Source: an uncultured Mycobacteriaceae bacterium (GTDB lineage Bacteria > Actinomycetota > Actinomycetes > Mycobacteriales > Mycobacteriaceae). Taken from it: a DNA stretch of 64,000 nt. Of the stretch, positions 1-64,000 are shown piece by piece (position 1 is the first letter of the stretch; each line of letters begins with the position of its first letter). The notes below the pieces were generated by a model. The model did no database searches. It had not been told where the DNA came from and saw only the letters and a list, made by a program, of their open reading frames with translations. The translations under genes and the position numbers were made by a program. The stretch is taken from NCBI GenBank assembly GCA_902826815.1, contig CADEGF010000001.1:160640-224639 (forward strand). The letters run 5' to 3'.

Positions 1-2248
1 GCTCGTCGGCGGCGAACTCGCCGCATACCGATACCGCAGCACGCCCTTTCGCGCCCCGACACGTCGCCGCTATCAACGCCAACACCCCTGGGTCGAAGGT
101 GTCGCCGAGCGCTGCGACTGCATCGTTGTTGCGATCGGCGGCAAGCGCGTACTGCGTCAGATCGTTGGTCCCGATGGACAGGAAATCGACATGTCGTGCG
201 AACGTCGCGGCCTTCATGGCGGCGGCGGGAACCTCGACCATCATGCCAACCAACAGGTCAGCGGGTTGGGTAGGACCCGTGCGCGCGATCGCGTCCGCGA
301 GCAACTCACGCGCGGTCAGTATCTCGTCGACGGTGCTCACCATGGGGAACATCACACTGACCGGCGTGTGCCGCGCCACCTGGGCGATCGCCACCAGCTG
401 ATCGGTCAGCAGCTCCCGATGCGCCAGTGAAAGGCGAATGCCTCGTACGCCGAGGAACGGGTTCATCTCGGCGGGCGCGGGCAGGAACTCCAGCGGCTTG
501 TCGCCGCCGACGTCCAACGTGCGCAGCGTGATTCGCCGTCCCTCGAGCGATTCGGCGATCTTGCGGTAGACCGCGATCTGCTCCTCGACATCCGGCGCGT
601 CATGCCTACCGAGGAAGAGAAACTCGGTGCGGACCAGGCCCGCGAACTCGGCTCCAAGCGCGGCGGCGGCCCTTGCGTCGTCGACAGAGCCGATATTGGC
701 GCCAACCCCTACAGTCACGCCGTCGCGGGTCACCGCGGGCTCAGCCGCCCGCTCACGTGCCAGCCGTTGACGGCGCGCGGCACCCGCGACCCTGGCCTCG
801 AAATCCGCCCTGACATCCTCTTCGGGGTCGACGATGTACTCGCCCCTCGTGCCGTCCACCGCGACTGTAGTCCCGTCCGAGATCGCCAACGCGGCCGGTC
901 CGGCGCCGATGACTACCGGAATACCCTTGGCGCGCAGCAGGATCACGTTGTGCGCATGCGGGCTTCCAAATGCCAGCAGCACACCGCAGACCCGTACCGG
1001 ATCCAGCTCGGCAGCCTCGGCGGGCGTCAGATCGGCGGCAACAAGCACGCCGGTGGATTCGGCCGTCGACGCGCTGCTGCCGAGCATCGCCCGCAGTACC
1101 TGGTCACCCACCGCAGCGACGTCCTCGGCGCGGGCCTGCAGGTAGGGATCCGGTACAGCCGCGAATCCGGCACCGAGGTCGCGCACCGCGACCGACCAGG
1201 CGGCCACCGCTGATGCCCCCGCGTCAATGCGGGCGCGGACGTCGTCCAGCAGCGCGTCGTCGTCCAGCAACAACTGGTGCGCGTCGAAGATCGACGCCTC
1301 CGCCTCGCCGACGTCGCGGGCAGTGCGGCTGCGCAACTGGCTGATGGCTCGGCGCACGGTGGCGATCGCGTTGCCAAGCCGGCGCCATTCGACCGCAGGC
1401 TCCTCGGCAGGGACGTCTGGGATCGACAGCGGACCAAGCCGCGCCGACCGCGCGGGGCCGATACCCAACCCAGGGCTCGCGCCGATGGGGCCGCCATGGG
1501 CGGTCGGTGTCGGCGGAGCGGTGTCCTCGAGGGCTTCATCGAAGTGGCGTCCAGCCAGCGCGAGCACGTGCTCGAGCGTCTCGGCGGCCTGGCTGCCGGA
1601 AACCCGCACCTCCACCTCGTCACCGCTGCGAACGCCGAGCGTCGCGATCTTCGAAAGGCTCGCCGCGTCAACCCAATCCGAGTCCGCGGCGCGATTTCGG
1701 ATCAGCGCATGGGCGTCGCGCCTTCGCACCTCCTGTACCAGCCGCGCGGCAGGCCTTGCGTGTAGCCCGTGGGGGTTGGCGACGACGAAGCTGCCCGTCA
1801 GTCCCTGCTCGGCAATGTCAGGCCCGGCCGTCGTGGCAACGGGTCCGAGATGCCCGATCTTGCCGGCCAGCGCGCCTGCCGCCTCGGCGGCCACCTCCTC
1901 GGTGCCTGCACCGCCCGCCGCGGCGACCGCCGCAACCACCAGTCCCTCAACAAGCGGGGCAGGGCACAACACGACGCGTCGACGAATGTCGTCGTCGAGC
2001 AACTCCACCGCGAGCTCAGCGGAAAGCACGGCGCTGCCGAGATCCATCAACACCACCACCCCCGCCCCCTGCTCGGCGGCAACGATGGCGTCGACGATCT
2101 GTGCGGCGTCCGTCCCGAACGTGGTGTCGTCGAGTCCGGCGGCGACGACCATCTTGATCTGCTTACCGTGCAACATCTCCTGGGCCAGTCCCACCGCGGC
2201 ACGGGCCAGAGCCCGGCTGTGGGAGACGACGACAAGACCAACCGTCAC
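1..2248 (-). CDS. dhaM: PTS dihydroxyacetone phosphotransferase: DhaM (EIIA-Man-like)-HPr-Enzyme I fusion, 3' end cut by window
   Basis: This protein relays phosphate from PEP to the DhaL-bound ADP, so that DhaK can phosphorylate dihydroxyacetone. Three modules read in order from a GTG start. Residues 1-140 are an EIIA-mannose/DhaM fold with the phospho-His in VSHSRALA (about H10). Residues 150-240 are an HPr domain with the motif NPHGLHARPA (H163). From about 255 on there is Enzyme I, with its phospho-His near 433 in SPHAHNVILLRAKGIP and a PEP-site segment ending VCGEFAADE at the window edge. About 749 residues are visible and roughly 80 are probably missing. It starts 4 nt after dhaL, so it is the last known gene of the dhaKLM operon. 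The EI swivelling-His segment is divergent (usual form TSHTAI) but keeps the His. The single-chain design means the system may not need general EI/HPr. Confidence 0.93.
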   Translation of the reverse strand, partial: MTVGLVVVSHSRALARAAVGLAQEMLHGKQIKMVVAAGLDDTTFGTDAAQIVDAIVAAEQGAGVVVLMDLGSAVLSAELAVELLDDDIRRRVVLCPAPLVEGLVVAAVAAAGGAGTEEVAAEAAGALAGKIGHLGPVATTAGPDIAEQGLTGSFVVANPHGLHARPAARLVQEVRRRDAHALIRNRAADSDWVDAASLSKIATLGVRSGDEVEVRVSGSQAAETLEHVLALAGRHFDEALEDTAPPTPTAHGGPIGASPGLGIGPARSARLGPLSIPDVPAEEPAVEWRRLGNAIATVRRAISQLRSRTARDVGEAEASIFDAHQLLLDDDALLDDVRARIDAGASAVAAWSVAVRDLGAGFAAVPDPYLQARAEDVAAVGDQVLRAMLGSSASTAESTGVLVAADLTPAEAAELDPVRVCGVLLAFGSPHAHNVILLRAKGIPVVIGAGPAALAISDGTTVAVDGTRGEYIVDPEEDVRADFEARVAGAARRQRLARERAAEPAVTRDGVTVGVGANIGSVDDARAAAALGAEFAGLVRTEFLFLGRHDAPDVEEQIAVYRKIAESLEGRRITLRTLDVGGDKPLEFLPAPAEMNPFLGVRGIRLSLAHRELLTDQLVAIAQVARHTPVSVMFPMVSTVDEILTARELLADAIARTGPTQPADLLVGMMVEVPAAAMKAATFARHVDFLSIGTNDLTQYALAADRNNDAVAALGDTFDPGVLALIAATCRGAKGRAAVSVCGEFAADE

Positions 2249-2252
2249 GTCC

Positions 2253-2879
2253 TCACCCGCCCAGCGCCGTTGCCGCCGCGCCGATCAGCATGGCCGCCGA
2301 TGTCGCACCCGGATCCTGATGGCCGACACTTCGCTGACCGAGGTAGCTTGCCCTGCCTTTCCGGGCGACCATCGCTGTTGTTGCGTCCCTACCCTTTTCA
2401 GCGGCGACGGCGGCCTCCCGCAATGCGGCCGAGAGATCCGCGCCGGATGCGAGCGCGCTGTCCAAGGCCTCCACTGCGGGTGCGAGTGCGTCGAACATCG
2501 TCTTGTCGCCCGCCTCGGCCCTGCCACGCTGCACCACGCCGTCGACGCCGGCCCTCAGCGCCTTGGCGAAGCCCCCGGCCGCCACGCTGTCGCCTGCGCC
2601 AACTGCCGTGGCCATGCGAAGGAAGAAGGTGCCGTACAGGGGACCGCTGGCCCCGCCGACCGACTTCACCAGCGTCATGCCGACCTGCTTACACAGTGCG
2701 GCAATGTCAGACGGTGGGGACTCGTCGAGTACGGTGGCCACCGCCTTCATCCCGCGCTCCATGTTGATGCCGTGGTCTGCGTCGCCGATCGCCGCATCGA
2801 GATCGGACAGCAGTTGGGCGTTCTCGCCGATGAGCCGTGCGTACTCCCGGATCCATGCGGTCAGCTGCGCCAGATTCAC
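2253..2879 (-). CDS. dhaL: Dihydroxyacetone kinase ADP-binding subunit DhaL
   Basis: This is the nucleotide-binding subunit of the PTS-type dihydroxyacetone kinase. It holds ADP permanently as a cofactor that DhaM rephosphorylates. The 208-residue length is normal for DhaL. The Mg-ADP aspartate signature GDADHGINMERG lies near residues 33-44, and an SVGGASGPLYGTFF glycine-rich segment follows, as expected for the helical-barrel DhaL fold. The start is a GTG only 1 nt after the dhaK stop codon, which implies translational coupling. A downstream gap of 4 nt leads into dhaM. Assignment is secure from motif and operon position. Confidence 0.95.
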   Translation of the reverse strand: MNLAQLTAWIREYARLIGENAQLLSDLDAAIGDADHGINMERGMKAVATVLDESPPSDIAALCKQVGMTLVKSVGGASGPLYGTFFLRMATAVGAGDSVAAGGFAKALRAGVDGVVQRGRAEAGDKTMFDALAPAVEALDSALASGADLSAALREAAVAAEKGRDATTAMVARKGRASYLGQRSVGHQDPGATSAAMLIGAAATALGG

Positions 2880-2880
2880 G

Positions 2881-3879
2881 TCAGCAGCCTCTCCTCAGCG
2901 CCGGGGTGTTGACCGGATGGTCCCACAGCCGCAGCAGTTCGTCGTCGGCGCGCATCAGCGTCACCGAGCAGCCGGCCATGTCGAGGCTGGTGATGTATGG
3001 CCCGACCAGTGAGCGCGCGATCGGGATGCCCGCCTTACCGAGGATGTTCGCCACCTCCGAGTAGACGACGTACAGCTCGATCAGCGGGGTCGCCCCCATG
3101 CTGTTGACGAACACGATGACCCCGTCGTCGCCGGAGAAGTCCACGTCACCGAGGATCGGCTCGAGCATCATCTCGGCCACCGCCGCCGCGGGCTGCAACG
3201 GTATGCGCTGGCGGCCTGGTTCGCCGTGAATGCCTATGCCCACCTCGATTTCGTCGTCAGGGAGATCGAACGTCGGATGGCCGACGGCGGGCACCGTGCA
3301 CGAGGTGAGCGCGACCCCCATGCTGCGCGCAGCGCTGTTGACCCGGCGTGCGACGGATGCCACGTCGGCAAGCTCGCGCCCCTGATCCGCTGCCGCACCA
3401 GCGAGCTTCTCCACGAGCACCGTCGCACCGACGCCACGCCTGCCCGCGGTGTACGTGCTGTCCTGCACGGCGACGTCGTCGTTCACGACGACCGACTCGA
3501 CCGTGATGCCCTCGGCCTCGGCCAGTTCCGCCGCCATCTCGAAGTTCATCACGTCGCCCGTGTAGTTCTTCACGATGTGCAGCACCCCTGCGCCGCCCGA
3601 AACGCCCTTGGTGGCCTCGAGCATCTGATCGGGCACGGGTGAGGTGAAGATCTCTCCCGCACATGCGGCGTCGAGCATGCCGGGTCCGACGAAACCGCCG
3701 TGCAGCGGTTCGTGTCCCGAGCCGCCACCCGAGATCAGCCCGACCTTGCCCTGCACCGGTGCGTCGCCGCGATACACGATGCGGTTCACGAGGTCGACGC
3801 GCAGTTCCGGATGTGCGACGGCCATGCCGGCCAACGCCTCGCTGACGACATCGGCTGGATCATTGATGAGCTTCTTCAT
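2881..3879 (-). CDS. dhaK: Dihydroxyacetone kinase substrate-binding subunit DhaK
   Basis: This subunit binds dihydroxyacetone covalently through a histidine hemiaminal and passes it to DhaL-ADP-P. The protein is 332 residues, beginning [19 protein letters not shown]. The reading frame stays open further upstream, but that part runs antisense through the aquaporin gene, so the ATG at 3879 is the real start. Visible features are the [16 protein letters not shown] phosphate/sugar loop near the N-terminus and the [12 protein letters not shown] motif, whose His is the covalent substrate anchor. It is preceded by 11 nt after the channel gene and followed directly by dhaL. The gene order (channel, K, L, M) gives a complete uptake-and-phosphorylation unit. 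Confidence 0.95.
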
Positions 3880-3890
3880 CTGTTCGCTCC

Positions 3891-4649
3891 TCAGGCTGCG
3901 ACGTGAGTGGACGGCTCGGCGACCGCCGAAGAGGCGGCGTCCGCGCGGGTTTTCGAGATGGCGACGTAGGCGAGCGCGGCAAGCACTCCTGCAAGGAACT
4001 CGGCCGCCAGGTACACGGGCAACTGGGACCACGTCACCGAGCCGCCCGCGATCTGCTGGACGAGCATGGGGCCGAACGTGCGGGCCGGGTTGATCGATGC
4101 GCCGGTCGTCGGTGCGACAGGGATGATCGCGGCGAACACGACCAGGCCGATCGCCACCCCCGCGAATCCGGCCGATGCCTTGCGGTGTATCACCCCGAAC
4201 ACGGTGAACACGAGTATGAAGGTACCCACGAACTCCGCGAAGAAAGCCTGCGGTGCCGCGATTTCGGGTGAGTAGGTCGCCACGCCGAGCCCGGCGTCGC
4301 GGGCTGCGGTCCCCAGCACCCCAAGGATCGCGGCGGCACCGGCGATGGCGCCGACCGCTTGCGCGGCGATGTAGGCAGGCACTCGCGACCACGGGAACTT
4401 ACCTGTGACGGCCAATCCGACGGTGATGGCCGGGTTGATGTGGTTACCCGAGATGTGCCCGAGTGCGTAAATGGTGGCCACCACGATGGTGGCGAAGGCG
4501 AACGAGATCATCCCGAGATCCGCCATGGTGAACGGCGCATCGCCGTTCACGATGATGGTCGCGGGCACCGATCCCACACCGATGAACACCAGGAATGCAG
4601 TGCCAAGCGCCTCAGCGGCGAGCTTCTGGGTGATCGACGGTTCGTCCAT
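3891..4649 (-). CDS. MIP family channel (aquaporin / glycerol-dihydroxyacetone facilitator)
   Basis: Six-helix membrane channel of 252 residues carrying both hallmark NPA boxes, HINPAITVG in the first half and SINPARTFGP in the second. The second box reads NPAR-T-F, which is closer to water channels than to GlpF, where an Asp follows the Arg. Narrow aquaporin versus glyceroporin assignment is therefore open. As first gene of the dha operon it most plausibly carries dihydroxyacetone or glycerol across the membrane. A GAAGGAG ribosome site precedes the ATG. The C-terminus ends in a short polar tail. The promoter and IclR operator lie 58 nt upstream. Confidence 0.9.
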   Translation of the reverse strand: MDEPSITQKLAAEALGTAFLVFIGVGSVPATIIVNGDAPFTMADLGMISFAFATIVVATIYALGHISGNHINPAITVGLAVTGKFPWSRVPAYIAAQAVGAIAGAAAILGVLGTAARDAGLGVATYSPEIAAPQAFFAEFVGTFILVFTVFGVIHRKASAGFAGVAIGLVVFAAIIPVAPTTGASINPARTFGPMLVQQIAGGSVTWSQLPVYLAAEFLAGVLAALAYVAISKTRADAASSAVAEPSTHVAA

Positions 4650-4706
4650 GCGTGCTCTCCTTCAATGCTCACGCTGGTGATCCAACGTATCGACTATGTC
4701 GGATAT

Positions 4707-4725
4707 CATTCGACAATGTCGAATG
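4707..4725. promoter_or_regulatory. Palindromic operator between the dha operon and its IclR regulator
   Basis: CATTCGACA-A-TGTCGAATG is a perfect inverted repeat with 9-nt arms around one base. A related half site, ATGTCGGAT, occurs just upstream at about 4696-4704, so ATGTCGNAT appears twice 20 nt apart. It sits in the 136-nt divergent region between the channel gene and iclR. Position and symmetry suggest the binding site of the IclR protein encoded next door. This is inferred, not demonstrated. Confidence 0.72.
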
Positions 4726-4785
4726 TGATCTGGACCATACGCTTATGCTTCGGGTGAAGCAAGACCCGTTTCGAGGGGGGCACAG

Positions 4786-5535
4786 ATGATCCAGGCGGTC
4801 GATAGGGCCCTGCGCATCCTCACGGTGCTGCAGGGCGGTCGTCGGATGAGCCTGAGTGAGATCGCCTCCGCCATCGGGCTGGCACCATCGACGGTGCACG
4901 GCCTTGTCCGGACGCTGCTGGCGCACGGAATGGTTGCCCAAGAAGCCGATTCAGGGCGCTATCGGCTCGGGCCGGCGACTCTTCGGTTGGGCAACACCTA
5001 CCTCGACACGCTCGAACTGCGCTCCCGTGTTGCTATCTGGGCCGAGGGCCTGGCTCGACGCACCGGCTGCGCCGTCCGCACGGCGGTGCTGCTGTTCGAC
5101 GAGGTTGTCGTCGTCGCGCACGAACCGCGGCCCGACGGCACCCGACAGATGGCAGAGGTCGGAATCGTGATCCCAGCTCACGCCAGCGCATTGGGCAAGG
5201 CGCTGCTGGCCTTCACTCCCGACCACAAGCTCGACGAACCGCTTCGCAGCATGACCGGAGAGACGATCACCGACAACGCCGAGTTGACTCGACAGCTGGA
5301 GAGCATAAGCGCGACAGGCATCGCCACCGAGGTGGAAGAAGCGGTGCTCGGCGAATGCGCAGCTGCCGCACCGGTCTTCGATGCCTCAGGAGAGGCGGCA
5401 GGCGCCATCGGGGTCGTCGTGCCAACAGGGCGTTGGCCCCTTGCACCCGAGATCATCGATGCGCTGCGCGACACGGCGCGCACCGTGTCACGTGAACTCG
5501 GCGCGCCTGCATGGCCGACACGTCCTACGAGTTGA
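4786..5535 (+). CDS. IclR family transcriptional regulator, likely controller of the dha operon
   Basis: 249-residue regulator with an N-terminal winged helix (about residues 4-65, including LSEIASAIGLAPSTVHGLVRTLLAHGMV) and a C-terminal IclR effector domain (about 75-245; the segment HASALGKALLAF is typical). The ATG follows a GAGGGGGG ribosome site. It is transcribed away from the channel-dhaKLM operon across a short region holding a strong palindrome, the usual arrangement for a local, autoregulated repressor or activator. The effector is probably dihydroxyacetone or its phosphate (inference). Its 3' end overlaps the convergent ABC gene by 11 nt. Confidence 0.9.
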   Translation: MIQAVDRALRILTVLQGGRRMSLSEIASAIGLAPSTVHGLVRTLLAHGMVAQEADSGRYRLGPATLRLGNTYLDTLELRSRVAIWAEGLARRTGCAVRTAVLLFDEVVVVAHEPRPDGTRQMAEVGIVIPAHASALGKALLAFTPDHKLDEPLRSMTGETITDNAELTRQLESISATGIATEVEEAVLGECAAAAPVFDASGEAAGAIGVVVPTGRWPLAPEIIDALRDTARTVSRELGAPAWPTRPTS

Positions 5536-7345
5536 CGTTCTGCGCCTCGTACAGCCGTTTGTACAGGCCGCCTTCGGCCATCAACGCGCGGTGATCGCCC
5601 TGCTGCGCGATGCGCCCGTGCTCGAGCACCAGGATCCGATCTGCAACGGCGGCGATGAAATCCATATCGTGGCTGATGACCACGCACGTGCGATCCCGCG
5701 CGTAGTCCCGGATGACACCGGTCAGCCTTGCCCGTTGGTCGGCATCGAGGTTCTCCGTCGGTTCGTCGAGCAGAAGGACCTCGGGCCGACGCAACAGACA
5801 GCGCGCGAGCGCGATGAGCCGCTTCTGGCCGCCGGAGGGCACCTGTACGTCCATCACCGTGTCGTACCCGTCACCCATCTTCGCCGGGTCGACGATGACC
5901 GAGTGCACGTTCGCCTGTCGGCAGGCGTCCTCGACGTCGGCATCGGTTGCGGCAGGGCGCGCCAACCGGATGTTCTCGCGGATCGTGTCCTTGGTGAAGA
6001 ACGGAAACTGCGCGAGCTTGGACACCTGATCGCGCAGCGACGCGATCGACACCCCCGAAATGTCGTTGCCGTCAAGGGCAATCCGTCCGCGCTGCGGGTC
6101 GAGGAACCGGAGCAGCAGGTTGAACACCGTCGACTTGCCCGACCCGATACCGCCGACCAATGCGACGGTCTCGCCTTCTTCGATCGAGAACGACAACCCG
6201 TCGAGCACGTTCCGGCCAGGCGAGTATCCGAAGGTCACATCGTCGAACACCAGGTTGCCGTGTACTTCTCCGAGTGCGACGGCACCCGCCGATTCCACGA
6301 CCGACGGGCGGGTGTCGAGCAGTTCGTAGGTGGACGCGGCACTCGGTGCGACCGAATGGTAGGTGGTGTAGGCGCCCATCACCCGTTGCGCGGCGCTGAA
6401 CATCGTCGGCACCATCCCGGTGAACACGAGCAATCCTGCGAAGGTCAGGCCGAAGGTGGCGCTGAAGGCGATTCCGACGAGCAGCACCACGACGGTGGAC
6501 AGTGCGATGAACACCTGCGACCCGTTCGCCGTCGCCTGCATCCACAGGACCGAGGTCGCGGTGCTCTTCGCTGAGTGTTCGGAGACCTCGCGGAATCGCT
6601 TGCTGCGCAAGGGCTGGGCATTGAACGTCTGGATCTCGGAGATGCCGCTCACCGTCTGCTCGAGCTCTGCGGACATCGCCCGGTCGGCCGTCATCACCCG
6701 GCGGGTGGCGGCCTGGACGCCGCGCCCTGCGAACCTCAGCGCGATCAGGGCCAGTGGTGTGAGCACCAGCGCGGCGACCGTCATCTGCGGTGAGATCGCC
6801 ACCAGGTAGCCGACCGCGACGATCAAGACAACCGAGTCGATGACCGGTGGAAACAGGCAGTCGGTCAGAAGACGTTGCACGCCAGAGGGTTCGACGGTCA
6901 CCCGCTGGATGAGTTCCCCGCTGCGCGACCTCGTGAAGAAGTCCAGCGAAAGCGTCTGCATATGGTCGTGAACGCGCTGCCGGATATCCACCAGGAGCAT
7001 CCTGTCGACCTTCGCCCCGACCCAGGTGTTGACGAAGTACATCAGCTGGGTCAACAGCAGGGCACCGGCCCACGTCGCCAGGAGCACGCCGAACGGGACG
7101 GAACCCGCCACTGCGCGCAGCAGCCCGTCCTCCCTGGCGACGAGGGGGCCACGTAAATCCCATACGCCGCTGAGGTTTCCGCTCTTCCCGGCGTCGGCGA
7201 TCACCTGCACCATTGGACCGAACGCCGCTGCAGCTATGTATGGCAATGCGGCCGCCACCACGCCCAGCAGGAGCGAGACCCCGATGGGGCCGCGCACGGC
7301 CCGCAGCATGCTCAGGCTGCGCCACACCAGTCCGCGCGACGCCAT
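5525..7345 (-). CDS. ABC transporter, fused permease and ATPase (exporter type)
   Basis: 606-residue half-transporter. The N-terminal membrane domain spans about residues 15-325, with several hydrophobic helices. The ATPase domain follows with Walker A GGIGSGKST (398-406), a Q-loop near 446, signature PSGGQKRL (503-510, the first position Pro instead of Leu), Walker B LLLDEPT (524-530) and the switch His in VVISHDMD. It works as a homodimer, or with a partner not seen here. Substrate is unknown. It begins directly after the TetR stop codon (no gap), so the TetR almost certainly controls it. The pair is downstream of the GAT/RpiR genes with only 17 nt between and could be co-transcribed with them. 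Confidence 0.92.
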   Translation of the reverse strand: MASRGLVWRSLSMLRAVRGPIGVSLLLGVVAAALPYIAAAAFGPMVQVIADAGKSGNLSGVWDLRGPLVAREDGLLRAVAGSVPFGVLLATWAGALLLTQLMYFVNTWVGAKVDRMLLVDIRQRVHDHMQTLSLDFFTRSRSGELIQRVTVEPSGVQRLLTDCLFPPVIDSVVLIVAVGYLVAISPQMTVAALVLTPLALIALRFAGRGVQAATRRVMTADRAMSAELEQTVSGISEIQTFNAQPLRSKRFREVSEHSAKSTATSVLWMQATANGSQVFIALSTVVVLLVGIAFSATFGLTFAGLLVFTGMVPTMFSAAQRVMGAYTTYHSVAPSAASTYELLDTRPSVVESAGAVALGEVHGNLVFDDVTFGYSPGRNVLDGLSFSIEEGETVALVGGIGSGKSTVFNLLLRFLDPQRGRIALDGNDISGVSIASLRDQVSKLAQFPFFTKDTIRENIRLARPAATDADVEDACRQANVHSVIVDPAKMGDGYDTVMDVQVPSGGQKRLIALARCLLRRPEVLLLDEPTENLDADQRARLTGVIRDYARDRTCVVISHDMDFIAAVADRILVLEHGRIAQQGDHRALMAEGGLYKRLYEAQNVNS

Positions 7346-7990
7346 CTAGCCCGCCGTCGCGGCCGCCCCGGTTCTGTCCTGCCCGCCGGCCTCCTTGTCG
7401 CTCGGTGAACCCTTCAGACCCCGCCAGAACAGGTTGATCATCAGCTCGGCGGCCTCGCCGACGTCGGCATCGCCGGTGCTGACGCGGTTGGCCACCGCCT
7501 CGCCCGCACCGACGAGCGCGACCGCCATCATGTTGAAATCGGCGTCGGGCTCGGGGTTTCGGGTGCCCGACTGCAGCAGGCGCGCGACCAGGTCGATGAT
7601 CCGCTCACGACCCTCGCGCACGGAGTGTGCGAACGCTTGCGAGTTGGTGGCCTGGGTGTACAGCACGATCCACGACGCGCGGTTGGTGTCTATGTAGTTC
7701 AGGAACGACAGCACCGCGTTGCGCAGCAGATCCTTCGGGCTCTGGCTGAAGTCGATCTCGGCCCGCACCGTTTCGACGAAGCGCCCGAGTTCGCGATCCA
7801 GGCAGGCCCCGAAGAGTTCCTCCTTGGAGCCGTAGTAGAGGTACAGCATCGGCTTGGAGATCTCGGCCTGCGCGGCGATGGCGTCCATCGATGTCTCGTG
7901 ATAACCGTTGATCGAGAACATCTGCACCGCGGCGTCGAGCATCTGCTGCTCACGGACGGCACGCGGCAGTCGTTTTGTGCCACCTGCCAT
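7346..7990 (-). CDS. TetR family transcriptional regulator
   Basis: 214-residue TetR protein starting MAGGTKRLPRAVREQQM. The frame is open upstream, but that part lies over the RpiR gene, so the ATG at 7990 is preferred. The helix-turn-helix is at about residues 30-60 (MDAIAAQAEISKPMLYLYYG), followed by an all-helical ligand domain. The stop codon abuts the ABC transporter start, a common layout for a drug- or lipid-responsive repressor of its own exporter. No clear operator fits in the 17 nt before it, so regulation may act at a promoter further upstream, or inside rpiR. Confidence 0.9.
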   Translation of the reverse strand: MAGGTKRLPRAVREQQMLDAAVQMFSINGYHETSMDAIAAQAEISKPMLYLYYGSKEELFGACLDRELGRFVETVRAEIDFSQSPKDLLRNAVLSFLNYIDTNRASWIVLYTQATNSQAFAHSVREGRERIIDLVARLLQSGTRNPEPDADFNMMAVALVGAGEAVANRVSTGDADVGEAAELMINLFWRGLKGSPSDKEAGGQDRTGAAATAG

Positions 7991-8007
7991 TGCTCCAGAA
8001 TAACTTG

Positions 8008-8862
8008 TCAGGGCAGCAGTTCGGCTCTGCGCTGCTCCTCCCAGAGCGCCATCCGCGTGCGTGCAGGCTCTCCGAGCGCGTCCATCACCAGCGGAATCAA
8101 CAGCTCGGTGAGCAGAAATCCGGCGGCCATGCTCTGGTATGTCGTGCCGACGGTGCTCGACGCGGCGAGCACGACTTCGGCCTCTGGCGCGACCGGACAC
8201 GCCAGGTCGTCGGTAACGAGAAGGACGGTCGCCCCCGCCCGGTGCACGCGCAGCGCGAGATCGGCGACGCTGCGTTGATAGCGGTGGTAGTCGAAAAGCA
8301 CGACGACGTCGTGGCGCGCCAGTTCGAGCATCGCGCCCATATCGGTGCCGTCGGGATCGGCCAGCGGCCGCACGCCGGGTCTCAGCTGTTCGAGGTGGGC
8401 GGCCAGGTGCACGGCGAGCAGGTGCGAGAACCGCCCGCCATGCAGATAGACCGTCCTTCCGGTGTCCGACAGCAGCGCGACCGCGGCCTCGAGCGCCGAG
8501 GTCGGCAGCGCCGCAAGCGTTTCGGTGGCTCGTTCGTTCTGGGCACGGGCCTGTCGGAGGAGCCGTTCCAGCAGACCTCCTGCGGGCGGAGCGTCCGGCA
8601 GCCGGGTGATCGGGCCGTTCGATTGGGCCGACAGTTCGGCGCGCAGTGCGACCTGCAGATCGGTGAACCCGTCATAGCCGAGCGACTGCGCGAACCGCAG
8701 CACGGTCGGCGGGCTGACCTCGGCCCGTTCGGCCAGCCGAGCCGCACTGGCCAGCCCGGCGCTCGGGTAGTCGGCGAGCAGCGCGCGGCCGACCCGACGC
8801 TCGGCCTTGCTCAGCGTCGGCAATGCCGAGCCGGCCCGCACCGCGACCGTTTCGACGGTCAT
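8008..8862 (-). CDS. RpiR/MurR-type transcriptional regulator (HTH plus SIS domain)
   Basis: 284 residues. The N-terminal RpiR helix-turn-helix covers about residues 15-80 (SAARLAERAEVSPPTVLRFAQSLGYDGF), and the SIS phosphosugar-type domain about 120-260, including TVYLHGGRFSHLLAVHL. It overlaps the upstream glutamine amidotransferase gene by an ATGA, so the two are co-translated. SIS regulators of this kind often sense phosphosugars, but those beside amine or nucleobase catabolic genes can sense other ligands. From its position it probably regulates the divergent gamma-glutamyl ligase operon and its own operon through the AT-rich region at 9694-9757 (inference). Confidence 0.9.
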   Translation of the reverse strand: MTVETVAVRAGSALPTLSKAERRVGRALLADYPSAGLASAARLAERAEVSPPTVLRFAQSLGYDGFTDLQVALRAELSAQSNGPITRLPDAPPAGGLLERLLRQARAQNERATETLAALPTSALEAAVALLSDTGRTVYLHGGRFSHLLAVHLAAHLEQLRPGVRPLADPDGTDMGAMLELARHDVVVLFDYHRYQRSVADLALRVHRAGATVLLVTDDLACPVAPEAEVVLAASSTVGTTYQSMAAGFLLTELLIPLVMDALGEPARTRMALWEEQRRAELLP

Positions 8863-9665
8863 CGCGTCGACGGGGTCATCAGCGGCTGCGTCGTCATCGA
8901 CAGGTCATACATCGAGATCGCGGTCACGCTTTCCGACTCCAGCGGTTGCCAGTCCAGGTCACCGAAACCCGTCGACGCGATCACCACCCTGTCCTGGTCG
9001 GTGCGCGCCCAGCGCATGCCGAAGTAATCCTCGAGGTGCTCGGCGGGCAGATCCGCCGCGGTGATCTCGGCGATGTCCTCGTCGGGCAACCGGCTACGGG
9101 CGTGCGCGTGCACGGCGATCATCTGATCCTCGGCGAGTATCAGCGCGTTCAGGCTGGCGGTCGGGAAGATCTCGCGAAGCTGCGATACCGCCCGACGGAC
9201 CGCCTCTGCCAGGTCAGGCGACGAGGCGCGATGCTGGCGGATCAGGCCGAAATACCGTTCGCTGTCCGTGGACCCGACGATCGTGGCTGCGATCTCCGGT
9301 GTCAACAGCTCGTCGAGCTCACCGATGGGTTTGATGGAACCGTTGTGCGCCATGGCAATTCGCTCGGCGAGGAACGGGTGCGAATTCTCCGGGCGCACCG
9401 CGATGCCGGTGGTCGCCCAGCGCAGGTGGACCAGCGTGGCGGCCGACCGCTGGTCGTGGGTCGCCGCGGCGAAGTGCGGATCGTCGGCCCCGGTGCCCGC
9501 CGACACCTCGATGTTCGGGGGGTGACCGGGTAGCCGGACTCGCGCGATGCCCCAGCCGTCGCCGTGGATCTTCGTCAGCGCGACGAAGTCCGCCAAAACG
9601 CGCTCACCGACGGCCTGCGACACCGAAATCGGGGTGGCGGAGACGACACCCAGCAGTCGGCACAT
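8859..9665 (-). CDS. Class II glutamine amidotransferase
   Basis: 268 residues with the nucleophile Cys exposed right after Met (MCRLLGVVSA), followed by KIHGDGWGIARV, LRWATTGIAVRPENSHPF and MAHNGSIKP. These are the Ntn-type glutaminase motifs seen in the YafJ/EgtC group. The protein has no synthase domain, so it is a stand-alone amidohydrolase acting on glutamine or a gamma-glutamyl amide. It is divergent from a glutamine-synthetase-like ligase gene 126 nt away. It could remove gamma-glutamyl groups from intermediates made by that ligase, a role filled by the unrelated PuuD in the E. coli putrescine pathway. That role is inferred from context. Confidence 0.88.
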   Translation of the reverse strand: MCRLLGVVSATPISVSQAVGERVLADFVALTKIHGDGWGIARVRLPGHPPNIEVSAGTGADDPHFAAATHDQRSAATLVHLRWATTGIAVRPENSHPFLAERIAMAHNGSIKPIGELDELLTPEIAATIVGSTDSERYFGLIRQHRASSPDLAEAVRRAVSQLREIFPTASLNALILAEDQMIAVHAHARSRLPDEDIAEITAADLPAEHLEDYFGMRWARTDQDRVVIASTGFGDLDWQPLESESVTAISMYDLSMTTQPLMTPSTR

Positions 9666-9693
9666 GGCTGAACCCCTTCGTCGGACCCATATC

Positions 9694-9757
9694 TGAAATT
9701 TAATGAATCAATCCTCTAGCGCAGATCTTAGAGATTATGAAACATTTATGACATATT
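9694..9757. promoter_or_regulatory. AT-rich divergent control region of the amine cluster
   Basis: Within a very GC-rich neighbourhood this stretch is strongly AT-rich and carries ATGA-starting repeats: ATGAATCA, ATGAAACA and ATGACATA, spaced about 29 and 11 nt. It lies between the amidotransferase gene and the ligase gene and is the likely site of both promoters and of an RpiR operator. A GAGGAGG ribosome site at 9781-9787 precedes the ligase ATG. No exact RpiR consensus can be claimed by eye. Confidence 0.5.
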
Positions 9758-9791
9758 CGGCTCGCACACTCGTGACGTACGAGGAGGTTCA

Positions 9792-11111
9792 ATGCCGCTG
9801 CCCAAGGACGTCGAGGAACTGCGCGCGCAGGGCGTCGGCCTCGTCGCGGGTTCGATCACCGACCTGGCGGGCGTGACGCGGGCGAAGTACGTGCCACTGC
9901 GCAGGCTCGAGTCCTTTCAACGCGCAGGCATGGGCGTCTCCCCGTCGTGGAGCGTCTTCTGCGTCGACAGCGGTATCGCGTTCACCCCGAACATCGGCGT
10001 GGACGGCGACCTGCGGATCCGCATCGATCCCGCCGACCTGCGACTGATCGACGACGGCATCGTCTGGGCGCCGGGTGACCTCACCCAACAGCACGGCGAG
10101 GCCGCGGATCTGTGCACACGCTCGCTGCTCAAGGGCCTCGAAGCAGCCCTGAGTGCAAAGGGTCTGACCGCGCTGATCGGCGCGGAGCTCGAGTGCACGA
10201 TGCTGTCTGCCGACGCGGGCCACGCATCGACCGACCCGTGGTCGCCGTACAGTGTGCGCACCTCGCTGGACCGGTCGGCGTTCCTCGTCGACCTGGCCCG
10301 GGCGGCCGAGCGCGCCGAGCTGCCGGTCGAGCAGATCCACACCGAATACGGCCACGATCAACTCGAGGTCTCCCTCGCGCCGTCCAGCCCGGTCGCCGCC
10401 GTCGACACCGTCGCGGCGACCCGCATCGTGATCGGTCGGGCGGCCGCCAGGCACGGCTTGCGCATTTCCTTCTCCCCCGTGCCGTTCGCAGGGGAGGCGG
10501 GCAACGGCGCCCACCTGCACCTGTCGATTGCCGACGGCGATGGGCCGCTGTTCTCCGGCGGCGACGGCCCACACGGCATGCGATCCGCGGGCGGGTCGGC
10601 GATCGCCGGGGTACTACAGACACTGCCCGACCTCCTCGGCGTTTACGCGGGCTCGGTGCTGTCATCTGCACGGCTGCGGCCCGGCAACTGGGCGGGTGCG
10701 GCGCAGTGCTGGGGCCTGGAAAACCGCGAAGCCGCACTGCGTTTCGTCGCCGCCACCCCTGGCACCCCGCACGGTGCCAACATGGAGCTCAAACTGATCG
10801 ACCCGAGCGCCAACCCCTATCTCGCGGCCGTGTCGTTCCTCGGCAGCGCGCTGCTCGGCATCGACCAGGCTCTCGAGTTGCCCGCCGAAGTGCCCAAGGA
10901 CCCGGCCAAGGCGGCGCAGCCACCGCCGATGCTGCAGACCGATCAGCAGACGGTGATCAAGGCGTTGGAGACCTCACTGATAGCCGCCGACCTGCTGTCC
11001 GCGTCGGTGATCGAAGGGCTGGTCGCGGTGCGCAGCCACGAGATCACCACCTACGGAGACCGGCCACCGGCCGAAACCGCGCAGGCCCTGCGCCTGGCGT
11101 GGAGCTGTTGA
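9792..11111 (+). CDS. Glutamine-synthetase-like gamma-glutamyl ligase (GlnA-type, FluG-like)
   Basis: 439-residue class I glutamine-synthetase fold. The metal/substrate motif EYGHDQLEVSL and the conserved loop GEAGNGAHLHLS are visible, as is the C-terminal MELKLIDPSANPYLA segment. The strong ribosome site GAGGAGG fixes the start. In place, it heads an operon of permease, aminotransferase and amidohydrolase, with an amidotransferase and RpiR regulator divergent. This context fits a ligase that gamma-glutamylates an amine for catabolism (as PuuA or the GlnA2-4 paralogues of actinobacteria do) rather than ammonia assimilation. The amine substrate is not evident. I did not see the adenylylation-site region of true GlnA1. 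Confidence 0.88.
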   Translation: MPLPKDVEELRAQGVGLVAGSITDLAGVTRAKYVPLRRLESFQRAGMGVSPSWSVFCVDSGIAFTPNIGVDGDLRIRIDPADLRLIDDGIVWAPGDLTQQHGEAADLCTRSLLKGLEAALSAKGLTALIGAELECTMLSADAGHASTDPWSPYSVRTSLDRSAFLVDLARAAERAELPVEQIHTEYGHDQLEVSLAPSSPVAAVDTVAATRIVIGRAAARHGLRISFSPVPFAGEAGNGAHLHLSIADGDGPLFSGGDGPHGMRSAGGSAIAGVLQTLPDLLGVYAGSVLSSARLRPGNWAGAAQCWGLENREAALRFVAATPGTPHGANMELKLIDPSANPYLAAVSFLGSALLGIDQALELPAEVPKDPAKAAQPPPMLQTDQQTVIKALETSLIAADLLSASVIEGLVAVRSHEITTYGDRPPAETAQALRLAWSC

Positions 11112-11148
11112 CCACTCGAACCCAGATCTGTAAGAGAAGGAGACGGCG

Positions 11149-12639
11149 ATGACCACAGATACCCCGGCCGGAGCGTCGGAAGAGGTCGATCAGATCCCGC
11201 GGCGTCAGCTGCCCTTCTGGGTGGCGCTGGCCCTGTCGGTCGCCCTCGTCGGGCCGACCCTGGCGATGTCGGGCAACGGGCAGGGCCTGATCGGCACCGT
11301 GGGGAAGTCCATCCCCCTGGTGTTTCTCATCGGGCTCGTCGGCGTATCGCTGGTCGGCTACAGCTTCGTCCGGCTGACCCGCCATCTCAACCACGCCGGG
11401 TCGTCGTACGGCTTGGTCGGCGGCACCATCGGGCCGCGGGCCGGGTTCTTCGCAGGCTTCGCGATGCTCGGCGCGTATTGGATGTTCTCGATCGGCACTC
11501 TCGCGTTGACCGCCGCCTTCACCAACGCTTTCATCGGCGAGCTGCAGCCCGACAGCGAAACCCCTTATCAGCCACCGTGGCTGGTGATCGTCCTGATCGC
11601 CGTCGTGATCTCGTTCCTCCTCGCTGGCCGTGATATCAGGCTGCTGGCCAAGGTCCTGCTGGCCATCGAGGGCCTCGGCATCCTGGCCATGGTCGTGCTC
11701 GTCGTCGTGATCTTCGCGAAGGGCGGTGCGCCGTCGACGGGTATCGACTTCTCGGTGTTCTCCTTCTCCGGCGGCGTCGAGCCATCCGCAGTGCTCGCGG
11801 GCGTCGTCGCCGCGTTCCTGTCCTGGGCAGGCTTCGAGGCGTGCGCATCGATGGGCGAGGAGACCGACAACCCGGGACGCAACATCCCGCGGGCCCTGGC
11901 GGGCACGCTGCTGCTGACCGGCGTCCTGTTCGTCGTCGTGATGTTCGCCCAGGTCAACGGCTTCGGCACCGACCAGGCCGGGCTGGACGCATTCCAGAAT
12001 TCGGGAAACACGTTGGGCGACTTGGGCGGAACCTACGTCGGCCAATGGTTCGGCCTTGTGGTCATCTTCACCGCGATCGTGTCGGCGTTCGGGTGCCACC
12101 TGGCCACGTCGGCGACGTCGGGGCGGATGCTGTACGCGTTCGCGCGTGACGGGTTCGGGCCGAAGGCGCTCGCGCACATCCACGCCGCGACCGGCGGGCC
12201 ACGCCGCGCCACCTGGTTGGTGGTGATCGTCGCAGTGGTGGTGAACGTGATCTGCGCGGCGGCCGGCTGGCCCGATATGGGCACCGGCAACGACGCGATC
12301 GACACCTACTTCCTGTTCGCCGTCGCCGGTTCGGTGTGCCTGATGGTGTGCTACCTGCTGGTGGAGATTGCCGCAGCATGGTTCGTCGGCGCACCCAAGT
12401 TCCTCGACGTGCACGGGGGCAAGGGCAAGGTGCCCGGTCTCGTACTCCCGATACTCGGCGCGGTGGTGATCGTGGTCGTGTTGTGGTTCAACGTGAAGGA
12501 CGCTGAAACTGCCACCGCGGCACCGCTACTCGGGCTGTACTGGTGCGTGATCGGGTTGGTCATCGCGCTTGCGGCGTCCGGCATCGCCAAACGTGTCGGC
12601 GAATCTCTGTCGGCCGAGTTGAACCTGAAGGCACAGTGA
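11149..12639 (+). CDS. APC superfamily amino acid/amine permease
   Basis: 496-residue membrane protein with about 12 hydrophobic segments and no ATPase. The start of the first helix, PFWVALALSVALVGPTLAMSGNGQGL, and the conserved TSATSGRMLYAFARDGFGP loop are typical of APC transporters. It lies 37 nt after the ligase gene, behind an AAGGAGA ribosome site, and its stop overlaps the aminotransferase GTG (GTGA). It probably imports the amine or amino acid processed by the cluster. The exact substrate cannot be read from sequence. Confidence 0.9.
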   Translation: MTTDTPAGASEEVDQIPRRQLPFWVALALSVALVGPTLAMSGNGQGLIGTVGKSIPLVFLIGLVGVSLVGYSFVRLTRHLNHAGSSYGLVGGTIGPRAGFFAGFAMLGAYWMFSIGTLALTAAFTNAFIGELQPDSETPYQPPWLVIVLIAVVISFLLAGRDIRLLAKVLLAIEGLGILAMVVLVVVIFAKGGAPSTGIDFSVFSFSGGVEPSAVLAGVVAAFLSWAGFEACASMGEETDNPGRNIPRALAGTLLLTGVLFVVVMFAQVNGFGTDQAGLDAFQNSGNTLGDLGGTYVGQWFGLVVIFTAIVSAFGCHLATSATSGRMLYAFARDGFGPKALAHIHAATGGPRRATWLVVIVAVVVNVICAAAGWPDMGTGNDAIDTYFLFAVAGSVCLMVCYLLVEIAAAWFVGAPKFLDVHGGKGKVPGLVLPILGAVVIVVVLWFNVKDAETATAAPLLGLYWCVIGLVIALAASGIAKRVGESLSAELNLKAQ

Positions 12640-13943
12640 GCACGCTCTACGAACGCGACGAAGCCACGATCGCAGGCATCGAGAAGCTGCGGTTCTTCCC
12701 GCTCGAGGTGGTGTCGGGACACGGCTCGACGTTGGTCGATCCCCAGGGTCGCGAACTGCTCGACCTTTCGGCCACCTGGACGGCATGCGGGCTCGGCCAC
12801 GGCCATCCCGCCGTCGCCGAGGCGGTCAGCAGGGCGGTCCGCACGGCGCCAGGCGCGGGCGGGCTCTCGGCGGTGCATCCCGATTCTGTTGGCCTCGCCG
12901 AAGATCTGCTGGCCCTGGTGCCAGGAAGCGGGGAACGGCGAGTCTATCTGGGCCATGCGGGATCTGACGCCAACGACGTCGCGCTGCGGGCCTGCCGACA
13001 CGCGACGGGAAAACGTACGGTGATCGCGTTCGAGCACAGCTATCACGGCGGCGTCGGCGTCGCGATGGGCGTCTCGGGCGTGCACGTCGACGCGGGAGCA
13101 CCACCCGACGCCGACGTGGTGTTCCTGCCGTACCCCAACCCCTTCCGGCCGTCGGCCGCGGGTATCGACGCTGACGTCGCCGAATGCCTGAACCTAGCCG
13201 AGAAGCACCTTGCGACCGGATCCATCGCCTGTCTGATCGTCGAGCCGATCCTGTCCGACGGTGGCCTCGTGGTCCCGCCCGACGGCTTCCTCGCACAGTT
13301 GCACGACCGCTGCCGCGCCAACGGGGTGCCGATGATCTGCGACGAGGTCAAGATGGGCCTGGGCCGCCCCGGCACCATGCACGCCTTCGAGCACGACAAC
13401 GTGGTGCCCGACATCGTGACGTTCGGGAAGGTGCTCGGCGGCGGCCTGCCGCTTTCTGCGGCGGTCGGCCCGGCGGCGATTCTCGACGAACCGCCCGCCG
13501 CGGCCCTGCTCACCACCGCCGGAAACCCAGTGTGCACGGCGGCGGGGCGGGCGGTGCTGGCCACCATCGTCGCCGAAGGTCTGGTTGGCCGCGCAGCGAA
13601 AATCGGTGCGGCTCTTGCCGATGCACTGCGGGGACTGGCCGGGTCCCCGGGCTCCGACCGCATCGGCGAGGTGCGCGGCCGCGGTCTCGCGATCGGACTC
13701 GAGCTTGTCGACCCGCAGACCGGTGACCGCGATCCGCGCTTCGCCGCACAAGTGGTCTACCGTGCGTGGGAGCTGGGGGCCGTTGTCTTCTACGTAGGTG
13801 GGAATGTTCTGGAGATCACCCCGCCGCTGGTGCTCTCCGAGGACGAGGCCGCACGCGCCGCCGCCATCCTCGGCGACGCCATCGCCGACGCCGCCGCAGG
13901 GAAGGTCGATGCAGAGGAGGTCGCGCGCTATGCCGGTTGGTGA
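12636..13943 (+). CDS. Class III pyridoxal-phosphate aminotransferase
   Basis: 435 residues from a GTG start (STLYERDEATIAGIEKLRFF), chosen because it overlaps the permease stop by 4 nt. A longer in-frame reading upstream is only permease sequence in another frame. Class III features include GHAGSDANDVALRACRHATG, the Asp in MICDEVKMGLGRPG, and the PLP-binding Lys in TFGKVLGGGLPLSAAVG. The family covers omega-amino acid, 4-aminobutyrate and dialkylglycine transaminases. In this operon it would remove the amino group of the imported compound or of a product released after gamma-glutamyl processing. The C-terminal 14 nt overlap the amidohydrolase start. Confidence 0.9.
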   Translation: MSTLYERDEATIAGIEKLRFFPLEVVSGHGSTLVDPQGRELLDLSATWTACGLGHGHPAVAEAVSRAVRTAPGAGGLSAVHPDSVGLAEDLLALVPGSGERRVYLGHAGSDANDVALRACRHATGKRTVIAFEHSYHGGVGVAMGVSGVHVDAGAPPDADVVFLPYPNPFRPSAAGIDADVAECLNLAEKHLATGSIACLIVEPILSDGGLVVPPDGFLAQLHDRCRANGVPMICDEVKMGLGRPGTMHAFEHDNVVPDIVTFGKVLGGGLPLSAAVGPAAILDEPPAAALLTTAGNPVCTAAGRAVLATIVAEGLVGRAAKIGAALADALRGLAGSPGSDRIGEVRGRGLAIGLELVDPQTGDRDPRFAAQVVYRAWELGAVVFYVGGNVLEITPPLVLSEDEAARAAAILGDAIADAAAGKVDAEEVARYAGW

Positions 13944-15117
13944 GGTTGCCGACGTCTTCGACGGCGTCGAGGACCGGGTGCCCCAACGGTTGGCCGACCA
14001 TATCCGCGGCATCCAGCTCGTCGACCATCACGTGCACGGCGCGTTCAACAAACCCGTCGACCGGGCCGCGTTCGAGGCGTCGATCAACGAGGGCTCAACC
14101 GATCCGGTCCCGGACTTCATGACGATGTTCGACTCACCGCTCGGGCTTGCGATCCGACGTTGGTGCGCACCGGTTTTGGGACTGGAAGCACACACATCCG
14201 CCGAAGACTACTGGGCGCGACGCAGCGAGCTCGGGCCCGACGAGCTGACCACCGCGATGCTGGCGCGGGCAGGCGTTTCGCGCTGGGTGGTGGACACCGG
14301 GTTCAAGGGTGACCTGCTCACCACCCCAGAGCAGATGGCCGATCTGAGCAGCAGGCCGGCGTCGTCAATCCTGCGTCTGGAGCGGCTCACCGAGGACCTG
14401 CTCGAAGGAGGGACCACCGATCCCGTCGACTTCCCCGACGCGTTCCGATCGGCGCTGCAGCAGGCGGTGGACTCGCCGGACGTCGTCGGCACCAAGACGA
14501 TCGTCGCGTACCGGACCGGATTCGACATCGACTGGTCACGCCCGACCGATATGACGGTGGTCGACAACGCCACCGCTATCCGCGCGCAGGGCAACGATTT
14601 ACGGGTCGACAGCCCGGTGCTGATCGCGTTCGGCGTGCACGCGGCAGCCGAGCACGGGCTGCCGCTGCAGGTACACGTCGGGTTCGGCGACCGGGACCTC
14701 GATCTGAACCGGACCGACCCGCTGTTGCTGCTGCCGTTGCTGCGAACCATGGCGTCCGTGCCGGTGCTGCTGCTGCACTGCTATCCGTTCCACCGGCAGG
14801 CCGGCTATCTCGCCCAGGCCTTCGACAACGTGAATTTCGATGTGGGCCTTGCCATCAACTATCTCGGCAGTCGGGCGACATCGCTGGTCGCCGAGGCACT
14901 CGACACCGCACCGTTCGCCAAACAGCTGTACTCCTCTGATGCGTTCGGGCCGCCGGAACTACACCTGCTCGGCGCAGTGCTGTGGCGGCGCGCCATGGGG
15001 CTCGTCCTCGGCGAGTGGGTCCGCAGTGGCGACTGCGGCGAAGCTGATGCGATCGCCATCGTCGACATGATCGGCGTGCACAACGCCGAACGGGTCTACG
15101 GTCTCCAGGGCCTCTAG
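13930..15117 (+). CDS. Amidohydrolase family 2 protein, FluG N-domain type
   Basis: 395-residue TIM-barrel metal hydrolase. The metal-binding HxH appears in VDHHVHGAF. Later signatures are LQVHVGFGDRDLDLNR, VLLLHCYPFHRQAGYLA, and the Asp in QLYSSDAFGPPE. In fungal FluG and plant NodGS-type proteins this domain is fused to a glutamine-synthetase domain; here the two are separate genes of one operon. A hydrolytic or decarboxylating action on an amide or ring of the cluster's substrate is plausible. The ATG at 13930 overlaps the aminotransferase end by 14 nt. Its stop codon shares a CTAG with the convergent esterase gene. Confidence 0.87.
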   Translation: MPVGEVADVFDGVEDRVPQRLADHIRGIQLVDHHVHGAFNKPVDRAAFEASINEGSTDPVPDFMTMFDSPLGLAIRRWCAPVLGLEAHTSAEDYWARRSELGPDELTTAMLARAGVSRWVVDTGFKGDLLTTPEQMADLSSRPASSILRLERLTEDLLEGGTTDPVDFPDAFRSALQQAVDSPDVVGTKTIVAYRTGFDIDWSRPTDMTVVDNATAIRAQGNDLRVDSPVLIAFGVHAAAEHGLPLQVHVGFGDRDLDLNRTDPLLLLPLLRTMASVPVLLLHCYPFHRQAGYLAQAFDNVNFDVGLAINYLGSRATSLVAEALDTAPFAKQLYSSDAFGPPELHLLGAVLWRRAMGLVLGEWVRSGDCGEADAIAIVDMIGVHNAERVYGLQGL

Positions 15118-16460
15118 ACCACACCGCTGGTCGCGGGGCGCAGCCGGGCGATGATGCCGTCGAGGTCGATGGCGAACTGATCGGGCCGGAAGACGTGGCC
15201 GCCGGGCACCTCGTGCCGTTCATGCGGGATGCCGGCCTCGCTGAGCTTCTCCCCGAATTCGCGTTGGCCGGCAAGCACCTGGGTCTCCTGCACGGTGTCG
15301 AACCAGTTGACCGGGTCCGGACTGGTGCCCGCGACGAGGAAGATCCGCTTGTTGCGGTAGCTGTCGATGCGCTCGACCGGGTTGTCGGCGCTGACCCTGG
15401 CCTCGTCCCACGGCACGCCGTAGACCGTGGCGCCGCCCAGTTCCACGACCGCCGAGCTCAAGTTTGCCCAATGCACGACGAGGCCGGAGTCGCGCCGCAG
15501 GCTCGCCGGGCCGGAATGGGCACTCACCGAGGCGAAGTGGCCGTAATACTTGGCCGCGTACTTCAGCGCACCGAACCCACCCATCGAGAACCCGCCGACT
15601 GCGCGGCCGTCGTACTCGGCGTACGTTCGGAAATTCGCCTCGATCCACGGGATCAGCTGGGCGATGTGGAACGTCTCCCAGTTCCGTGGGCCGACGAACG
15701 AGCCGACCGGGTTGGAGTACCAGCCCGCCTGCCCGCCGTCAGGCATCACGACGATGATCGGCTTTCCGGCGGTCCAACCGCGGATGCCCAGAAAGTCGAA
15801 CTGGCGGAAGTCCGCGGCACCGCCGTGGAGCATGTAGAGGACGGGATAGCGGAGTCCGCTGGTGCGGTAGTCATCGGGAAGCAGGACGTTGACGCCAGGA
15901 TTCCAGCCGATCGCAGGGGTTTGGAACCGGTAGTACCACAGGCGAGGGTCGTTCTCGTTGCGGTCCACGATCGTCAGGCCGAACCCGTCGCTGCGCCCCG
16001 CGAATATGACAAGCGCCTGCCCGACGCCGATGACGGCGGGATCGGCGATGTCGTTGACGGTGGCGATCGGCGGATACAACGCGGCGTCACCATAGAAGCG
16101 CGCGGCCAACGCCGACATCGTGTCCCCGGCAACAGTCGTGTATACCGTGATCTCCGGGATGATCAGCCGTTGCCCGACATCGATGACGTCCGGATCGGCG
16201 ATCCCGCTGGCGGTGGCGATCAGCCGGTACAGCTCCGCGTCACCATAGAAGCGCAACGCCAACGCCGACAGCGTGTCCCCAGCGACAACCGTGTATCTCG
16301 TGAAGTCGGGAAGTATCAGGCGCTGCCCGACATCGATGACGTCGGGATCGGCGATTCCGTTTGCGGTGGCGATCAGCCGGTGCAGTTCCGCGTCACCATA
16401 GAAGCGCAACGCCAATGCCCACAGCGTTTCCCCCGCGACGATCGTATGTGTTCTGACCAT
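15114..16460 (-). CDS. Esterase (antigen-85/esterase-D-like fold) with three N-terminal LysM repeats
   Basis: 448 residues. Residues 6-158 are three LysM repeats of 51 residues each (T(I/V)VAGxTLxALALRFYGDA...). Residues 165-440 form an alpha/beta-hydrolase of the putative-esterase family with nucleophile Ser in GGFSMGGFGALKYAAKYYG, an upstream LHGG oxyanion motif and a C-terminal catalytic His in VPGGHVFRPDQF. LysM repeats bind peptidoglycan or chitin-type glycans, so a cell-wall-attached esterase is the natural guess. But there is no signal peptide or Tat motif: the first LysM begins at residue 6. Either export is unconventional, the start is misjudged, or LysM acts inside the cell. It is convergent with the amidohydrolase gene. 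Confidence 0.9.
   Translation of the reverse strand: MVRTHTIVAGETLWALALRFYGDAELHRLIATANGIADPDVIDVGQRLILPDFTRYTVVAGDTLSALALRFYGDAELYRLIATASGIADPDVIDVGQRLIIPEITVYTTVAGDTMSALAARFYGDAALYPPIATVNDIADPAVIGVGQALVIFAGRSDGFGLTIVDRNENDPRLWYYRFQTPAIGWNPGVNVLLPDDYRTSGLRYPVLYMLHGGAADFRQFDFLGIRGWTAGKPIIVVMPDGGQAGWYSNPVGSFVGPRNWETFHIAQLIPWIEANFRTYAEYDGRAVGGFSMGGFGALKYAAKYYGHFASVSAHSGPASLRRDSGLVVHWANLSSAVVELGGATVYGVPWDEARVSADNPVERIDSYRNKRIFLVAGTSPDPVNWFDTVQETQVLAGQREFGEKLSEAGIPHERHEVPGGHVFRPDQFAIDLDGIIARLRPATSGVV
15987..16445 (-). repeat. Three tandem 153-bp repeats encoding LysM modules
   Basis: Three direct copies with a 153-nt period encode the LysM modules. Long stretches are nearly identical at DNA level, for example the block encoding RFYGDAEL and the block encoding IADPDVIDVGQRLI. 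The third copy is the most diverged. This points to recent tandem duplication and possible copy-number variation between strains. Confidence 0.85.
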
Positions 16461-16678
16461 TCGTTCACCCCTTCAGTTGCCAACAATTGTAGGCGCCCAA
16501 AGGCGTGAAACGATTGACTTGCAAGGCATTACAGACACCCGCGAACAATCCAGCAATCGAAGACGGGATATTGCAGCGTCGACCGCGGCGGCGACAAAAC
16601 AAAGCGGTGGTGGCGTTATTGGGGTTCGCGCCGCTGATCGCATCCGGCGACTGTCAGAACCTGCAAATCGTCAGCGGG

Positions 16679-17836
16679 TCAGCACTTCGGGTTCGGGCCC
16701 TTCTGGGTGGCCACCTTGAGCACCGAGTCGTCGACGCGGGCCTGGGACAGCTCGCCTGCCGACAGCGCCTTCTCCAGCCGGTCGAGCACCGCGGGCACCT
16801 CATCGGTGGTGACCCACAGCGCGACGTCGGCGCCCGCCTGCAGCGCGCGCAGAACCGCATCGGGGACGCTGTAGCGCTGGTTGATCGCGCCCATGCTGGA
16901 CAGGTCGTCGCTGTACACCAGGCCGCCGAAGCCGGGACCGCCGTAGCCGCCCGAGCGCAGCAGCCCATACGCGGCGGGGCTGAGGCTGGCGGGATCCGTC
17001 CCGGTCAGGCCGGGCACCTGCATGTGGCCGACCATCACGGCGACCGGCGCCTGGGTGGTCAACACCCCGTACGGAATGAGGTCGTTGGTCTTCAGTTCCT
17101 CCAGCGGCGGGGTGACGACACCGCCCTCGTGCGAATCGCCGGAGGCGTGGCCGTGCCCTGGGAAGTGCTTGAGCACCGGCAGCACACCGGCGTCACGCAG
17201 TCCCTGTGCGTAGGCGCCTGCGTACTCGATCACCTGCTGCGGATCCGAACCGAATGAACGGTCGCCGATCACCTCGTCGTCGGATTCCGTCGTGGTGTCG
17301 ACGACGGGTGCGAAGTCGATCGTCACGCCGAGGCCACGCATGGCCTGGCCGCGCTGGAACGCGATGCCGCGGACCTCGTCGGGTGTCATGGTCGCCGACA
17401 GCAGCCGCGGCGACGGCTGGCTGCCGATCAGGCCTGCCAGGCGCGATACGCGGCCGCCTTCCTCGTCGACGCTGACCGCAAGGGGAAGCGGATTCGCCGC
17501 CGCGGCGATGTCGGCGAGTGGGGCGCCCATCATCGACAGGTCGGTCCAGCTCCCGATCATGATGCCGCCGACGTGCTGGTTCTCGACGACGGCGCGGGCG
17601 TCGTCGGCGCCGGTGACGCCGACCATCAACAGCTGGGCAAGCTTGTCGCGGACTGACATCGATGCCAGCACATCGCCGCAGGCAGGCGTTGCAGGCGCGG
17701 CAGGCAGTGGGCTGTCCAGCGACGTATTGGACGGGCCGGAGGCGGGCGAAGCTTCGGGCTTTTCGGTGGTGGTCGAGCATGCCAGCAGCAAGCCGGTCAT
17801 CGCCGCGAGAACACCGAGTACACGGGGCAGGGCCAT
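16679..17836 (-). CDS. lpqI: LpqI-like lipoprotein, GH3 beta-N-acetylglucosaminidase (NagZ type)
   Basis: 385 residues. The N-terminus is a lipoprotein signal (MALPRVLGVLAAMTGLLLAC, lipobox LLAC), so the enzyme is anchored on the outer face of the membrane. The GH3 domain contains the NagZ signature KHFPGHGHASGDSHEGG with the catalytic His/Asp dyad loop, plus VSVDEEGGRVSRL. It should cleave N-acetylglucosamine from muropeptides in cell-wall recycling. The gene is divergent from the DUF2613/aftD pair with 59 nt between, exactly as Rv0237 is from Rv0236A/Rv0236c in M. tuberculosis, which supports the orthology. Confidence 0.93.
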   Translation of the reverse strand: MALPRVLGVLAAMTGLLLACSTTTEKPEASPASGPSNTSLDSPLPAAPATPACGDVLASMSVRDKLAQLLMVGVTGADDARAVVENQHVGGIMIGSWTDLSMMGAPLADIAAAANPLPLAVSVDEEGGRVSRLAGLIGSQPSPRLLSATMTPDEVRGIAFQRGQAMRGLGVTIDFAPVVDTTTESDDEVIGDRSFGSDPQQVIEYAGAYAQGLRDAGVLPVLKHFPGHGHASGDSHEGGVVTPPLEELKTNDLIPYGVLTTQAPVAVMVGHMQVPGLTGTDPASLSPAAYGLLRSGGYGGPGFGGLVYSDDLSSMGAINQRYSVPDAVLRALQAGADVALWVTTDEVPAVLDRLEKALSAGELSQARVDDSVLKVATQKGPNPKC

Positions 17837-17882
17837 GGGGTCATGCTGTCATGGCATTACCGGACGGCGACGCGGTGCATGT

Positions 17883-17888
17883 TAGTTT
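17883..17888 (+). promoter_or_regulatory. Possible -10 box for a leaderless DUF2613/aftD transcript
   Basis: TAGTTT ends 7 nt before the ATG at 17896, which would place the transcription start at or next to the start codon. There is no ribosome site before this ATG, which fits leaderless initiation, common in mycobacteria. Single-hexamer evidence only. Confidence 0.35.
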
Positions 17889-17895
17889 GGGCCGC

Positions 17896-18069
17896 ATGGA
17901 CCGGTTTCTGGTGCCCGCTGCGGCAAGCATCGTTGTCGGCCTTCTGCTGGGCGCGGCCGCCATCTTCGGGATCACGCTGATGGTGCAGCAGGACACCAAG
18001 CCGCCGGTACAGGCAGGCGATCCGGCGTCGGCCGTGCTGAACCGTGTCGAGTACGGCGACCGCAGCTAG
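17896..18069 (+). CDS. DUF2613 small membrane protein (Rv0236A-like)
   Basis: 57-residue protein, MDRFLVPAAASIVVGLLLG..., with one transmembrane helix (about residues 6-30) and a short polar C-terminal tail facing outward. It has the size and position of the mycobacterial DUF2613 family member between lpqI and aftD. Function is unknown. Its constant linkage to aftD, whose start it overlaps by 26 nt, suggests a role with the arabinosyltransferase, such as assembly or stability (inference). Confidence 0.85.
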   Translation: MDRFLVPAAASIVVGLLLGAAAIFGITLMVQQDTKPPVQAGDPASAVLNRVEYGDRS

Positions 18070-21000
18070 CCTGACGCCCCTTTCTCGCCGCTGGCTCTGG
18101 TTGGTCGCGGCGCTGTCGCTGGCCCTCACCTTCGCCCAGTCGCCGGGCAAGATCTCCCCGGACACCAAGCTCGATCTGACCGCCAACCCGCTGCGGTTCC
18201 TTGCTCGGGCCATGAACCTGTGGAACAGCGAACTGCCGTTCGGGCAGGCGCAGAACCAGGCCTACGGCTACCTTTTCCCGCACGGCGCCTTCTTCCTACT
18301 CGGCGACGTCCTCGGCCTGCCTGGCTGGGTCACCCAGCGGCTGTGGTGGGCGCTTCTGCTCACCGTCGGCTTCTGGGGACTGCTGCGGCTGGCCGAGGCG
18401 CTCGGCATCGGATCGCCGGGTTCGCGGGTCATCGCGGCCGCGGCCTTCGCGCTGTCACCGCGCGTGCTGACCACGATCGGCGCGATCTCGTCGGAGACCC
18501 TGCCGATGATGCTGGCGCCGTGGGTGCTCCTACCGGTCGTGCTCGCACTGCGCGGGTCTGGGACCTTAAGGGTGCTCGCCGCGCGGTCGGCGCTGGCGCT
18601 CGCGCTGATGGGCGCGGTCAATGCCGTCGCGACGTTGACCGGTTGCCTGCCGGCGCTGATCTGGTGGGCCTGTCACCGACCCAACCGGCTGTGGCTGCGG
18701 TTCACCGCGTGGTGGGCGCTGGGCGCGGGGCTGGCCGTCGCGTGGTGGGTGGTGGCGCTGGTGATGTTGGGCCGGATCAGTCCGCCGTTCCTCGACTTCA
18801 TCGAATCCTCCGGTGTCACAACGCAATGGACATCGCTGACCGAGGTGCTGCGCGGCACCGACAGCTGGACCCCGTTCGTCGCACCGAACGCCACCGCGGG
18901 CGCGACGTTGGTCACCGGGACGGTCGCGGTGCTGGCCACCACGCTCGTCGCCGCGGCGGGGCTCGCCGGACTGGCGATGCGCGGGATGCCTGCCCGCGGT
19001 CGGCTGGTGACAATCCTGCTGATCGGGATCACGCTGCTGGCAGCCGGATACTCCGGTGGCCTCGGATCGCCTCTGGCGCATACGGTTCAGGCGTTTCTGG
19101 ACGCCGATGGCACCCCGCTTCGCAACGTGCACAAGCTCGAGCCGTTGATCCGGCTGCCGCTGGTGCTCGGGCTCGCGCATCTGCTTGGCCGCATCCCGCT
19201 GCCGGGCAGCGTGCCGCGGCGAGAGTGGATGCACGCGTTCGCCCATCCGGAGAACGACAAGCGGGTGGCGGTCGGCATGGTGGTGCTCGTCGCACTGGCG
19301 ACAGGTACCTCGTTGGCGTGGACGGGACGGCTGACACCGCCAGGCGCGTTCGACGCGATCCCTGCGTACTGGCACCAGACGGCGGACTGGCTCGACGAAC
19401 ACAACACAGGGTCACCGCCTGGCCGGGTGCTGGTTGCGCCCGGTGCGCCTTTCGCGACGCAGGTGTGGGGGTCCAGCCACGACGAGCCGCTTCAGGTTCT
19501 CGGCAGCAGCCCGTGGGGTGTGCGCGATTCGATCCCGCTCACCCCGCCTCAGACCATCCGAGCGCTCGACTCGGTGCAGAGGCTCTTCGCCGCGGGCCGA
19601 CCTTCGGCGGGGCTGGCGGACACCCTTGCCCGACAAGGAATCTCATACGTCGTAGTCCGCAATGATCTCGACCCGGAAACCTCGCGGTCGGCCCGGCCGG
19701 TGCTTGTGCACCGCGCCATCGACGGATCGCCGGGCCTGTCGAAGGTCGCCGAGTTCGGCGAGCAGGTCGGCCCTGGCACGCTCTCCGGTTTCATCACCGA
19801 CAGCGGACTGCGACCGAAGTACCCTGCCGTCGAGATCTACCGGGTCGACGCACCCGACCGGCCCGGCGCTCCCTATCTCACCAACACCGACGCGATGGCC
19901 CGCGTCGATGGCGGGCCCGAGGCGCTGCTGCGCCTCGACGAGCGCCGCAGGCTGTTGCACCAGCCGCCGCTCGGACCGATGCTGCTGACCGCCGACGCGC
20001 AGCGGGCCGGGCTTGCGACGCCGGTCGTCACCGTCACCGACACCCCGCTGGCCCGTGAGATCGACTACGGCCGCGTCGACGACCACGCGTCGGCGATCCG
20101 CGCGGAAGGCGACGCCCGGCACACCTTCAACCGGGTGCCCGACTATCCCGCGGGAGACACCCGCCTTGTGCACGGCAACTGGACCGGCGGGCGGATCTCG
20201 GTGTCGAGTTCGGCGGCGGACTCCACCGCGCTGCCCAACGTCGCGCCTGCAACCGCGCCGACGGCGGCGATCGACGGCGATTCGTCGACGAGTTGGGTGT
20301 CCAACTCGCTGCAGTCGGCGGTGGGACAGTGGCTGCAGGTCGACTTCGACCACCCGGTCACCAACGCCACCATCACCATCACACCGAGTGCGACCGCCGT
20401 CGGCGCACAGGTCCGCCGCATCGAGATCTCCACCGTCAACGGCACAAGCACACTGCGCTTCGACGAGCCGGGCAAGCCGATCACCGCGGCGTTGCCCTAC
20501 GGCGAGACGCCGTGGGTGCGCATCACCGCCGCGGGCACCGACGACGGATCGCCCGGCGTCCAGTTCGGTATCACCGACTTCACCGTCACGCATTATGACG
20601 CGTCGGGCTTCGCCCAGCCGATCGAGCTGCGGCACACGGTCGACGTTCCCGGACCGCCGCCGAACTCGGCTGTGGCGCAATGGGATCTGGGCTCTGAGCT
20701 TCTTGGACGGTCGGGCTGCGCCGACGGGCCCGACGGTGTGCACTGCGCGGCGACGATGGCGTTGGCGCCCGAGGAGCCGGTGAACCTGAGCCGAACTCTT
20801 ACGGTGCCGGAACCGATCTCGGTGAACCCGACGGTGTGGGTGAGGCCGCGGCAGGGCCCGAACCTCGCCGACCTGATCCGCGAGCCGGGGACCGCGACGG
20901 CCACCGGCGACTCCGACCCGATCGACGTACTCGGCTCCGTCTACGCCGCCGCCGATGGTGATCCGCATACGGCGTGGACAGCGCCGCAACGCGTTGTGCA

Positions 21001-22273
21001 ACACCGCTCGCCGCCGAACCTGACGCTGAAACTTCCTGTCGCCAAAGAGGTCAGCGCCTTACGGGTGGCGCCGAGTTCGTCGACCCTGCCCGCACATCCG
21101 AAGTTGGTCGCCATCGACCTCGGCGACGGCCCGCAGGTGCGACGCCTTGCCGCCGATGCGGGCGCACAGACGTTGCAGCTGCGACCGAAGGTCACCGATA
21201 CGGTCAAGGTGTCCATCCTCGACTGGGACGAGATCATCGATCGCACGGCACTGGGATTCGACCAACTCAAGCCGCCGGGGCTGGCCGAGGTCACCGCACT
21301 CGATGCGCAGGGCCACCCGATCGCGGCCGCAGACGCCGCGCGCAACAGGCAGCGCGCGGTGACGCTGCCGTGCGGTAAGGGACCGATCATCGCCGTCGCG
21401 GGGCAGTTCGTGCAGACCACGATCGACACCACGGTGGGCGCGCTGCTCGACGGCGACCCCATTGCGGCCGCACCGTGCCAGGCCGGGCCCATCGCGTTGC
21501 CGGAGGGCCAACAGGAGCTGCTGGTCAGTCCGGGTGCGGCGTTCGTCGTCGACGGCGTGCAACTCGTCGGGCCGTTGGGCCGTCAATTGACTACCGCGCA
21601 GGCAAGTCCCGTCGAAACGGCCGCGTGGGGCCCGGATCACCGCGAGCTCGACGTGCCTGCCTCGCAGGCGTCACGCATTCTGGTGGTTCCCGAGAGCATC
21701 AACCCCGGCTGGACCGCACGCGCCGCCGACGGCACCGAGTTGGCCGCGGTGACCGTCAACGGCTGGCAGCAGGGCTGGGTCATGCCCGCGGGCACATCCG
21801 GTCCCGTCACCTTGTCGTTCGGCTCGAACGCCGTGTACCGCGCCGGAATCGTCGGCGGGCTGGCACTGCTGCCGATCCTCGCGCTGTTGGCGCTGGTCCC
21901 CGCGCGGCGCCCGCCGCCCGAATTCGACCCGGCGCGGCCATGGCAACCCGGCGCGGTCGCCTCCGGGCCGGCGATCCTGGCCGCAGGCGCGGTTATCGCG
22001 GGCATCGCAGGCGTGGTCGTATTCGGTGCAGCGCTCGGAGTCGGCTATCTCCTGCGCAACCGGCCAACGCGGTACGACGCCGTCGCGGTCGGCACCAGCG
22101 CGGGCGGGCTGATCCTGGCAGGCGCGGTGCTGTCGCAGAACCCGTGGCGGTCGGTGGACGGGTACGCCGGGCACTCCTGGGTCGTTCAACTGCTGGCGCT
22201 GATATCGGTCGCCGCGCTTTCGGCGTCTATCTGGTCAACAGCCGACGTTCCACCAGATCAGCCCCGTAGTTGA
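18044..22273 (+). CDS. aftD: Alpha-(1->3)-arabinofuranosyltransferase AftD
   Basis: 1409-residue polytopic GT-C glycosyltransferase that adds arabinofuranose branches from decaprenyl-phosphoarabinose to arabinogalactan and lipoarabinomannan at the outer membrane face. The N-terminal third (about residues 10-440) has many membrane helices and the early loop ISPDTKLDLTANPLRFLARAM. The soluble middle holds two discoidin-like carbohydrate-binding stretches (about 720-840, IDGDSSTSWVSNSLQSAVGQ, and about 965-1060, ADGDPHTAWTAPQRVV). Membrane helices return after about 1270. Length matches the M. tuberculosis protein (about 1400). The GTG start lies inside the DUF2613 gene. The 3' end overlaps a convergent glycosyltransferase by 47 nt. 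It is essential in mycobacteria studied so far. Confidence 0.95.
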   Translation: MSSTATAASLTPLSRRWLWLVAALSLALTFAQSPGKISPDTKLDLTANPLRFLARAMNLWNSELPFGQAQNQAYGYLFPHGAFFLLGDVLGLPGWVTQRLWWALLLTVGFWGLLRLAEALGIGSPGSRVIAAAAFALSPRVLTTIGAISSETLPMMLAPWVLLPVVLALRGSGTLRVLAARSALALALMGAVNAVATLTGCLPALIWWACHRPNRLWLRFTAWWALGAGLAVAWWVVALVMLGRISPPFLDFIESSGVTTQWTSLTEVLRGTDSWTPFVAPNATAGATLVTGTVAVLATTLVAAAGLAGLAMRGMPARGRLVTILLIGITLLAAGYSGGLGSPLAHTVQAFLDADGTPLRNVHKLEPLIRLPLVLGLAHLLGRIPLPGSVPRREWMHAFAHPENDKRVAVGMVVLVALATGTSLAWTGRLTPPGAFDAIPAYWHQTADWLDEHNTGSPPGRVLVAPGAPFATQVWGSSHDEPLQVLGSSPWGVRDSIPLTPPQTIRALDSVQRLFAAGRPSAGLADTLARQGISYVVVRNDLDPETSRSARPVLVHRAIDGSPGLSKVAEFGEQVGPGTLSGFITDSGLRPKYPAVEIYRVDAPDRPGAPYLTNTDAMARVDGGPEALLRLDERRRLLHQPPLGPMLLTADAQRAGLATPVVTVTDTPLAREIDYGRVDDHASAIRAEGDARHTFNRVPDYPAGDTRLVHGNWTGGRISVSSSAADSTALPNVAPATAPTAAIDGDSSTSWVSNSLQSAVGQWLQVDFDHPVTNATITITPSATAVGAQVRRIEISTVNGTSTLRFDEPGKPITAALPYGETPWVRITAAGTDDGSPGVQFGITDFTVTHYDASGFAQPIELRHTVDVPGPPPNSAVAQWDLGSELLGRSGCADGPDGVHCAATMALAPEEPVNLSRTLTVPEPISVNPTVWVRPRQGPNLADLIREPGTATATGDSDPIDVLGSVYAAADGDPHTAWTAPQRVVQHRSPPNLTLKLPVAKEVSALRVAPSSSTLPAHPKLVAIDLGDGPQVRRLAADAGAQTLQLRPKVTDTVKVSILDWDEIIDRTALGFDQLKPPGLAEVTALDAQGHPIAAADAARNRQRAVTLPCGKGPIIAVAGQFVQTTIDTTVGALLDGDPIAAAPCQAGPIALPEGQQELLVSPGAAFVVDGVQLVGPLGRQLTTAQASPVETAAWGPDHRELDVPASQASRILVVPESINPGWTARAADGTELAAVTVNGWQQGWVMPAGTSGPVTLSFGSNAVYRAGIVGGLALLPILALLALVPARRPPPEFDPARPWQPGAVASGPAILAAGAVIAGIAGVVVFGAALGVGYLLRNRPTRYDAVAVGTSAGGLILAGAVLSQNPWRSVDGYAGHSWVVQLLALISVAALSASIWSTADVPPDQPRS

Positions 22274-23459
22274 CACCGCCTGCCGCTGCAAACCCGTCGG
22301 CGACCCTGCGTGCTCCGTCATTCATCAACATCGCTTGCAAAGCCTTCTTTTTCAACCGCTGCGGCGTCAGGCGCTTCGCGGGAAGCCGGGTGCCGCAGCG
22401 GGACACCTCGACACGGCGCGCGACCTCGAACTGATCGCGGCCGAAGGGCACCACGCAGACCGGAACGCCGCGCGCCAATGCTTTCTGCGTGACACCCATT
22501 CCCCCGTGCGTGATCGCGCACACCGCCCGGTCCAGCACGCGGCCGTGTGGCACGAACTCCACCGCAGTGGCATTCGCCGGTAAGCCCAGACCGTCAGGGA
22601 CGCCGCACGGAAAAGACGCGACCATGTGCACGGATTCGTCGGCCATCGCCCGGATGGCGACACGTCCCAGAGCCGAATCTGCTTGGCGGTCGGACGAAGT
22701 CGATACGAGCACAAGTGGCAGGCGGATGTCATCGAGCCAGCCAACGTCATCAGCCGTCGGTGGATCGAACTCGCATGGCCCGACCATATGCAGACGCGAG
22801 CAGTTCGCCGCGAAGCCCGGGTACTGAAAAGGTTCGGCGCTGGCGACCAACATCAATGGCGGGCACAGCATGAACTCCTCAGCGGACCGGACCGGGGCCA
22901 GCCCAACAGAGGATCGGACCATGTTCACCGGGTTGACCATCGCCTTGTTGACCGCATTCATCACCGCCGGACGCAGTACGCTGTCGCGAATACGACCGGC
23001 CAGTCCCGGCCATGGCCTGATACCCGGGCCAAACGGCGGCGTGCCCGGCGATCTCAGCAACGGGGTGTACGGGTAGAAGGTCGCCCACGGCAGGCGGCTG
23101 GCTTCTGCAGCGATCGCGGCGCCCCAGGTGTTCGGGTCGACGATCAGCGCGTCGGGCCTTTCCGTTTCGATCGCCGCCATCAGATCCTCGACCTCCAGCG
23201 GCGCACGCGATCCGAACACGTCGAAGGCCACCCGCAGGGCTTCACGACCATTGGCCGCCATCCAGTCCGTCATCTCGATCGACTCGATGCGTTCGTCGAT
23301 CGGTGCGGTGACAAACCCGAGCCGGCGACCGCACGGGACACCACGGGCAAGTGTGCGCAATTCGATGTGGTGCCCACGCTCATGCAGCGCGCTCAACAAC
23401 GCGCACAATGGATACAAATTCCCCAGTGCCGGCGAGGTATACGCCAGGATCGTCGCCAT
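22227..23459 (-). CDS. GT1 family glycosyltransferase (UGT/MGT type)
   Basis: 410-residue two-domain (GT-B) glycosyltransferase starting MATILAYTSPALGNLYPLCAL; an ATG 12 codons earlier is possible. The C-terminal nucleotide-sugar site is clear: FVPHGRVLDRAVCAITHGGMG, then VTQKALARGVPVCVVPFGRDQFEVARRV. Proteins of this type glycosylate small molecules, macrolides or lipids. The gene breaks the otherwise conserved order between aftD and the php-like gene, so it may be a lineage-specific insertion together with the neighbouring cyclase. The start is divergent from the cyclase gene by 87 nt. Confidence 0.88.
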   Translation of the reverse strand: MATILAYTSPALGNLYPLCALLSALHERGHHIELRTLARGVPCGRRLGFVTAPIDERIESIEMTDWMAANGREALRVAFDVFGSRAPLEVEDLMAAIETERPDALIVDPNTWGAAIAAEASRLPWATFYPYTPLLRSPGTPPFGPGIRPWPGLAGRIRDSVLRPAVMNAVNKAMVNPVNMVRSSVGLAPVRSAEEFMLCPPLMLVASAEPFQYPGFAANCSRLHMVGPCEFDPPTADDVGWLDDIRLPLVLVSTSSDRQADSALGRVAIRAMADESVHMVASFPCGVPDGLGLPANATAVEFVPHGRVLDRAVCAITHGGMGVTQKALARGVPVCVVPFGRDQFEVARRVEVSRCGTRLPAKRLTPQRLKKKALQAMLMNDGARRVADGFAAAGGVNYGADLVERRLLTR

Positions 23460-23546
23460 CGGAGAGTCTCTCGTCGAATCAGCGTTGCGCAGCAAGGTCG
23501 GCCCTTAGGGTGCTATCAGCGACCATCGCACGACGGCGGGAACATA

Positions 23547-26500
23547 GTGGCGGTATCGCAAACGTCATGCGGCACATGTGGAACCGAGCCAAGGGCCGGC
23601 GCCCGATTCTGTGACGCCTGCGGCTCACCGATCGCATCCATCGCGACACAGTCCGAACATAAGCAAGTGACGGTTCTCTTCGCCGATGTGGTGCGCTCGA
23701 TGGACTTGGCGGGGCGGCTTGACTCCGAGCGTCTGCGCGAGGTCATGAGCGAGTTGTTCAACCGTTGCGGCGCCATCGTCCAGCGCTACGGCGGCACGGT
23801 GGACAAGTTCACGGGAGACGGCATCATGGCTATCTTCGGGGCTCCGATCGCTCTCGAAGACCATGCCGCCCGTGCATGCTTGGCAGCCCTGGAGATCCAA
23901 CGAGAGGTGCGGCGACTGGTCTCGGACGTGCACCGTCGCGACGGTATCGAATACGCATTGCGGGTCGGACTGAATTCCGGTGCCGTTGTGACAGGTCAGA
24001 TCGGAGTCGGCCCCACGAGTTATACCGCAGTCGGAGCACAGGTCGGTATGGCACAACGGATGGAGTCGGTCGCGCCTCCAGGTGGAGTAATGGTGTCCGA
24101 GTCCACCGCCCGACTCGTCGAACACACTGCGGTACTGGGTGATCCACAGTTGGTCGAGATCAAGGGATCACCGGCGCCAATCCCGGCGAGGCTCCTCAAG
24201 GCGATGGGCCCACGACGCTGGCCACACCTGCGACACGAATCGGCGCTCGTGGGACGCGAACGTGAAATAGTCTCCATTGCAGCGCTTCTGAAGAATGCTC
24301 TTGCGGGCCATGGCCATGTCATCGTCATTTCCGGGCCTCCCGGTATCGGCAAGAGCCGCATCGGCCGCGAGCTGGCCGAACTCGCGGATACCCACGGCGT
24401 GAAGACATACTCGACCTTCTGTGAGTCGCACACCAGGGACATGCCCCTCTACGTCATAGCCCGGTTGTTGCGCGACGTGTTCCAGGTCGGCGATCTCGAC
24501 GACGTCGCGGCGCGCGGCAGGATCCGGGCACGGCTGGCGTCGGCTGATCCAGAAGATGTGCAGCTGCTTGACGACCTTCTCGGCATCGGCGACTCCGACA
24601 CGGCCGCTCAGATTTCCGCCGACGCGCGCCGCCGGCGACTGTCCCGCCTTGTGGCTTCGGCGCTTTCGGCACGCCGCGATCCCGCGGTGTTGATCATCGA
24701 GGACGTGCACTGGATCGATGACCTCAGCGAGGCGCTGCTCGCCGAAGTCCTTGCGCTGGTTCGGGGAACCCCGGTCATCGCCGCGATCACCTACCGTCCT
24801 GAGTACCGTGGCCCCCTGCATCGGCTCCCTGACGTCGCGCGCTTCGCCCTAGCACCACTGGACGATTCGCAGGCGGCAGGAATCGCCACGGAGTTGATGG
24901 GCGCCGACCCGTCGCTTGAGGCGCTGACCGAGCAGATCATCGACCGCGCCGCGGGCAACCCGTTCTTCGTGCACGAACTCATCCGCGATCTGGCCGAGCG
25001 GAAAATCATTGACGGCGAGGCGGGAGCCTATGTGCGCCAAGGAGATGCCGCCGAAGTGTCAGTTCCGCCGACGCTGCAGGCCGCCATCGCGTCTCGCATC
25101 GACAGATTGACCACCGGCGCGAAGCAGTTGCTGAACGCCGCGGCTGTCATCGGATCGCAGTTTGCAAGTGACCTGTTGGCCAACATAGCTGAGCGAGAGA
25201 GCGATCGGATAGAGCCTGAACTCTCGGAGCTGGTACACGCCGAGCTGATCTACCCCATGGTTTTGGCGTCGTCGACCGAGTACGCATTCCGTCATCCCAT
25301 GATCCGCACGGTGGCCCAGGAGTCCCAGCTCAAGGCGGGCCGGTCGGCGCTTCATCGGCGGTTGGCCGACGCCATCGAGCGTCGCAACACCAAGGCACTC
25401 GACGAGAACGCTGCGCTGATCGCTTCTCACCTCGACGCCGCTGGCGATCTGCGCGAAGCGTTCGGCTGGTACATGCGCGCAGGATCGTGGTTCGTCAACC
25501 GAGACATCGGAGCCGCGCGAGCCAACTGGCAGCACGCCCGCCGGATCGCAGACCGGCTGCCCGCCGAGGAGCGGGACCGGATGACGATGCGGATCGCCCC
25601 GCGGTCACTGCTGTGCGGAAGCGCCTGGCGGGCAGGCGGCAGCGTCGCCGACACCGGATTCGACGAACTCCGCGACCTGTGCACCACCTCAGACAGCCGG
25701 CTACCGCTCGTCATGGCGGTGTGCGGGCTGATGACCTCGCTATCCGTCCACGCCCGGATGCGGGAGTCCGCCGAACTCGCCCCCGGATATGTCGCACAGG
25801 TCGACTCGTTGAACGATCGGACGCTGACGGTCGGCCTGCTGTTCCCCGCGATCCAGACCCACTATCTCGCCGGGAACATGCGCACCGCCCGGCACCTCGC
25901 CCAGCGCGTCATCGACCTGGCCGACGGAGACGCCACGATGGGCAACCTCCTCACCGGGTCACCGCTGGCCTTCGCGACCGCCATGCGCGCCATCGCGCGA
26001 CTCTGCCTCGGCGAGCACCGGTGGGAGGCGGACTTCGATTCGGCCAACACCATCGCTCACGAGGTCGACCCGACGACCTTCGTCTCGACCGTGTACTTCA
26101 AGTACGTGACGGGCATCGCGCTGGGGGCGATGGTGCCCGACACGACCGCCGACGCCGAAACCAGCGAGGCGCTCGACATCGCCCACCGGTACAGCGAAGA
26201 CATGGCCCTCGGCCTTGCTCTGCTGGCGCGCGGCATGACCCTGATCCATACCGGTGAGGCGTCGCACAGGTCGGAGGGTCTCGACTTGCTCGCAAGCGCC
26301 CGCGATCTCGTGGTACGCGAGCGGTGCACCATGTCGGACCTGGCGATCATCGACGTGGAGACCGCATCGGAGTGCTTTCGAACCGCTGACCTCGACGCGG
26401 CGATCGACACAGCGGAACGTGTGCTCGACGACGTGGACCGCAGCGGGGCCCCGCTGTATCGCGGCGCCGCGACGACCGTTCTCGTGACATCGCTGCTTCA

Positions 26501-26735
26501 TCGCGGCGCAGAAGGCGACCTGACCCGAGCGCAGGCCGAGATCGACCGGTTGGCGAGCACACCGGTTGACGACGGGTCTGTCATCCACGAGCTGCCCCTG
26601 TTGCGGCTGCGGGCATTGCTGGCCCTCGCGGCAGGCGACGACGGTTCGTATCGCCGACACGCAGATCACTATCGGTCCCGTGCAGGCTCGCTCGGATTCG
26701 CCGGGCACATCCTTGTCGCCAGTGCGATGAACTGA
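23547..26735 (+). CDS. Zinc-ribbon / class III nucleotide cyclase / AAA ATPase / TPR-like regulator
   Basis: 1062 residues from a GTG start. The frame is open for 300 codons upstream, but that is antisense to the glycosyltransferase. Order: zinc ribbon with C8, C11, C22, C25; class III cyclase domain (about 38-215) with metal Asp D47 (LFADVV) and D91 (TGDGIMAIF) and purine-site K87; STAND/AAA ATPase with Walker A GPPGIGKS (263-270) and IIEDVHWIDD later; then helical repeats to the end. In the cyclase active site the usual transition-state Asn is Gly (VGMAQR, residue 167) and the usual Asp is Thr160, while Arg171 is kept. Activity may be weak or regulatory. No DNA-binding domain is seen. Targets are unknown. 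Confidence 0.88.
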   Translation: MAVSQTSCGTCGTEPRAGARFCDACGSPIASIATQSEHKQVTVLFADVVRSMDLAGRLDSERLREVMSELFNRCGAIVQRYGGTVDKFTGDGIMAIFGAPIALEDHAARACLAALEIQREVRRLVSDVHRRDGIEYALRVGLNSGAVVTGQIGVGPTSYTAVGAQVGMAQRMESVAPPGGVMVSESTARLVEHTAVLGDPQLVEIKGSPAPIPARLLKAMGPRRWPHLRHESALVGREREIVSIAALLKNALAGHGHVIVISGPPGIGKSRIGRELAELADTHGVKTYSTFCESHTRDMPLYVIARLLRDVFQVGDLDDVAARGRIRARLASADPEDVQLLDDLLGIGDSDTAAQISADARRRRLSRLVASALSARRDPAVLIIEDVHWIDDLSEALLAEVLALVRGTPVIAAITYRPEYRGPLHRLPDVARFALAPLDDSQAAGIATELMGADPSLEALTEQIIDRAAGNPFFVHELIRDLAERKIIDGEAGAYVRQGDAAEVSVPPTLQAAIASRIDRLTTGAKQLLNAAAVIGSQFASDLLANIAERESDRIEPELSELVHAELIYPMVLASSTEYAFRHPMIRTVAQESQLKAGRSALHRRLADAIERRNTKALDENAALIASHLDAAGDLREAFGWYMRAGSWFVNRDIGAARANWQHARRIADRLPAEERDRMTMRIAPRSLLCGSAWRAGGSVADTGFDELRDLCTTSDSRLPLVMAVCGLMTSLSVHARMRESAELAPGYVAQVDSLNDRTLTVGLLFPAIQTHYLAGNMRTARHLAQRVIDLADGDATMGNLLTGSPLAFATAMRAIARLCLGEHRWEADFDSANTIAHEVDPTTFVSTVYFKYVTGIALGAMVPDTTADAETSEALDIAHRYSEDMALGLALLARGMTLIHTGEASHRSEGLDLLASARDLVVRERCTMSDLAIIDVETASECFRTADLDAAIDTAERVLDDVDRSGAPLYRGAATTVLVTSLLHRGAEGDLTRAQAEIDRLASTPVDDGSVIHELPLLRLRALLALAAGDDGSYRRHADHYRSRAGSLGFAGHILVASAMN

Positions 26736-26772
26736 CAGCTTGGAGGCCACCGGCAGCACTAGCATCGGCGAC

Positions 26773-27750
26773 GTGCCGCAACTCGATACCGCGCGAGGAG
26801 CCATCGACACCGCCGACCTCGGAGTGACGTTGATGCACGAACACGTCTTCGTGCTCTCCCCCGAGATCAACGACAACCACCCCGACGTCTTCGGCGACGA
26901 GGCAAGGCGTGAGGCCGACGCGATCGACCGCCTCAACGAGCTCAAGAGTCGCGGAGTCGACAGCATCGTCGACCTGACGGTGATCGGGCTCGGCCGCTAC
27001 ATCCCCCGCATCGTGCGTATCGCCGCGGCCACCGAGGTCAACATCGTCGTCGCCACCGGCATCTACACCTACAACGACGTGCCGATGTATTTCCACTTCC
27101 GCGGGCCAGGCACCCTTCTGGACGGCCCGGAGATCATGACCGAGATGTTCGTCGGTGACATCACCGATGGCATCGCAGGCACCGGCATCAAGGCGGCAAT
27201 CCTCAAGTGCGCCACCGATGAACCCGGCGTCACCCCTGGTGTGGAGCGGGTGTTGCGGGCGGTCGCACAGGCGCACCGCCAGACCGGTGTGCCGATCTCG
27301 ACGCACACCCACGCCGCCACCAGGCGGGGGCTCGAGCAGCAGCGGGTTTTCGCCGAGGAGGGCGTCGACCTGTCCCGCGTGGTGATCGGTCACTCCGGCG
27401 ACTCCACCGATATCGACTACCTCGAAGAGCTGATCGGCAACGGCTCGTATATCGGGATGGACCGCTTCGGGCTTGACACCTTCCTCGGCACCGAGCAGCG
27501 GGTGAACACCGTGGTGACGATGTGCGAACGCGGGCACGCCGACAAGATGGTGCTGTCCCACGACGCTGCGTGCTTCAACGACTGGCTGCCTGAGGAATTC
27601 CTTCCCATCGTCACACCCAACTGGCACTACCTGCACATCTCCGACGACGTGCTGCCCGCACTGCGGAAGCGCGGGGTGACCGACGAGCAGATCCACACGA
27701 TGCTGGTGGACAACCCGCGCAAGATCTTCGCCGCGCAGGGCGGCTACTGA
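26773..27750 (+). CDS. php: Phosphotriesterase-like lactonase (PLL, Rv0230c/PPH type)
   Basis: 325-residue amidohydrolase-fold enzyme. The metal ligands are visible in order: HxH in TLMHEHVF, carboxylated Lys in AAILKCATDEPG, His in STHTHA, His in IGHSGDS and Asp in VLSHDAAC. Such enzymes hydrolyse N-acyl-homoserine and other lactones, with minor phosphotriesterase activity. The GTG at 26773 is chosen because the N-terminus then matches the known mycobacterial family start (PQLDTARGAIDTADLG). A TTG 33 nt upstream is a less likely alternative. Followed after 1 nt by an acyl-CoA synthetase-like gene, so the pair is coupled. Both might process lipid-derived lactones or acids. Confidence 0.9.
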   Translation: MPQLDTARGAIDTADLGVTLMHEHVFVLSPEINDNHPDVFGDEARREADAIDRLNELKSRGVDSIVDLTVIGLGRYIPRIVRIAAATEVNIVVATGIYTYNDVPMYFHFRGPGTLLDGPEIMTEMFVGDITDGIAGTGIKAAILKCATDEPGVTPGVERVLRAVAQAHRQTGVPISTHTHAATRRGLEQQRVFAEEGVDLSRVVIGHSGDSTDIDYLEELIGNGSYIGMDRFGLDTFLGTEQRVNTVVTMCERGHADKMVLSHDAACFNDWLPEEFLPIVTPNWHYLHISDDVLPALRKRGVTDEQIHTMLVDNPRKIFAAQGGY

Positions 27751-27751
27751 C

Positions 27752-29224
27752 GTGGGAGAGGACACCGCGCCGATCGGCACCCAGTTCGCCGCGTTGGCCG
27801 CAGCCGATCCCGACGCACCCGCGGTCACCTGCTCGGGTGCGACGCTGACCCGTCGTGAACTCGACCTGTCGACGAACCGGCTGGCGCGTGCCTTCGCCGA
27901 ACGCGGGGTGGGCGTCGGCGACTACGTGACGATCATGCTGCCCAATTCGATCCAGTGGGTGCAGTCGGTGCTTGCCGCGTGGAAGCTCGGCGCGACACCG
28001 CAGCCGCTGTCGGCTCGGCTGCCCGACTCGGAGTTCGAAGGCCTGCTTGACCTGCGATCGCAGGCACTGATCGTCGGCCGCGAGGATCCGCGCGGCAAGA
28101 CCCCAAGTGTGCCAGTGGGTTTCACCCCGAATCCGGCGCTGTCCGACGCCGAGCTACCCGAAACTGTGTCACCGGTGTGGAAGTCGATGTCGTCCGGCGG
28201 CAGCACCGGCAGACCCAAGCTGATCGAGGCGGGCGGTGACAGCCGGTTTCCGCCGAGGGCGGGATATCCGCTCGGCGCGCAGGAGGGCGACGTCAACCTG
28301 CTCTCGGTTCCGCTGTCGCACAACACCGGTTTCACGACGTTCGCCATCGGTCTGGTTCAGGGGCATCACCTTGTGTTGATGCCGCGCTTCGAACCGCACG
28401 AGTTCCTCATCCTCGTCACGCAACACCGGGTCACGTTCCTGGCGACGGTGCCGACGATCATGCAGCGACTGCTGCCGGTGTACCGCGCGGATCCTGATTC
28501 CTACGACCTGTCCTCGATCCGTCGGTTCTGGCATCTCGCCGCACCATGCCCGCCCGCGGTCAAACAGGCGTGGATCGAACTGGTCGGACCCGAAGCCGTG
28601 TGGGAACTGTACGGCGGCACCGAACTTCAGGCGCTCACCTTCATCTCCGGTGAGCAGTGGCTGAAACATCCCGGATCGGTGGGTGTCGTCGTCGCCGGTG
28701 AGATGAAGGTTCTCGACGACGACGGCAACGAATGCCCGCCCGGCGTCAGCGGTGAGATCTACATGCGTCCCGCGCCGGGAAGCCCGCCCACCTACCGTTA
28801 CATCGGATCGAAGGCCAAGAGCCGCGATGGCTGGGATTCACTCGGCGATCTCGGCTACTACCGGGATTTCGGGGCCGACCGCTACTTCTACCTCAACGAC
28901 CGACGCGTCGACATGTTCACCGTCGGAGGCCGCAACGTGTATCCCGCGGAGATCGAATCAGCCCTGAGCGCACATCCGGATGTGTTGTCCTGCTTGGTCG
29001 TCGGCGTGCCCGACGAGGATCTGGGTCAGGTGCCGTACGCGATCGTGCAGTCGAGCGGGCTCGACGAAGCCGCCGTCATCGCCTTCCTCGCCGAGCGCAT
29101 CGCCAACTACAAGCTGCCGCGAACGGTCGAGTTCTCCGACAAGCCGTTGCGCGACGATGCGGGCAAGGCACGGCGGTCGGCCGTGCGCGACGACGTCATC
29201 GCACGGCTGGCGCGGGCACACTGA
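27752..29224 (+). CDS. AMP-forming acyl-CoA synthetase-like enzyme (ANL family)
   Basis: 490-residue adenylating enzyme. The phosphate loop reads SSGGSTGRPKLIEAGG, the A5 region ELYGGTELQ, the hinge region NDRRVDMFTVGGRNVYPAEIE, and the C-terminal catalytic Lys is in DDAGKARRSAVRD. It forms an acyl-adenylate and then the CoA thioester of an unknown carboxylic acid. It is shorter than usual FadD proteins (about 540) and lacks some N-terminal sequence. The GTG start lies 1 nt after the lactonase stop. A lactone hydrolase feeding a hydroxy-acid to this ligase is a reasonable but untested link. The end overlaps the convergent acyltransferase by 29 nt. Confidence 0.87.
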   Translation: MGEDTAPIGTQFAALAAADPDAPAVTCSGATLTRRELDLSTNRLARAFAERGVGVGDYVTIMLPNSIQWVQSVLAAWKLGATPQPLSARLPDSEFEGLLDLRSQALIVGREDPRGKTPSVPVGFTPNPALSDAELPETVSPVWKSMSSGGSTGRPKLIEAGGDSRFPPRAGYPLGAQEGDVNLLSVPLSHNTGFTTFAIGLVQGHHLVLMPRFEPHEFLILVTQHRVTFLATVPTIMQRLLPVYRADPDSYDLSSIRRFWHLAAPCPPAVKQAWIELVGPEAVWELYGGTELQALTFISGEQWLKHPGSVGVVVAGEMKVLDDDGNECPPGVSGEIYMRPAPGSPPTYRYIGSKAKSRDGWDSLGDLGYYRDFGADRYFYLNDRRVDMFTVGGRNVYPAEIESALSAHPDVLSCLVVGVPDEDLGQVPYAIVQSSGLDEAAVIAFLAERIANYKLPRTVEFSDKPLRDDAGKARRSAVRDDVIARLARAH

Positions 29225-30353
29225 CCGCACTATCCAGCGGCGGTGCGGGATCGCCTGGGCTGCTGCGGCGATATTCCCAGCGCCGCAACGCAACACGGCA
29301 CGGCGACTCGATCAGCGCATAGCTGACCGCTGCGATCGCGAAGCCGATCACCACGGTAAGCACGAGCACGACGGGCATATGGCCGTTGAACGCGAACTCG
29401 CCGATGATCGGGAATACCATCCACAAGGCGGCCAGATGCCAGATGAACAGCCCGTAGGACCAGCGGCCGAGCGTGACCATGGTGGTGTTGCCGAGGATGC
29501 GGTGCGGGGTGTCAGGCGCATCGAGCACTAGCGGCGCGAGTAGTGCACCCGCGACCACCGCGCCCATCGCGACCTTGACGATGAACTGCTGCGCGGTACC
29601 CGGCGTGAGACCCTCAGGCCCCGCCAGCGGGGAGGCCGCCACCAGGAAGGCCACGGCCGCGACGACCGCCATCAGGACTCGCTTCCTCGCCAGGCGGTGC
29701 GGCAGGCCGACCGGCGTCACCGTCAACTCGGCGAGAAGCATGCCCGCGACGAACCACGCAAGGAACGCGGGCGGCCAGTTCACCGAGTTGACCCCGAATG
29801 GAGTGTCGAACGGGATCAGCGCCCAGCCGAGGCTCAGCAGGCCCGTGGCGGCCAGCACGGGGATGCGGGCCTTCACCGGCACCCTCCGCACCAGCAGCGC
29901 GATGACGGGCAGTGCGAGATAGAAGCTCACCTCGACCGCCAGGCTCCACATCTGCGTCAGCCCGGCCGTCAGCGTCAGGGGCACGTAGATCTGGGTCAGC
30001 GTCAGGTTGGCCAGCCAGACCGTCAGATCGGCCTTGGCATCGGGCAGCAGCGTCAGGATCACCACGACGGCCACCAGGTAGGCGGGCATGATGCGGATCA
30101 GCCGCGACCGCAGATAGTGCGCCGTCGCCGGAACGGGACGCAGACCGCGCGCCGCGGCAGCGTGGCCGCGCCACAGCAGGAAGCCCGACAGTGCGAAGAA
30201 CACCGCGACGGCGAGGTCGAACCGGCCGAACAGCCGGCCTGCCACCCCGCCGGTGTGTCCGGTCTGAAACGCCACGTGGGTGACCACGACCCCGACGGCC
30301 GCACAGGCACGCATTCCCTCGACGGGAGGCAGGAATCCCCGCGTACCGCTCAC
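29196..30353 (-). CDS. Acyltransferase family 3 membrane protein (OafA/YrhL type, Rv0228-like)
   Basis: 385-residue integral membrane acyltransferase, about ten helices. The family opening FLPPVEGMRACAAVGVVVTHVAF, with the conserved His, and the FFALSGFLLWRGH loop identify it. These enzymes move acetyl, succinyl or longer acyl groups onto sugars of envelope glycans. The GTG at 30353 gives a start just before the first conserved residues; another GTG at 30368 is possible, and the longer open frame overlaps the DUF3068 gene antisense. It is divergent from that gene, as Rv0228/Rv0227c are neighbours in M. tuberculosis. It probably decorates arabinogalactan, LAM or a related glycan (inference). 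Confidence 0.88.
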   Translation of the reverse strand: MSGTRGFLPPVEGMRACAAVGVVVTHVAFQTGHTGGVAGRLFGRFDLAVAVFFALSGFLLWRGHAAAARGLRPVPATAHYLRSRLIRIMPAYLVAVVVILTLLPDAKADLTVWLANLTLTQIYVPLTLTAGLTQMWSLAVEVSFYLALPVIALLVRRVPVKARIPVLAATGLLSLGWALIPFDTPFGVNSVNWPPAFLAWFVAGMLLAELTVTPVGLPHRLARKRVLMAVVAAVAFLVAASPLAGPEGLTPGTAQQFIVKVAMGAVVAGALLAPLVLDAPDTPHRILGNTTMVTLGRWSYGLFIWHLAALWMVFPIIGEFAFNGHMPVVLVLTVVIGFAIAAVSYALIESPCRVALRRWEYRRSSPGDPAPPLDSAVSVPAPAVR

Positions 30354-30452
30354 ACCCTGGGAGTGCACTGGAGAACCCGCCACAGCGACCAGTGTGCAAT
30401 ACGTCCGGACGGGTAACCCGTCGTGGTGAAAGATGGCCTTAGTTTGTGCTGT

Positions 30453-30491
30453 TAGGGTCGCTAGCCATTGGGGCAGCCAAACCGAAGGAGG
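30453..30491 (+). promoter_or_regulatory. Putative -10 box and ribosome site deciding a TTG start
   Basis: TAGGGT at 30453-30458 could serve as a -10 box. GAAGGAGG at 30484-30491 is an excellent ribosome site, 6 nt before a TTG at 30498. This fixes TTG as the start of the DUF3068 gene rather than codons further up or the GTG at 30510. Confidence 0.55.
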
Positions 30492-30497
30492 AACGGT

Positions 30498-31691
30498 TTG
30501 AACCGCGCAGTGGCGTTGCGTATCGCGGCGTGCGGGATCCTGGGGCTCGGAGCCGCCCTTTTGATCGCCGCGCTGCTGCTCACTACCTATACCAAGAGCA
30601 AGATCACCAAGATTCCGTTGGACCTCGACGCCACCCTGGTCAGCGACGGGACGGGCACCGCCTTCGATCCCGCGTCGCTCAACGCTCCGAAGTTCGAGGT
30701 CGGCAAGAACGTGCCGGTGACCCAACAGCAGCAGGTCAGCGTCGAGGCGCCGTCGAACGCCGACGTTGTCACCCTCCAGGTCGGCACGACGCTGCGCCGC
30801 ACCGACCAGCAGCAGGACACCGGCCTGTTGCTGGCCCTCGTCGACACCGTCACCCTCGACCGCAAGACCGCGATGGCCGTCTCCAGCGAGAGCAATCCCG
30901 GTGGCGCCGTTCAGAAGCCGCGCACGATGGAAGACGACCAGCCGCCGACCAACATCGCGCTGCCGCACGAGGGGCTGGCCTACCGCTTCCCTTTCGACAC
31001 CGAGAAGAAGACGTACCCGTTCTTCGATCCGATCGCCCAGAAGGCGTTCGACGCCAACTACGACGGCGAGGAAGACGTCAACGGGCTGACCACCTACCGC
31101 TTCACCCAGAACGTCGGCTACGACGCCGACGGCAAGCTCGTCGAGCCGGTGAAGTACGCCTCGCTGTACGACGACGACGAGGACAGCCAGGTGACCGCGA
31201 CTGCGGGCATGTGGGGTATCCAGGGCGATCCCGAAGAGCAGATCACCATGACCCGCTTCTACGCCGCGCAGCGCACCTTCTGGGTCGACCCGGTATCGGG
31301 CACCATCGTCAAGTCCAAGGAGCGCGCCAACCAGTACTACGCGCGCGAGGCTCTGCGCCCCGAGGTGACCTTCGTCGACTACACCGTCACCTCCACCGAG
31401 CAGACGGTGGAATCACAGGTCGCCGCCGCCCGTGACGAGCGGGACCGGGTCGCGCTGTGGGGCCGCATCCTGCCGATCACGTTCACCGCCATCGGCCTCG
31501 TCTCGCTGATCGGCGGGGCGCTGCTCGGATCGTTCAGCCTGCGCGCCGAGTCCACGCTGATCGACCCCGGCCTCGACGAGGCCGACCACGGCTTCTTCGA
31601 CACCCAGGGCATCAAGGTGCCGGGGGCCGAGGCCAAGACCGAGAAGATGCAATTGCCCACGCAGCGACGTGGGCAGCCTCCGGACCGGTAG
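30498..31691 (+). CDS. DUF3068 (PorA family) membrane protein, Rv0227c/MSMEG_0317-like
   Basis: 397 residues. One N-terminal transmembrane helix (about residues 5-30), a large outside domain rich in beta-type sequence (about 35-320), and a second helix near 325-350 before a cytoplasmic tail. From published work as I recall it, the M. smegmatis homologue MSMEG_0317 and its Corynebacterium counterpart are needed for lipomannan maturation and lipoarabinomannan synthesis; a catalytic activity is not known. Start TTG supported by a strong ribosome site. The next membrane-protein gene begins around its stop codon, so both are expressed together. Confidence 0.88.
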   Translation: MNRAVALRIAACGILGLGAALLIAALLLTTYTKSKITKIPLDLDATLVSDGTGTAFDPASLNAPKFEVGKNVPVTQQQQVSVEAPSNADVVTLQVGTTLRRTDQQQDTGLLLALVDTVTLDRKTAMAVSSESNPGGAVQKPRTMEDDQPPTNIALPHEGLAYRFPFDTEKKTYPFFDPIAQKAFDANYDGEEDVNGLTTYRFTQNVGYDADGKLVEPVKYASLYDDDEDSQVTATAGMWGIQGDPEEQITMTRFYAAQRTFWVDPVSGTIVKSKERANQYYAREALRPEVTFVDYTVTSTEQTVESQVAAARDERDRVALWGRILPITFTAIGLVSLIGGALLGSFSLRAESTLIDPGLDEADHGFFDTQGIKVPGAEAKTEKMQLPTQRRGQPPDR

Positions 31692-33331
31692 GTCCGATCA
31701 ACCGCTATCTGGCCAAGTTCTGGGCGCCTGCCTATTCGCTGACGCTCGCCCTTGTGGTGACGGGTCCGCTGCTGGCACCCGGCTATCTACTCCTTCGTGA
31801 CGCCGTATCGACCCCGCGATCCTATTTATCCGATGCGGCCCTTGGCCTTTCGGATGCGGCGCCGCGCGCTCTGCCGCAGGATTTCGCGGTGGCGCTTGCG
31901 TCGCACGTCGTCGACGGCGGCATCGTGGTCAAGGTGCTGCTGATCGTCGGGCTCTGGCTTGCCGGCTGGGGCAGCGCGCGGCTGGTGGCCACGGTGCTGC
32001 CCGCTGCGGGTGCGCCCGGCCAACTCGTCGCGGCGACCCTGGCGGTGTGGAATCCCTATGTCGCCGAACGGCTTCTGCAGGGCCACTGGAGCCTGCTGGT
32101 CGGCTACGGGTGCCTGCCGTGGGTGGCGGCGACCGTGCTTCGGATGCGGACAGGCCATGGACCGCTGTGGTTCGAGGTCTGCGCGTTGGCGTTCTGGACG
32201 GCGCTCGCCGGGCTGACACCGACTGGCCTGATGCTCGCCGCGACGGTGGCGCTGGTGTGTTCGACGGCGCCTGGTTCCGGCCGGTCACGCACGCTGTGCG
32301 CAAGCGTCGGGGTCGGCGCGGCGATCATCGCGGCGCTGCCGTGGCTGACGGCCGCGGCTGTATCGGGGTCCCTGTCGTCGTCACAGGCAGAAGGTGTGCC
32401 CGCGTTCGCCGCGCGGGCAGAGCCGGGCCTTGCCACCATGGGAAGCCTCGCGAGCCTTGGCGGTATCTGGAACGGTGAGGCTGTACCTTCCTCGCGGACA
32501 ACGCTTTTCGCTGTAGCCGCCGCCATCGTGGTGCTTGGCGTGGTGGCCGCGGGCCTGCCGGTCGTCATCCGGATGCCTGTGGCGGTTCCGCTGCTTGTGC
32601 TGGCCGCCGCGGCAGTCGTGGTGCCCACGCTGATGGCGACGACACCGGGACTGGCGGCGGTGGAGTCGTTGGTGCGCGCGATACCCGGCCTCGGCGTGCT
32701 CCGCGACGCGCAGAAGTGGGTGGCGTTGGCGGTGCCGGGCTACACGCTCGCCGCCGCCGCCGCGGTGCTGACCCTGCGACGGTGGGTGCCCGCGTTCGCC
32801 GCGGCGGGCGTCTGCAGCCTCGCCCTGATCGCGACGCTGCCCGATCTGGCGTGGGGCGTCGGCGGCAAGGTCGTCGCGGTGCAATACCCGACAAGCTGGG
32901 CGACGGTCGCGGCGACGATCAACGCCGATCCGCGGCCGGTCGCGGTGTTGCCGACGGGCAGCATGCGGGACTTCGGGTGGGCGGGCGATGCGCCGGTGCT
33001 CGACCCGTTGCCGCGCTGGGTTCGCGCCGAGGTGCTGACGACCGGCGATCTGACGATCTCGGGCCGTCTCGTACCCGGCGAAGGGGGCCGGGCTCGAGAC
33101 GTCGAGCGGCTGCTGACGACGGGTGCCGACCACAACGCGCTGGCCCGCGCCGGGGTGGGTTGGCTGGTCACCGAATCGGAAACCGACCTCACGGTCACCT
33201 GGATCGGCGGAGACCACGCCGCCGCGGCGCACCGGCCATTGATGCTGGTCACACATGCCTTATGGCTCGCGATGCTGGTCGTCGGCGGCGCCGGTGCGCT
33301 CATCGGGCTGACCCATCGGCGACTGGGGTAG
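31688..33331 (+). CDS. Large polytopic membrane protein (Rv0226c-like)
   Basis: About 548 residues with roughly 12 hydrophobic helices and a short soluble part near the C-terminus (about 430-520). It resembles GT-C-type membrane proteins in layout (loop WNPYVAERLLQGHW after the early helices) and matches the neighbour of Rv0227c in M. tuberculosis. No enzyme activity can be assigned. The start is unclear. The protein-like sequence begins near INRYLAKFWAPAY right at the DUF3068 stop, but no ATG/GTG/TTG lies in frame there. The nearest are a GTG at 31457, deep in DUF3068, and a GTG at 31754, inside the first helix. The coordinate given is the lower bound of plausible coding sequence. Confidence 0.75.
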   Translation, partial: VGPINRYLAKFWAPAYSLTLALVVTGPLLAPGYLLLRDAVSTPRSYLSDAALGLSDAAPRALPQDFAVALASHVVDGGIVVKVLLIVGLWLAGWGSARLVATVLPAAGAPGQLVAATLAVWNPYVAERLLQGHWSLLVGYGCLPWVAATVLRMRTGHGPLWFEVCALAFWTALAGLTPTGLMLAATVALVCSTAPGSGRSRTLCASVGVGAAIIAALPWLTAAAVSGSLSSSQAEGVPAFAARAEPGLATMGSLASLGGIWNGEAVPSSRTTLFAVAAAIVVLGVVAAGLPVVIRMPVAVPLLVLAAAAVVVPTLMATTPGLAAVESLVRAIPGLGVLRDAQKWVALAVPGYTLAAAAAVLTLRRWVPAFAAAGVCSLALIATLPDLAWGVGGKVVAVQYPTSWATVAATINADPRPVAVLPTGSMRDFGWAGDAPVLDPLPRWVRAEVLTTGDLTISGRLVPGEGGRARDVERLLTTGADHNALARAGVGWLVTESETDLTVTWIGGDHAAAAHRPLMLVTHALWLAMLVVGGAGALIGLTHRRLG

Positions 33332-33368
33332 CGCACTACGCTAGTGACCCCATTCACGCAGTCGAAGC

Positions 33369-34592
33369 ATGGTTTTCATGAGCGCGACAAGTGTGTTCGA
33401 AGCCGATCTGCCGACCGTGGAGTACGAGGAAGCGACGACTCCCGACGAAGCACATCGCAACCTGCGCAAGGCCCTCGAGGAGGGCCCGATCGCGATGGGG
33501 GCCCACGGGCCCGAGATCCTGAGCTACTCGCTGGTGCGCGAGACACTGCGCGACCCACGGTTCCAGGTGCCGCGAGGGCTAGGCCTGGAGACGCAGGGCA
33601 TCACGTCGGGCCCGCTGTGGGAGCGCGCGAGCACCTCGCTGCTCGCCATGAACGGGGACGACCACACCCGGTTGCGACGGCTGGTGTCAAAGGCGTTCAC
33701 CCCGCGGTCGGTGAATCGGCTCGACGGCATCATCGCCGACGTCATCAACGAGTTGGTCGATGGCCTTGTCTCCGAGGGGCGCTGCGAAGCGGTCGCTGAC
33801 ATCGCGCGGCCCTATCCCGTGCCGATCATCTCCGCGCTGCTCGGCGCGCCGCGCGAGGATTGGCGACTGTTCTCCGACTGGGCCGACGACTTCTTCAAGC
33901 TGTTCACCTGGAACGTAGCCGAATACGAGAACGACATCCTCACCGCGTGGGGACAACTCGACGACTACATCGACGATATGGTCGCGCACAGGCGCGAATC
34001 CCTCACCGAGGACCTTATTTCGGAGATGATCCGCGCCGAGGACGACGGCGACCGGTTGTCGATCGGCGAGCTGCGGATGCTGGCCGCAGGGATCCTGATG
34101 GCAGGTACGGACACCACCCGTAACCAGGTAGCCGCCGCGCTGGACGTGTTCTGCGACTATCCCGAGCAGTGGGCACTGCTCGCGGAGCGTCCCGACCTGG
34201 CGATGAAGACCGTCGAGGAGGTAATGCGCTTCTGCCCAGTGATCATCGGAGCGATGAGGATGACCACGGAGGACGTCGAGATCGGCGGTGTGACGATCCC
34301 GGCGCGCACCTTCGTCATGTGCAATACGGCCGCGGCCAACCACGACGCCGATGTGTACACCGAGCCGGAGCGCTTCGACATCACCCGCGAGGATGCTCCG
34401 CCGATGCAGACGTTCGGCGCGGGAGCCCACTACTGCCTCGGTGCGAACCTGGCCCGACGCGAGATCGCCACCGCGCTTTCGGTGATGGCCTGCCGCATGC
34501 CGCAGCTGCACCGCGACGGCATGGCACAGTGGAAGCCGATGGTCGGAATCAGCGGCCCGGCAACGCTTCCCGTCGGATTCGCCGCCGCCTAG
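33369..34592 (+). CDS. Cytochrome P450
   Basis: 407-residue soluble bacterial P450. The I-helix oxygen-binding motif AGTDTT is at 245-250, the ExxR pair at 284-287 (EEVMRF), and the heme loop FGAGAHYCLGANLARRE has Cys356. It needs a ferredoxin and reductase, neither encoded next door. Substrate is unknown. The gene order here (envelope genes on both sides) differs from the M. tuberculosis arrangement, so this is an extra gene in this lineage. A second ATG lies 9 nt inside. The stop codon shares CTAG with the convergent glycosyltransferase. Confidence 0.93.
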   Translation: MVFMSATSVFEADLPTVEYEEATTPDEAHRNLRKALEEGPIAMGAHGPEILSYSLVRETLRDPRFQVPRGLGLETQGITSGPLWERASTSLLAMNGDDHTRLRRLVSKAFTPRSVNRLDGIIADVINELVDGLVSEGRCEAVADIARPYPVPIISALLGAPREDWRLFSDWADDFFKLFTWNVAEYENDILTAWGQLDDYIDDMVAHRRESLTEDLISEMIRAEDDGDRLSIGELRMLAAGILMAGTDTTRNQVAAALDVFCDYPEQWALLAERPDLAMKTVEEVMRFCPVIIGAMRMTTEDVEIGGVTIPARTFVMCNTAAANHDADVYTEPERFDITREDAPPMQTFGAGAHYCLGANLARREIATALSVMACRMPQLHRDGMAQWKPMVGISGPATLPVGFAAA

Positions 34593-35758
34593 GCGGACGC
34601 TGGGACGACGCCGCTGACGCGCCTGCCCGCGAGCATCGACTCCAGCACATCGCGCATGGCCTCGGCGCTCTGCCGCCAGGAAAACTCGGCGCTGCGGACC
34701 TGCGCCTTGCCGCCAAGCTGATCGCGCAGCACGGGATCGGTCAGCAGACGCTCGATGCCTGCCACCATCTCGGCGTGGTCGTCGGCGAGCAGTCCGGTGA
34801 CCCCGTCGACGATCGAGTCGGTCAGCCCGCCGGATGACCGGTAACCGATCGTCGGCACTCCGTGCTGGGCAGCCTCGGTGACCGCGAGCCCCCAGCCTTC
34901 CTTGCGCGACGGCAGCACATGCACCCAGCTGCGCTGCAGCACTTCGTGTTTGGCGACATCGCCGATGTGCCCGTGGAACGTCACGGCGTCGGAGACACCC
35001 AGTAGGCGGGCATGGTCGACGAGGCGATCTCGCCACCAACCGCCGCCGACGATGTCGAGGTGCAGCCCGGGAATCCGTGGGCGCAGCTCGGCGACCGCGG
35101 TCAGCGCGTCCTCGATCTGTTTGTGCGGCACCAACCTGCTCAGCACCGCGATACGCGGCGTAGCCGATCGAGGCAGCTCGAGCGTCTCCGCAGGCGCCTC
35201 GTCAAGACCGTTGCGCACCACCGCGATCCGTGCGGCGTCGACGCCGAGGTCGGTCAGGTCCCGCGCCGACGGCAGTGACACCGTCACGTACTGGTTGCGC
35301 CGATGCAGCCACGGCGAAAGCCGCGACTCGACGAACCAGCCGAACCGGCCCTTCACGCGACCCGCAACGGGCCAGAGTTCGCGGTGGCAGTGGTGCACCA
35401 GCACGACGACGCGACGGCCGTAGGCGAGGCGGGCAAGGAAGGGCAGGCCGTTCTGGGTGTCGACGACGACGTCAGGGCGAGCCTTGCGCAGCGGGCCGAG
35501 GCCGATACGGGCCAGCACCATCGCCAGGCCCGCCCAGAGGTAGATCGAGTTGGTGCCGCCGGCCCGGTTGATCTTCACCCCGTCGACGGTCTCGTTTCGG
35601 GAGGCGCCGTCGTAGCGGGCCGTCCGCAGCGTGACGTCCACCCCCGATGTGGCCAGTTGCGCGCCGATGCGCTGAAGGTAGGCCTCACTGCCGCCGCCCT
35701 GGGGATGGCCGGTGTCGCGCCAGCACAGCAGCAACACGGATCTCACGGGGCCAGACAT
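34589..35758 (-). CDS. GT4 family glycosyltransferase (Rv0225-like)
   Basis: 389-residue GT-B glycosyltransferase starting MSGPVRSVLLLCWRDTGHPQGGGSEAYL; an in-frame ATG 45 nt upstream is less likely. The N-domain glycine-rich acceptor loop (HPQGGGSEAYLQRIG) and the C-domain sugar-nucleotide site (LPSRKEGWGLAVTEAAQHGVPTIGY, with the EX7E glutamates) are clear. It is divergent from a methyltransferase gene by 34 nt, the same pairing as Rv0225/Rv0224c. Cytoplasmic synthesis of a methylated glycan or glycolipid is suggested by that pairing. Confidence 0.9.
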   Translation of the reverse strand: MSGPVRSVLLLCWRDTGHPQGGGSEAYLQRIGAQLATSGVDVTLRTARYDGASRNETVDGVKINRAGGTNSIYLWAGLAMVLARIGLGPLRKARPDVVVDTQNGLPFLARLAYGRRVVVLVHHCHRELWPVAGRVKGRFGWFVESRLSPWLHRRNQYVTVSLPSARDLTDLGVDAARIAVVRNGLDEAPAETLELPRSATPRIAVLSRLVPHKQIEDALTAVAELRPRIPGLHLDIVGGGWWRDRLVDHARLLGVSDAVTFHGHIGDVAKHEVLQRSWVHVLPSRKEGWGLAVTEAAQHGVPTIGYRSSGGLTDSIVDGVTGLLADDHAEMVAGIERLLTDPVLRDQLGGKAQVRSAEFSWRQSAEAMRDVLESMLAGRRVSGVVPASA

Positions 35759-35792
35759 CCGTGCCAGCGTAACCGCTGCATAAGGTCGGGTT

Positions 35793-36563
35793 ATGACCGC
35801 CACCGACGTCTTCGCCCGGCGTGCGACGCTGGCGCGGTCGGTGCGGCTGCTGTCGCAGTTCCGCTTCGAGCAGTCCGATCCGGCCCGGTTCTACACCGCG
35901 CTGGCCAAGGACACCGCGGCGATGGTCGGCGACCTGTGGAAGGCGACTGGGGGCGGGGCGGGCGCAGGCCGCACCCTGCTCGACGTGGGCGGCGGCCCCG
36001 GCTACTTCGCGGCGGCATGCGAAAACGCGGGCTTCGGCTACATCGGCGTCGAGCCTGACCCCGGCGAGATTCATGCGATGCACGCAGGGCCCGCTGCGGG
36101 CGGGGCGGCCACCTACGTCCGCGCCTCCGGTATGGCACTGCCGTTCGCCGACGCCAGCGTGGATATCTGCCTGTCGTCCAACGTCGCCGAGCACGTGGCG
36201 GAGCCGTGGCGGCTGGCCAGGGAGATGCTGCGGGTCACCAAGCCCGACGGGTTGGCCGTGCTGTCCTACACGGTGTGGCTCGGCCCGTTCGGCGGACATG
36301 AGATGGGGCTGACCCACTACCTCGGCGGCGCGAGGGCTGCGCGGCGCTACACCCGCAAACACGGTCATCCGGCGAAGAACAACTACGGATCGTCACTGTT
36401 CGAGGTGTCCGCAGCCGATGGCATCGCCTTCGGCACGAGTGCGGGGACGCTGGTCGCCGCTTTCCCCCGCTACCACCCGAGATGGGCCTGGTGGATGTGC
36501 CGCGTCCCTTTGCTGCGGGAATTCGCGGTGAGCAATCTGGTGCTGGTGCTTGCGCCGCGGTGA
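35793..36563 (+). CDS. SAM-dependent methyltransferase (Rv0224c-like)
   Basis: 256 residues with a class I methyltransferase fold. SAM-binding motif I is LLDVGGGPGYFAAACENAGF (about residues 61-80), the acidic residue of motif II is in GYIGVEPDPGEI, and a UbiE-like CLSSNVAEHVAEPWRLAREMLRV follows. The substrate is unknown. Its constant link to the neighbouring glycosyltransferase suggests O-methylation of a sugar or lipid intermediate of the envelope. Confidence 0.88.
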   Translation: MTATDVFARRATLARSVRLLSQFRFEQSDPARFYTALAKDTAAMVGDLWKATGGGAGAGRTLLDVGGGPGYFAAACENAGFGYIGVEPDPGEIHAMHAGPAAGGAATYVRASGMALPFADASVDICLSSNVAEHVAEPWRLAREMLRVTKPDGLAVLSYTVWLGPFGGHEMGLTHYLGGARAARRYTRKHGHPAKNNYGSSLFEVSAADGIAFGTSAGTLVAAFPRYHPRWAWWMCRVPLLREFAVSNLVLVLAPR

Positions 36564-36573
36564 GCGGCCAAAC

Positions 36574-36587
36574 TGCAACAGGTTCTC
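36574..36587. promoter_or_regulatory. Near-consensus KstR-type site upstream of ALDH
   Basis: TGCAACAGGTTCTC fits the published KstR pattern TnnAACnnGTTnnA at 7 of the 8 fixed positions (final A is C). It is 32 nt before the ALDH ATG. I recall the M. tuberculosis counterpart (Rv0223c) being listed among genes with this motif. The position is right for repression. Confidence 0.5.
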
Positions 36588-36618
36588 GTTTTGCCGTTCG
36601 ATGGGTAGTGTGACGCTC

Positions 36619-38106
36619 ATGACACAGAGCACTGCCACGAAGCCAAACTCAGTCAAGACCGAGTGGGACAAGCTGTTCATCGGCGGCAAGTGGGTCGAGC
36701 CCGCGACCGCCGACGTCATCGAGGTGCACTCGCCTGCCACCGGTGAGCTCGTCGGCAAGGTTCCGCTCGCAAGTGAGGCCGACGTCGACGCCGCGTGCGC
36801 AGCAGCGCGGAAGGCCTTCGACGAGGGCCCGTGGCCGCACATGTCGCCGCAGGCGCGAGCCGCCGTGCTCGGCGCCGCGGTGAAGCTCATGGAGGAGCGC
36901 GCCGACGAGCTGAAGTTCCTGCTGGCTGCCGAGACGGGTCAGCCGCCGACGATCGTCGACATGATGCAGTACGGCGCCGCGATGGCGGCGTTCCAGTACT
37001 ACGCGGCGGCCGCGGACAAGTTCACCTGGCGTGATTTCCGCCAGGGTGTCTACGGCGAGACGATGGTGTTGCGCGAGCCGATCGGCGTCGTCGCCGCCGT
37101 CACCGCATGGAACGTGCCGTTCTTCCTGGCGGCCAACAAGCTGGGACCTGCATTGATCGCCGGCTGCACCATCGTGGTGAAGCCTGCCGCCGAGACGCCG
37201 CTTTCGCTGTTCGCGATGGCCGAGATGTTCGCCGAAGCCGGCCTGCCGGAAGGTGTGCTTTCGGTGGTGCCTGGCGGTCCGGAGACAGGGCGGGCGCTGA
37301 CCGCCAACCCCGAGATCGACAAGTTCACGTTCACCGGAAGCTCCGCGGTGGGCAAAGAGATCGGCAAGATCGCGGCCGAGAGGCTGAAGCCCTGTTCCCT
37401 CGAGCTGGGCGGCAAGTCGGCAGCGATCATCCTCGAAGACGCCGATCTTGATTCCACGCTGCCGATGCTGGCGTTCTCCGGATTCATGAACTCCGGTCAG
37501 GCGTGTGTGGCGCAGACCCGCATCCTTGCGCCGCGGTCACGCTACGACGAGGTCGTCGAAAAGGTCAGCGCGGCAGCGGCCGGAATGCCGGTCGGACTAC
37601 CCGACGATGCCGGCGCCATGATCGGCCCGCTGATCTCCGAGAAGCAGCGTGAGCGCGTCGAGGGCTACATCAAGAAGGGCGTCGACGAGGGTGCGCGGCT
37701 GGTCACCGGCGGCGGCAGGCCCGAGGGTCTTGACGGCGGATGGTTCGTCCAGCCAACGGTTTTCGCCGACGTCGACAACTCGATGAGTATCGCGCAGGAG
37801 GAAATCTTCGGGCCGGTACTCGCGGTGATTCCCTACGACACCGAGGAGGATGCGGTGCATATCGCCAACGACTCGCCGTACGGCCTCGCGGGCAGCGTGT
37901 TCACCACCGACAACGAGAAGGCGATGAAGATCGCGTCGCAGATCCGCACCGGCACGTACGCGGTGAACATGTACGCGTTCGATCCCGGCGCGCCGTTCGG
38001 CGGCTACAAGAACTCCGGCATCGGCCGCGAGAACGGGCCGGAAGGCATCGAGCAGTACACGCAGGCCAAGAGCGTGCTGCTGCCGTTCGGCTACAAGCCC
38101 GAGTAG
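36619..38106 (+). CDS. NAD(P)-dependent aldehyde dehydrogenase (Rv0223c-like)
   Basis: 495 residues. The ALDH core is complete: cofactor-binding AVTAWNVPFFLAANKLGPALIAG and FTGSSAVGKEIG, catalytic Glu in LELGGKSAAI, catalytic Cys in NSGQACVAQTRI, and the C-terminal EEIFGPVLAVIPYD. The ATG at 36619 is preferred. The ATG at 36601 is also in frame. It oxidises an aldehyde to an acid; a sterol or fatty aldehyde is likely if the KstR-like site upstream is functional. The following MBL-fold gene starts near its stop. Confidence 0.93.
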   Translation: MTQSTATKPNSVKTEWDKLFIGGKWVEPATADVIEVHSPATGELVGKVPLASEADVDAACAAARKAFDEGPWPHMSPQARAAVLGAAVKLMEERADELKFLLAAETGQPPTIVDMMQYGAAMAAFQYYAAAADKFTWRDFRQGVYGETMVLREPIGVVAAVTAWNVPFFLAANKLGPALIAGCTIVVKPAAETPLSLFAMAEMFAEAGLPEGVLSVVPGGPETGRALTANPEIDKFTFTGSSAVGKEIGKIAAERLKPCSLELGGKSAAIILEDADLDSTLPMLAFSGFMNSGQACVAQTRILAPRSRYDEVVEKVSAAAAGMPVGLPDDAGAMIGPLISEKQRERVEGYIKKGVDEGARLVTGGGRPEGLDGGWFVQPTVFADVDNSMSIAQEEIFGPVLAVIPYDTEEDAVHIANDSPYGLAGSVFTTDNEKAMKIASQIRTGTYAVNMYAFDPGAPFGGYKNSGIGRENGPEGIEQYTQAKSVLLPFGYKPE

Positions 38107-38168
38107 TCGCCACGAGCACGCTTCCGGTCGCCGCCGAGTGGTACGAATCCACTCGCGTCAACGACTGG

Positions 38169-38891
38169 ATGAGTCTGGTCGTCGAGCCGCATGTTCATTC
38201 GTTCCTGCGGTGCAACATCTGGCATTTGAGCGGGCCGGACAAGGACCTCGTGGTCGATGCCGGCCTCGGCGTGCACTCGCTGCGCGCCGGGGTTCCGGAG
38301 TTGTTCGAGCGCGACCCGGCCTTGTTTCTGACCCATGCCCACCTCGACCACATCGGCGGCGCTCACGAGTTCGAGATGACCTACGCCCACAGCGCCGAGC
38401 GGGCAGATATGCCTGCGCCGGGCACATTGCGTCGTGATCGGCTGGTGGAGGAACTCGGTCTCGAGGCGCCGCACTATGTCGACGAAATGCCGGATCTAAT
38501 GGTGGACGCGGTGCCGACCGCTGGGTACGACGTCGACGCCTACTCGGTCCGTGCGCCGCAGGCGTGCACGCCCGTCGCCGACGGTGACACGTTCGATCTC
38601 GGCGACCGCACACTGACGACGCTGCATCTGCCCGGACACAGCCCCGGCTCCGTCGCACTGTTCGAACCCCATGAGGGAGTGCTGTTCTCCGGCGACGTCG
38701 TCTACGACCTGGACCCCGGCGAAGTCCTGCTCGACGGAATCAACGGCGCGGTGGTCTCGGACTATATCGACTCACTGGACCGCATCGCCGATCTTCCGGT
38801 GACGATCGTGTACCCCGGCCACGGCGATCCTTTCGGCCGCGAACGACTTCTGACTCTGATCCGCGACTACATCAACTCGCGGTCTCGCTAG
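38169..38891 (+). CDS. Metallo-beta-lactamase fold hydrolase
   Basis: About 240 residues from the ATG at 38169. Family-like sequence (EWYESTRVNDW) begins some 35 nt earlier, but no standard start is in frame there, so the true start may be unusual or the gene may be coupled to ALDH. Metal ligands are clear: THAHLDH, then PGHSPGSVALF, GDVVYDL and YPGHGDPF. Glyoxalase II-like or lactonase activity is possible. Substrate is unknown. Co-direction and near-overlap with ALDH suggest the two act on related aldehydes or thioesters. Confidence 0.82.
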   Translation: MSLVVEPHVHSFLRCNIWHLSGPDKDLVVDAGLGVHSLRAGVPELFERDPALFLTHAHLDHIGGAHEFEMTYAHSAERADMPAPGTLRRDRLVEELGLEAPHYVDEMPDLMVDAVPTAGYDVDAYSVRAPQACTPVADGDTFDLGDRTLTTLHLPGHSPGSVALFEPHEGVLFSGDVVYDLDPGEVLLDGINGAVVSDYIDSLDRIADLPVTIVYPGHGDPFGRERLLTLIRDYINSRSR

Positions 38892-38957
38892 AGCGGTGGG
38901 TGTATGTTGCGTTCTGCCGCAATGACTTTGGCGGTGGCATGGGCGCGGGTAGTCGCG
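38888..38957 (-). pseudogene. Decayed second copy of the 13E12 C-terminal segment
   Basis: Read on the minus strand this stretch encodes ...RAHATAKVIAAERNIHPP before a stop. It matches RAQYTAKAIAAERKLN inside the adjacent 13E12 protein. The DNA is alignable with about 39086-39140. It lies just past the stop of the intact gene and out of its frame. It is best read as a remnant of a second 13E12 copy or a partial tandem duplication. Confidence 0.6.
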
Positions 38958-38961
38958 TCGG

Positions 38962-40641
38962 TTAAAACGGCGGGGGGGTGTCGTCGCCGGGTGGTAGTGC
39001 GGCCAGCCATTCCCAGAAGGTTTGTCCTCGCACGGGCGGCAGTGCAGCTGTTGTGGACAGGGGGCGGGGTTGAGGCTGGTCTTCGTTGAGTTTGCGTTCG
39101 GCGGCAATGGCTTTCGCGGTGTACTGCGCGCGGGTGTGTCGGCGTTTGGGCATCATCACCCCACGATCACCGCAGGGCTCCAGGACCGGCGGGTCACCGG
39201 TCCACAGCGTGGCGGTCGGTCGGCACAGACTCGGGAACAGATGCAGGCTGCCCGGATACGTCGTGTAGGTGTGCCCGGTCGGGTAGGTCCAGATGACGGT
39301 GCCGTCGGGGAGTTGTCGCTCCCGGAAACCCGTCACACCGGTCCAGAACGTTTTGATCATGTGGTGAAAACGACACAGACACTTCAGGTTCGACGGATGC
39401 GTCGGCCCGATCGGGTACGGGACGGTGTGATCGAGGTCGCAGACCTGGGCGGGTTTGTCGCAGTTGGGGAACCGGCACGTCAGATCCCGGCAGCGGACAA
39501 ACTCAGCTGTTGACCGTGTCGGCGTGTAGCGCGGTTCGGGCGCCGAGTCGTGACCGGGATGGCGGACCTCCCGGATGCGGGCCCGGTCCAGGATCGCGCC
39601 CAGCAGCGGGGTCGGCAGAATCCCCGCACCGAACACATAGGCCGGCGGCGCCGCGCACCGGGCCCTGTTGGCGGGGCGGTTCGCTGCAGCAGCAGCCGCC
39701 TCGGCAGCCGACCGCGACGCGCCGTCGCCGTCGGCGTCGGCGGCGCCACCGCGGTCGCCCTCGGAGTCGTCATCGCCGGTGTCGTCCGGGGATGTGTCCT
39801 CGGAGTCGGCGCAGGGCACGAACTTGTCGTCGACGACTGCGTAGACGACGGCGTTCTTGGCCGGCGCGTCCGCGGCCGACGCGCCGGGGCAGTCGTTGTC
39901 GCCGCAGCGGCAGCCGAATCCGGTGTGGATGACCGCGGCGGTCAAGGCGTGGGCGCGGCGCTCATCGATGCGGCGCGGGTCGGCGTCGCACACCGAGTGG
40001 GCCATCTCCTCGATCCGGTCTTCCATCAACGCGGCGTCGGGGGTGTTCAACCTTGCCCACAGGGTGGTGGTGCCCGGCGGGTCAGAAGGGGACCCGAACT
40101 CGACGGTCTGGCGCGACAACGATTCCCGCGAGCGGCGCAGCGCGGCCGGATCATGTTGTTCGACCAACGCGTCGATCGCGGTCTCGGTCTTGGCCGCCGA
40201 CAACGCCCCCCAGGCGGTGATCCGTGCCGCCAGCTCGGCGTCCACGGCGGCCATCGCCGCCTCGTCGGTGATCAGGTAGGTGCGCCACACGATTGTGCGC
40301 ACCAACAAATCACTGATCAGCCCCTGCTCGAACAGTTCGGCGACCTTGGGCAGCCGGTCGCGCAGCGCGACCCCGCGGTGGGTCTGATGCAGCGCCATGC
40401 CCTGGCTGACATTGACCGCGGCGGCCAACTCGCACGCGACGGCCGCTTCGGGGTCGATCCACCACAGCTCCCGCTCGCCGGCGGGCAGGCCGGTGCGGCG
40501 GGCGAAGATCTCGGCCATCACCGCCACCTTGCGCGCACCCGCGGCGTTCTCGCTGCGCGCCCACCCGCCCGCGGCGTCGACCAACTCGGCATCGGTCAAC
40601 GACGCCAGGTCGGCGATCTCGGGTAACGAACCATCGAACAT
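38962..40641 (-). CDS. 13E12 repeat family protein: DUF222 plus HNH endonuclease
   Basis: 559 residues. The DUF222 region fills about residues 30-330, with an acidic/Asp-Gly-rich low-complexity linker near 280-315 and an Ala-rich segment after it. The HNH nuclease is near 395-440: CRDLTCRFPNCDKPAQVCDL followed by DHTVPYPIGPTHPSNLKCLC and RFHHMIKTFW, giving two CxxC pairs and the HNH histidines. These genes occur in several diverged copies per mycobacterial genome and act like mobile or self-spreading elements; a function is not established. It separates two otherwise tightly packed gene groups, and the flanking gap is unusual for this window. The intact frame suggests the protein is still made. 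Confidence 0.92.
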   Translation of the reverse strand: MFDGSLPEIADLASLTDAELVDAAGGWARSENAAGARKVAVMAEIFARRTGLPAGERELWWIDPEAAVACELAAAVNVSQGMALHQTHRGVALRDRLPKVAELFEQGLISDLLVRTIVWRTYLITDEAAMAAVDAELAARITAWGALSAAKTETAIDALVEQHDPAALRRSRESLSRQTVEFGSPSDPPGTTTLWARLNTPDAALMEDRIEEMAHSVCDADPRRIDERRAHALTAAVIHTGFGCRCGDNDCPGASAADAPAKNAVVYAVVDDKFVPCADSEDTSPDDTGDDDSEGDRGGAADADGDGASRSAAEAAAAAANRPANRARCAAPPAYVFGAGILPTPLLGAILDRARIREVRHPGHDSAPEPRYTPTRSTAEFVRCRDLTCRFPNCDKPAQVCDLDHTVPYPIGPTHPSNLKCLCRFHHMIKTFWTGVTGFRERQLPDGTVIWTYPTGHTYTTYPGSLHLFPSLCRPTATLWTGDPPVLEPCGDRGVMMPKRRHTRAQYTAKAIAAERKLNEDQPQPRPLSTTAALPPVRGQTFWEWLAALPPGDDTPPPF

Positions 40642-40807
40642 GCATTCGAATCTACTCGCTGGCCGACCACCCAGCCCGCCGAAAACACCAGGTCAAGCCA
40701 ACCTGTGGATGAACCCGCAACTGTGGACAACCAGCAACGTGACAGCTGTGTTTAAGTTTCCGCCGCTACGGTGACCCTTCCGTCGTGACCAAACAGAAGG
40801 GAAAATT

Positions 40808-41029
40808 ATGGCTGTATCGGTCGATCTGACGAAGTCTCTCGACAAGGCGTACGAAGCAAAGCCCCTCAAGGACATTCTCGACGCTTCTCCCGCCGCGTTG
40901 GCGGGCGTCACCGACAAGGATGCGAAGCTGCTCGAAGAGGCCTTCAGCATCAAGACGGTCCGCCAGCTTGGCGAGAACAAGTTCTTCGCCGTCGCGGCTG
41001 CGCTGGCCGCTGTGGAGAAAGCGGGCTAG
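40808..41029 (+). CDS. Small conserved helical protein of unknown function
   Basis: 73 residues, MAVSVDLTKSLDKAYEAKPLKD..., mostly alpha-helical by eye with a central LEEAFSIKTVRQLGENKFF stretch that resembles a helix-hairpin-helix turn. AGAAGGGA precedes the ATG. I recognise the type as a recurring small actinobacterial protein but cannot name a function. Its TAG shares a CTAG with the stop of the convergent MaoC gene. Confidence 0.75.
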   Translation: MAVSVDLTKSLDKAYEAKPLKDILDASPAALAGVTDKDAKLLEEAFSIKTVRQLGENKFFAVAAALAAVEKAG

Positions 41030-41484
41030 AACAACACCCGCACGATCGTCTCGGCGACCGCGGCCGGCTTGTTGGAGCCGTCGAGTTCGATGGTGTTCTT
41101 CACCGTCAGGTTGACGGTGTTGTCGTCGACCTTGGCGGCGTCGATGAGCTCGGACCGCGCCCGGATCCGTCCGCCTGAGGGCACCGCCGCGATGAAGCGG
41201 ACCTTGTTCGACCCGTAGTTGATCGCCATCTTCGCGTTCTCGACGCGGTAGTTGTCCTTGGTGAGCGCCGGGATCATCGACAGCGTAAGGAAGCCGTGCG
41301 CAATAGTTGTGCCGTAAGGGCTTTCCGTCTTGGCACGTTCGGCGTCGATGTGGATCCACTGGTGATCCCCGGTCGCATCAGCGAAGGCGTTGATGCGGTC
41401 CTGGTCGATCTCCTGCCACTCGCTGACTCCGAGCTCCTCCCCCACCGCGGCGACGGCATCGTCGATCGACGTGATCACCTTCAT
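41026..41484 (-). CDS. MaoC-like enoyl hydratase (Rv0130/HtdZ-like)
   Basis: 152 residues, a single hot-dog domain. The hydratase 2 motif is intact: FADATGDHQWIHID and then YGTTIAHGFLTLSM, containing the catalytic Asp and His. It would hydrate trans-2-enoyl-CoA (R-specific). The start ATG overlaps the stop of the upstream FadE gene (TGATG), so dehydrogenase and hydratase are made together, giving two consecutive beta-oxidation steps. Confidence 0.92.
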   Translation of the reverse strand: MKVITSIDDAVAAVGEELGVSEWQEIDQDRINAFADATGDHQWIHIDAERAKTESPYGTTIAHGFLTLSMIPALTKDNYRVENAKMAINYGSNKVRFIAAVPSGGRIRARSELIDAAKVDDNTVNLTVKNTIELDGSNKPAAVAETIVRVLF

Positions 41485-43319
41485 CAGAATGCTTCCTCTC
41501 GTAGGTCCATGACCGCCAGGTCCACATCCTCGACGATCTTGCGATCGGCGGCCAACCGCGGCAACACATTACGCGCGAAAAACCTCGCCGCTGCCACCTT
41601 GCCCTCGTAGAACGAGCGGTCGCGCTCCGACACGTCGCCGGCCAGCGCGGTCAACGCGATCTCGGCGTGCTCGAGCAACAGCCAGCCGATCAACAGGTCC
41701 CCGACCGCCAGCAGGAAGGACACCGAGCCGAGACCGAGTCGGTACAGCTCGCGCGCGTCCTCCTGGGCGCTCATCAGATACCCGGTCAAGGTGGCCGCCA
41801 TCGACTGCGCGTCGGCGAGAGCCTTCGCCAGCAGCGCGCGATCCTCGGCCAGTTCGGGCCTCGCCGCGTCGTTGTCCAGGAGCTTCTGGATCTGCGCGAC
41901 GACATGCTGCAGCGCCACACCCTGATCGCGGGCGATCTTGCGGAAGAAGAAGTCCTGCGCCTGGATCGCGGTCGTGCCCTCGTAGAGGCTGTCGATCTTG
42001 GCGTCCCGGATGTACTGCTCGATCGGATAGTCCTGCAGGAACCCCGAGCCGCCGAACGTCTGCAGTGACTCGGTCAGGCACTGGTAAGCGCGCTCGGAGC
42101 CGACACCCTTGACGATCGGCAGCAGCAGATCGTTGACCCGCTCGGCCAGTGCCGCGTCAGCCCCCGAGACGATCTGGGCCACCGCAGAGTCCTGATGCGC
42201 AGCGGTGAACAGATACAGCGCCCGCAGCCCCTCCGCGTATGCCTTCTGCGTCATCAATGCACGCCGCACATCCGGGTGATGGATGATCGACACGCGCGGC
42301 GCGGACTTGTCGGTCATCTGCGTCATATCGGCGCCCTGTATCCGCGTCTTCGCATACTCCAGCGCATTCAGATAGCCGGTCGACAGCGTCGCAATCGCCT
42401 TGGTGCCGACCATCATTCGGGCATACTCGATGACCTTGAACATCTGGGCGATGCCATTGTGCGTGTCGCCGACCAGCCAACCGACAGCGGGCACCCCGTG
42501 CTGGCCGAACGTCAGCTCGCACGTCGCCGACGCCTTGAGCCCCATTTTGTGTTCCAACCCGGTTACGAAGGCGCCGTTGCGTTCTCCGGGCTCGCCGGTC
42601 TCCGGGTCGGGCAGGTACTTCGGCACGAGGAATAGGCTCAATCCCTTGGTGCCCGGTCCTGCGCCCTCGGGTCGTGCGAGGACCAAGTGCAGGATGTTCT
42701 CGAATGCATCGTCGGTATCACCGTTGGTGATGAACCGCTTGACCCCGTCGATATGCCACGTGCCGTCGGCCTGCTGGACCGCCTTCGTGCGGCCAGCGCC
42801 GACATCCGAGCCTGCGTCGGGTTCGGTGAGCACCATCGTCGCGGCCCAGTTCCGTTCGATGGCCAGCCTGGCCCAGTGCCGCTGCTGTTCGTTGCCGATG
42901 TGGAACAGAATGTCCGCCATCACCGGGCCAGCCATGTAGAGGAAGACGGGCGGGTTGGCGCCGAGCGGCAGTTCGTTGATCGCCCACGAGACCATCGCGG
43001 GTGCGGGCACGCCGCCGATGCCTTCGTCGAGCCCGACCCGGAACCACTCGCCCTGCCGCCATGCCTTCAAGGATTTCTTGAACGGCTCCGGCAACGACAC
43101 CGCGTGGGTTTGCGGATCGAACGTCGGCGGCTCTCGGTCGGAAATCGCAAACGTCTCGGCGACGGGTCCGTCGGCCAGTCGAGCTGCCTCCTCGAGCATC
43201 TGGCGAACGGATTCGCCGTCGAGGTCGCCGAACTCACCGGTCGCCAACGCCTTCTCGAGCTCGAGCACCTCGAAGAGGTTGAACTCGAGATCGCGCAGAT
43301 TGCTCTTGTAATGGCCCAT
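41484..43319 (-). CDS. Acyl-CoA dehydrogenase, FadE5 type
   Basis: 611 residues, the same length as M. tuberculosis FadE5 and with the same family blocks: start [19 protein letters not shown], then [40 protein letters not shown] and [20 protein letters not shown] (a FAD-binding region common to this group). FadE5-type enzymes oxidise a wide range of medium to long acyl-CoAs. Upstream lie a TetR-like operator (43391-43412) and the divergent TetR gene, the likely controller. Whether this is the fadE5 orthologue or a paralogue cannot be settled from this window. Confidence 0.93.
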
Positions 43320-43390
43320 GGCTAGCCCTTCTCGCAGCGACTGCGCCGAGCGTAACGCGTCCTAGCGGAGTCAATCGCGTCCGACCAGAT

Positions 43391-43412
43391 TATGCTAAAA
43401 AGCATAATTACG
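43391..43412. promoter_or_regulatory. Operator-like repeat, copy 1 (FadE side)
   Basis: It contains the perfect inverted repeat TATGCT-AAAA-AGCATA at 43391-43406, followed by ATTACG. It lies 72 nt before the FadE5-type start. It matches copy 2 at 43526-43547 at 19 of 22 positions. It is the likely binding site of the divergently encoded TetR. Confidence 0.7.
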
Positions 43413-43525
43413 CTCAATGCGCGTCAAATCTCTGACCTGCACCTTGGCCCTGGTATGCCCGCTGTTTACCGAGATCAGAGTCTTTATCGCCCGGTCGGGG
43501 AATTGCACGGGCGCTCTGCGGGTTC

Positions 43526-43547
43526 TATGCTCATAATCATAATTACG
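43526..43547. promoter_or_regulatory. Operator-like repeat, copy 2 (TetR side)
   Basis: Starts TATGCTCATAATCATA and ends CATAATTACG, in the same orientation as copy 1 and 135 nt downstream of it. The inner symmetry is weaker than in copy 1. It lies 41 nt before the leader-type ORF and TetR gene, so it could mediate autoregulation. Confidence 0.65.
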
Positions 43548-43588
43548 GCGAGTCGGCAACGGCGCCGCTCACCATTAGGAGGCACAAG

Positions 43589-43726
43589 ATGTGGGTCATC
43601 GAGCTCAACTTCGCAGGCCGCAGGTTCACGCATCGTGTGTTCGACCGTCGTCGGCCGCTCTACCGGCTGGCCACGCGCACCGCTGGATGGCGCCCCGCGC
43701 AGCTGCGCGGCGAGCAGGCGGCGTGA
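43589..43726 (+). CDS. 45-residue basic leader-type ORF before TetR
   Basis: Starts MWVIELNFAGRRFTHRVFDR and ends in a stop 14 nt before the TetR GTG. TAGGAGG sits 7 nt before its ATG, one of the best ribosome sites in the window. The product is Arg-rich (about 11 Arg) with no recognised domain. It may be a real small protein or a translated leader that couples ribosomes to the TetR start. Confidence 0.55.
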   Translation: MWVIELNFAGRRFTHRVFDRRRPLYRLATRTAGWRPAQLRGEQAA

Positions 43727-43740
43727 GGATCATCTGGGCC

Positions 43741-44364
43741 GTGCCGACCACCAAACCGCGAACCAAACGAGGTTCGACGCGTAGCAACATGCTGATCAGC
43801 GCCGCTGAGGTGATGCGCGAGCGCGGCACCGCTGGCGTGACCATCGACGAGGTGCTGGCCCGCAGCGGTGCTCCCCGCGGCTCCGTCTACTACCACTTCC
43901 CCGAGGGCCGCAATCAGATCCTGGCCGAGGCGTTGGTCTGGGCCGGTGACGCGATCGCCGACAGCATCGACGCCGCCGCCGAGAAGGGCGCGCTGCCGCT
44001 GGTCCGTGGGTTCAGTGAGTTCTGGGAGCGCACACTGCAGGAGAGTGACTTCGGCGCGGGATGCCCCGTTGTCGCGGCTGCGATCGGCTGCGCGAGCGAC
44101 GGAGCCGAGTTGGCAGGCATCGCGAGCGACATCTTCGGCCGCTGGCACGATGCGCTGTCGCGTGCCTTCATCGCCGACGGTTTCGACACCGCCGAGGCCG
44201 AGTCGCTGGCCGTCACCTGCATCGCGTCGCTCGAGGGCGCCGTGGTGCTGTGCCGCTCGATCCGCAACGCCGAGCCGCTGCGTCAAGTCGCCAACCAGAT
44301 GGAGTTCCTCATCAAGTCAAGGGAATTCGTTCGCCGCAACGGTCTCCCGACGGGTGGCCACTAA
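43741..44364 (+). CDS. TetR family transcriptional regulator
   Basis: 207 residues from a GTG (PTTKPRTKRGSTRSNMLISA). The frame is open upstream, but the small leader ORF with a strong ribosome site occupies that region in another frame. The helix-turn-helix (VTIDEVLARSGAPRGSVYYHFPEG, about residues 32-55) is clear. The C-domain resembles the LmrA/YxaF group (FGAGCPVVAAAIGCASDGAEL). It is divergent from the FadE5/MaoC operon across a region with two nearly identical operator-like repeats. It probably senses an acyl-CoA or a xenobiotic lipid. Confidence 0.9.
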   Translation: MPTTKPRTKRGSTRSNMLISAAEVMRERGTAGVTIDEVLARSGAPRGSVYYHFPEGRNQILAEALVWAGDAIADSIDAAAEKGALPLVRGFSEFWERTLQESDFGAGCPVVAAAIGCASDGAELAGIASDIFGRWHDALSRAFIADGFDTAEAESLAVTCIASLEGAVVLCRSIRNAEPLRQVANQMEFLIKSREFVRRNGLPTGGH

Positions 44365-44882
44365 GCCTTTCGCCAGCGGGCGCAGACGAAGTCGCCGTTG
44401 ACGCCCGACTCGATCAGCTTCCATTCGGTGTGCAAGGGCAGAAGTCGGCCACCCGTTCCGAGCGTGCACGGTGCGTAGCTGACGATCATCTCGTCGATCA
44501 AGCCGGCGTCAGCGAACTGCGCCGCCGCCTCGCCGCCACCCACCACCCAGACGTCCTGATAGCCCGCCGCCTGCACAAGCTGCGGGTGCAACTCCGTCAC
44601 GTCGCCCTGATAGGCCTTCACGGGATCGCCTGCCCGCACGATGTCCGGGCGGTGCGTCAGCACCCACGTCGGCTGTTTGTACTGCCATTCGTCGGGGTCA
44701 TTGGCCAGGATCCACTCATACGTCGTCGCCCCCATCACCAGCGCGCCCACCGAGTCGGCGAACGCACGGTAGCCGAACGGCCCGTCGGCGTCGATGTTGC
44801 GGGATATCAACCACTGCAGGCTGTCTCGGTCGTCGACGATGTAGCCGTCGATACTCGATGCGGTGTAGTAGATGGTCGCCAT
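44361..44882 (-). CDS. Dihydrofolate-reductase-like protein (RibD C-terminal family)
   Basis: 173 residues, IYYTASSIDGYIVDD..., with VMGATTYEWIL and the nucleotide-loop VWVVGGGEAAAQFADAGLIDEM. This is the DHFR/RibD reductase fold seen in many actinobacterial single-domain proteins. NADPH-dependent reduction of an unknown compound is likely; it is not the housekeeping DHFR. It begins immediately after the stop of the AraC-type regulator gene and is probably its co-expressed partner. Confidence 0.88.
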   Translation of the reverse strand: MATIYYTASSIDGYIVDDRDSLQWLISRNIDADGPFGYRAFADSVGALVMGATTYEWILANDPDEWQYKQPTWVLTHRPDIVRAGDPVKAYQGDVTELHPQLVQAAGYQDVWVVGGGEAAAQFADAGLIDEMIVSYAPCTLGTGGRLLPLHTEWKLIESGVNGDFVCARWRKA

Positions 44883-45806
44883 TCAGTTGCCTCTCATCCA
44901 ATCGAGTGGATCACCGGTCCGGGTTTCGATGCCGTGACGCGCCAGCATCGTGCGGGCCAGTTGCCTGCGGTGTACGGAATAGGTCAGTACGTGCGCGACG
45001 ATCCCGTAGAGCTGGAACGACTCCGGCGGATCGCAGAGCGCGTCGATGATGGTGTCACCCAGGCGGCCCTCGGCCGTGTACTCGGACACCATTGCGTTCC
45101 AACGGTTCCCGAGATCGTCGTGATGAACCGCCAATTGTGCGGCGGTCGTCGAATCCGGTTGCGTCGACGCCCGGACGGGAAAGTCGCGGCCATCGATGGT
45201 CGCCAGCCAGACTTCCTTCGACCAGACGATGGCGCCGAGCACGGCGCCGACGCTCGGTTCGGGCCCGTCCCAGTCGAGGACGATCTGACCGGGTGAAATC
45301 TCCTCCACCCACTGTACTTTCGACAGTTCGGCGGCCTTGTCGATCAGATACGCCGTGTCGGCGATGTCGTGCGCCACCATCAGCTGCGAGATGTCGGGCT
45401 CCTTCGTGTCGCCGTCGCTGTCGAGCCACAGGGACTGCGGCGGATGGAAGTGCAGGCCATTGGGTGCGGGCAGCCGGAACTCGATATCAACGGCCCGCGA
45501 CGGCGGTACCCCGTACGACCGGCTGAACGCCCGTGAGAACACCTCCGCCGACGACCAGCCTTCGTCGGCCGCGACCGTCGTCACCCGCTCCCCGCCGTGC
45601 AGCCGCCACGCCGCGCGCTCGAGCATGATGCGGCGGCGCAGCGCCGCAGGCGACTCCCCGGTCAGCCTGCGCACCTCCCGCGAGAAGTGGAACTCCGAGG
45701 CGAAGCTGCTGCGCGCCATATCGCCGACGTCGCTGTTGTCGGCGTCGACGACCGCGTCGAGTAGTTCACGCAGACGGTCGCGGCGAGCGGGATCGGTCAC
45801 GCTCAC
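44883..45806 (-). CDS. AraC-type regulator with N-terminal HTH and C-terminal DinB-like/effector domain
   Basis: 307 residues from a GTG (SVTDPARRDRLRELLDAVVD). The helix-turn-helix pair is at the N-terminus (about residues 18-105: FHFSREVRRLTGESPAALRRR and WSSAEVFSRAFSRSYGVPPS), the reverse of the common AraC layout. The rest (about 125-305) has HHDDLGNRWNAMVSEY and YGIVAHVLTYSVHRRQL, suggesting a DinB-type four-helix bundle. The longer open frame is antisense to the FadE gene and is rejected. The stop abuts the DHFR-like gene. Confidence 0.82.
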   Translation of the reverse strand: MSVTDPARRDRLRELLDAVVDADNSDVGDMARSSFASEFHFSREVRRLTGESPAALRRRIMLERAAWRLHGGERVTTVAADEGWSSAEVFSRAFSRSYGVPPSRAVDIEFRLPAPNGLHFHPPQSLWLDSDGDTKEPDISQLMVAHDIADTAYLIDKAAELSKVQWVEEISPGQIVLDWDGPEPSVGAVLGAIVWSKEVWLATIDGRDFPVRASTQPDSTTAAQLAVHHDDLGNRWNAMVSEYTAEGRLGDTIIDALCDPPESFQLYGIVAHVLTYSVHRRQLARTMLARHGIETRTGDPLDWMRGN

Positions 45807-45884
45807 CGAGTATGGTCTGCTGCCGCCAGGTTGGACATGACAATTCCTGCTGCTCCTGCTCGGTGTCACTAGACTTCCGCCTCG

Positions 45885-47051
45885 GTGAGTGAATTCGAGG
45901 CCCTGTGCGCCGATGACGGCGAACTGGCCGCCCTGCGTGCGTCGATCCGGGACTTCCTGGCGGCTGATCGCGCCGCACACGGCTGGGAACCCGCGGTGGA
46001 CTGCTGGCTGGCCAAGTGGGATCCCGATTTCTCGGTGAGGCTCGCCGACGCCGGGTTCGTCGGCCTCACGATCCCTGCCGAATACGGCGGGCACGGCCTC
46101 GGATACCTGCACCGCTACGTGGTCACCGAAGAACTGCTGGCCCACGGCGCACCCGTCGCCGCCCACTGGATCGCCGACCGCCAGGTGGCGCCGGCCCTTC
46201 TCGCCTACGGCAGCGAGGAGCAACGACGCCGGCTCCTTCCGCGCATCGTCGCAGGCACCTTGTACTCGGCGATCGGGATGAGCGAGCACCAGGCGGGCTC
46301 CGACCTCGCCGCGGTGCAGATGCGCGCAACTGCGGCCGACGGCGGCTGGCGCCTCACCGGCACCAAAGTGTGGACCAGCGGTGCGCACGTCAGCCATCAG
46401 ATCGTCGTGTTGGCGCGCACAAGCCCACTGGATCCGCAGCACCGCCATGCCGGCTTCAGCCAGTTCATCGTCCCGACCGATGCCGCAGGCATCACGATCA
46501 GCCCGATCGAGCTGATGAACGGCGAGCACCACTTCAACGAGGTGGCGTTCGAGGGCGTCTTCGTCGCCGATGGCCCCAGTGGCGGAGTGCTCGGGCAGAT
46601 CGGCAACGGCTGGCATCAGGTCACCGCCGAGCTCGGCTTCGAACGCAGTGGGCCGGAACGGATTCTGTCCACCGCGACCCTCGTCTTCTCCGCGGTGCGG
46701 GCATTGGCGGGCAGCGACGTCGACGACAGGACGGCCGCAGAGCTGGGCGACCTGATGGCCCGGATGATCTCGCTTCGCCAGCTGTCGGTGTCGGTGGCCC
46801 GCGCCCTTTCAGACGGAGAGGACGCCGCGGGCCGGGCCGCTCTCGTCAAGGATCTCGGCACCCGCTTCGAACAAGACTCTGTCGAGCTGGTGGCCGATCT
46901 GATCGAGGATCTGGACCCACGCTCGCCGAGCACCGCGCGGCTACGCGGACTGCTGGCCACCGCGCGACTGCATTCGCCGCTGTTCACGTTGCGTGGCGGC
47001 ACCAATGAGGTGTTGCGCAGCGTGGTCGCCAAGGGCTTGGGGGCCAGGTGA
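45885..47051 (+). CDS. Acyl-CoA dehydrogenase, first subunit of a heteromeric pair
   Basis: 388 residues from a GTG. FAD/substrate blocks: LTIPAEYGGHGLGYLHRYVV, YSAIGMSEHQAGSDLAAVQM, FERSGPERILST and LRGGTNEVLRSVVAKGLG. It overlaps the next dehydrogenase gene by GTGA. Mycobacterial FadE proteins encoded as adjacent, dissimilar genes form alpha2beta2 tetramers with one active site per heterodimer, often acting on CoA thioesters of bulky (steroid-like) acids. The shared promoter and nearby KstR-type sites fit that role (inference). Confidence 0.9.
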   Translation: MSEFEALCADDGELAALRASIRDFLAADRAAHGWEPAVDCWLAKWDPDFSVRLADAGFVGLTIPAEYGGHGLGYLHRYVVTEELLAHGAPVAAHWIADRQVAPALLAYGSEEQRRRLLPRIVAGTLYSAIGMSEHQAGSDLAAVQMRATAADGGWRLTGTKVWTSGAHVSHQIVVLARTSPLDPQHRHAGFSQFIVPTDAAGITISPIELMNGEHHFNEVAFEGVFVADGPSGGVLGQIGNGWHQVTAELGFERSGPERILSTATLVFSAVRALAGSDVDDRTAAELGDLMARMISLRQLSVSVARALSDGEDAAGRAALVKDLGTRFEQDSVELVADLIEDLDPRSPSTARLRGLLATARLHSPLFTLRGGTNEVLRSVVAKGLGAR

Positions 47052-48067
47052 ACGAACTGACCCAGCTCGTCGACGACATCGGCCGCCGGTCCTTCGACGC
47101 CCGTATCGGTCACCGCGACGTGCGTGAGGAGTTCGACGATGCGCTGTGGCGCACAGTCGAGGAAACCGGGCTGAGCCGGCTGATCAGCGGCCAGGAGGCC
47201 GGTCCCGCGGAAGCCGCGATCGTGCTGTCCGGGTTGGCCCGGCACGCGGGCGCGGTGCCGATCGCCGAAACGGATCTGCTCGCGGCATGGCTCGCGGGTG
47301 AGGCAGGCGTAGGGGTGCCATGCGACGGGCCGCTCACCATCGCGGTAGCCGACGCGGACGCAGTCGACGGCCGGATTCATGGCGCCGCAAACGATGTGCC
47401 GTGGCCGCGGTCGACGACGGTGCTGTTGGCCGCGCGCACCTCTGATGCGCTTCACGTCGCGGTCGTCGACCAACCCGACGTAGTCGACGGCCGCAATCTG
47501 GCGGGCGAGCCCCGCGGGTCATTCACGTTCGACCTCGCGGAAGATCAGTTGGCCAAGGTAGGACCGGCCGTCGGCGACGAACTCATCCGCCGCGGTGCGT
47601 GGGCCCGCTGCGTGCAGATCGTCGGCGTGATGGACGCCGCGGCAGATCTCACCGTCGCCCACACCCGGGAGCGCAAGCAGTTCGGCAGGCCGCTGTCCGC
47701 ATTCCAGGCCGTGCAGCATTCGCTGGCGGCGATGGCGGGTGAGGTCGAACGCGCCCGCGCCGCAACGATGTTGGCGATCGCCGCGGCGGCCGACTACGGG
47801 TTCGGCAGCCCGCAGGCCGATTACGCGGTGACGGTGGCGAAGGTGGCCGTGGGCCGGGCCGTCGAACCGGTCACCACCATCGCCCACCAGTTGCACGGCG
47901 CGATCGGCGTCACTAGCGAGCACCACCTGTGGCTGGCCACCATGCGGGCGCGGAGCTGGGTCGACGATTTCGGCAGCACCACGCATTACGCGCGGCGACT
48001 CGGCCGCATGACGCTGGCAGCCGACGACCCGTGGGACGTCGTCGTCAGCTGTCCATCACCTCGTTGA
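47048..48067 (+). CDS. Acyl-CoA dehydrogenase, second subunit of a heteromeric pair
   Basis: 339 residues, shorter than a complete FadE and with weak N-terminal blocks. The C-terminal helical domain is well kept: HTRERKQFGRPLSAFQAVQH and AHQLHGAIGVTSEHHLWLAT, the latter carrying the Glu at the usual catalytic-base position. This split of features between two subunits is the mark of the FadE heterotetramers. Translation is coupled to the first subunit (GTGA). Overlaps the convergent nat gene by 23 nt. Confidence 0.88.
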   Translation: MNELTQLVDDIGRRSFDARIGHRDVREEFDDALWRTVEETGLSRLISGQEAGPAEAAIVLSGLARHAGAVPIAETDLLAAWLAGEAGVGVPCDGPLTIAVADADAVDGRIHGAANDVPWPRSTTVLLAARTSDALHVAVVDQPDVVDGRNLAGEPRGSFTFDLAEDQLAKVGPAVGDELIRRGAWARCVQIVGVMDAAADLTVAHTRERKQFGRPLSAFQAVQHSLAAMAGEVERARAATMLAIAAAADYGFGSPQADYAVTVAKVAVGRAVEPVTTIAHQLHGAIGVTSEHHLWLATMRARSWVDDFGSTTHYARRLGRMTLAADDPWDVVVSCPSPR

Positions 48068-48866
48068 CGCGGGCCTCGACGTCGCCGAGACCGGACAGAT
48101 CGATGCCGAACCGCTCGGTCAGCGCCTCGACGACGTCGGCCGCGGTATCGAATCGGATCCGTTCGCTCTGCCCCTTGCCGTGGATGGCGAGGTTGCGTCC
48201 GCGCAGGTTCCACCGCGCGTCGTCGGTGATGAGCGCGGCGGTGAGTCCACTGACGAAATGCGATCCCGGATACGTTGACACATACCAACTTCCGACCCGC
48301 CGGTCGATCATCGGGAACGGCCCGGTGCTGAACAGATAGAGCGGTTCCCACTTGTCGCGGATCTCGCTCTCCAGCACCAGCCCGTCGCCGCGCTCACGGA
48401 TCCGGTACGGCTCGTGCCGGGTCTGCTGCACGGTGTCGAGCTCGAGCCGGATCGGCGACGACAGGGTCTGTCCGCCGAATCCGACGTCGACCAGATAGCG
48501 GCCGTCTTCACCGGGAACCGACACCGCGAGCGTCTGATGTGTCTGCGCGGGCAACGCATCGCTTTCGGACATCCAGACCACCCGTCCACCGAAGATGTCT
48601 ACCCCGAAGCCCAACTGCGACAGCACTTCTGCCATCACTCCGTTCTGTTCGAAGCAGTAGCCGCCGCGGCGATGCCGAACCATCTTGTCGACGAGTGCGC
48701 CTGCGCTGAGGTCGATCACCGGTATGCCCATCAACGGGTCGAGGTTCTCGAACGGGATGGTGCGATTGTGCGCGGCGACCAGCGCCGCGAGCACGTCGAG
48801 CGTCGGCTCGGTCGGGCCGGTGTAGGAGACGCGACGGAAATACTCGGCGATGCTGTCGGCGGTCAT
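48045..48866 (-). CDS. nat: Arylamine N-acetyltransferase
   Basis: 273 residues. It transfers acetyl (or propionyl) from CoA to arylamines and hydrazines such as isoniazid. The catalytic triad is visible: Cys in HRRGGYCFEQN (71), His in THQTL (110), Asp in YLVDVGFGG (127). The ATG at 48866 gives these near-canonical positions (normal Cys69-70, His110, Asp127), so it is preferred over ATGs 18-21 nt upstream. In mycobacteria nat is often linked to cholesterol-breakdown genes. Here it lies at the end of a echA1-LuxR-methyltransferase group and beside a FadE pair. Confidence 0.93.
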   Translation of the reverse strand: MTADSIAEYFRRVSYTGPTEPTLDVLAALVAAHNRTIPFENLDPLMGIPVIDLSAGALVDKMVRHRRGGYCFEQNGVMAEVLSQLGFGVDIFGGRVVWMSESDALPAQTHQTLAVSVPGEDGRYLVDVGFGGQTLSSPIRLELDTVQQTRHEPYRIRERGDGLVLESEIRDKWEPLYLFSTGPFPMIDRRVGSWYVSTYPGSHFVSGLTAALITDDARWNLRGRNLAIHGKGQSERIRFDTAADVVEALTERFGIDLSGLGDVEARVNEVMDS

Positions 48867-48913
48867 ATACGCATCGTGCGTCATCAACCGAGGTTCAGGT
48901 CAAGGGTCGGCCC

Positions 48914-49720
48914 TCACCTCGTGGCGGTCGCGACGACCATCGGCTGATCCACAACCGTCACACCGCCGACCACATGCTGCCTGGCTCCATCGATGAACCG
49001 TCGCTCAAGAGCCGCCTTCGCGTCATCGGGAGCCTGGTTGACGAACGTGGCCATCGGCGTGAGATTGATATACATCCACAGGAACTCGGCGGGAGGGGGC
49101 AGGCGGAACGGGGCCGTTGTCTCGTTCGCGGACACGTCTTGCAGCCCAGCATCCCGAAGCAGCGCGGCAACGGTGTGCGGATCGTCCATCGAGAACACGG
49201 AGCTGACGAAGCCGCCGAGGTCGGGACTGATGTGCTCGACGAGAGCCTTCTCCATCAGCTCGAAGACGGGTTGTATCCGGCCAGGGGTGTTGACTGCGAC
49301 CCGCCCCGACGGCGCGAGCACGCGTCGCATCTCGGCGACAACGGCGGCCCGATTCTCCATGAACATCAAGCCCATCTGGCACAACACGACGTCGACCGAT
49401 GCATCCGGTACCGGCAGCGCCGCGGCATCGGCGATGCACCACTCGATCTCGGCGCCCTTCGGCGCGGCGACGGCCTTTGCGACGTCGATCATGTCCGGGG
49501 CGATGTCGACGCCGGTCACTGCGCCCTCGACACCTACGGATTCGGCCGCCAGTCGCGCGATCAGGCCGGTACCGCACGCGACGTCGAGTACACGTTCGCC
49601 CGGCCGGAGGTCGGCCGCCCGAAGCAGGTCTCGGGATACGGGCGTGGCGATTGCGGGGACGAAGTCGCGCTGGTAGTTCTCGGCCGCCGTACCGGAGAAT
49701 TTTCGGTATGAAACAGACAT
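48914..49720 (-). CDS. SAM-dependent methyltransferase (UbiE/COQ5-like)
   Basis: 268 residues. Motif I VLDVACGTGLIARLAAE (about residues 43-59), motif II GVDIAPDMIDVAK, then AAALPVPDASVDVVLCQMGL and MRRVLAPSGRVAV, as in ubiquinone/menaquinone-type methyltransferases. The acceptor is unknown. It lies between the LuxR gene (82 nt upstream) and nat (47 nt downstream), all in one direction, and may belong to the same operon. Confidence 0.88.
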   Translation of the reverse strand: MSVSYRKFSGTAAENYQRDFVPAIATPVSRDLLRAADLRPGERVLDVACGTGLIARLAAESVGVEGAVTGVDIAPDMIDVAKAVAAPKGAEIEWCIADAAALPVPDASVDVVLCQMGLMFMENRAAVVAEMRRVLAPSGRVAVNTPGRIQPVFELMEKALVEHISPDLGGFVSSVFSMDDPHTVAALLRDAGLQDVSANETTAPFRLPPPAEFLWMYINLTPMATFVNQAPDDAKAALERRFIDGARQHVVGGVTVVDQPMVVATATR

Positions 49721-49802
49721 GGCGGAACCCTACGAAGTCCGTCATGCGTTCGGCATCGGGCGAACATCCCATTGTCGGGAATGGGTCGAACGACCAACGG
49801 AC

Positions 49803-51347
49803 TCAGACCAGATGGTGCTGGTAGGCGAAGGCGGTCGCCGCCGATCGATTCGCCACTCCGAGCTTGGCGTAGATGTGTTCGACGTGGCGGGCAACGGTGT
49901 GCGGGCTCACGACCAGTCGCTCTGCGATCTCCCGATTCGTTCGGCCTGCCGCCAGCAGTGCCAGCACCTCACGCTCGCGGGCGGACAGTTCCACCGATCC
50001 CTCCGGCGTCCCGACGGCGGCCAACTTATTGACCCGTTCCAGATCCGGCGCGGCACCGAGATTTACGAAAATGTCTCTGGCACAGTCGAACTCCACCTTT
50101 GCGCCGGTGAAGTCTCCCAGTGCAGCGCACGCCAGTCCCAGCAACACCGCGGTGCGCGCGGTCTCGTACTGCATGTGCGCCGCCCGCCAACTCCTCGCGG
50201 CGGCCCGTAGCTCGGGCAGGGATGCGGTCACCTTCCCCTCCCCGAGCAGCACCGACCCCGCGGCTTGAGCGGCCATCGCGCCAACCACGTCCGAACTCGA
50301 CCTGTCGGCGATCGCCGACAGTTCGGCGGTCAGCTCCCGCGCCCCCGTGACATCGCCCGCTGACCGGAGAATGTCGACGGCCGCGAACAGCAGAGCCGCC
50401 CGCGAACCCGAAGTACCGGATTCTGTCAGAGCCCGGCGGATCGTCGCAGCTGCGGCCGCATCTCGGCCCTTGGCGAGCTCAAGCAACGCCAATCCCGGCA
50501 CCGGATCGTGGCCATGCCTGCCTGCTTTCCGGTAACACCGCTCGGCCAGGCCGAAGTTCCCGACCAGCCGATGAAGCTCGCCCTCCTGGTAGCTGGCCAG
50601 TCCGAGCGCCGGGTGCAGCGGGTCAGCCAGCCGGCGGCACGCGCTCTCCGCACTGGAAAGCGCCCCGACCCAGTCTCCGCCGGCCTGCTGAAGTTGCGAT
50701 CGGTGCACCAGGCACTGGCCCCGGAAAGGCACCAGGTCCGGCTGGGCTTCACACCATGCCCCGAGCGCGTCGGTCCACTGTGACGCCCGGCGCAGATCCA
50801 ACAGGTTCATGTACTCGAGAATCGCGGCGCAGTAGGCGATTCCCGTGGTTATCGGCCCGAGTTCACCGGTCGTCGCCGCCACCATGACTTCGTCCAACTG
50901 GCCGACACCGGCATCCGCGTCGTCGAGAGCGATGAGTGCCTGGCCCTGGCACAGGGTGCCGAAGGCACGCAGATCGGCGTCGCCGAACCGCTTGCCGGTT
51001 TCACTGGCTCGAGCGCCGAGAGTCAAAGTCCGATGAGGATCGCCTCCCTCGAGCGCGGCGAGAGCCTGTGGGATGAGAACGTAGCCCGCCGCGCGACATG
51101 GCGTCCCGACCTCGGCGATCAAGCTGTCGGTCCTGGCGAGCCAACCGTTGCCGAGCGCCGTCCGACCGCTTAGCAGGAGGACCAATCCGAGCCAGAACGC
51201 GTATCGGGCGGACTCGGCCGGATGCCCAGCGGCAAGGGCCGCCCGATGCGCGGACTCCCAATGCTTGGCGCACTCGTCGTCGGCGCCGGCCAGAAATGCC
51301 CGGATCGCCGCCTGTTCACAGTCCGACGCGTCGACCGACGACGTCAT
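49803..51347 (-). CDS. LuxR-type regulator with TPR-like helical repeats
   Basis: 514 residues from MTSSVDASDCEQAAIRAF; an open frame of 70 more codons upstream lies over echA1 and is rejected. Residues about 15-435 are repeated helix pairs like TPR/MalT repeats. The C-terminal 65 residues are a LuxR helix-turn-helix (ELSAREREVLALLAAGRTNR and EIAERLVVSPHTVARHVEHI). There is no ATPase domain, unlike full MalT/LAL proteins. It starts 10 nt after echA1 and may regulate the surrounding lipid genes. Ligand is unknown. Confidence 0.88.
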   Translation of the reverse strand: MTSSVDASDCEQAAIRAFLAGADDECAKHWESAHRAALAAGHPAESARYAFWLGLVLLLSGRTALGNGWLARTDSLIAEVGTPCRAAGYVLIPQALAALEGGDPHRTLTLGARASETGKRFGDADLRAFGTLCQGQALIALDDADAGVGQLDEVMVAATTGELGPITTGIAYCAAILEYMNLLDLRRASQWTDALGAWCEAQPDLVPFRGQCLVHRSQLQQAGGDWVGALSSAESACRRLADPLHPALGLASYQEGELHRLVGNFGLAERCYRKAGRHGHDPVPGLALLELAKGRDAAAAATIRRALTESGTSGSRAALLFAAVDILRSAGDVTGARELTAELSAIADRSSSDVVGAMAAQAAGSVLLGEGKVTASLPELRAAARSWRAAHMQYETARTAVLLGLACAALGDFTGAKVEFDCARDIFVNLGAAPDLERVNKLAAVGTPEGSVELSAREREVLALLAAGRTNREIAERLVVSPHTVARHVEHIYAKLGVANRSAATAFAYQHHLV

Positions 51348-51357
51348 ACCTCCAGTG

Positions 51358-52137
51358 TCAGGTACCGGTCCACTTCGGCGGCCGTTTCTCGGCGAACGCG
51401 ACCGCGCCCTCCCTGGCGTCGTTGGACATGAAGACCGGCGCCAGGATCTTGCCCTGCTTCTTCCACATCTCCTCGGGGCTCCAGCCGCGCGCCTCGACGA
51501 CGATGCGCTTGGTGGCGGCCACCGCAAGCGGGCCGTTGCCGCTGATCCGCTCGGCAAGGCCGATCGCGGCCTCCAGCGCAGACCCGGGTTCGGCCAGCAG
51601 GTTCACCAGCCCTAGCTCGTGGGCGCGCTCGGCAGGGAGGTTCTCACCGGTCAGCGCCAGCTCCATGGCGATCGCGTACGGGATGCGCTGCGGCAGCCGC
51701 AGCAGGCCGCCACCGCCGGCGACAAGGCCGCGCTTGACCTCGGGGATTCCGAACGCAGAGTCCTTCGACGCCACGATCAGGTCGGTGGCAAGGGCCAGCT
51801 CGCATCCGCCGGCCAGGCAGTAACCCTCGACGGCCGCGATCAGCGGCTTGGCAGGCGGGCGTTCGGTGAAGCCCATGCCCCTGCCCTCGACGACGACGTT
51901 CTCGCCGCGCGCGAACGCCTTGAGGTCCATACCCGCGGAGAACGAGCCGCCCGCGCCGGTCAGGATGCCGACCGAAAGGCCGTCATCGCCGTCGAGGCGG
52001 TCCATGGCGTCGGCCAACCCCTTGCTGACTTCGGCGTTCACCGCGTTTCTGGCCTTGGGGCGGTTGATGGTGATGATCAGGATGCGGTCGCGCTGTTCGA
52101 CCTGCACAACTTGTTCGTTGTTGGCTTCTTCGCTCAC
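51358..52137 (-). CDS. echA1: Enoyl-CoA hydratase/isomerase EchA1-like (crotonase)
   Basis: 259 residues from a GTG. Crotonase fold: NRPKARNAVN, oxyanion loops SFSAGMDLKAF and VEGYCLAGGCELAL, and both catalytic Glu positions (FGIPEVKRGLVAGGGGLLRL and AMELALTG). It hydrates trans-2-enoyl-CoA. The gene is divergent from the PlsC-fadD-lip operon across a promoter region carrying a complete KstR-type palindrome, so both directions may be under the same control. It matches the position of Rv0222 relative to the Rv0221-Rv0223c neighbourhood. Confidence 0.92.
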   Translation of the reverse strand: MSEEANNEQVVQVEQRDRILIITINRPKARNAVNAEVSKGLADAMDRLDGDDGLSVGILTGAGGSFSAGMDLKAFARGENVVVEGRGMGFTERPPAKPLIAAVEGYCLAGGCELALATDLIVASKDSAFGIPEVKRGLVAGGGGLLRLPQRIPYAIAMELALTGENLPAERAHELGLVNLLAEPGSALEAAIGLAERISGNGPLAVAATKRIVVEARGWSPEEMWKKQGKILAPVFMSNDAREGAVAFAEKRPPKWTGT

Positions 52138-52161
52138 GCGGGTGATGCTAGCGAGCAGCGT

Positions 52162-52189
52162 TTGGCGCGTTGCACCGACTGGGTACTAT
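52162..52189 (+). promoter_or_regulatory. Putative promoter of the acyltransferase-fadD-lip operon
   Basis: TTGGCG at 52162-52167 and TACTAT at 52184-52189 are 16 nt apart, a normal spacing for a housekeeping-type promoter. The predicted start would fall at about 52196, on the edge of the KstR-type palindrome, a position where a bound repressor would block initiation. Confidence 0.45.
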
Positions 52190-52196
52190 GTAAAAC

Positions 52197-52210
52197 TAGA
52201 ACACGTTCTA
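52197..52210. promoter_or_regulatory. KstR-type operator palindrome
   Basis: TAGAACACGTTCTA matches the published KstR pattern TnnAACnnGTTnnA at all 8 fixed positions. The symmetry extends outward to 9-nt arms with one mismatch (AACTAGAAC/GTTCTAATT). KstR is the TetR repressor of the mycobacterial cholesterol regulon, relieved by a steroid-acid CoA thioester. Here the site lies between echA1 and the PlsC-like gene. Confidence 0.75.
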
Positions 52211-52230
52211 ATTCGACGAGGGGACCCCCA

Positions 52231-53040
52231 ATGGCCACCACCGATATCGAGGCGTCGGAGCTCACCAAGTGGGATCCGGGCCTGACTGAGCGGGTGATGG
52301 GGATCCTGCGACCGTTCCTCAAGCGGTACTTCCGCTCGGAGGTGCGCGGCCTGGAGAACATGCCGCAGGGCGGCGCACTGCTGGTGTCCAACCACTCGGG
52401 CGGCATGCTGCCGATGGACGTGCCGATCCTTTCCGTCGACTTCTACGCCAAGCATGGCTACGACCGGCCGCTCTACACACTCAGCCACGACATGCTGGGG
52501 GTAGGACCGACAGGCGACTTCTTCAAGAAGATCGGCTATATCAGCGCCAACCACGAGAACGCCGACGCGGCGCTGCGGTCGGGCGGCCTGGTGGTCGTGT
52601 TCCCCGGCGGTGACTACGACGTCTACCGGCCGACGCTGTCGGAGAACAAGATCGACTTCGGCGGCCGCACCGGCTACGTCAAGGCCGCGCTGAACGCGGG
52701 TGTGCCGATCGTGCCGACGGTGGGCGTCGGTGGCCAGGAAACTCAGCTGTACCTGACCAGGGGTACCTGGCTGGCCAAGCGCCTCGGACCGATCGCGCGC
52801 CTGGCCCGCGCCAAGATCGTGCCGATCTCATTCGGCTTCCCGTTCGGTTTGAGCCTGGTGGTCCCGCCGAACATCCCGCTGCCGGCCAAGATCACCATGG
52901 AGGTGCTGCCCGCCATCGACATCGTCGCCGAGTTCGGCGAGAACCCCGATATCGACGAGGTCGACGCCCACGTCCGACATGTCATGCAGCGGGCAATCGA
53001 CGAACTGGCCGCCGAACGGCGTCTGCCGATCCTCGGCTGA
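52231..53040 (+). CDS. Lysophospholipid acyltransferase-like protein (PlsC family)
   Basis: 269 residues from MATTDIEASEL. The acceptor/catalytic region is LLVSNHSGGMLPMDVPILS, where the His-Asp spacing is longer than the classic HX4D, as in a known LPLAT subgroup, followed by GGLVVVFPGGDYDVYRPT and VPIVPTVGVGG. It transfers an acyl group to a glycerolipid or similar acceptor at the membrane. GAGGGG precedes the ATG. An upstream open frame runs antisense through echA1 and is not used. The fadD gene starts 3 nt after its stop, so acyl activation and transfer are linked. Confidence 0.9.
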   Translation: MATTDIEASELTKWDPGLTERVMGILRPFLKRYFRSEVRGLENMPQGGALLVSNHSGGMLPMDVPILSVDFYAKHGYDRPLYTLSHDMLGVGPTGDFFKKIGYISANHENADAALRSGGLVVVFPGGDYDVYRPTLSENKIDFGGRTGYVKAALNAGVPIVPTVGVGGQETQLYLTRGTWLAKRLGPIARLARAKIVPISFGFPFGLSLVVPPNIPLPAKITMEVLPAIDIVAEFGENPDIDEVDAHVRHVMQRAIDELAAERRLPILG

Positions 53041-53043
53041 AGC

Positions 53044-54678
53044 ATGGCTCTGTTGGACCGACTGAACGACACCGTCGGCCTCGTCACCACGATGGCGAGG
53101 TCAGGCATGATCGCGCCGCTGCGTCCGGACAAGTACCTGCGGATCGCCGCGGCCATGCGGCGCGAAAACATCTCAGCCGTATCGGGTTTCGCATCCGCCG
53201 CGCAACGCTGCGCCGACCGGCCCGGCCTCGTCGACGAGCTGGGCACCCTGACCTGGCGTGAGATCGACCAACGCTGCGACGCGTTCGCGGCCGCGCTGCA
53301 GGCGCTGCCCGGCGGGCAGCCGAAGGTGATCGGAATCATGTGCCGCAACCACCGCGGCTTCATCGAGGCCGTCGTCGCCGCCAACCGCATCGGCACCGAT
53401 CTACTGCTGCTGAACACGTCGTTCGCCGGCCCGGCGCTGGCCGAGGTGGTCGCGCGCGAGGGCGCGGACGCCATGGTCTACGACGAGGAGTTCACCGAGA
53501 TCGTCGGCCGCGCACTCACCGACCGACCGGATGCCACCCGCATCATCGCGTGGACCGACGATCCGTCCGCGTACGGCGACTCGCCGACGGTCGAGAAGTT
53601 GATCACCGCGCACGCAGGCCAGACGCCGAAGCGTGCCACCGAGAAGCCGCGAACCATTTTGCTCACGTCGGGCACCACCGGAACCCCCAAGGGCGCCAAG
53701 CTGACCGGCGGCGACCCGAGCGCGCTCAAGGCCATCCTGGACCGCACCCCGTGGCACACCGAGGAAGCGACCGTCGTCGCGGCGCCGATGTTTCACGCAT
53801 GGGGTTTCTCGCAGTTGATCTTCGCCGCCACGATGGCATGCACGATCATCACCAGGCGAAAATTCGATCCGGAGGCAACGCTGCAGCTGGTCGACCGCCA
53901 CAGCGCCACCGGCCTTGCCGTCGTTCCGGTGATGTTCGACCGGATTATGGAACTGCCCGACGGGGTACGAAACCGCTACAGCGGACGGTCCCTGCGGTTC
54001 GCCGCCGCATCGGGGTCGCGGATGCGCCCTGACGTGGTGACGGCCTTCATGGATCAGTTCGGCGACGTCATCTACAACAACTACAACGCCACGGAGGCCG
54101 GTTTGATCGCGTCGGCCACGCCAGAAGACCTGCGGGCGGCGCCCGATACGGCGGGTAGGCCCGCGCCCGGCACCGAGATTCGTGTGCTGGACAAGGAGTT
54201 CCGCGAGGTGCCAACGCGCGAGGTGGGCCAGATCTTCTGCCGCAGTGCCACCTTGTTCGACGGCTACACCTCAGGCAATACCAAGGATTTCCACGACGGC
54301 TTCATGGCCTCGGGCGATATGGGCTACGTCGACGAGAACGGCAGGCTGTTCGTCGTCGGTCGCGATGACGAGATGATCGTCTCCGGCGGCGAGAACGTCT
54401 ACCCCATCGAGGTCGAGAAGACGCTGGCGTCGCACGCCGATGTGGCTGAGGCGGCGGTGATCGGGGTGGACGACGAACAGTACGGCCAGCGGCTGGCGGC
54501 ATTCGTCGTGCTTGCCGATGGCGCGCGCGCGACACCCGATACCCTGAAGCAGCACGTGCGGGAGAACCTCGCGAATTATAAAGTGCCGCGGCAGATCACG
54601 GTTCTCCCAGAACTTCCGCGCAGCATCACCGGCAAGATCGTTCGTAAGGATCTCCAGGCAATGATCGACAATGGGTAA
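53044..54678 (+). CDS. Fatty-acid-CoA/AMP ligase (FadD)
   Basis: 544 residues, normal FadD length. Phosphate loop ILLTSGTTGTPKGAKLTGGD, A5 motif NNYNATEAG, A8 hinge FVVGRDDEMIVSGGENVYPI and the C-terminal catalytic Lys in PRSITGKIVRKDL are all intact. It activates a fatty (or steroid side-chain) acid. Third position in the KstR-site operon: acyltransferase, FadD, then a lipase overlapping its end by 8 nt. Together they could recycle acids released by the lipase into glycerolipids. Confidence 0.93.
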   Translation: MALLDRLNDTVGLVTTMARSGMIAPLRPDKYLRIAAAMRRENISAVSGFASAAQRCADRPGLVDELGTLTWREIDQRCDAFAAALQALPGGQPKVIGIMCRNHRGFIEAVVAANRIGTDLLLLNTSFAGPALAEVVAREGADAMVYDEEFTEIVGRALTDRPDATRIIAWTDDPSAYGDSPTVEKLITAHAGQTPKRATEKPRTILLTSGTTGTPKGAKLTGGDPSALKAILDRTPWHTEEATVVAAPMFHAWGFSQLIFAATMACTIITRRKFDPEATLQLVDRHSATGLAVVPVMFDRIMELPDGVRNRYSGRSLRFAAASGSRMRPDVVTAFMDQFGDVIYNNYNATEAGLIASATPEDLRAAPDTAGRPAPGTEIRVLDKEFREVPTREVGQIFCRSATLFDGYTSGNTKDFHDGFMASGDMGYVDENGRLFVVGRDDEMIVSGGENVYPIEVEKTLASHADVAEAAVIGVDDEQYGQRLAAFVVLADGARATPDTLKQHVRENLANYKVPRQITVLPELPRSITGKIVRKDLQAMIDNG

Positions 54679-55906
54679 ACGCAGACCGCTGCTGCGCGCC
54701 GGCATCGAGCTCGCGAACGCCGCCAACGGCGTGCGGCCGTTCGGTCGCGACGGATATCCCACCGTACCGGCGTTCTTCGCGGGCTGGCCCACCACCGAGA
54801 TGGCCCCGCTGTACATGGCAGGCTCGATGCTCGGTGCGGTGTGGCGATGGCTGCGGGGCGACTACGCGACTCGCGGCGGCCGAATCTCGCTGCTGCTCAA
54901 GGTGATCACCTGGGGGCTGCTGTACCTCATCCACCGCCGCAATGTGGATTCGGAGCCCTACTTCGAAACACCGCTACGGGAAACCCTCGGCGACGACTAC
55001 GAATCCGTCGCCGCCCAGTCGCAGCCGATCGGTCGCAGGCGCCTCAGCAACATGTTTCCCAATGATTTCCTTCGCCGCCGCTATGTGGAGAAGACCGACA
55101 TCGTCCGTTACGCAGGGCCCCGCGCCGACTTCGCCGACATTTGGCGCCGCCGCGACCTGCCGCGTGACGGGAAGGCCCCTGTGCTGCTGCAGGTTCCCGG
55201 CGGCGCGTGGTCGATCGGCATGCGTCGTCCGCAGGCCTATCCGTTGATGAGCCACATGGCTGAACGAGGATGGATCTGCGTATCGATCGGCTATCGGGTC
55301 AGCCCGGTGCATACCTGGCCGGACCACATCGTCGACGTCAAGCGCGCACTGGCCTGGGTCAAGGAGCACATCGCCGAATACGGCGGCGACCCCGCCTTCG
55401 TGGCGATCACCGGCGGCTCGGCAGGCGGGCACCTCTGCGCGCTGGCCGCCCTTACCCCCGACGACCCGCAGTATCAGCCCGGTTTCGAGGACGCCGACAC
55501 ATCGGTTGTCGCAGCGGTTCCGGTTTACGGGCGATATGACTGGTTCTCCACCAAGGGACCCGGCCGCTGGGAGTTCGTCTTGATCATGCTGCAGCGGTTG
55601 GTCGTCAAGAAGCGGCTGACGAAGCATCTGCAGGTCTACCGCGACGCATCGCCGATCACCCGGGTGCGGCCCGACGCCCCGCCGTTCTACGTGTTGCACG
55701 GCGTGGACGATTCCCTGATCCCCGTACCAGAGGCGCGCGAATTCGTCGCCGCCCTGCGCGACGTCTCCAAGGAGACCGTCGTCTACTCCGAGATCCCGCA
55801 CGCTCAGCACGCGTTCGACTTCTTCGGTTCGCCGCGCGGCTACTACACAGCGCACGCGGTCGGGAAGTTCCTGTCCTGGGTGCACGCCACCCACGACGAG
55901 AAATAG
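54671..55906 (+). CDS. HSL/BD-FAE-like lipase/esterase (Lip family, LipC-related)
   Basis: 411 residues. The alpha/beta-hydrolase core begins near residue 165: oxyanion PGGAWSIG, nucleophile in ITGGSAGGHLCALA, acid in HGVDDSLIPVPEA and His in EIPHAQHAFDFFG. About 150 residues of N-terminal extension include hydrophobic helices, suggesting membrane attachment. It is a paralogue of the LipC-like gene at 57349 (shared segments include GRYDW, RPDAPPF/HPDAPPF and the GGAW motif). The stop directly abuts the convergent WS/DGAT gene. Confidence 0.9.
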   Translation: MGKRRPLLRAGIELANAANGVRPFGRDGYPTVPAFFAGWPTTEMAPLYMAGSMLGAVWRWLRGDYATRGGRISLLLKVITWGLLYLIHRRNVDSEPYFETPLRETLGDDYESVAAQSQPIGRRRLSNMFPNDFLRRRYVEKTDIVRYAGPRADFADIWRRRDLPRDGKAPVLLQVPGGAWSIGMRRPQAYPLMSHMAERGWICVSIGYRVSPVHTWPDHIVDVKRALAWVKEHIAEYGGDPAFVAITGGSAGGHLCALAALTPDDPQYQPGFEDADTSVVAAVPVYGRYDWFSTKGPGRWEFVLIMLQRLVVKKRLTKHLQVYRDASPITRVRPDAPPFYVLHGVDDSLIPVPEAREFVAALRDVSKETVVYSEIPHAQHAFDFFGSPRGYYTAHAVGKFLSWVHATHDEK

Positions 55907-57325
55907 TTACTGCGCCATTGCCTTTTCGACCACGGTCAGCTCCTCGGACAGCCCTGCGGCGCGGCGGATCTCGACGAACGCCGCTCTCATAGCGTCGGTC
56001 AGCTCATGGGGATCGGCCAACGTTGCGCCGTCGGACAGCACCGAGACGTTGAGCTGGTCGACGTAGCTCCACACGGTGATGTTCAGGCCGCTTCCGGTCG
56101 TCAGCGGCCCCACCGAGTAGATCTCGGTCACCAGCGCGCCACCGACCCGGCCGTAGTCACGCGGCCCCGGCACGTTGGAGATCGGAATGTTCAGCACCTT
56201 GTTCTGGCCGTCCTTGTCTGCGAGCCATCCGAAAAGCTTCTCGGCGGGTGCGGGCGGGAAGTAGGCCGCCCACCTGCTGACGAGCTCGGGCCCCATCAGA
56301 TAGTGGGTCTCCTTGGCCTCGACCGCGGCCTCGTGGGTGGCTCGCACCCGCTCCAGCGGATCGTCGAGCTCGATCGGCACCACCATCATCACGCCGGTGA
56401 AGTAGTTACCCGAGATCCGATCGGGCGAGAAGTCGAAACTCACTGGCACGGACGCCAGCAGCGGATGGTCGGCATGCCCGTCGTACTTCAGCGACAGCTT
56501 GCGCAACGCCCCAGCCGAGATCGCCAGCACCATGTCGTTGATCGTGACGTCGAGGTGTTTCGCCGTCAGCTTGACGTCGGCAAGCGCCAACGTGGCGGTT
56601 GCGAACCTGCGCTGCGCGTCGACCCGGTGATTCATGAACGACGGCGGCGGGGTGAACGGCCGGGTCAGATCCGCGGACAGCTTCTTCGTACTCTTGCGCA
56701 CCCGATTGATTCCCTGGGCGGTGTATCGCATCACCCCGGGAAGCCTGCCGATGTGCCGCATGTGGTCGGCGAACGCGGTGCGAACCAGCTGCGAACTGCT
56801 TGGCGCGGGATCCGTTGCATACGAATCACTGTCGGCCTGCGGTCCCGTCTGCAGGTCCATCCCACGAGCCAGAAGATTGGCCGATGCCACACCGTCGGCC
56901 AGTGCGTGGTGAATCTTTCCGAGCACCGCGATCCTGCCATTGGCGAGACCCTCGATGAAGTACATCTCCCACAGCGGCTTGCTGCGGTCCAGCGCAGTGC
57001 TGGCGATTTTGCCGACCGCCTCGTCCAATTGGCGGCGCCCTCCTGGGCTCTCGACGCGGTACGGACGAACGTGATATTCGAGGTCGACCTCAGTGTTCTC
57101 CCGCCACATCGGGTGGTGCATCTTCAGCGGGACGTCGACGAGCTGATAACGGAAGGGGTCGAGTTTATGGAGCCGCCCGCGGATGACTTCGCGGAACTCT
57201 TCGATGCCGAAGGGGCGGCCCTTGAGGTCGCCGATCTCGATGACCGCCAGCTTCAATGTGTGCATGTGCACGGTGGGCGTCTCGGAATACAGCAGTACCG
57301 CGTCCCAGCCGCTGAGCCTCTTCAA
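55907..57325 (-). CDS. Wax ester synthase/diacylglycerol acyltransferase (WS/DGAT, Rv0221-like)
   Basis: 472 residues. The catalytic HHxxxDG is at 139-145 (KIHHALADGVAS). The second block NVPGPRDYGRVGGALVTEIY is also typical. It makes triacylglycerol or wax esters from acyl-CoA at lipid inclusions. The start is a TTG at 57325, supported by GGGAGG 8 nt before it. It follows the lipC-like gene by 23 nt in the same direction, so synthesis and hydrolysis of neutral lipid are in one unit, as Rv0220/Rv0221 are neighbours in M. tuberculosis. Confidence 0.94.
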   Translation of the reverse strand: MKRLSGWDAVLLYSETPTVHMHTLKLAVIEIGDLKGRPFGIEEFREVIRGRLHKLDPFRYQLVDVPLKMHHPMWRENTEVDLEYHVRPYRVESPGGRRQLDEAVGKIASTALDRSKPLWEMYFIEGLANGRIAVLGKIHHALADGVASANLLARGMDLQTGPQADSDSYATDPAPSSSQLVRTAFADHMRHIGRLPGVMRYTAQGINRVRKSTKKLSADLTRPFTPPPSFMNHRVDAQRRFATATLALADVKLTAKHLDVTINDMVLAISAGALRKLSLKYDGHADHPLLASVPVSFDFSPDRISGNYFTGVMMVVPIELDDPLERVRATHEAAVEAKETHYLMGPELVSRWAAYFPPAPAEKLFGWLADKDGQNKVLNIPISNVPGPRDYGRVGGALVTEIYSVGPLTTGSGLNITVWSYVDQLNVSVLSDGATLADPHELTDAMRAAFVEIRRAAGLSEELTVVEKAMAQ

Positions 57326-57348
57326 GGACTTACCTCCCCATTAGGAGG

Positions 57349-58614
57349 CTATATAACCTCTTTGGCCAACATCTGCGACCGGTTTCGGTGAATCTGGTTG
57401 AGGAACAGGCCGATTGCCGTCGACACCGAACCTGTGCGCGCACCGTCGGTCATGTCGAAACCGTGACCCGCGCCTGGCAGCTCGATGTAGCTCACCACCG
57501 CCCGGGACACCGCGCGCAGCCGCTCGACGAAGCCGCGGGCCTGCGCGACCGGGATCACGGAGTCACCGGATCCGTGGATGACGAGGAACGGCGGGGCGTC
57601 GGGATGGATCTGCGCGATCGGGGAAGCCTTGCGGAAGATCTCGGGATGGCGGTCGATCTTGCGCTTGACCACCACGCGCTCCAGGAAGTCGACGAAGCGA
57701 TCGCGCTCGGGGGTCGAGCGGTCCTCCCAGTCGTAGCGGCCGTAGATGCCGACGACTGCGTCGACCGAAGTGTCGGAGCCCTCCGGCAGGTCGGCCTGCA
57801 TTTCGGAATCGTTGGGCGTCAGACCCGCAAGGGCAGCCAGGTGGCCGCCGGCCGAACAGCCTGCTATCGCAACAAAATTCCGGTCGCCGCCGAATCGGTC
57901 GACGTTGGCGCGGGCCCACGCGATGGCCGTCTTGACATCGGTGATGTGCTGCGGCCATCGATTATGGGGAGAGACGCGGTAGTTCACCGACAGGCACACC
58001 CAACCCTGCTGAGCCAGATGGGACATCAACGCGTAGCCCTGGAGCTGCCTGCCACCGTGAATCCACGCACCGCCAGGAACGAAGATCATCACGGGCGCCG
58101 GTTCCACCGGTAATTCCTTCGGCCGCCATACATCCAGCAACTGTGACGGGTGGTCGCCGTAGCGCACCGAGGCCCGATGCAGGCTGCGCCGATGCTGCCG
58201 CATCTTCAGGACAGGCGCGTACCGCTGCGGTGCGGGCCACTCAACGGCCAGATTCGCCGCGGGCACTACCCCACGCAGCGCGGCCTCGATCACGGAGTTC
58301 GTCGACTCAAGGTCCTGCTTACGAATCGCGGCCTGGTCGGAGGTGTCCGTTGAGCGTGCGCTATGTGAGAAGAACTCCGGAACGTGACGGTAACCCCAGA
58401 TCCCCATCGCGGTCGCAGCACCAAGGGGCTCAAGGCGTTTCCCGATGATCGGCAACGACGCAGACGCGACGCTCATCGCCAACAAGTAATCAGAAGGACC
58501 TGCGCGCAGAAACCAGCGGGCGCGCTTGGCTAGAGAAGGCGCGGAGTACCGGGCGTCCGGCCGAACCGTCATTGCCCGAATGTACCCCGCGGTAGCCAGA
58601 CGAAACGCCGACAT
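57349..58614 (-). CDS. lipC: LipC-like esterase
   Basis: 421 residues from MSAFRLATAGYIRAM. An ATG at 58638 would run the coding region into a palindrome, so the internal start is preferred. Motifs: FVPGGAWIHGGRQLQGYALM, nucleophile IAGCSAGGHLAALAGLT, acid HGSGDSVIPVAQA, His LPGAGHGFDM. The ending ...LAKEVI matches the M. tuberculosis LipC C-terminus as I remember it. LipC is a cell-surface-associated esterase there. The N-terminus is hydrophobic (about residues 40-65) but has no clear signal peptide. Confidence 0.9.
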   Translation of the reverse strand: MSAFRLATAGYIRAMTVRPDARYSAPSLAKRARWFLRAGPSDYLLAMSVASASLPIIGKRLEPLGAATAMGIWGYRHVPEFFSHSARSTDTSDQAAIRKQDLESTNSVIEAALRGVVPAANLAVEWPAPQRYAPVLKMRQHRRSLHRASVRYGDHPSQLLDVWRPKELPVEPAPVMIFVPGGAWIHGGRQLQGYALMSHLAQQGWVCLSVNYRVSPHNRWPQHITDVKTAIAWARANVDRFGGDRNFVAIAGCSAGGHLAALAGLTPNDSEMQADLPEGSDTSVDAVVGIYGRYDWEDRSTPERDRFVDFLERVVVKRKIDRHPEIFRKASPIAQIHPDAPPFLVIHGSGDSVIPVAQARGFVERLRAVSRAVVSYIELPGAGHGFDMTDGARTGSVSTAIGLFLNQIHRNRSQMLAKEVI

Positions 58615-58628
58615 GCGGCAGTTGTTCA

Positions 58629-58645
58629 CTAGACGCACGTTCTAG
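58629..58645. promoter_or_regulatory. Imperfect palindrome before lipC and fadE
   Basis: CTAGACG-CA-CGTTCTAG is an inverted repeat in which one arm lacks a single A. With that A it would look like the KstR/TetR family palindromes (CTAGAACG...). It is 15 nt upstream of the preferred lipC start and 8 nt from the CRP-type site. Function uncertain. Confidence 0.4.
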
Positions 58646-58652
58646 GCTCGAA

Positions 58653-58668
58653 TGTGATCTGGATCACA
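58653..58668. promoter_or_regulatory. Perfect CRP-type palindrome
   Basis: TGTGATC-TG-GATCACA fits the TGTGA-N6-TCACA consensus bound by cAMP receptor proteins (Rv3676 type in mycobacteria) exactly, with 7-nt perfect arms. It lies between the divergent lipC-WS/DGAT unit and the fused fadE, 39 nt upstream of the lipC start and 69 nt upstream of the fadE start. Confidence 0.7.
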
Positions 58669-58736
58669 AAGTTCGACCTGCCAGAATGCGGGTTAACTTA
58701 CTTCTGACACCCGTCAACGGCAAAAGGACTTCCAAC

Positions 58737-60905
58737 GTGAGCAAGTCAGCGCTAGCCATCACCGACGAACACTCCGATCTTGCCGATGCGGCGATCGGCC
58801 AGCTGGCGCGGCTGTCGACCAGGGCGGCTGCGCGCGCCACGCTCGAAGGCGGGTCCGCCCACCCCGACAACGTGTGGCAGGCGGCCGCCGAACTGGGCTG
58901 GCTGGGCCTGGCGATCAGCGAGCAATACGGCGGATCCGGCTTCGGGCTTGCGGAGCTGGCGGTCGTGCTCGAAGCTCAAGGCCGCGAACTGAGCCCGGGA
59001 CCGTTTCTGCCGACGGTTGCGGCGTCGCTGGTGATCGACCGCTGCGCATCCGATTCGTTAGGCGCCCAACTACTTCCGGGACTGGCGGACGGGACGACGG
59101 TCGGTGCGCTCGGATTGTCGGGCAGCCTTGTCGTCGGCTCGGACCTCGATGTCACCGGCGAGGTCACCGCGGTGCTCGGTGCGCCCGATGTCGATATTCT
59201 CGTCCTGATCGCCGGTGATGACGTGGTGGTGATCGACGCCGCAACCGACGGTGTCACGATCACTGCGCTCGAACCGCTCGACACGTCACGCAGCGTCGGG
59301 GCGGTTGCGCTGCGCGGCGTGACCGTCACCGAGGACAGGGTGCTGCGCGGCGCCGCGCGGCGGGCCCGCACGGTGTTCCGGATCCTGGCGTCGGCGGAGG
59401 CGGTCGGCGTCGCGTGGACCAGCCTGGAGATGGCGGTGGAGTACGCCAAGGTCCGCGAGCAGTTCGGCAGGACCATCGGCACGTTTCAGGCCGTCAAGCA
59501 CCACGCCGCCAACATGCTCGTCGACGCGGAACAGACCACGGCCGCGGTATGGGATGCGGCCCGTGCCGAGGACCTCGACAGCGCCTGGTTCCCCGCGGCG
59601 GTGGCAGCTTCGCACGCCATCCGGGCGCAGGTTTTCAACTCGCAGAACAATATTCAGCTACACGGCGGTATCGGTTTCACATGGGAGCATGACGCACACC
59701 TCTACCTCCGACGGGCCCGCACGCTGGCGGCGCTGATCGGCGACGGCGCTGATCCGCTGCTGGACGTCGTGGAGGGCAGGCGCAGCGGCCAGGCGCACGG
59801 CGCCTCGTTCACGCTGCCCGACGAGGCTGACGAATACCGACGTCAGGCGGCCGAAGCCGTCGCGCAGGTGCGGTCGCTGCCGACGGACAAACAGCGCGAC
59901 TTCCTCGTCGACTCCGGTTACCTGGTGCCGCACTGGCCCAAGCCGTGGGGCCGGGCGGCCAACGTGCTCGAGCAGTTGGTCATCGAGGAAGAGTTCGCGG
60001 ACGTCGAGCGCGCGGATATGGGCATCACCGGGTGGGTGGCACTGACCATCGCCCAGGCAGGCACCGACGACCAGCGCGAGCGCTGGGTGGAACCCGTGCT
60101 GCGGGGTCAGGTGATGTGGTGCCAGCTGTTCTCCGAGCCGGGTGCGGGCTCCGATGCCGCCGCCGTGCGCACGGCGGCCAAGAAGGTCGACGGAGGCTGG
60201 CGGGTGACCGGGCAGAAGGTGTGGACCAGCCTCGCCCAGCACTGCCAGTGGGGGCTGGCCACCGTCCGCACCGATCCCGACGCCGCCAAGCACGCCGGTG
60301 TGTCGATGATGGCGATCGACATGAAAGCCGAAGGGGTGAAGGTCAATCCGCTGCGCGGGCTCACCGGTGACGCCCACTTCAACGAGGTCTTCTTCGACGA
60401 CGTGTTCGTTCCGGACGAGGACGTGGTCGGCGATGTGAACAAGGGTTGGCTGGTGGCACGGGCCACGCTCGGCAACGAGCGCGTCTCGATCGGCGGCGGC
60501 TCCGGCGGCCAGGTCGGGTTCGATGCCGACGATCTGGTCAAGCTGCTCGACAGCGCGCCGTCCGACGTCGCGGCCCAGCACGTGCGGCGCGCAGGTGAGG
60601 TCATCGCCGAGCTGCACACGCTGAGGCTGTTGAACCTGCGCCGGGCCAGCCGCGCCATCGCCGGAGCCGAGCCTGGCCCGGAGGGCAACGTCACCAAGCT
60701 GCTGGTGGCCGAATCCGGCCAGCATCTAACCGAATTGGGGATCGCGCTGGCCGGCACGGCGGCCGTCGTCGGCGCGAACAAGAAGCTCATCCGCACCTAC
60801 ATGGGCAGTCGGGCCATGACCATCGCGGGCGGCACATCGGAGATCACCCGAAACACCATCGCCGAGCGCATCCTCGGCCTGCCCCGCGACCCGCTGCTGA
60901 AGTAG
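58737..60905 (+). CDS. Fused two-domain acyl-CoA dehydrogenase (FadE6/FadE34 type)
   Basis: 722 residues from a GTG (SKSALAITDEHSDLADAAIG), backed by AAAGGA 8 nt upstream. Two dehydrogenase domains lie in one chain. Domain 1 (about 1-365) ends with NIQLHGGIGFTWEHDAHLYL, holding the base Glu. Domain 2 (about 380-722) carries CQLFSEPGAGSDAAAVRTAA, KVWTSLAQHCQWGLATVRTD and GGTSEITRNTIAERILGLPR. It is the fused counterpart of the separate two-gene dehydrogenase at 45885-48067. Such enzymes act on large acyl-CoAs including steroid side-chain intermediates. The CRP-type site upstream suggests cAMP control. Confidence 0.92.
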   Translation: MSKSALAITDEHSDLADAAIGQLARLSTRAAARATLEGGSAHPDNVWQAAAELGWLGLAISEQYGGSGFGLAELAVVLEAQGRELSPGPFLPTVAASLVIDRCASDSLGAQLLPGLADGTTVGALGLSGSLVVGSDLDVTGEVTAVLGAPDVDILVLIAGDDVVVIDAATDGVTITALEPLDTSRSVGAVALRGVTVTEDRVLRGAARRARTVFRILASAEAVGVAWTSLEMAVEYAKVREQFGRTIGTFQAVKHHAANMLVDAEQTTAAVWDAARAEDLDSAWFPAAVAASHAIRAQVFNSQNNIQLHGGIGFTWEHDAHLYLRRARTLAALIGDGADPLLDVVEGRRSGQAHGASFTLPDEADEYRRQAAEAVAQVRSLPTDKQRDFLVDSGYLVPHWPKPWGRAANVLEQLVIEEEFADVERADMGITGWVALTIAQAGTDDQRERWVEPVLRGQVMWCQLFSEPGAGSDAAAVRTAAKKVDGGWRVTGQKVWTSLAQHCQWGLATVRTDPDAAKHAGVSMMAIDMKAEGVKVNPLRGLTGDAHFNEVFFDDVFVPDEDVVGDVNKGWLVARATLGNERVSIGGGSGGQVGFDADDLVKLLDSAPSDVAAQHVRRAGEVIAELHTLRLLNLRRASRAIAGAEPGPEGNVTKLLVAESGQHLTELGIALAGTAAVVGANKKLIRTYMGSRAMTIAGGTSEITRNTIAERILGLPRDPLLK

Positions 60906-60908
60906 GGC

Positions 60909-62270
60909 TCAGCGGACGGTGAGGTTCGGCACCTCGCGGATATCGGGCAGTTCCAACAACCGCCAGCATGCGGCGGCCACTTCTTCCGATCGTGCGGCGC
61001 CGAGCACCGGAGTGGACAGGCCGACGAACTTCTCCTCGAGTTGCCCGTCACTCATGGGGTTGTCCGGGGTGCCGAGGTTGTGGGCGACAAGGCGCTCGAG
61101 CGTGCGACCGTCCTTGAGTGTCAACATGACTCGTGCCGAGTCCTTACCCTGCGCGGCGTCGGTGTGCACGTGCACCCGCTCCCGAAGACCGGCCAGCTCC
61201 GGGTCGGCCACCCGCTCGTCGGTGAACTGGTCGAGCAGTGCGGCTCCGTCGGCGAGTGCGACGGCGAGCACGTGGTAGATGCTGAACTTGCCCTGCAGCC
61301 CCGTCTGCGGGTCGGTCAGGCCGGTCGTCGTCTTGACGTAGTCGTGCACGTAGGCGTCCACCGACGCGACGTCCGCAGCGGTCAGGCCGTGCTCGGCGCG
61401 CAGTTCGAGAAGTGCCTGCGCGGGCGGATGGGTGAGCGACCCACATGCGTAGGGCTTGAACCCGTCTCGCGGCAGGTACCAGATGTCGCCGAGACCGTCG
61501 ACCGCCTTCGTCGGCACCGGGTCGGGCGAAAATAGATGCAGAAAGCCGCGATGACCCTCGATGGCTTCTGGGCTGGAGGTGAAGCCGTCGCGGGCGAGGA
61601 AGCCCGACAACAGCCCGTCCATCGCGGCCTTGCCGGGGTGCAGCGACTTGCCCATCGACCCGTAGACCACCTTCATTCCCGCCGCCTGCGTCGCGCCGGT
61701 TCCGATCGCGGCGAGCGTCTGCTGCGCGTCGAGACCCAGCAACCGCGCGGTTGCCGCGGCAGCACCGATATGCCCGACGGTGCCGGTGACGTGCCAGCCT
61801 GCGTCGTAGTGGCCGGGCCCGGCCGCGACGGCGACCCGGGTCTGCACCTCGAAGCCCGCGACGAACGCCTCGACGGCGGCCCTGCCCGACACCGGAACCA
61901 GTTCGGCGGCGGCGGCGATCGCCGGCCACAGCGGTGCGCTGCCGTGGATCGTGGTCCGGTCGGGGTTGAAGGTATCGTCGAAATCCAGGATGTGCGCGGC
62001 GATTCCGTTCGCGAGCGCGGCATAGCCGACCCCGGCGCGCTGGCGGGTACCGACGATCGGTGCGGTACCCGTTCCGTCGCCGGCATCCAGTGCGCCGATC
62101 CCCGCATGAACGCGTGCGCCCTCGGCCGTTGCGGACCCCGCGATGGTGCAGCCGAGCCAGTCGACAAGGCACCGGACGGCCTGGTGGACCACATCGGCGG
62201 GCAGGTCGTCGATGCTCATCGTGGCCGCGAACTCGGCCAGCGTCCGGCTTACCGCCTGCTCATCGGCCAC
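60909..62270 (-). CDS. MmgE/PrpD family protein, copy 1
   Basis: 453 residues from a GTG with GAAGGGAA before it. MmgE/PrpD fold with AALANGIAAHILDFDDTF, HYDAGWHVTGTVGHIGAAAA, MKVVYGSMGKSLHPGKAAMD and KPYACGSLTHP. Family members dehydrate 2-methylcitrate, decarboxylate cis-aconitate, or epimerise related acids. Which applies here is unknown, and no prpB/prpC genes are nearby. It is paired back-to-back with a paralogue at 62330 across tandem operators, and it converges on the fused fadE with a 3-nt gap. Confidence 0.9.
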   Translation of the reverse strand: MADEQAVSRTLAEFAATMSIDDLPADVVHQAVRCLVDWLGCTIAGSATAEGARVHAGIGALDAGDGTGTAPIVGTRQRAGVGYAALANGIAAHILDFDDTFNPDRTTIHGSAPLWPAIAAAAELVPVSGRAAVEAFVAGFEVQTRVAVAAGPGHYDAGWHVTGTVGHIGAAAATARLLGLDAQQTLAAIGTGATQAAGMKVVYGSMGKSLHPGKAAMDGLLSGFLARDGFTSSPEAIEGHRGFLHLFSPDPVPTKAVDGLGDIWYLPRDGFKPYACGSLTHPPAQALLELRAEHGLTAADVASVDAYVHDYVKTTTGLTDPQTGLQGKFSIYHVLAVALADGAALLDQFTDERVADPELAGLRERVHVHTDAAQGKDSARVMLTLKDGRTLERLVAHNLGTPDNPMSDGQLEEKFVGLSTPVLGAARSEEVAAACWRLLELPDIREVPNLTVR

Positions 62271-62292
62271 CGGTCAATTCCCTTCGGTGTCG

Positions 62293-62325
62293 TCTGTAAT
62301 ACGGAAATAATTTCTGTTATACAGA
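62293..62325. promoter_or_regulatory. Tandem operator pair between the MmgE/PrpD genes
   Basis: TCTGT-TAT-ACAGA (62313-62325) is a perfect palindrome. TCTGT-AAT-ACGGA (62293-62305) is the same site with one mismatch. The two are exactly 20 nt apart, about two helical turns, so two protein dimers could bind on one face. The right copy overlaps a probable -10 box. The regulator is not encoded in the visible part and may lie beyond the right edge. Confidence 0.65.
62318..62323 (+). promoter_or_regulatory. -10 box for a leaderless MmgE/PrpD transcript
   Basis: TATACA lies 6 nt before the ATG at 62330, and no ribosome site precedes that ATG. Transcription would begin at the start codon itself. 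The box overlaps the right operator, so repressor binding would exclude RNA polymerase. Confidence 0.5.
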
Positions 62326-62329
62326 TTAC

Positions 62330-63709
62330 ATGGTCACATCGCTGTCGGACTACGACGATCGGACTTCCGCCGAGACGCGCACCCTTCTGGACTTCGTTTC
62401 GCGTACGCCCGCCGAAGCGATACCCGCCGACGTGGTGCACGAGAGCACAAGGTGCCTGCTCGACCACCTCGGTCTGGCAATCGCGGGCGCCGCCGAACCC
62501 GCCGCGGGCATCGCCAGGGCTCAATGCCTTCTGCTCGGCGGTGAACCCCAGGCCAGCGCGCTCGGCACAACAGACCGGCTGCGGATCACCGACGCTGCGC
62601 TGGTGAACGGAATTGCCTGTCATGCACTCGATTTCGACGACACCCATGTGCCAACGATTCTGCATCCGACCACTCCGCTCTATGCGGCGGGCGCCGCGCT
62701 GGCCGAGTGGCGAGGTAGCACCGGTATCGAACTGCTGGCCGCGCACGCGCTCGGCTATGAGCTCGCCGCCCGTGTCAGCAACGCGCTCTATCCCGAGCAT
62801 TACGATGCGGGCTGGCATATGACCGGCACCACCGGCGCGCTGGCGTCGGCGACGGTGGCGATCAGGCTGCTCGGCCTCGAGGGCCTGACCGCGACTCACT
62901 GCCTGAGCATCGCGGCGACTCAGGCGTCCGGGCACCGCGAGCAGTTCGGCACGATGACGAAGCCGTTCCACGCCGGTCACGCCGCGCAGGCCGGCGTGTG
63001 GGCAGGCCTGCTCGCCGCCGGCGGGTTCACCGGCGCGCCTGACCCGTTGCAGGGCCGTCGCGGCATGTTCGCGGTTATGGCCGCAGTAAGCACTCCCGAC
63101 GACCTGGTAAACGGGCTGGGTGAGCGGTGGCAGATCTTCGACAACGGGGTCAAGCCGTACGCGTGCGGCGTAGTGATCCATCCGGCCATCGACGCCGTCC
63201 GCGACCTGACGGTACGCAAGGGCTTGACTGCCGACCGGATCGAGAGCATCAAGCTGCATGTGCACCCGCTCGTTCGCGAGCTCACCGGAAAGACCGATCC
63301 CCGAACGGGTTTGGAGGGTAAGTTCTCGGTGACCTATGCCTGCTCGATCGCACTGCTCGAGGGCAGGGCGGCTGAGGAGCAGTTCTCCGACGAGTCGGTA
63401 CATCGCGGCGACGTCCGGGCACTGATGGCCAAGATCGAGGTCATCCCTGACGCAGGCGTTCCGCACACACAGGCGGGCGCGAGCGCGCTCACCGGTGACG
63501 GCGAAACGGTTGAGACGTGGGTCGATCACGCGCGCGGCACCCCAGGCAACCGGTTGACCGATGACGAGTTGCGGGATAAGTTCCACGGGCTCGCAGACAG
63601 CGTGATCGGACGCGATCGGGCGGAAAGGCTTGCAGACGCCGCCTTTTCGCTGAAGACGGGCGGCGATGTCGACGCGATGCTTGAACTCACCACGCCGCAG
63701 ATGCGCTGA
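62330..63709 (+). CDS. MmgE/PrpD family protein, copy 2
   Basis: 459 residues. Same family blocks as copy 1: GIACHALDFDDTHVPTILHP, HYDAGWHMTGTTGALASATV, QFGTMTKPFHAGHAAQAGVW and KPYACGVVIHPAIDAV. The two copies are clearly diverged, so they probably act on different but related acids or on two stages of one pathway. The ATG seems to be leaderless. The 3' end overlaps the convergent SDR gene by 23 nt. Confidence 0.9.
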   Translation: MVTSLSDYDDRTSAETRTLLDFVSRTPAEAIPADVVHESTRCLLDHLGLAIAGAAEPAAGIARAQCLLLGGEPQASALGTTDRLRITDAALVNGIACHALDFDDTHVPTILHPTTPLYAAGAALAEWRGSTGIELLAAHALGYELAARVSNALYPEHYDAGWHMTGTTGALASATVAIRLLGLEGLTATHCLSIAATQASGHREQFGTMTKPFHAGHAAQAGVWAGLLAAGGFTGAPDPLQGRRGMFAVMAAVSTPDDLVNGLGERWQIFDNGVKPYACGVVIHPAIDAVRDLTVRKGLTADRIESIKLHVHPLVRELTGKTDPRTGLEGKFSVTYACSIALLEGRAAEEQFSDESVHRGDVRALMAKIEVIPDAGVPHTQAGASALTGDGETVETWVDHARGTPGNRLTDDELRDKFHGLADSVIGRDRAERLADAAFSLKTGGDVDAMLELTTPQMR

Positions 63710-64000
63710 CGACCTCTGCTCCGTCGCAGTCGACGTGCACCACGGTGCCGGTCAGCTCGGCGGCGTCGGCGAAGGCCAGTCGCGCCACCTGAGAGGCGAT
63801 TTCGGCGCGGCAGCGGTCCAACTCAGAGCCATCCGAATCGACCCCGGGTGATACGGCGTTCACGGCCACACCCTGGTCGCGCAGTGCGGCCGCAAGAGCA
63901 ACGGTGAGACCGAGCAAGCCGTGCTTGGCAGCCGAAAGATGCACCCGCTCGGGGTCACCCGCGAGGGCATTACGTCCGAGAATGTTGACGATGCGGCCCC
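63687..64000 (-). CDS. Short-chain dehydrogenase/reductase family protein, 5' end outside window
   Basis: The C-terminal ~104 residues are visible: GRIVNILGRNALAGDPERVH then LSAAKHGLLGLTVALAAALR and VNAVSPG, ending GTVVHVDCDGAEVVSASAAW. These are the SDR catalytic helix, the NAVSPG loop and the C-terminal strand. In the usual YxxxK motif the Tyr position is Leu (LSAAK), while the Lys is kept, so the protein may be catalytically altered or non-enzymatic. The N-terminal cofactor half cannot be seen. Next to two MmgE/PrpD genes it may belong to the same acid-degrading pathway. Confidence 0.82.
   Translation of the reverse strand, partial: GRIVNILGRNALAGDPERVHLSAAKHGLLGLTVALAAALRDQGVAVNAVSPGVDSDGSELDRCRAEIASQVARLAFADAAELTGTVVHVDCDGAEVVSASAAW

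What the first reader, a model, noticed from the sequence alone, without database searches (positions are those of the whole stretch)
8008..15117. Amine/nitrogen cluster combining a GS-like ligase with a FluG-type amidohydrolase, class II amidotransferase, class III aminotransferase, APC permease and RpiR regulator
The sequence shows two divergent, tightly coupled units around one AT-rich control region. The logic resembles the E. coli Puu pathway: a gamma-glutamyl ligase, permease, gamma-glutamyl hydrolase and transaminase. The differences are that the hydrolase role would fall to an unrelated class II amidotransferase, there is no amine oxidase or aldehyde dehydrogenase, and an amidohydrolase that other organisms fuse to the GS domain (FluG/NodGS) is present as a separate gene. 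I know of no described pathway with exactly this set. The substrate could be an unusual amine, amide or heterocycle.
Basis: partly seen in the sequence, partly recalled or inferred. Interest (0 to 1): 0.78.

Follow-up and report, generated by a model that had tools for sequence, protein, structure and literature searches.

The report
Likely amino-amide or lactam breakdown cluster
Six soil-mycobacterium genes, read at first as an odd amine pathway, are centred on a likely racemase for amino-acid amides and lactams (not an aminotransferase) and probably let bacteria use such compounds by tagging them with glutamate, which would give an enzyme known mainly from biocatalysis a likely place in nature.

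Summary
The six genes are present as described, tightly coupled and divergent around a 126-bp AT-rich region. One assignment changes the story. The "class III aminotransferase" is a homologue of alpha-amino-epsilon-caprolactam (ACL) / amino acid amide racemase: 49-50% identical to two solved racemases, keeping their catalytic residues, and lacking the Arg that the genome's three GabT carry. The set is conserved: all six genes in 26 of 26 genus loci examined, though only 30 of 248 genus genomes have the racemase. Related racemases lie within 9.5 kb of a GS-like ligase in 81 of 93 loci, including Klebsiella-type and rhizobial plasmids. The hydrolases vary as modules: class II GATase + FluG-type amidohydrolase (52), M20 hydrolase + amidohydrolase (5), or FGase family + isochorismatase family (19); none of the 93 mixes the last with the others. 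Best model: uptake of an alpha-amino amide, lactam or (thio)lactone; racemisation; gamma-glutamylation; hydrolysis of the amide/ring; removal of glutamate by the GATase. Substrate and step order are inferred, not shown. It works like the Puu/GlnA4 gamma-glutamyl pathways but is not a member. New variant of a known kind.

The parts
8008..8862 (-). RpiR/MurR-family regulator (HTH_6 + SIS); likely local regulator
   Evidence: Pfam PF01418 + PF01380; present in 26 of 26 genus loci
8859..9665 (-). Stand-alone class II glutamine amidotransferase (N-terminal Cys2); proposed gamma-glutamyl hydrolase
   Evidence: PF13230/PF13522; EgtC model 49.4 bits against cut-off 218.65; profile reaches EgtC structures; C2,R82,W83,N108,G109,D134 invariant in 54 of 54 loci with a hit
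9666..9791 (.). Divergent AT-rich control region with conserved core (window: TTAGAGATTATGAAACATTTATGACATA)
   Evidence: 126 bp, 55.6% AT; conserved core; near-tandem 11-mers TTATGAAACAT/TTATGACATAT
9792..11111 (+). GS-like gamma-glutamyl ligase; flap Glu of glutamine synthetase replaced by Trp300
   Evidence: PF00120; best solved hit 4hpp; W300 in the 80 of 81 loci that cover it
11149..12639 (+). APC-family permease (AA_permease_2), proposed uptake
   Evidence: PF13520; Liv-type ABC genes instead in other loci
12636..13943 (+). ACL/amino acid amide racemase homologue (fold-type I PLP), usually annotated as class III or aspartate aminotransferase family; GTG start
   Evidence: 6gio 5.8e-120, 2zuk 3e-115 against 9.7e-69 or weaker for other enzymes; residues; tree
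13930..15117 (+). FluG/NodGS N-terminal-type metal-dependent amidohydrolase; proposed hydrolase of the amide/ring bond
   Evidence: PF04909; only solved relative found 2qpx; metal-ligand positions conserved

Best explanation
The six genes form a self-contained catabolic or detoxifying unit for a chiral alpha-amino compound whose carboxyl is masked as amide, lactam, ester or (thio)lactone. Proposed steps: (1) the APC permease imports it; (2) the PLP racemase interconverts its enantiomers so that both can be used; (3) the GS-like ligase spends ATP to put a gamma-glutamyl group on the amino group; (4) the FluG-type amidohydrolase cleaves the amide or opens the ring, giving a gamma-glutamyl-amino acid; (5) the class II GATase removes glutamate, releasing a usable amino acid; (6) RpiR controls the divergent promoters. 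Shown by sequence: gene set, co-conservation, family and active-site assignments, interchangeable hydrolase modules. Inferred: substrate, order of 2-5, which hydrolase cuts which bond, direction of regulation.
For: Racemase identity: (1e-115 to 1e-120 for amide/ACL racemases, 9.7e-69 or weaker for isoleucine epimerases, other racemases and aminotransferases); 50% to the 5m46 chain and 49% to the amide racemase 6gio; Y136/D208/K239/K265 in 93 of 93 loci; Glu393 where the genome's three GabT have Arg. One Klebsiella plasmid record already labels its copy '2-aminohexano-6-lactam racemase' (H26). An Ensifer cluster racemase is 77% identical to 5m46, which nests with cluster genes in the tree. GS-like ligase within 9.5 kb of the racemase in 81 of 93 loci. 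Hydrolases: 52 GATase+amidohydrolase, 5 M20+amidohydrolase, 19 FGase+isochorismatase, 0 of 93 joining FGase or isochorismatase with any of the other three. Ligase group and hydrolase type recombine (L050, L133, L136, L139). FGase-family SCO1615 is a predicted gamma-Glu-Gly amidohydrolase, EgtC strips the glutamyl part of its substrate, and M20 amidohydrolases cut N-acyl amino acids (recalled): all three fit one gamma-glutamyl-amino-acid slot.
Against: No substrate or activity was tested. Eight of 93 racemase loci show no ligase or hydrolase of these types within 9.5 kb (L134 on a 7.3-kb contig), so the racemase may act without glutamylation; L127 has no ligase in the usual place either, and L119 has ligase but no GATase between RpiR and ligase. 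GS-like + amidohydrolase pairs also occur without racemase, so the amidohydrolase may have a role unrelated to lactams, or may itself be the gamma-glutamyl hydrolase. The FGase+isochorismatase pair was seen only in Pseudomonadota and the other modules only in Actinomycetota, so absence of mixtures is partly phylogeny. In L112 and L113 the M20 gene is 5-7 kb from the racemase, not in its operon. Neighbouring amino-acid genes differ between loci (ornithine cyclodeaminase, threonine synthase-like, D-cysteine desulfhydrase-like) and point to no single product. One FGase locus (L055) carries an annotated M20 fragment.
Confidence: 0.58

Rival explanations
1. Puu-like amine catabolism as first proposed: an amine is gamma-glutamylated, the class III enzyme works as a transaminase on the amine or on a later product, and the GATase hydrolyses.
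For: GS-like ligase, permease and candidate gamma-glutamyl hydrolase are present; the PLP enzyme belongs to Pfam Aminotran_3.
Against: Racemase-type residues and no carboxylate Arg; no oxidase or aldehyde dehydrogenase among the nine proteins scanned; NF045547 score 176.5 against cut-off 650.
Confidence: 0.1
2. Same enzymes, but the purpose is detoxification or salvage of reactive cyclic by-products such as homocysteine thiolactone, homoserine lactone or ornithine lactam rather than nutrition.
For: A. obae ACLR exchanges the alpha-proton of homocysteine thiolactone (passages of PMC11391342); ornithine cyclodeaminase lies in line with the set in L113.
Against: A universal by-product would predict broader retention than 30 of 248 genomes; a dedicated permease suggests an external substrate; the ornithine cyclodeaminase was found at one of 131 loci searched.
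Confidence: 0.15
3. Different order: the amidohydrolase removes the gamma-glutamyl group, and the GATase or M20 enzyme, or the racemase, acts on a later product.
For: GS-like + amidohydrolase pairs exist with no GATase or racemase match beside them; FluG fuses those two domains.
Against: The GATase keeps the glutamine-recognition residues and is the part exchanged for M20 while the amidohydrolase stays.
Confidence: 0.12
4. Biosynthetic cassette making a gamma-glutamylated D-amino acid derivative.
For: A ligase and a racemase occur together.
Against: Uptake-type transporter and two hydrolases in the set; the window's nearby ABC exporter gene shows up in only one of 26 genus stretches, as a partial 50% match (L013).
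Confidence: 0.05

Closest known systems
ACL racemase / amino acid amide racemase (PDB 2zuk, 5m46, 6gio)
   Same: 49-50% identity to 5m46 and 6gio, same catalytic residues, same missing Arg (6gio differs at the Trp); 5m46 clusters with cluster-encoded proteins
   Different: Treated as an isolated biocatalyst in the passages seen (PMC7431475, PMC11391342); those passages name no gene cluster or pathway for it
E. coli Puu pathway (recalled)
   Same: gamma-glutamyl ligase, permease and gamma-glutamyl hydrolase logic
   Different: No oxidase, no ALDH, no class I GATase; a racemase and an amidohydrolase instead; ligase far below the putrescine-ligase cut-off
S. coelicolor GlnA4 ethanolamine cluster (PMC6529630)
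   Same: GS-like ligase, putative permease in several species, divergent regulator, FGase-family hydrolase and glutamine amidotransferase gene (passages)
   Different: Dehydrogenases instead of racemase and amidohydrolase; ethanolamine is achiral
FluG / NodGS fusion (PMC6478659)
   Same: Amidohydrolase with the same metal-ligand pattern and a Trp-type GS-like ligase
   Different: Separate genes here, with racemase, GATase and permease
EgtC of ergothioneine biosynthesis
   Same: Class II GATase family member that strips the glutamyl part from its substrate (passage of PMC10805701)
   Different: Only 49.4 bits to the EgtC model, cut-off 218.65

Membership tests
ACL/amino acid amide racemase | Closest solved relatives are ACL/amide racemases, well ahead of aminotransferases | tested here: met
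   1e-115 to 1e-120 against 9.7e-69 or weaker
ACL/amino acid amide racemase | Catalytic Tyr, Asp, Lys pair and no substrate-carboxylate Arg (numbering and roles recalled; the Asp and a Lys appear as Ala in PDB variants) | tested here: met
ACL/amino acid amide racemase | Racemises amino lactams/amides | not testable with these tools
   needs purified protein
GABA-type class III aminotransferase | Glu-Arg pair, the Arg binding the substrate carboxylate (role recalled) | tested here: not met
   Asp208, Lys239, Glu393 where three GabT have Glu, Gln, Arg
Puu pathway | PuuA-type gamma-glutamylputrescine synthetase | tested here: not met
   NF045547 176.5 bits, cut-off 650
Puu pathway | Oxidase, aldehyde dehydrogenase and class I GATase in the cluster | tested here: not met
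   none among the nine proteins scanned
GlnA4 ethanolamine cluster | Alcohol/aldehyde dehydrogenases beside the ligase | tested here: not met
   cluster content from passages
EgtC | NCBIfam TIGR03442 cut-off | tested here: not met
   49.4 against 218.65 bits
FluG-type amidohydrolase | HxH, Lys, His, His, Asp metal site as in 2qpx/FluG | tested here: met
   of 63 loci, HxH kept in 62 (1 not covered), Lys 63, His249 63, His283 62 (L061 has Leu), Asp 62 (1 not covered)
FluG/NodGS fusion | Amidohydrolase and ligase in one polypeptide | tested here: not met
   separate ORFs 9792-11111 and 13930-15117
Non-ammonia GS-like gamma-glutamyl ligase | GS flap Glu replaced (Trp in the P. aeruginosa ligase and FluG) | tested here: met
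   W300
Non-ammonia GS-like gamma-glutamyl ligase | Glutamylates an amine other than ammonia | not testable with these tools
   needs enzyme assay

The most novel reading that the evidence does not exclude
A widespread, modular gamma-glutamylation pathway for deracemising and degrading alpha-amino lactams, amides or (thio)lactones, assembled repeatedly around ACL racemase from non-homologous ligases, hydrolases and transporters in Actinomycetota and Pseudomonadota. It would be the natural setting of ACL racemase and would assign the FluG/NodGS amidohydrolase domain a reaction: opening the amide or ring of a gamma-glutamylated substrate. Natural substrates could be siderophore-derived cyclic ornithine/lysine hydroxamates, ornithine lactam or homocysteine thiolactone.
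Probability: 0.4. Interest if true: 0.8.

Novelty: new variant of a known kind. Interest (0 to 1): 0.62.

Why it matters
ACL racemase is used in biocatalysis, and the paper passages read here name no pathway for it. A conserved gene context with a gamma-glutamyl ligase and interchangeable hydrolases makes its natural role testable. It would also suggest a reaction for the FluG/NodGS amidohydrolase domain: PMC6478659 (passages) says the activity of the bacterial enzyme that can replace FluG's N-terminal half is unknown. And it would correct the aminotransferase labels that most listed copies carry, including on enterobacterial plasmids.

Tried and rejected
Transaminase reading: rejected on residues and closest relatives. 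EgtC, Puu and GlnA4 membership: rejected on cut-offs or missing parts. Ornithine lactam as the single substrate: suggested by ornithine cyclodeaminase in L113, not found at any other of the 131 loci searched. Siderophore link: receptor genes near L143 and L146, not followed to the other loci, left as a hint. RNA elements (gathering threshold) and tRNAs in the window: none. Reports of this gene set: the listings of searches show none by title and abstract start (two returned no paper; one listed 10 of 572); only open-licence papers are held, so this is not proof of absence.

Rows and limits told: one search kept 80 of 308 relatives. L051 was dropped before the tally as the same contig as L071. 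The 93 loci are not independent (many mycobacteria). The nine loci outside the three full modules and the 'none' class are L061, L098, L104, L107, L131, L138, L140 (contig ends close to the cluster), L119 (contig ends after the racemase, but the GATase is missing where the contig does cover its usual place) and L127 (contig ends after the racemase; a GATase-like match 7 kb away, no ligase). Three of the 30 positive genus genomes (G067, G098, G127) gave partial matches and were not fetched. M20 was sought only with the five M20 proteins first seen in GATase-less loci, so its mutual exclusion with the GATase rests on that. In one search truncated and reference rows are separate labels and inflate the number of changes. 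Both trees are quick ones (SH-aLRT only), and one search used a thinned set of mycobacteria. A first tblastn script failed on a missing argument and was rerun.
Full report
What is there. The window belongs to a 6.87-Mb genome; its nearest named relative in the racemase tree is Mycolicibacterium stellerae. RpiR (8008-8862) and a class II GATase (8859-9665) run leftwards with a 4-bp overlap. A GS-like ligase (9792-11111), an APC permease (11149-12639), a class III PLP enzyme (12636-13943) and an Amidohydro_2 protein (13930-15117) run rightwards; the last three overlap by 4 and 14 bp. The 126-bp gap is 55.6% AT against 32.9% for the window and holds a core conserved among relatives. The genome has 13 GS-like matches; the next best to this one is 43% identical.

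The PLP enzyme is the key. Its closest solved relatives are amino acid amide racemase 6gio (5.8e-120), the 5m46 chain (4.3e-119) and ACL racemase 2zuk (3e-115). Isoleucine 2-epimerase follows at 9.7e-69, other racemases at 1e-65 to 1e-67, and GABA aminotransferases from 1.6e-64. It is 50.0% identical to 5m46 and 49.1% to 6gio. That 5m46 is the Rhizobium freirei ACL racemase, and 6gio the Ochrobactrum anthropi enzyme, is recalled; the 5m46 entry itself reads 'aminotransferase class-III', and sibling entries with Ala at the catalytic Asp and at a Lys are visible. Aligned with the three GabT proteins of the same genome, the window protein has Asp208, Lys239 and Glu393 where GabT have Glu, Gln and Arg. 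Y136, D208, K239 and K265 are invariant in 93 of 93 loci, W48 in 92 and E393 in 91, the rest lying outside the aligned stretch; 6gio has Ala at W48. Residue numbers and roles in the known enzymes are recalled. One Klebsiella plasmid record already names its copy '2-aminohexano-6-lactam racemase'; the other listed annotated copies are called aminotransferases. Published activities: ACL racemases act on the amino lactam and on amino acid amides, an O. anthropi one on esters (passages of PMC7431475), and the A. obae enzyme on homocysteine thiolactone (passages of PMC11391342).

The other enzymes. In the ligase the flap Glu of glutamine synthetase is Trp300 (alignment), as in the gamma-glutamyl ligase and FluG compared in PMC6478659 (passage); it is Trp in the 80 loci where the position is covered, of 81. 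The GATase keeps Cys2 and the glutamine-site residues R82, W83, N108, G109, D134 in 54 of 54 loci (roles recalled from GlmS), shows no other Pfam domain, and its profile reaches EgtC structures. The passage seen in PMC10805701 says EgtC 'eliminates the glutamine fraction' of a gamma-glutamyl intermediate. The amidohydrolase has one solved relative in these searches, 2qpx, the one used for FluG's N-terminal half, and the metal-ligand positions are kept, with one exception, H283L in L061.

Conservation. In the genus 30 of 248 genomes carry the racemase at E up to 1e-100. I fetched 26 of the other 29: all six genes, in the same order and divergence, in 26 of 26. In the order 4 of 298 genomes match (own, one same-genus, two other families); in a phylum draw only the own genome of 396 (E up to 1e-95 in both). 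One of the two other families has all six genes (L052); the other (L051) has five on a 6.9-kb contig that ends inside the GATase gene. GS-like genes without racemase are found too: 11 of 61 genomes drawn from the family, own included, have a GS-like match at E up to 1e-100, and the 11 loci other than the window's from that search show no racemase beside them.

Beyond the phylum. A plasmid search gave 85 records, 45 Klebsiella (E up to 1e-60). The one enterobacterial locus opened, a Pluralibacter plasmid, has RpiR, GS-like (43%), APC (52%) and racemase (63% over the matched part), but FGase (N-formylglutamate amidohydrolase) and isochorismatase-family genes in place of GATase and amidohydrolase. 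The Ensifer sp. PDNC004 cluster racemase is 77% identical to 5m46, and 5m46 nests among cluster-encoded racemases.

Module tally. A named genome scan kept 80 of 308 relatives. With plasmid loci and L052, 93 loci were typed within 9.5 kb of the racemase: 52 ligase + GATase + amidohydrolase; 19 ligase + FGase + isochorismatase family; 5 ligase + amidohydrolase + M20 hydrolase (Pfam M20 in 5 of 5; adjoining the ligase, amidohydrolase or racemase in L081, L124, L139, 5-7 kb off in L112 and L113); 8 with none of these; 9 partial. None of 93 joins FGase or isochorismatase with GATase, amidohydrolase or M20; one FGase locus (L055) has an annotated 115-codon M20 fragment that the tblastn threshold did not count. 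The ligase is present in 81 of 93. The M20 loci are scattered on the racemase tree (5 changes, at least 3 forced by starred branches). The ligases fall into two deep groups, and ligase group does not follow hydrolase type: L133, L136 and L139 combine the 'proteobacterial' ligase group with amidohydrolase plus GATase or M20, while L050 combines the 'actinobacterial' ligase group with FGase/isochorismatase. Repeated assembly of unrelated parts around one racemase argues for a fixed set of functional slots.

Mechanism. Unrelated families alternate in one slot: class II GATase, M20, and one of the FGase/isochorismatase pair. FGase-family SCO1615 is a predicted gamma-glutamylglycine amidohydrolase in S. 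coelicolor (passages); the L113 M20 protein passes the NCBIfam 'amidohydrolase' cut-off (259 against 153.75 bits), a family that cuts N-acyl amino acids (recalled). All fit hydrolysis of a gamma-glutamyl-amino acid. That leaves the FluG-type amidohydrolase, and by elimination the isochorismatase-family protein (nearest named models biuret hydrolase and RutB, below cut-off), for the amide or ring bond. The proposed order is uptake, racemisation, glutamylation, amide/ring hydrolysis, deglutamylation. Substrate and order are inference; confidence 0.58.

Novelty. Gamma-glutamylation pathways are known (Puu, recalled; GlnA4, passages of PMC6529630). A racemase-centred version was not seen in the listings of searches, which cover open-licence PubMed Central text only. 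I file it as a new variant of a known kind.

Noticed in passing
window 15114-16460(-): Protein with LysM repeats followed by a putative esterase domain; converges on the cluster with a 4-bp overlap at the stop codons.
   Followed up: no
window 5525-7990(-): MsbA/HepA-like ABC exporter with a TetR regulator directly upstream; a TetR match of 84-92% lies beside the cluster in 9 of the 26 genus loci.
   Followed up: partly
L050 (Pluralibacter plasmid pFB2.3) and 45 Klebsiella plasmid records: The racemase gene is carried on enterobacterial plasmids; in L050 the cluster lies near IS elements and arsenic-resistance genes. The Klebsiella records themselves were not opened.
   Followed up: partly
L127 3871-5379, L129 2000-3466: Threonine synthase-like genes (57% identical to each other; family for L129 only) beside RpiR, permease and racemase, with no GS-like ligase detected nearby.
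   Followed up: partly
L113 4364-5659: Ornithine cyclodeaminase (540.6 bits, cut-off 350) in line upstream of the cluster in Pseudarthrobacter albicanus.
   Followed up: yes
L143 11799-18406, L146 1-1685: TonB siderophore receptor genes close to two rhizobial clusters.
   Followed up: no
G000 whole genome: Thirteen GS-like matches in one genome, 11 of them at 31% identity or less to this one.
   Followed up: no
L049 racemase; L015/L080 amidohydrolase; L142 racemase: The gene matches in two pieces in these relatives, suggesting frame breaks or assembly errors.
   Followed up: no
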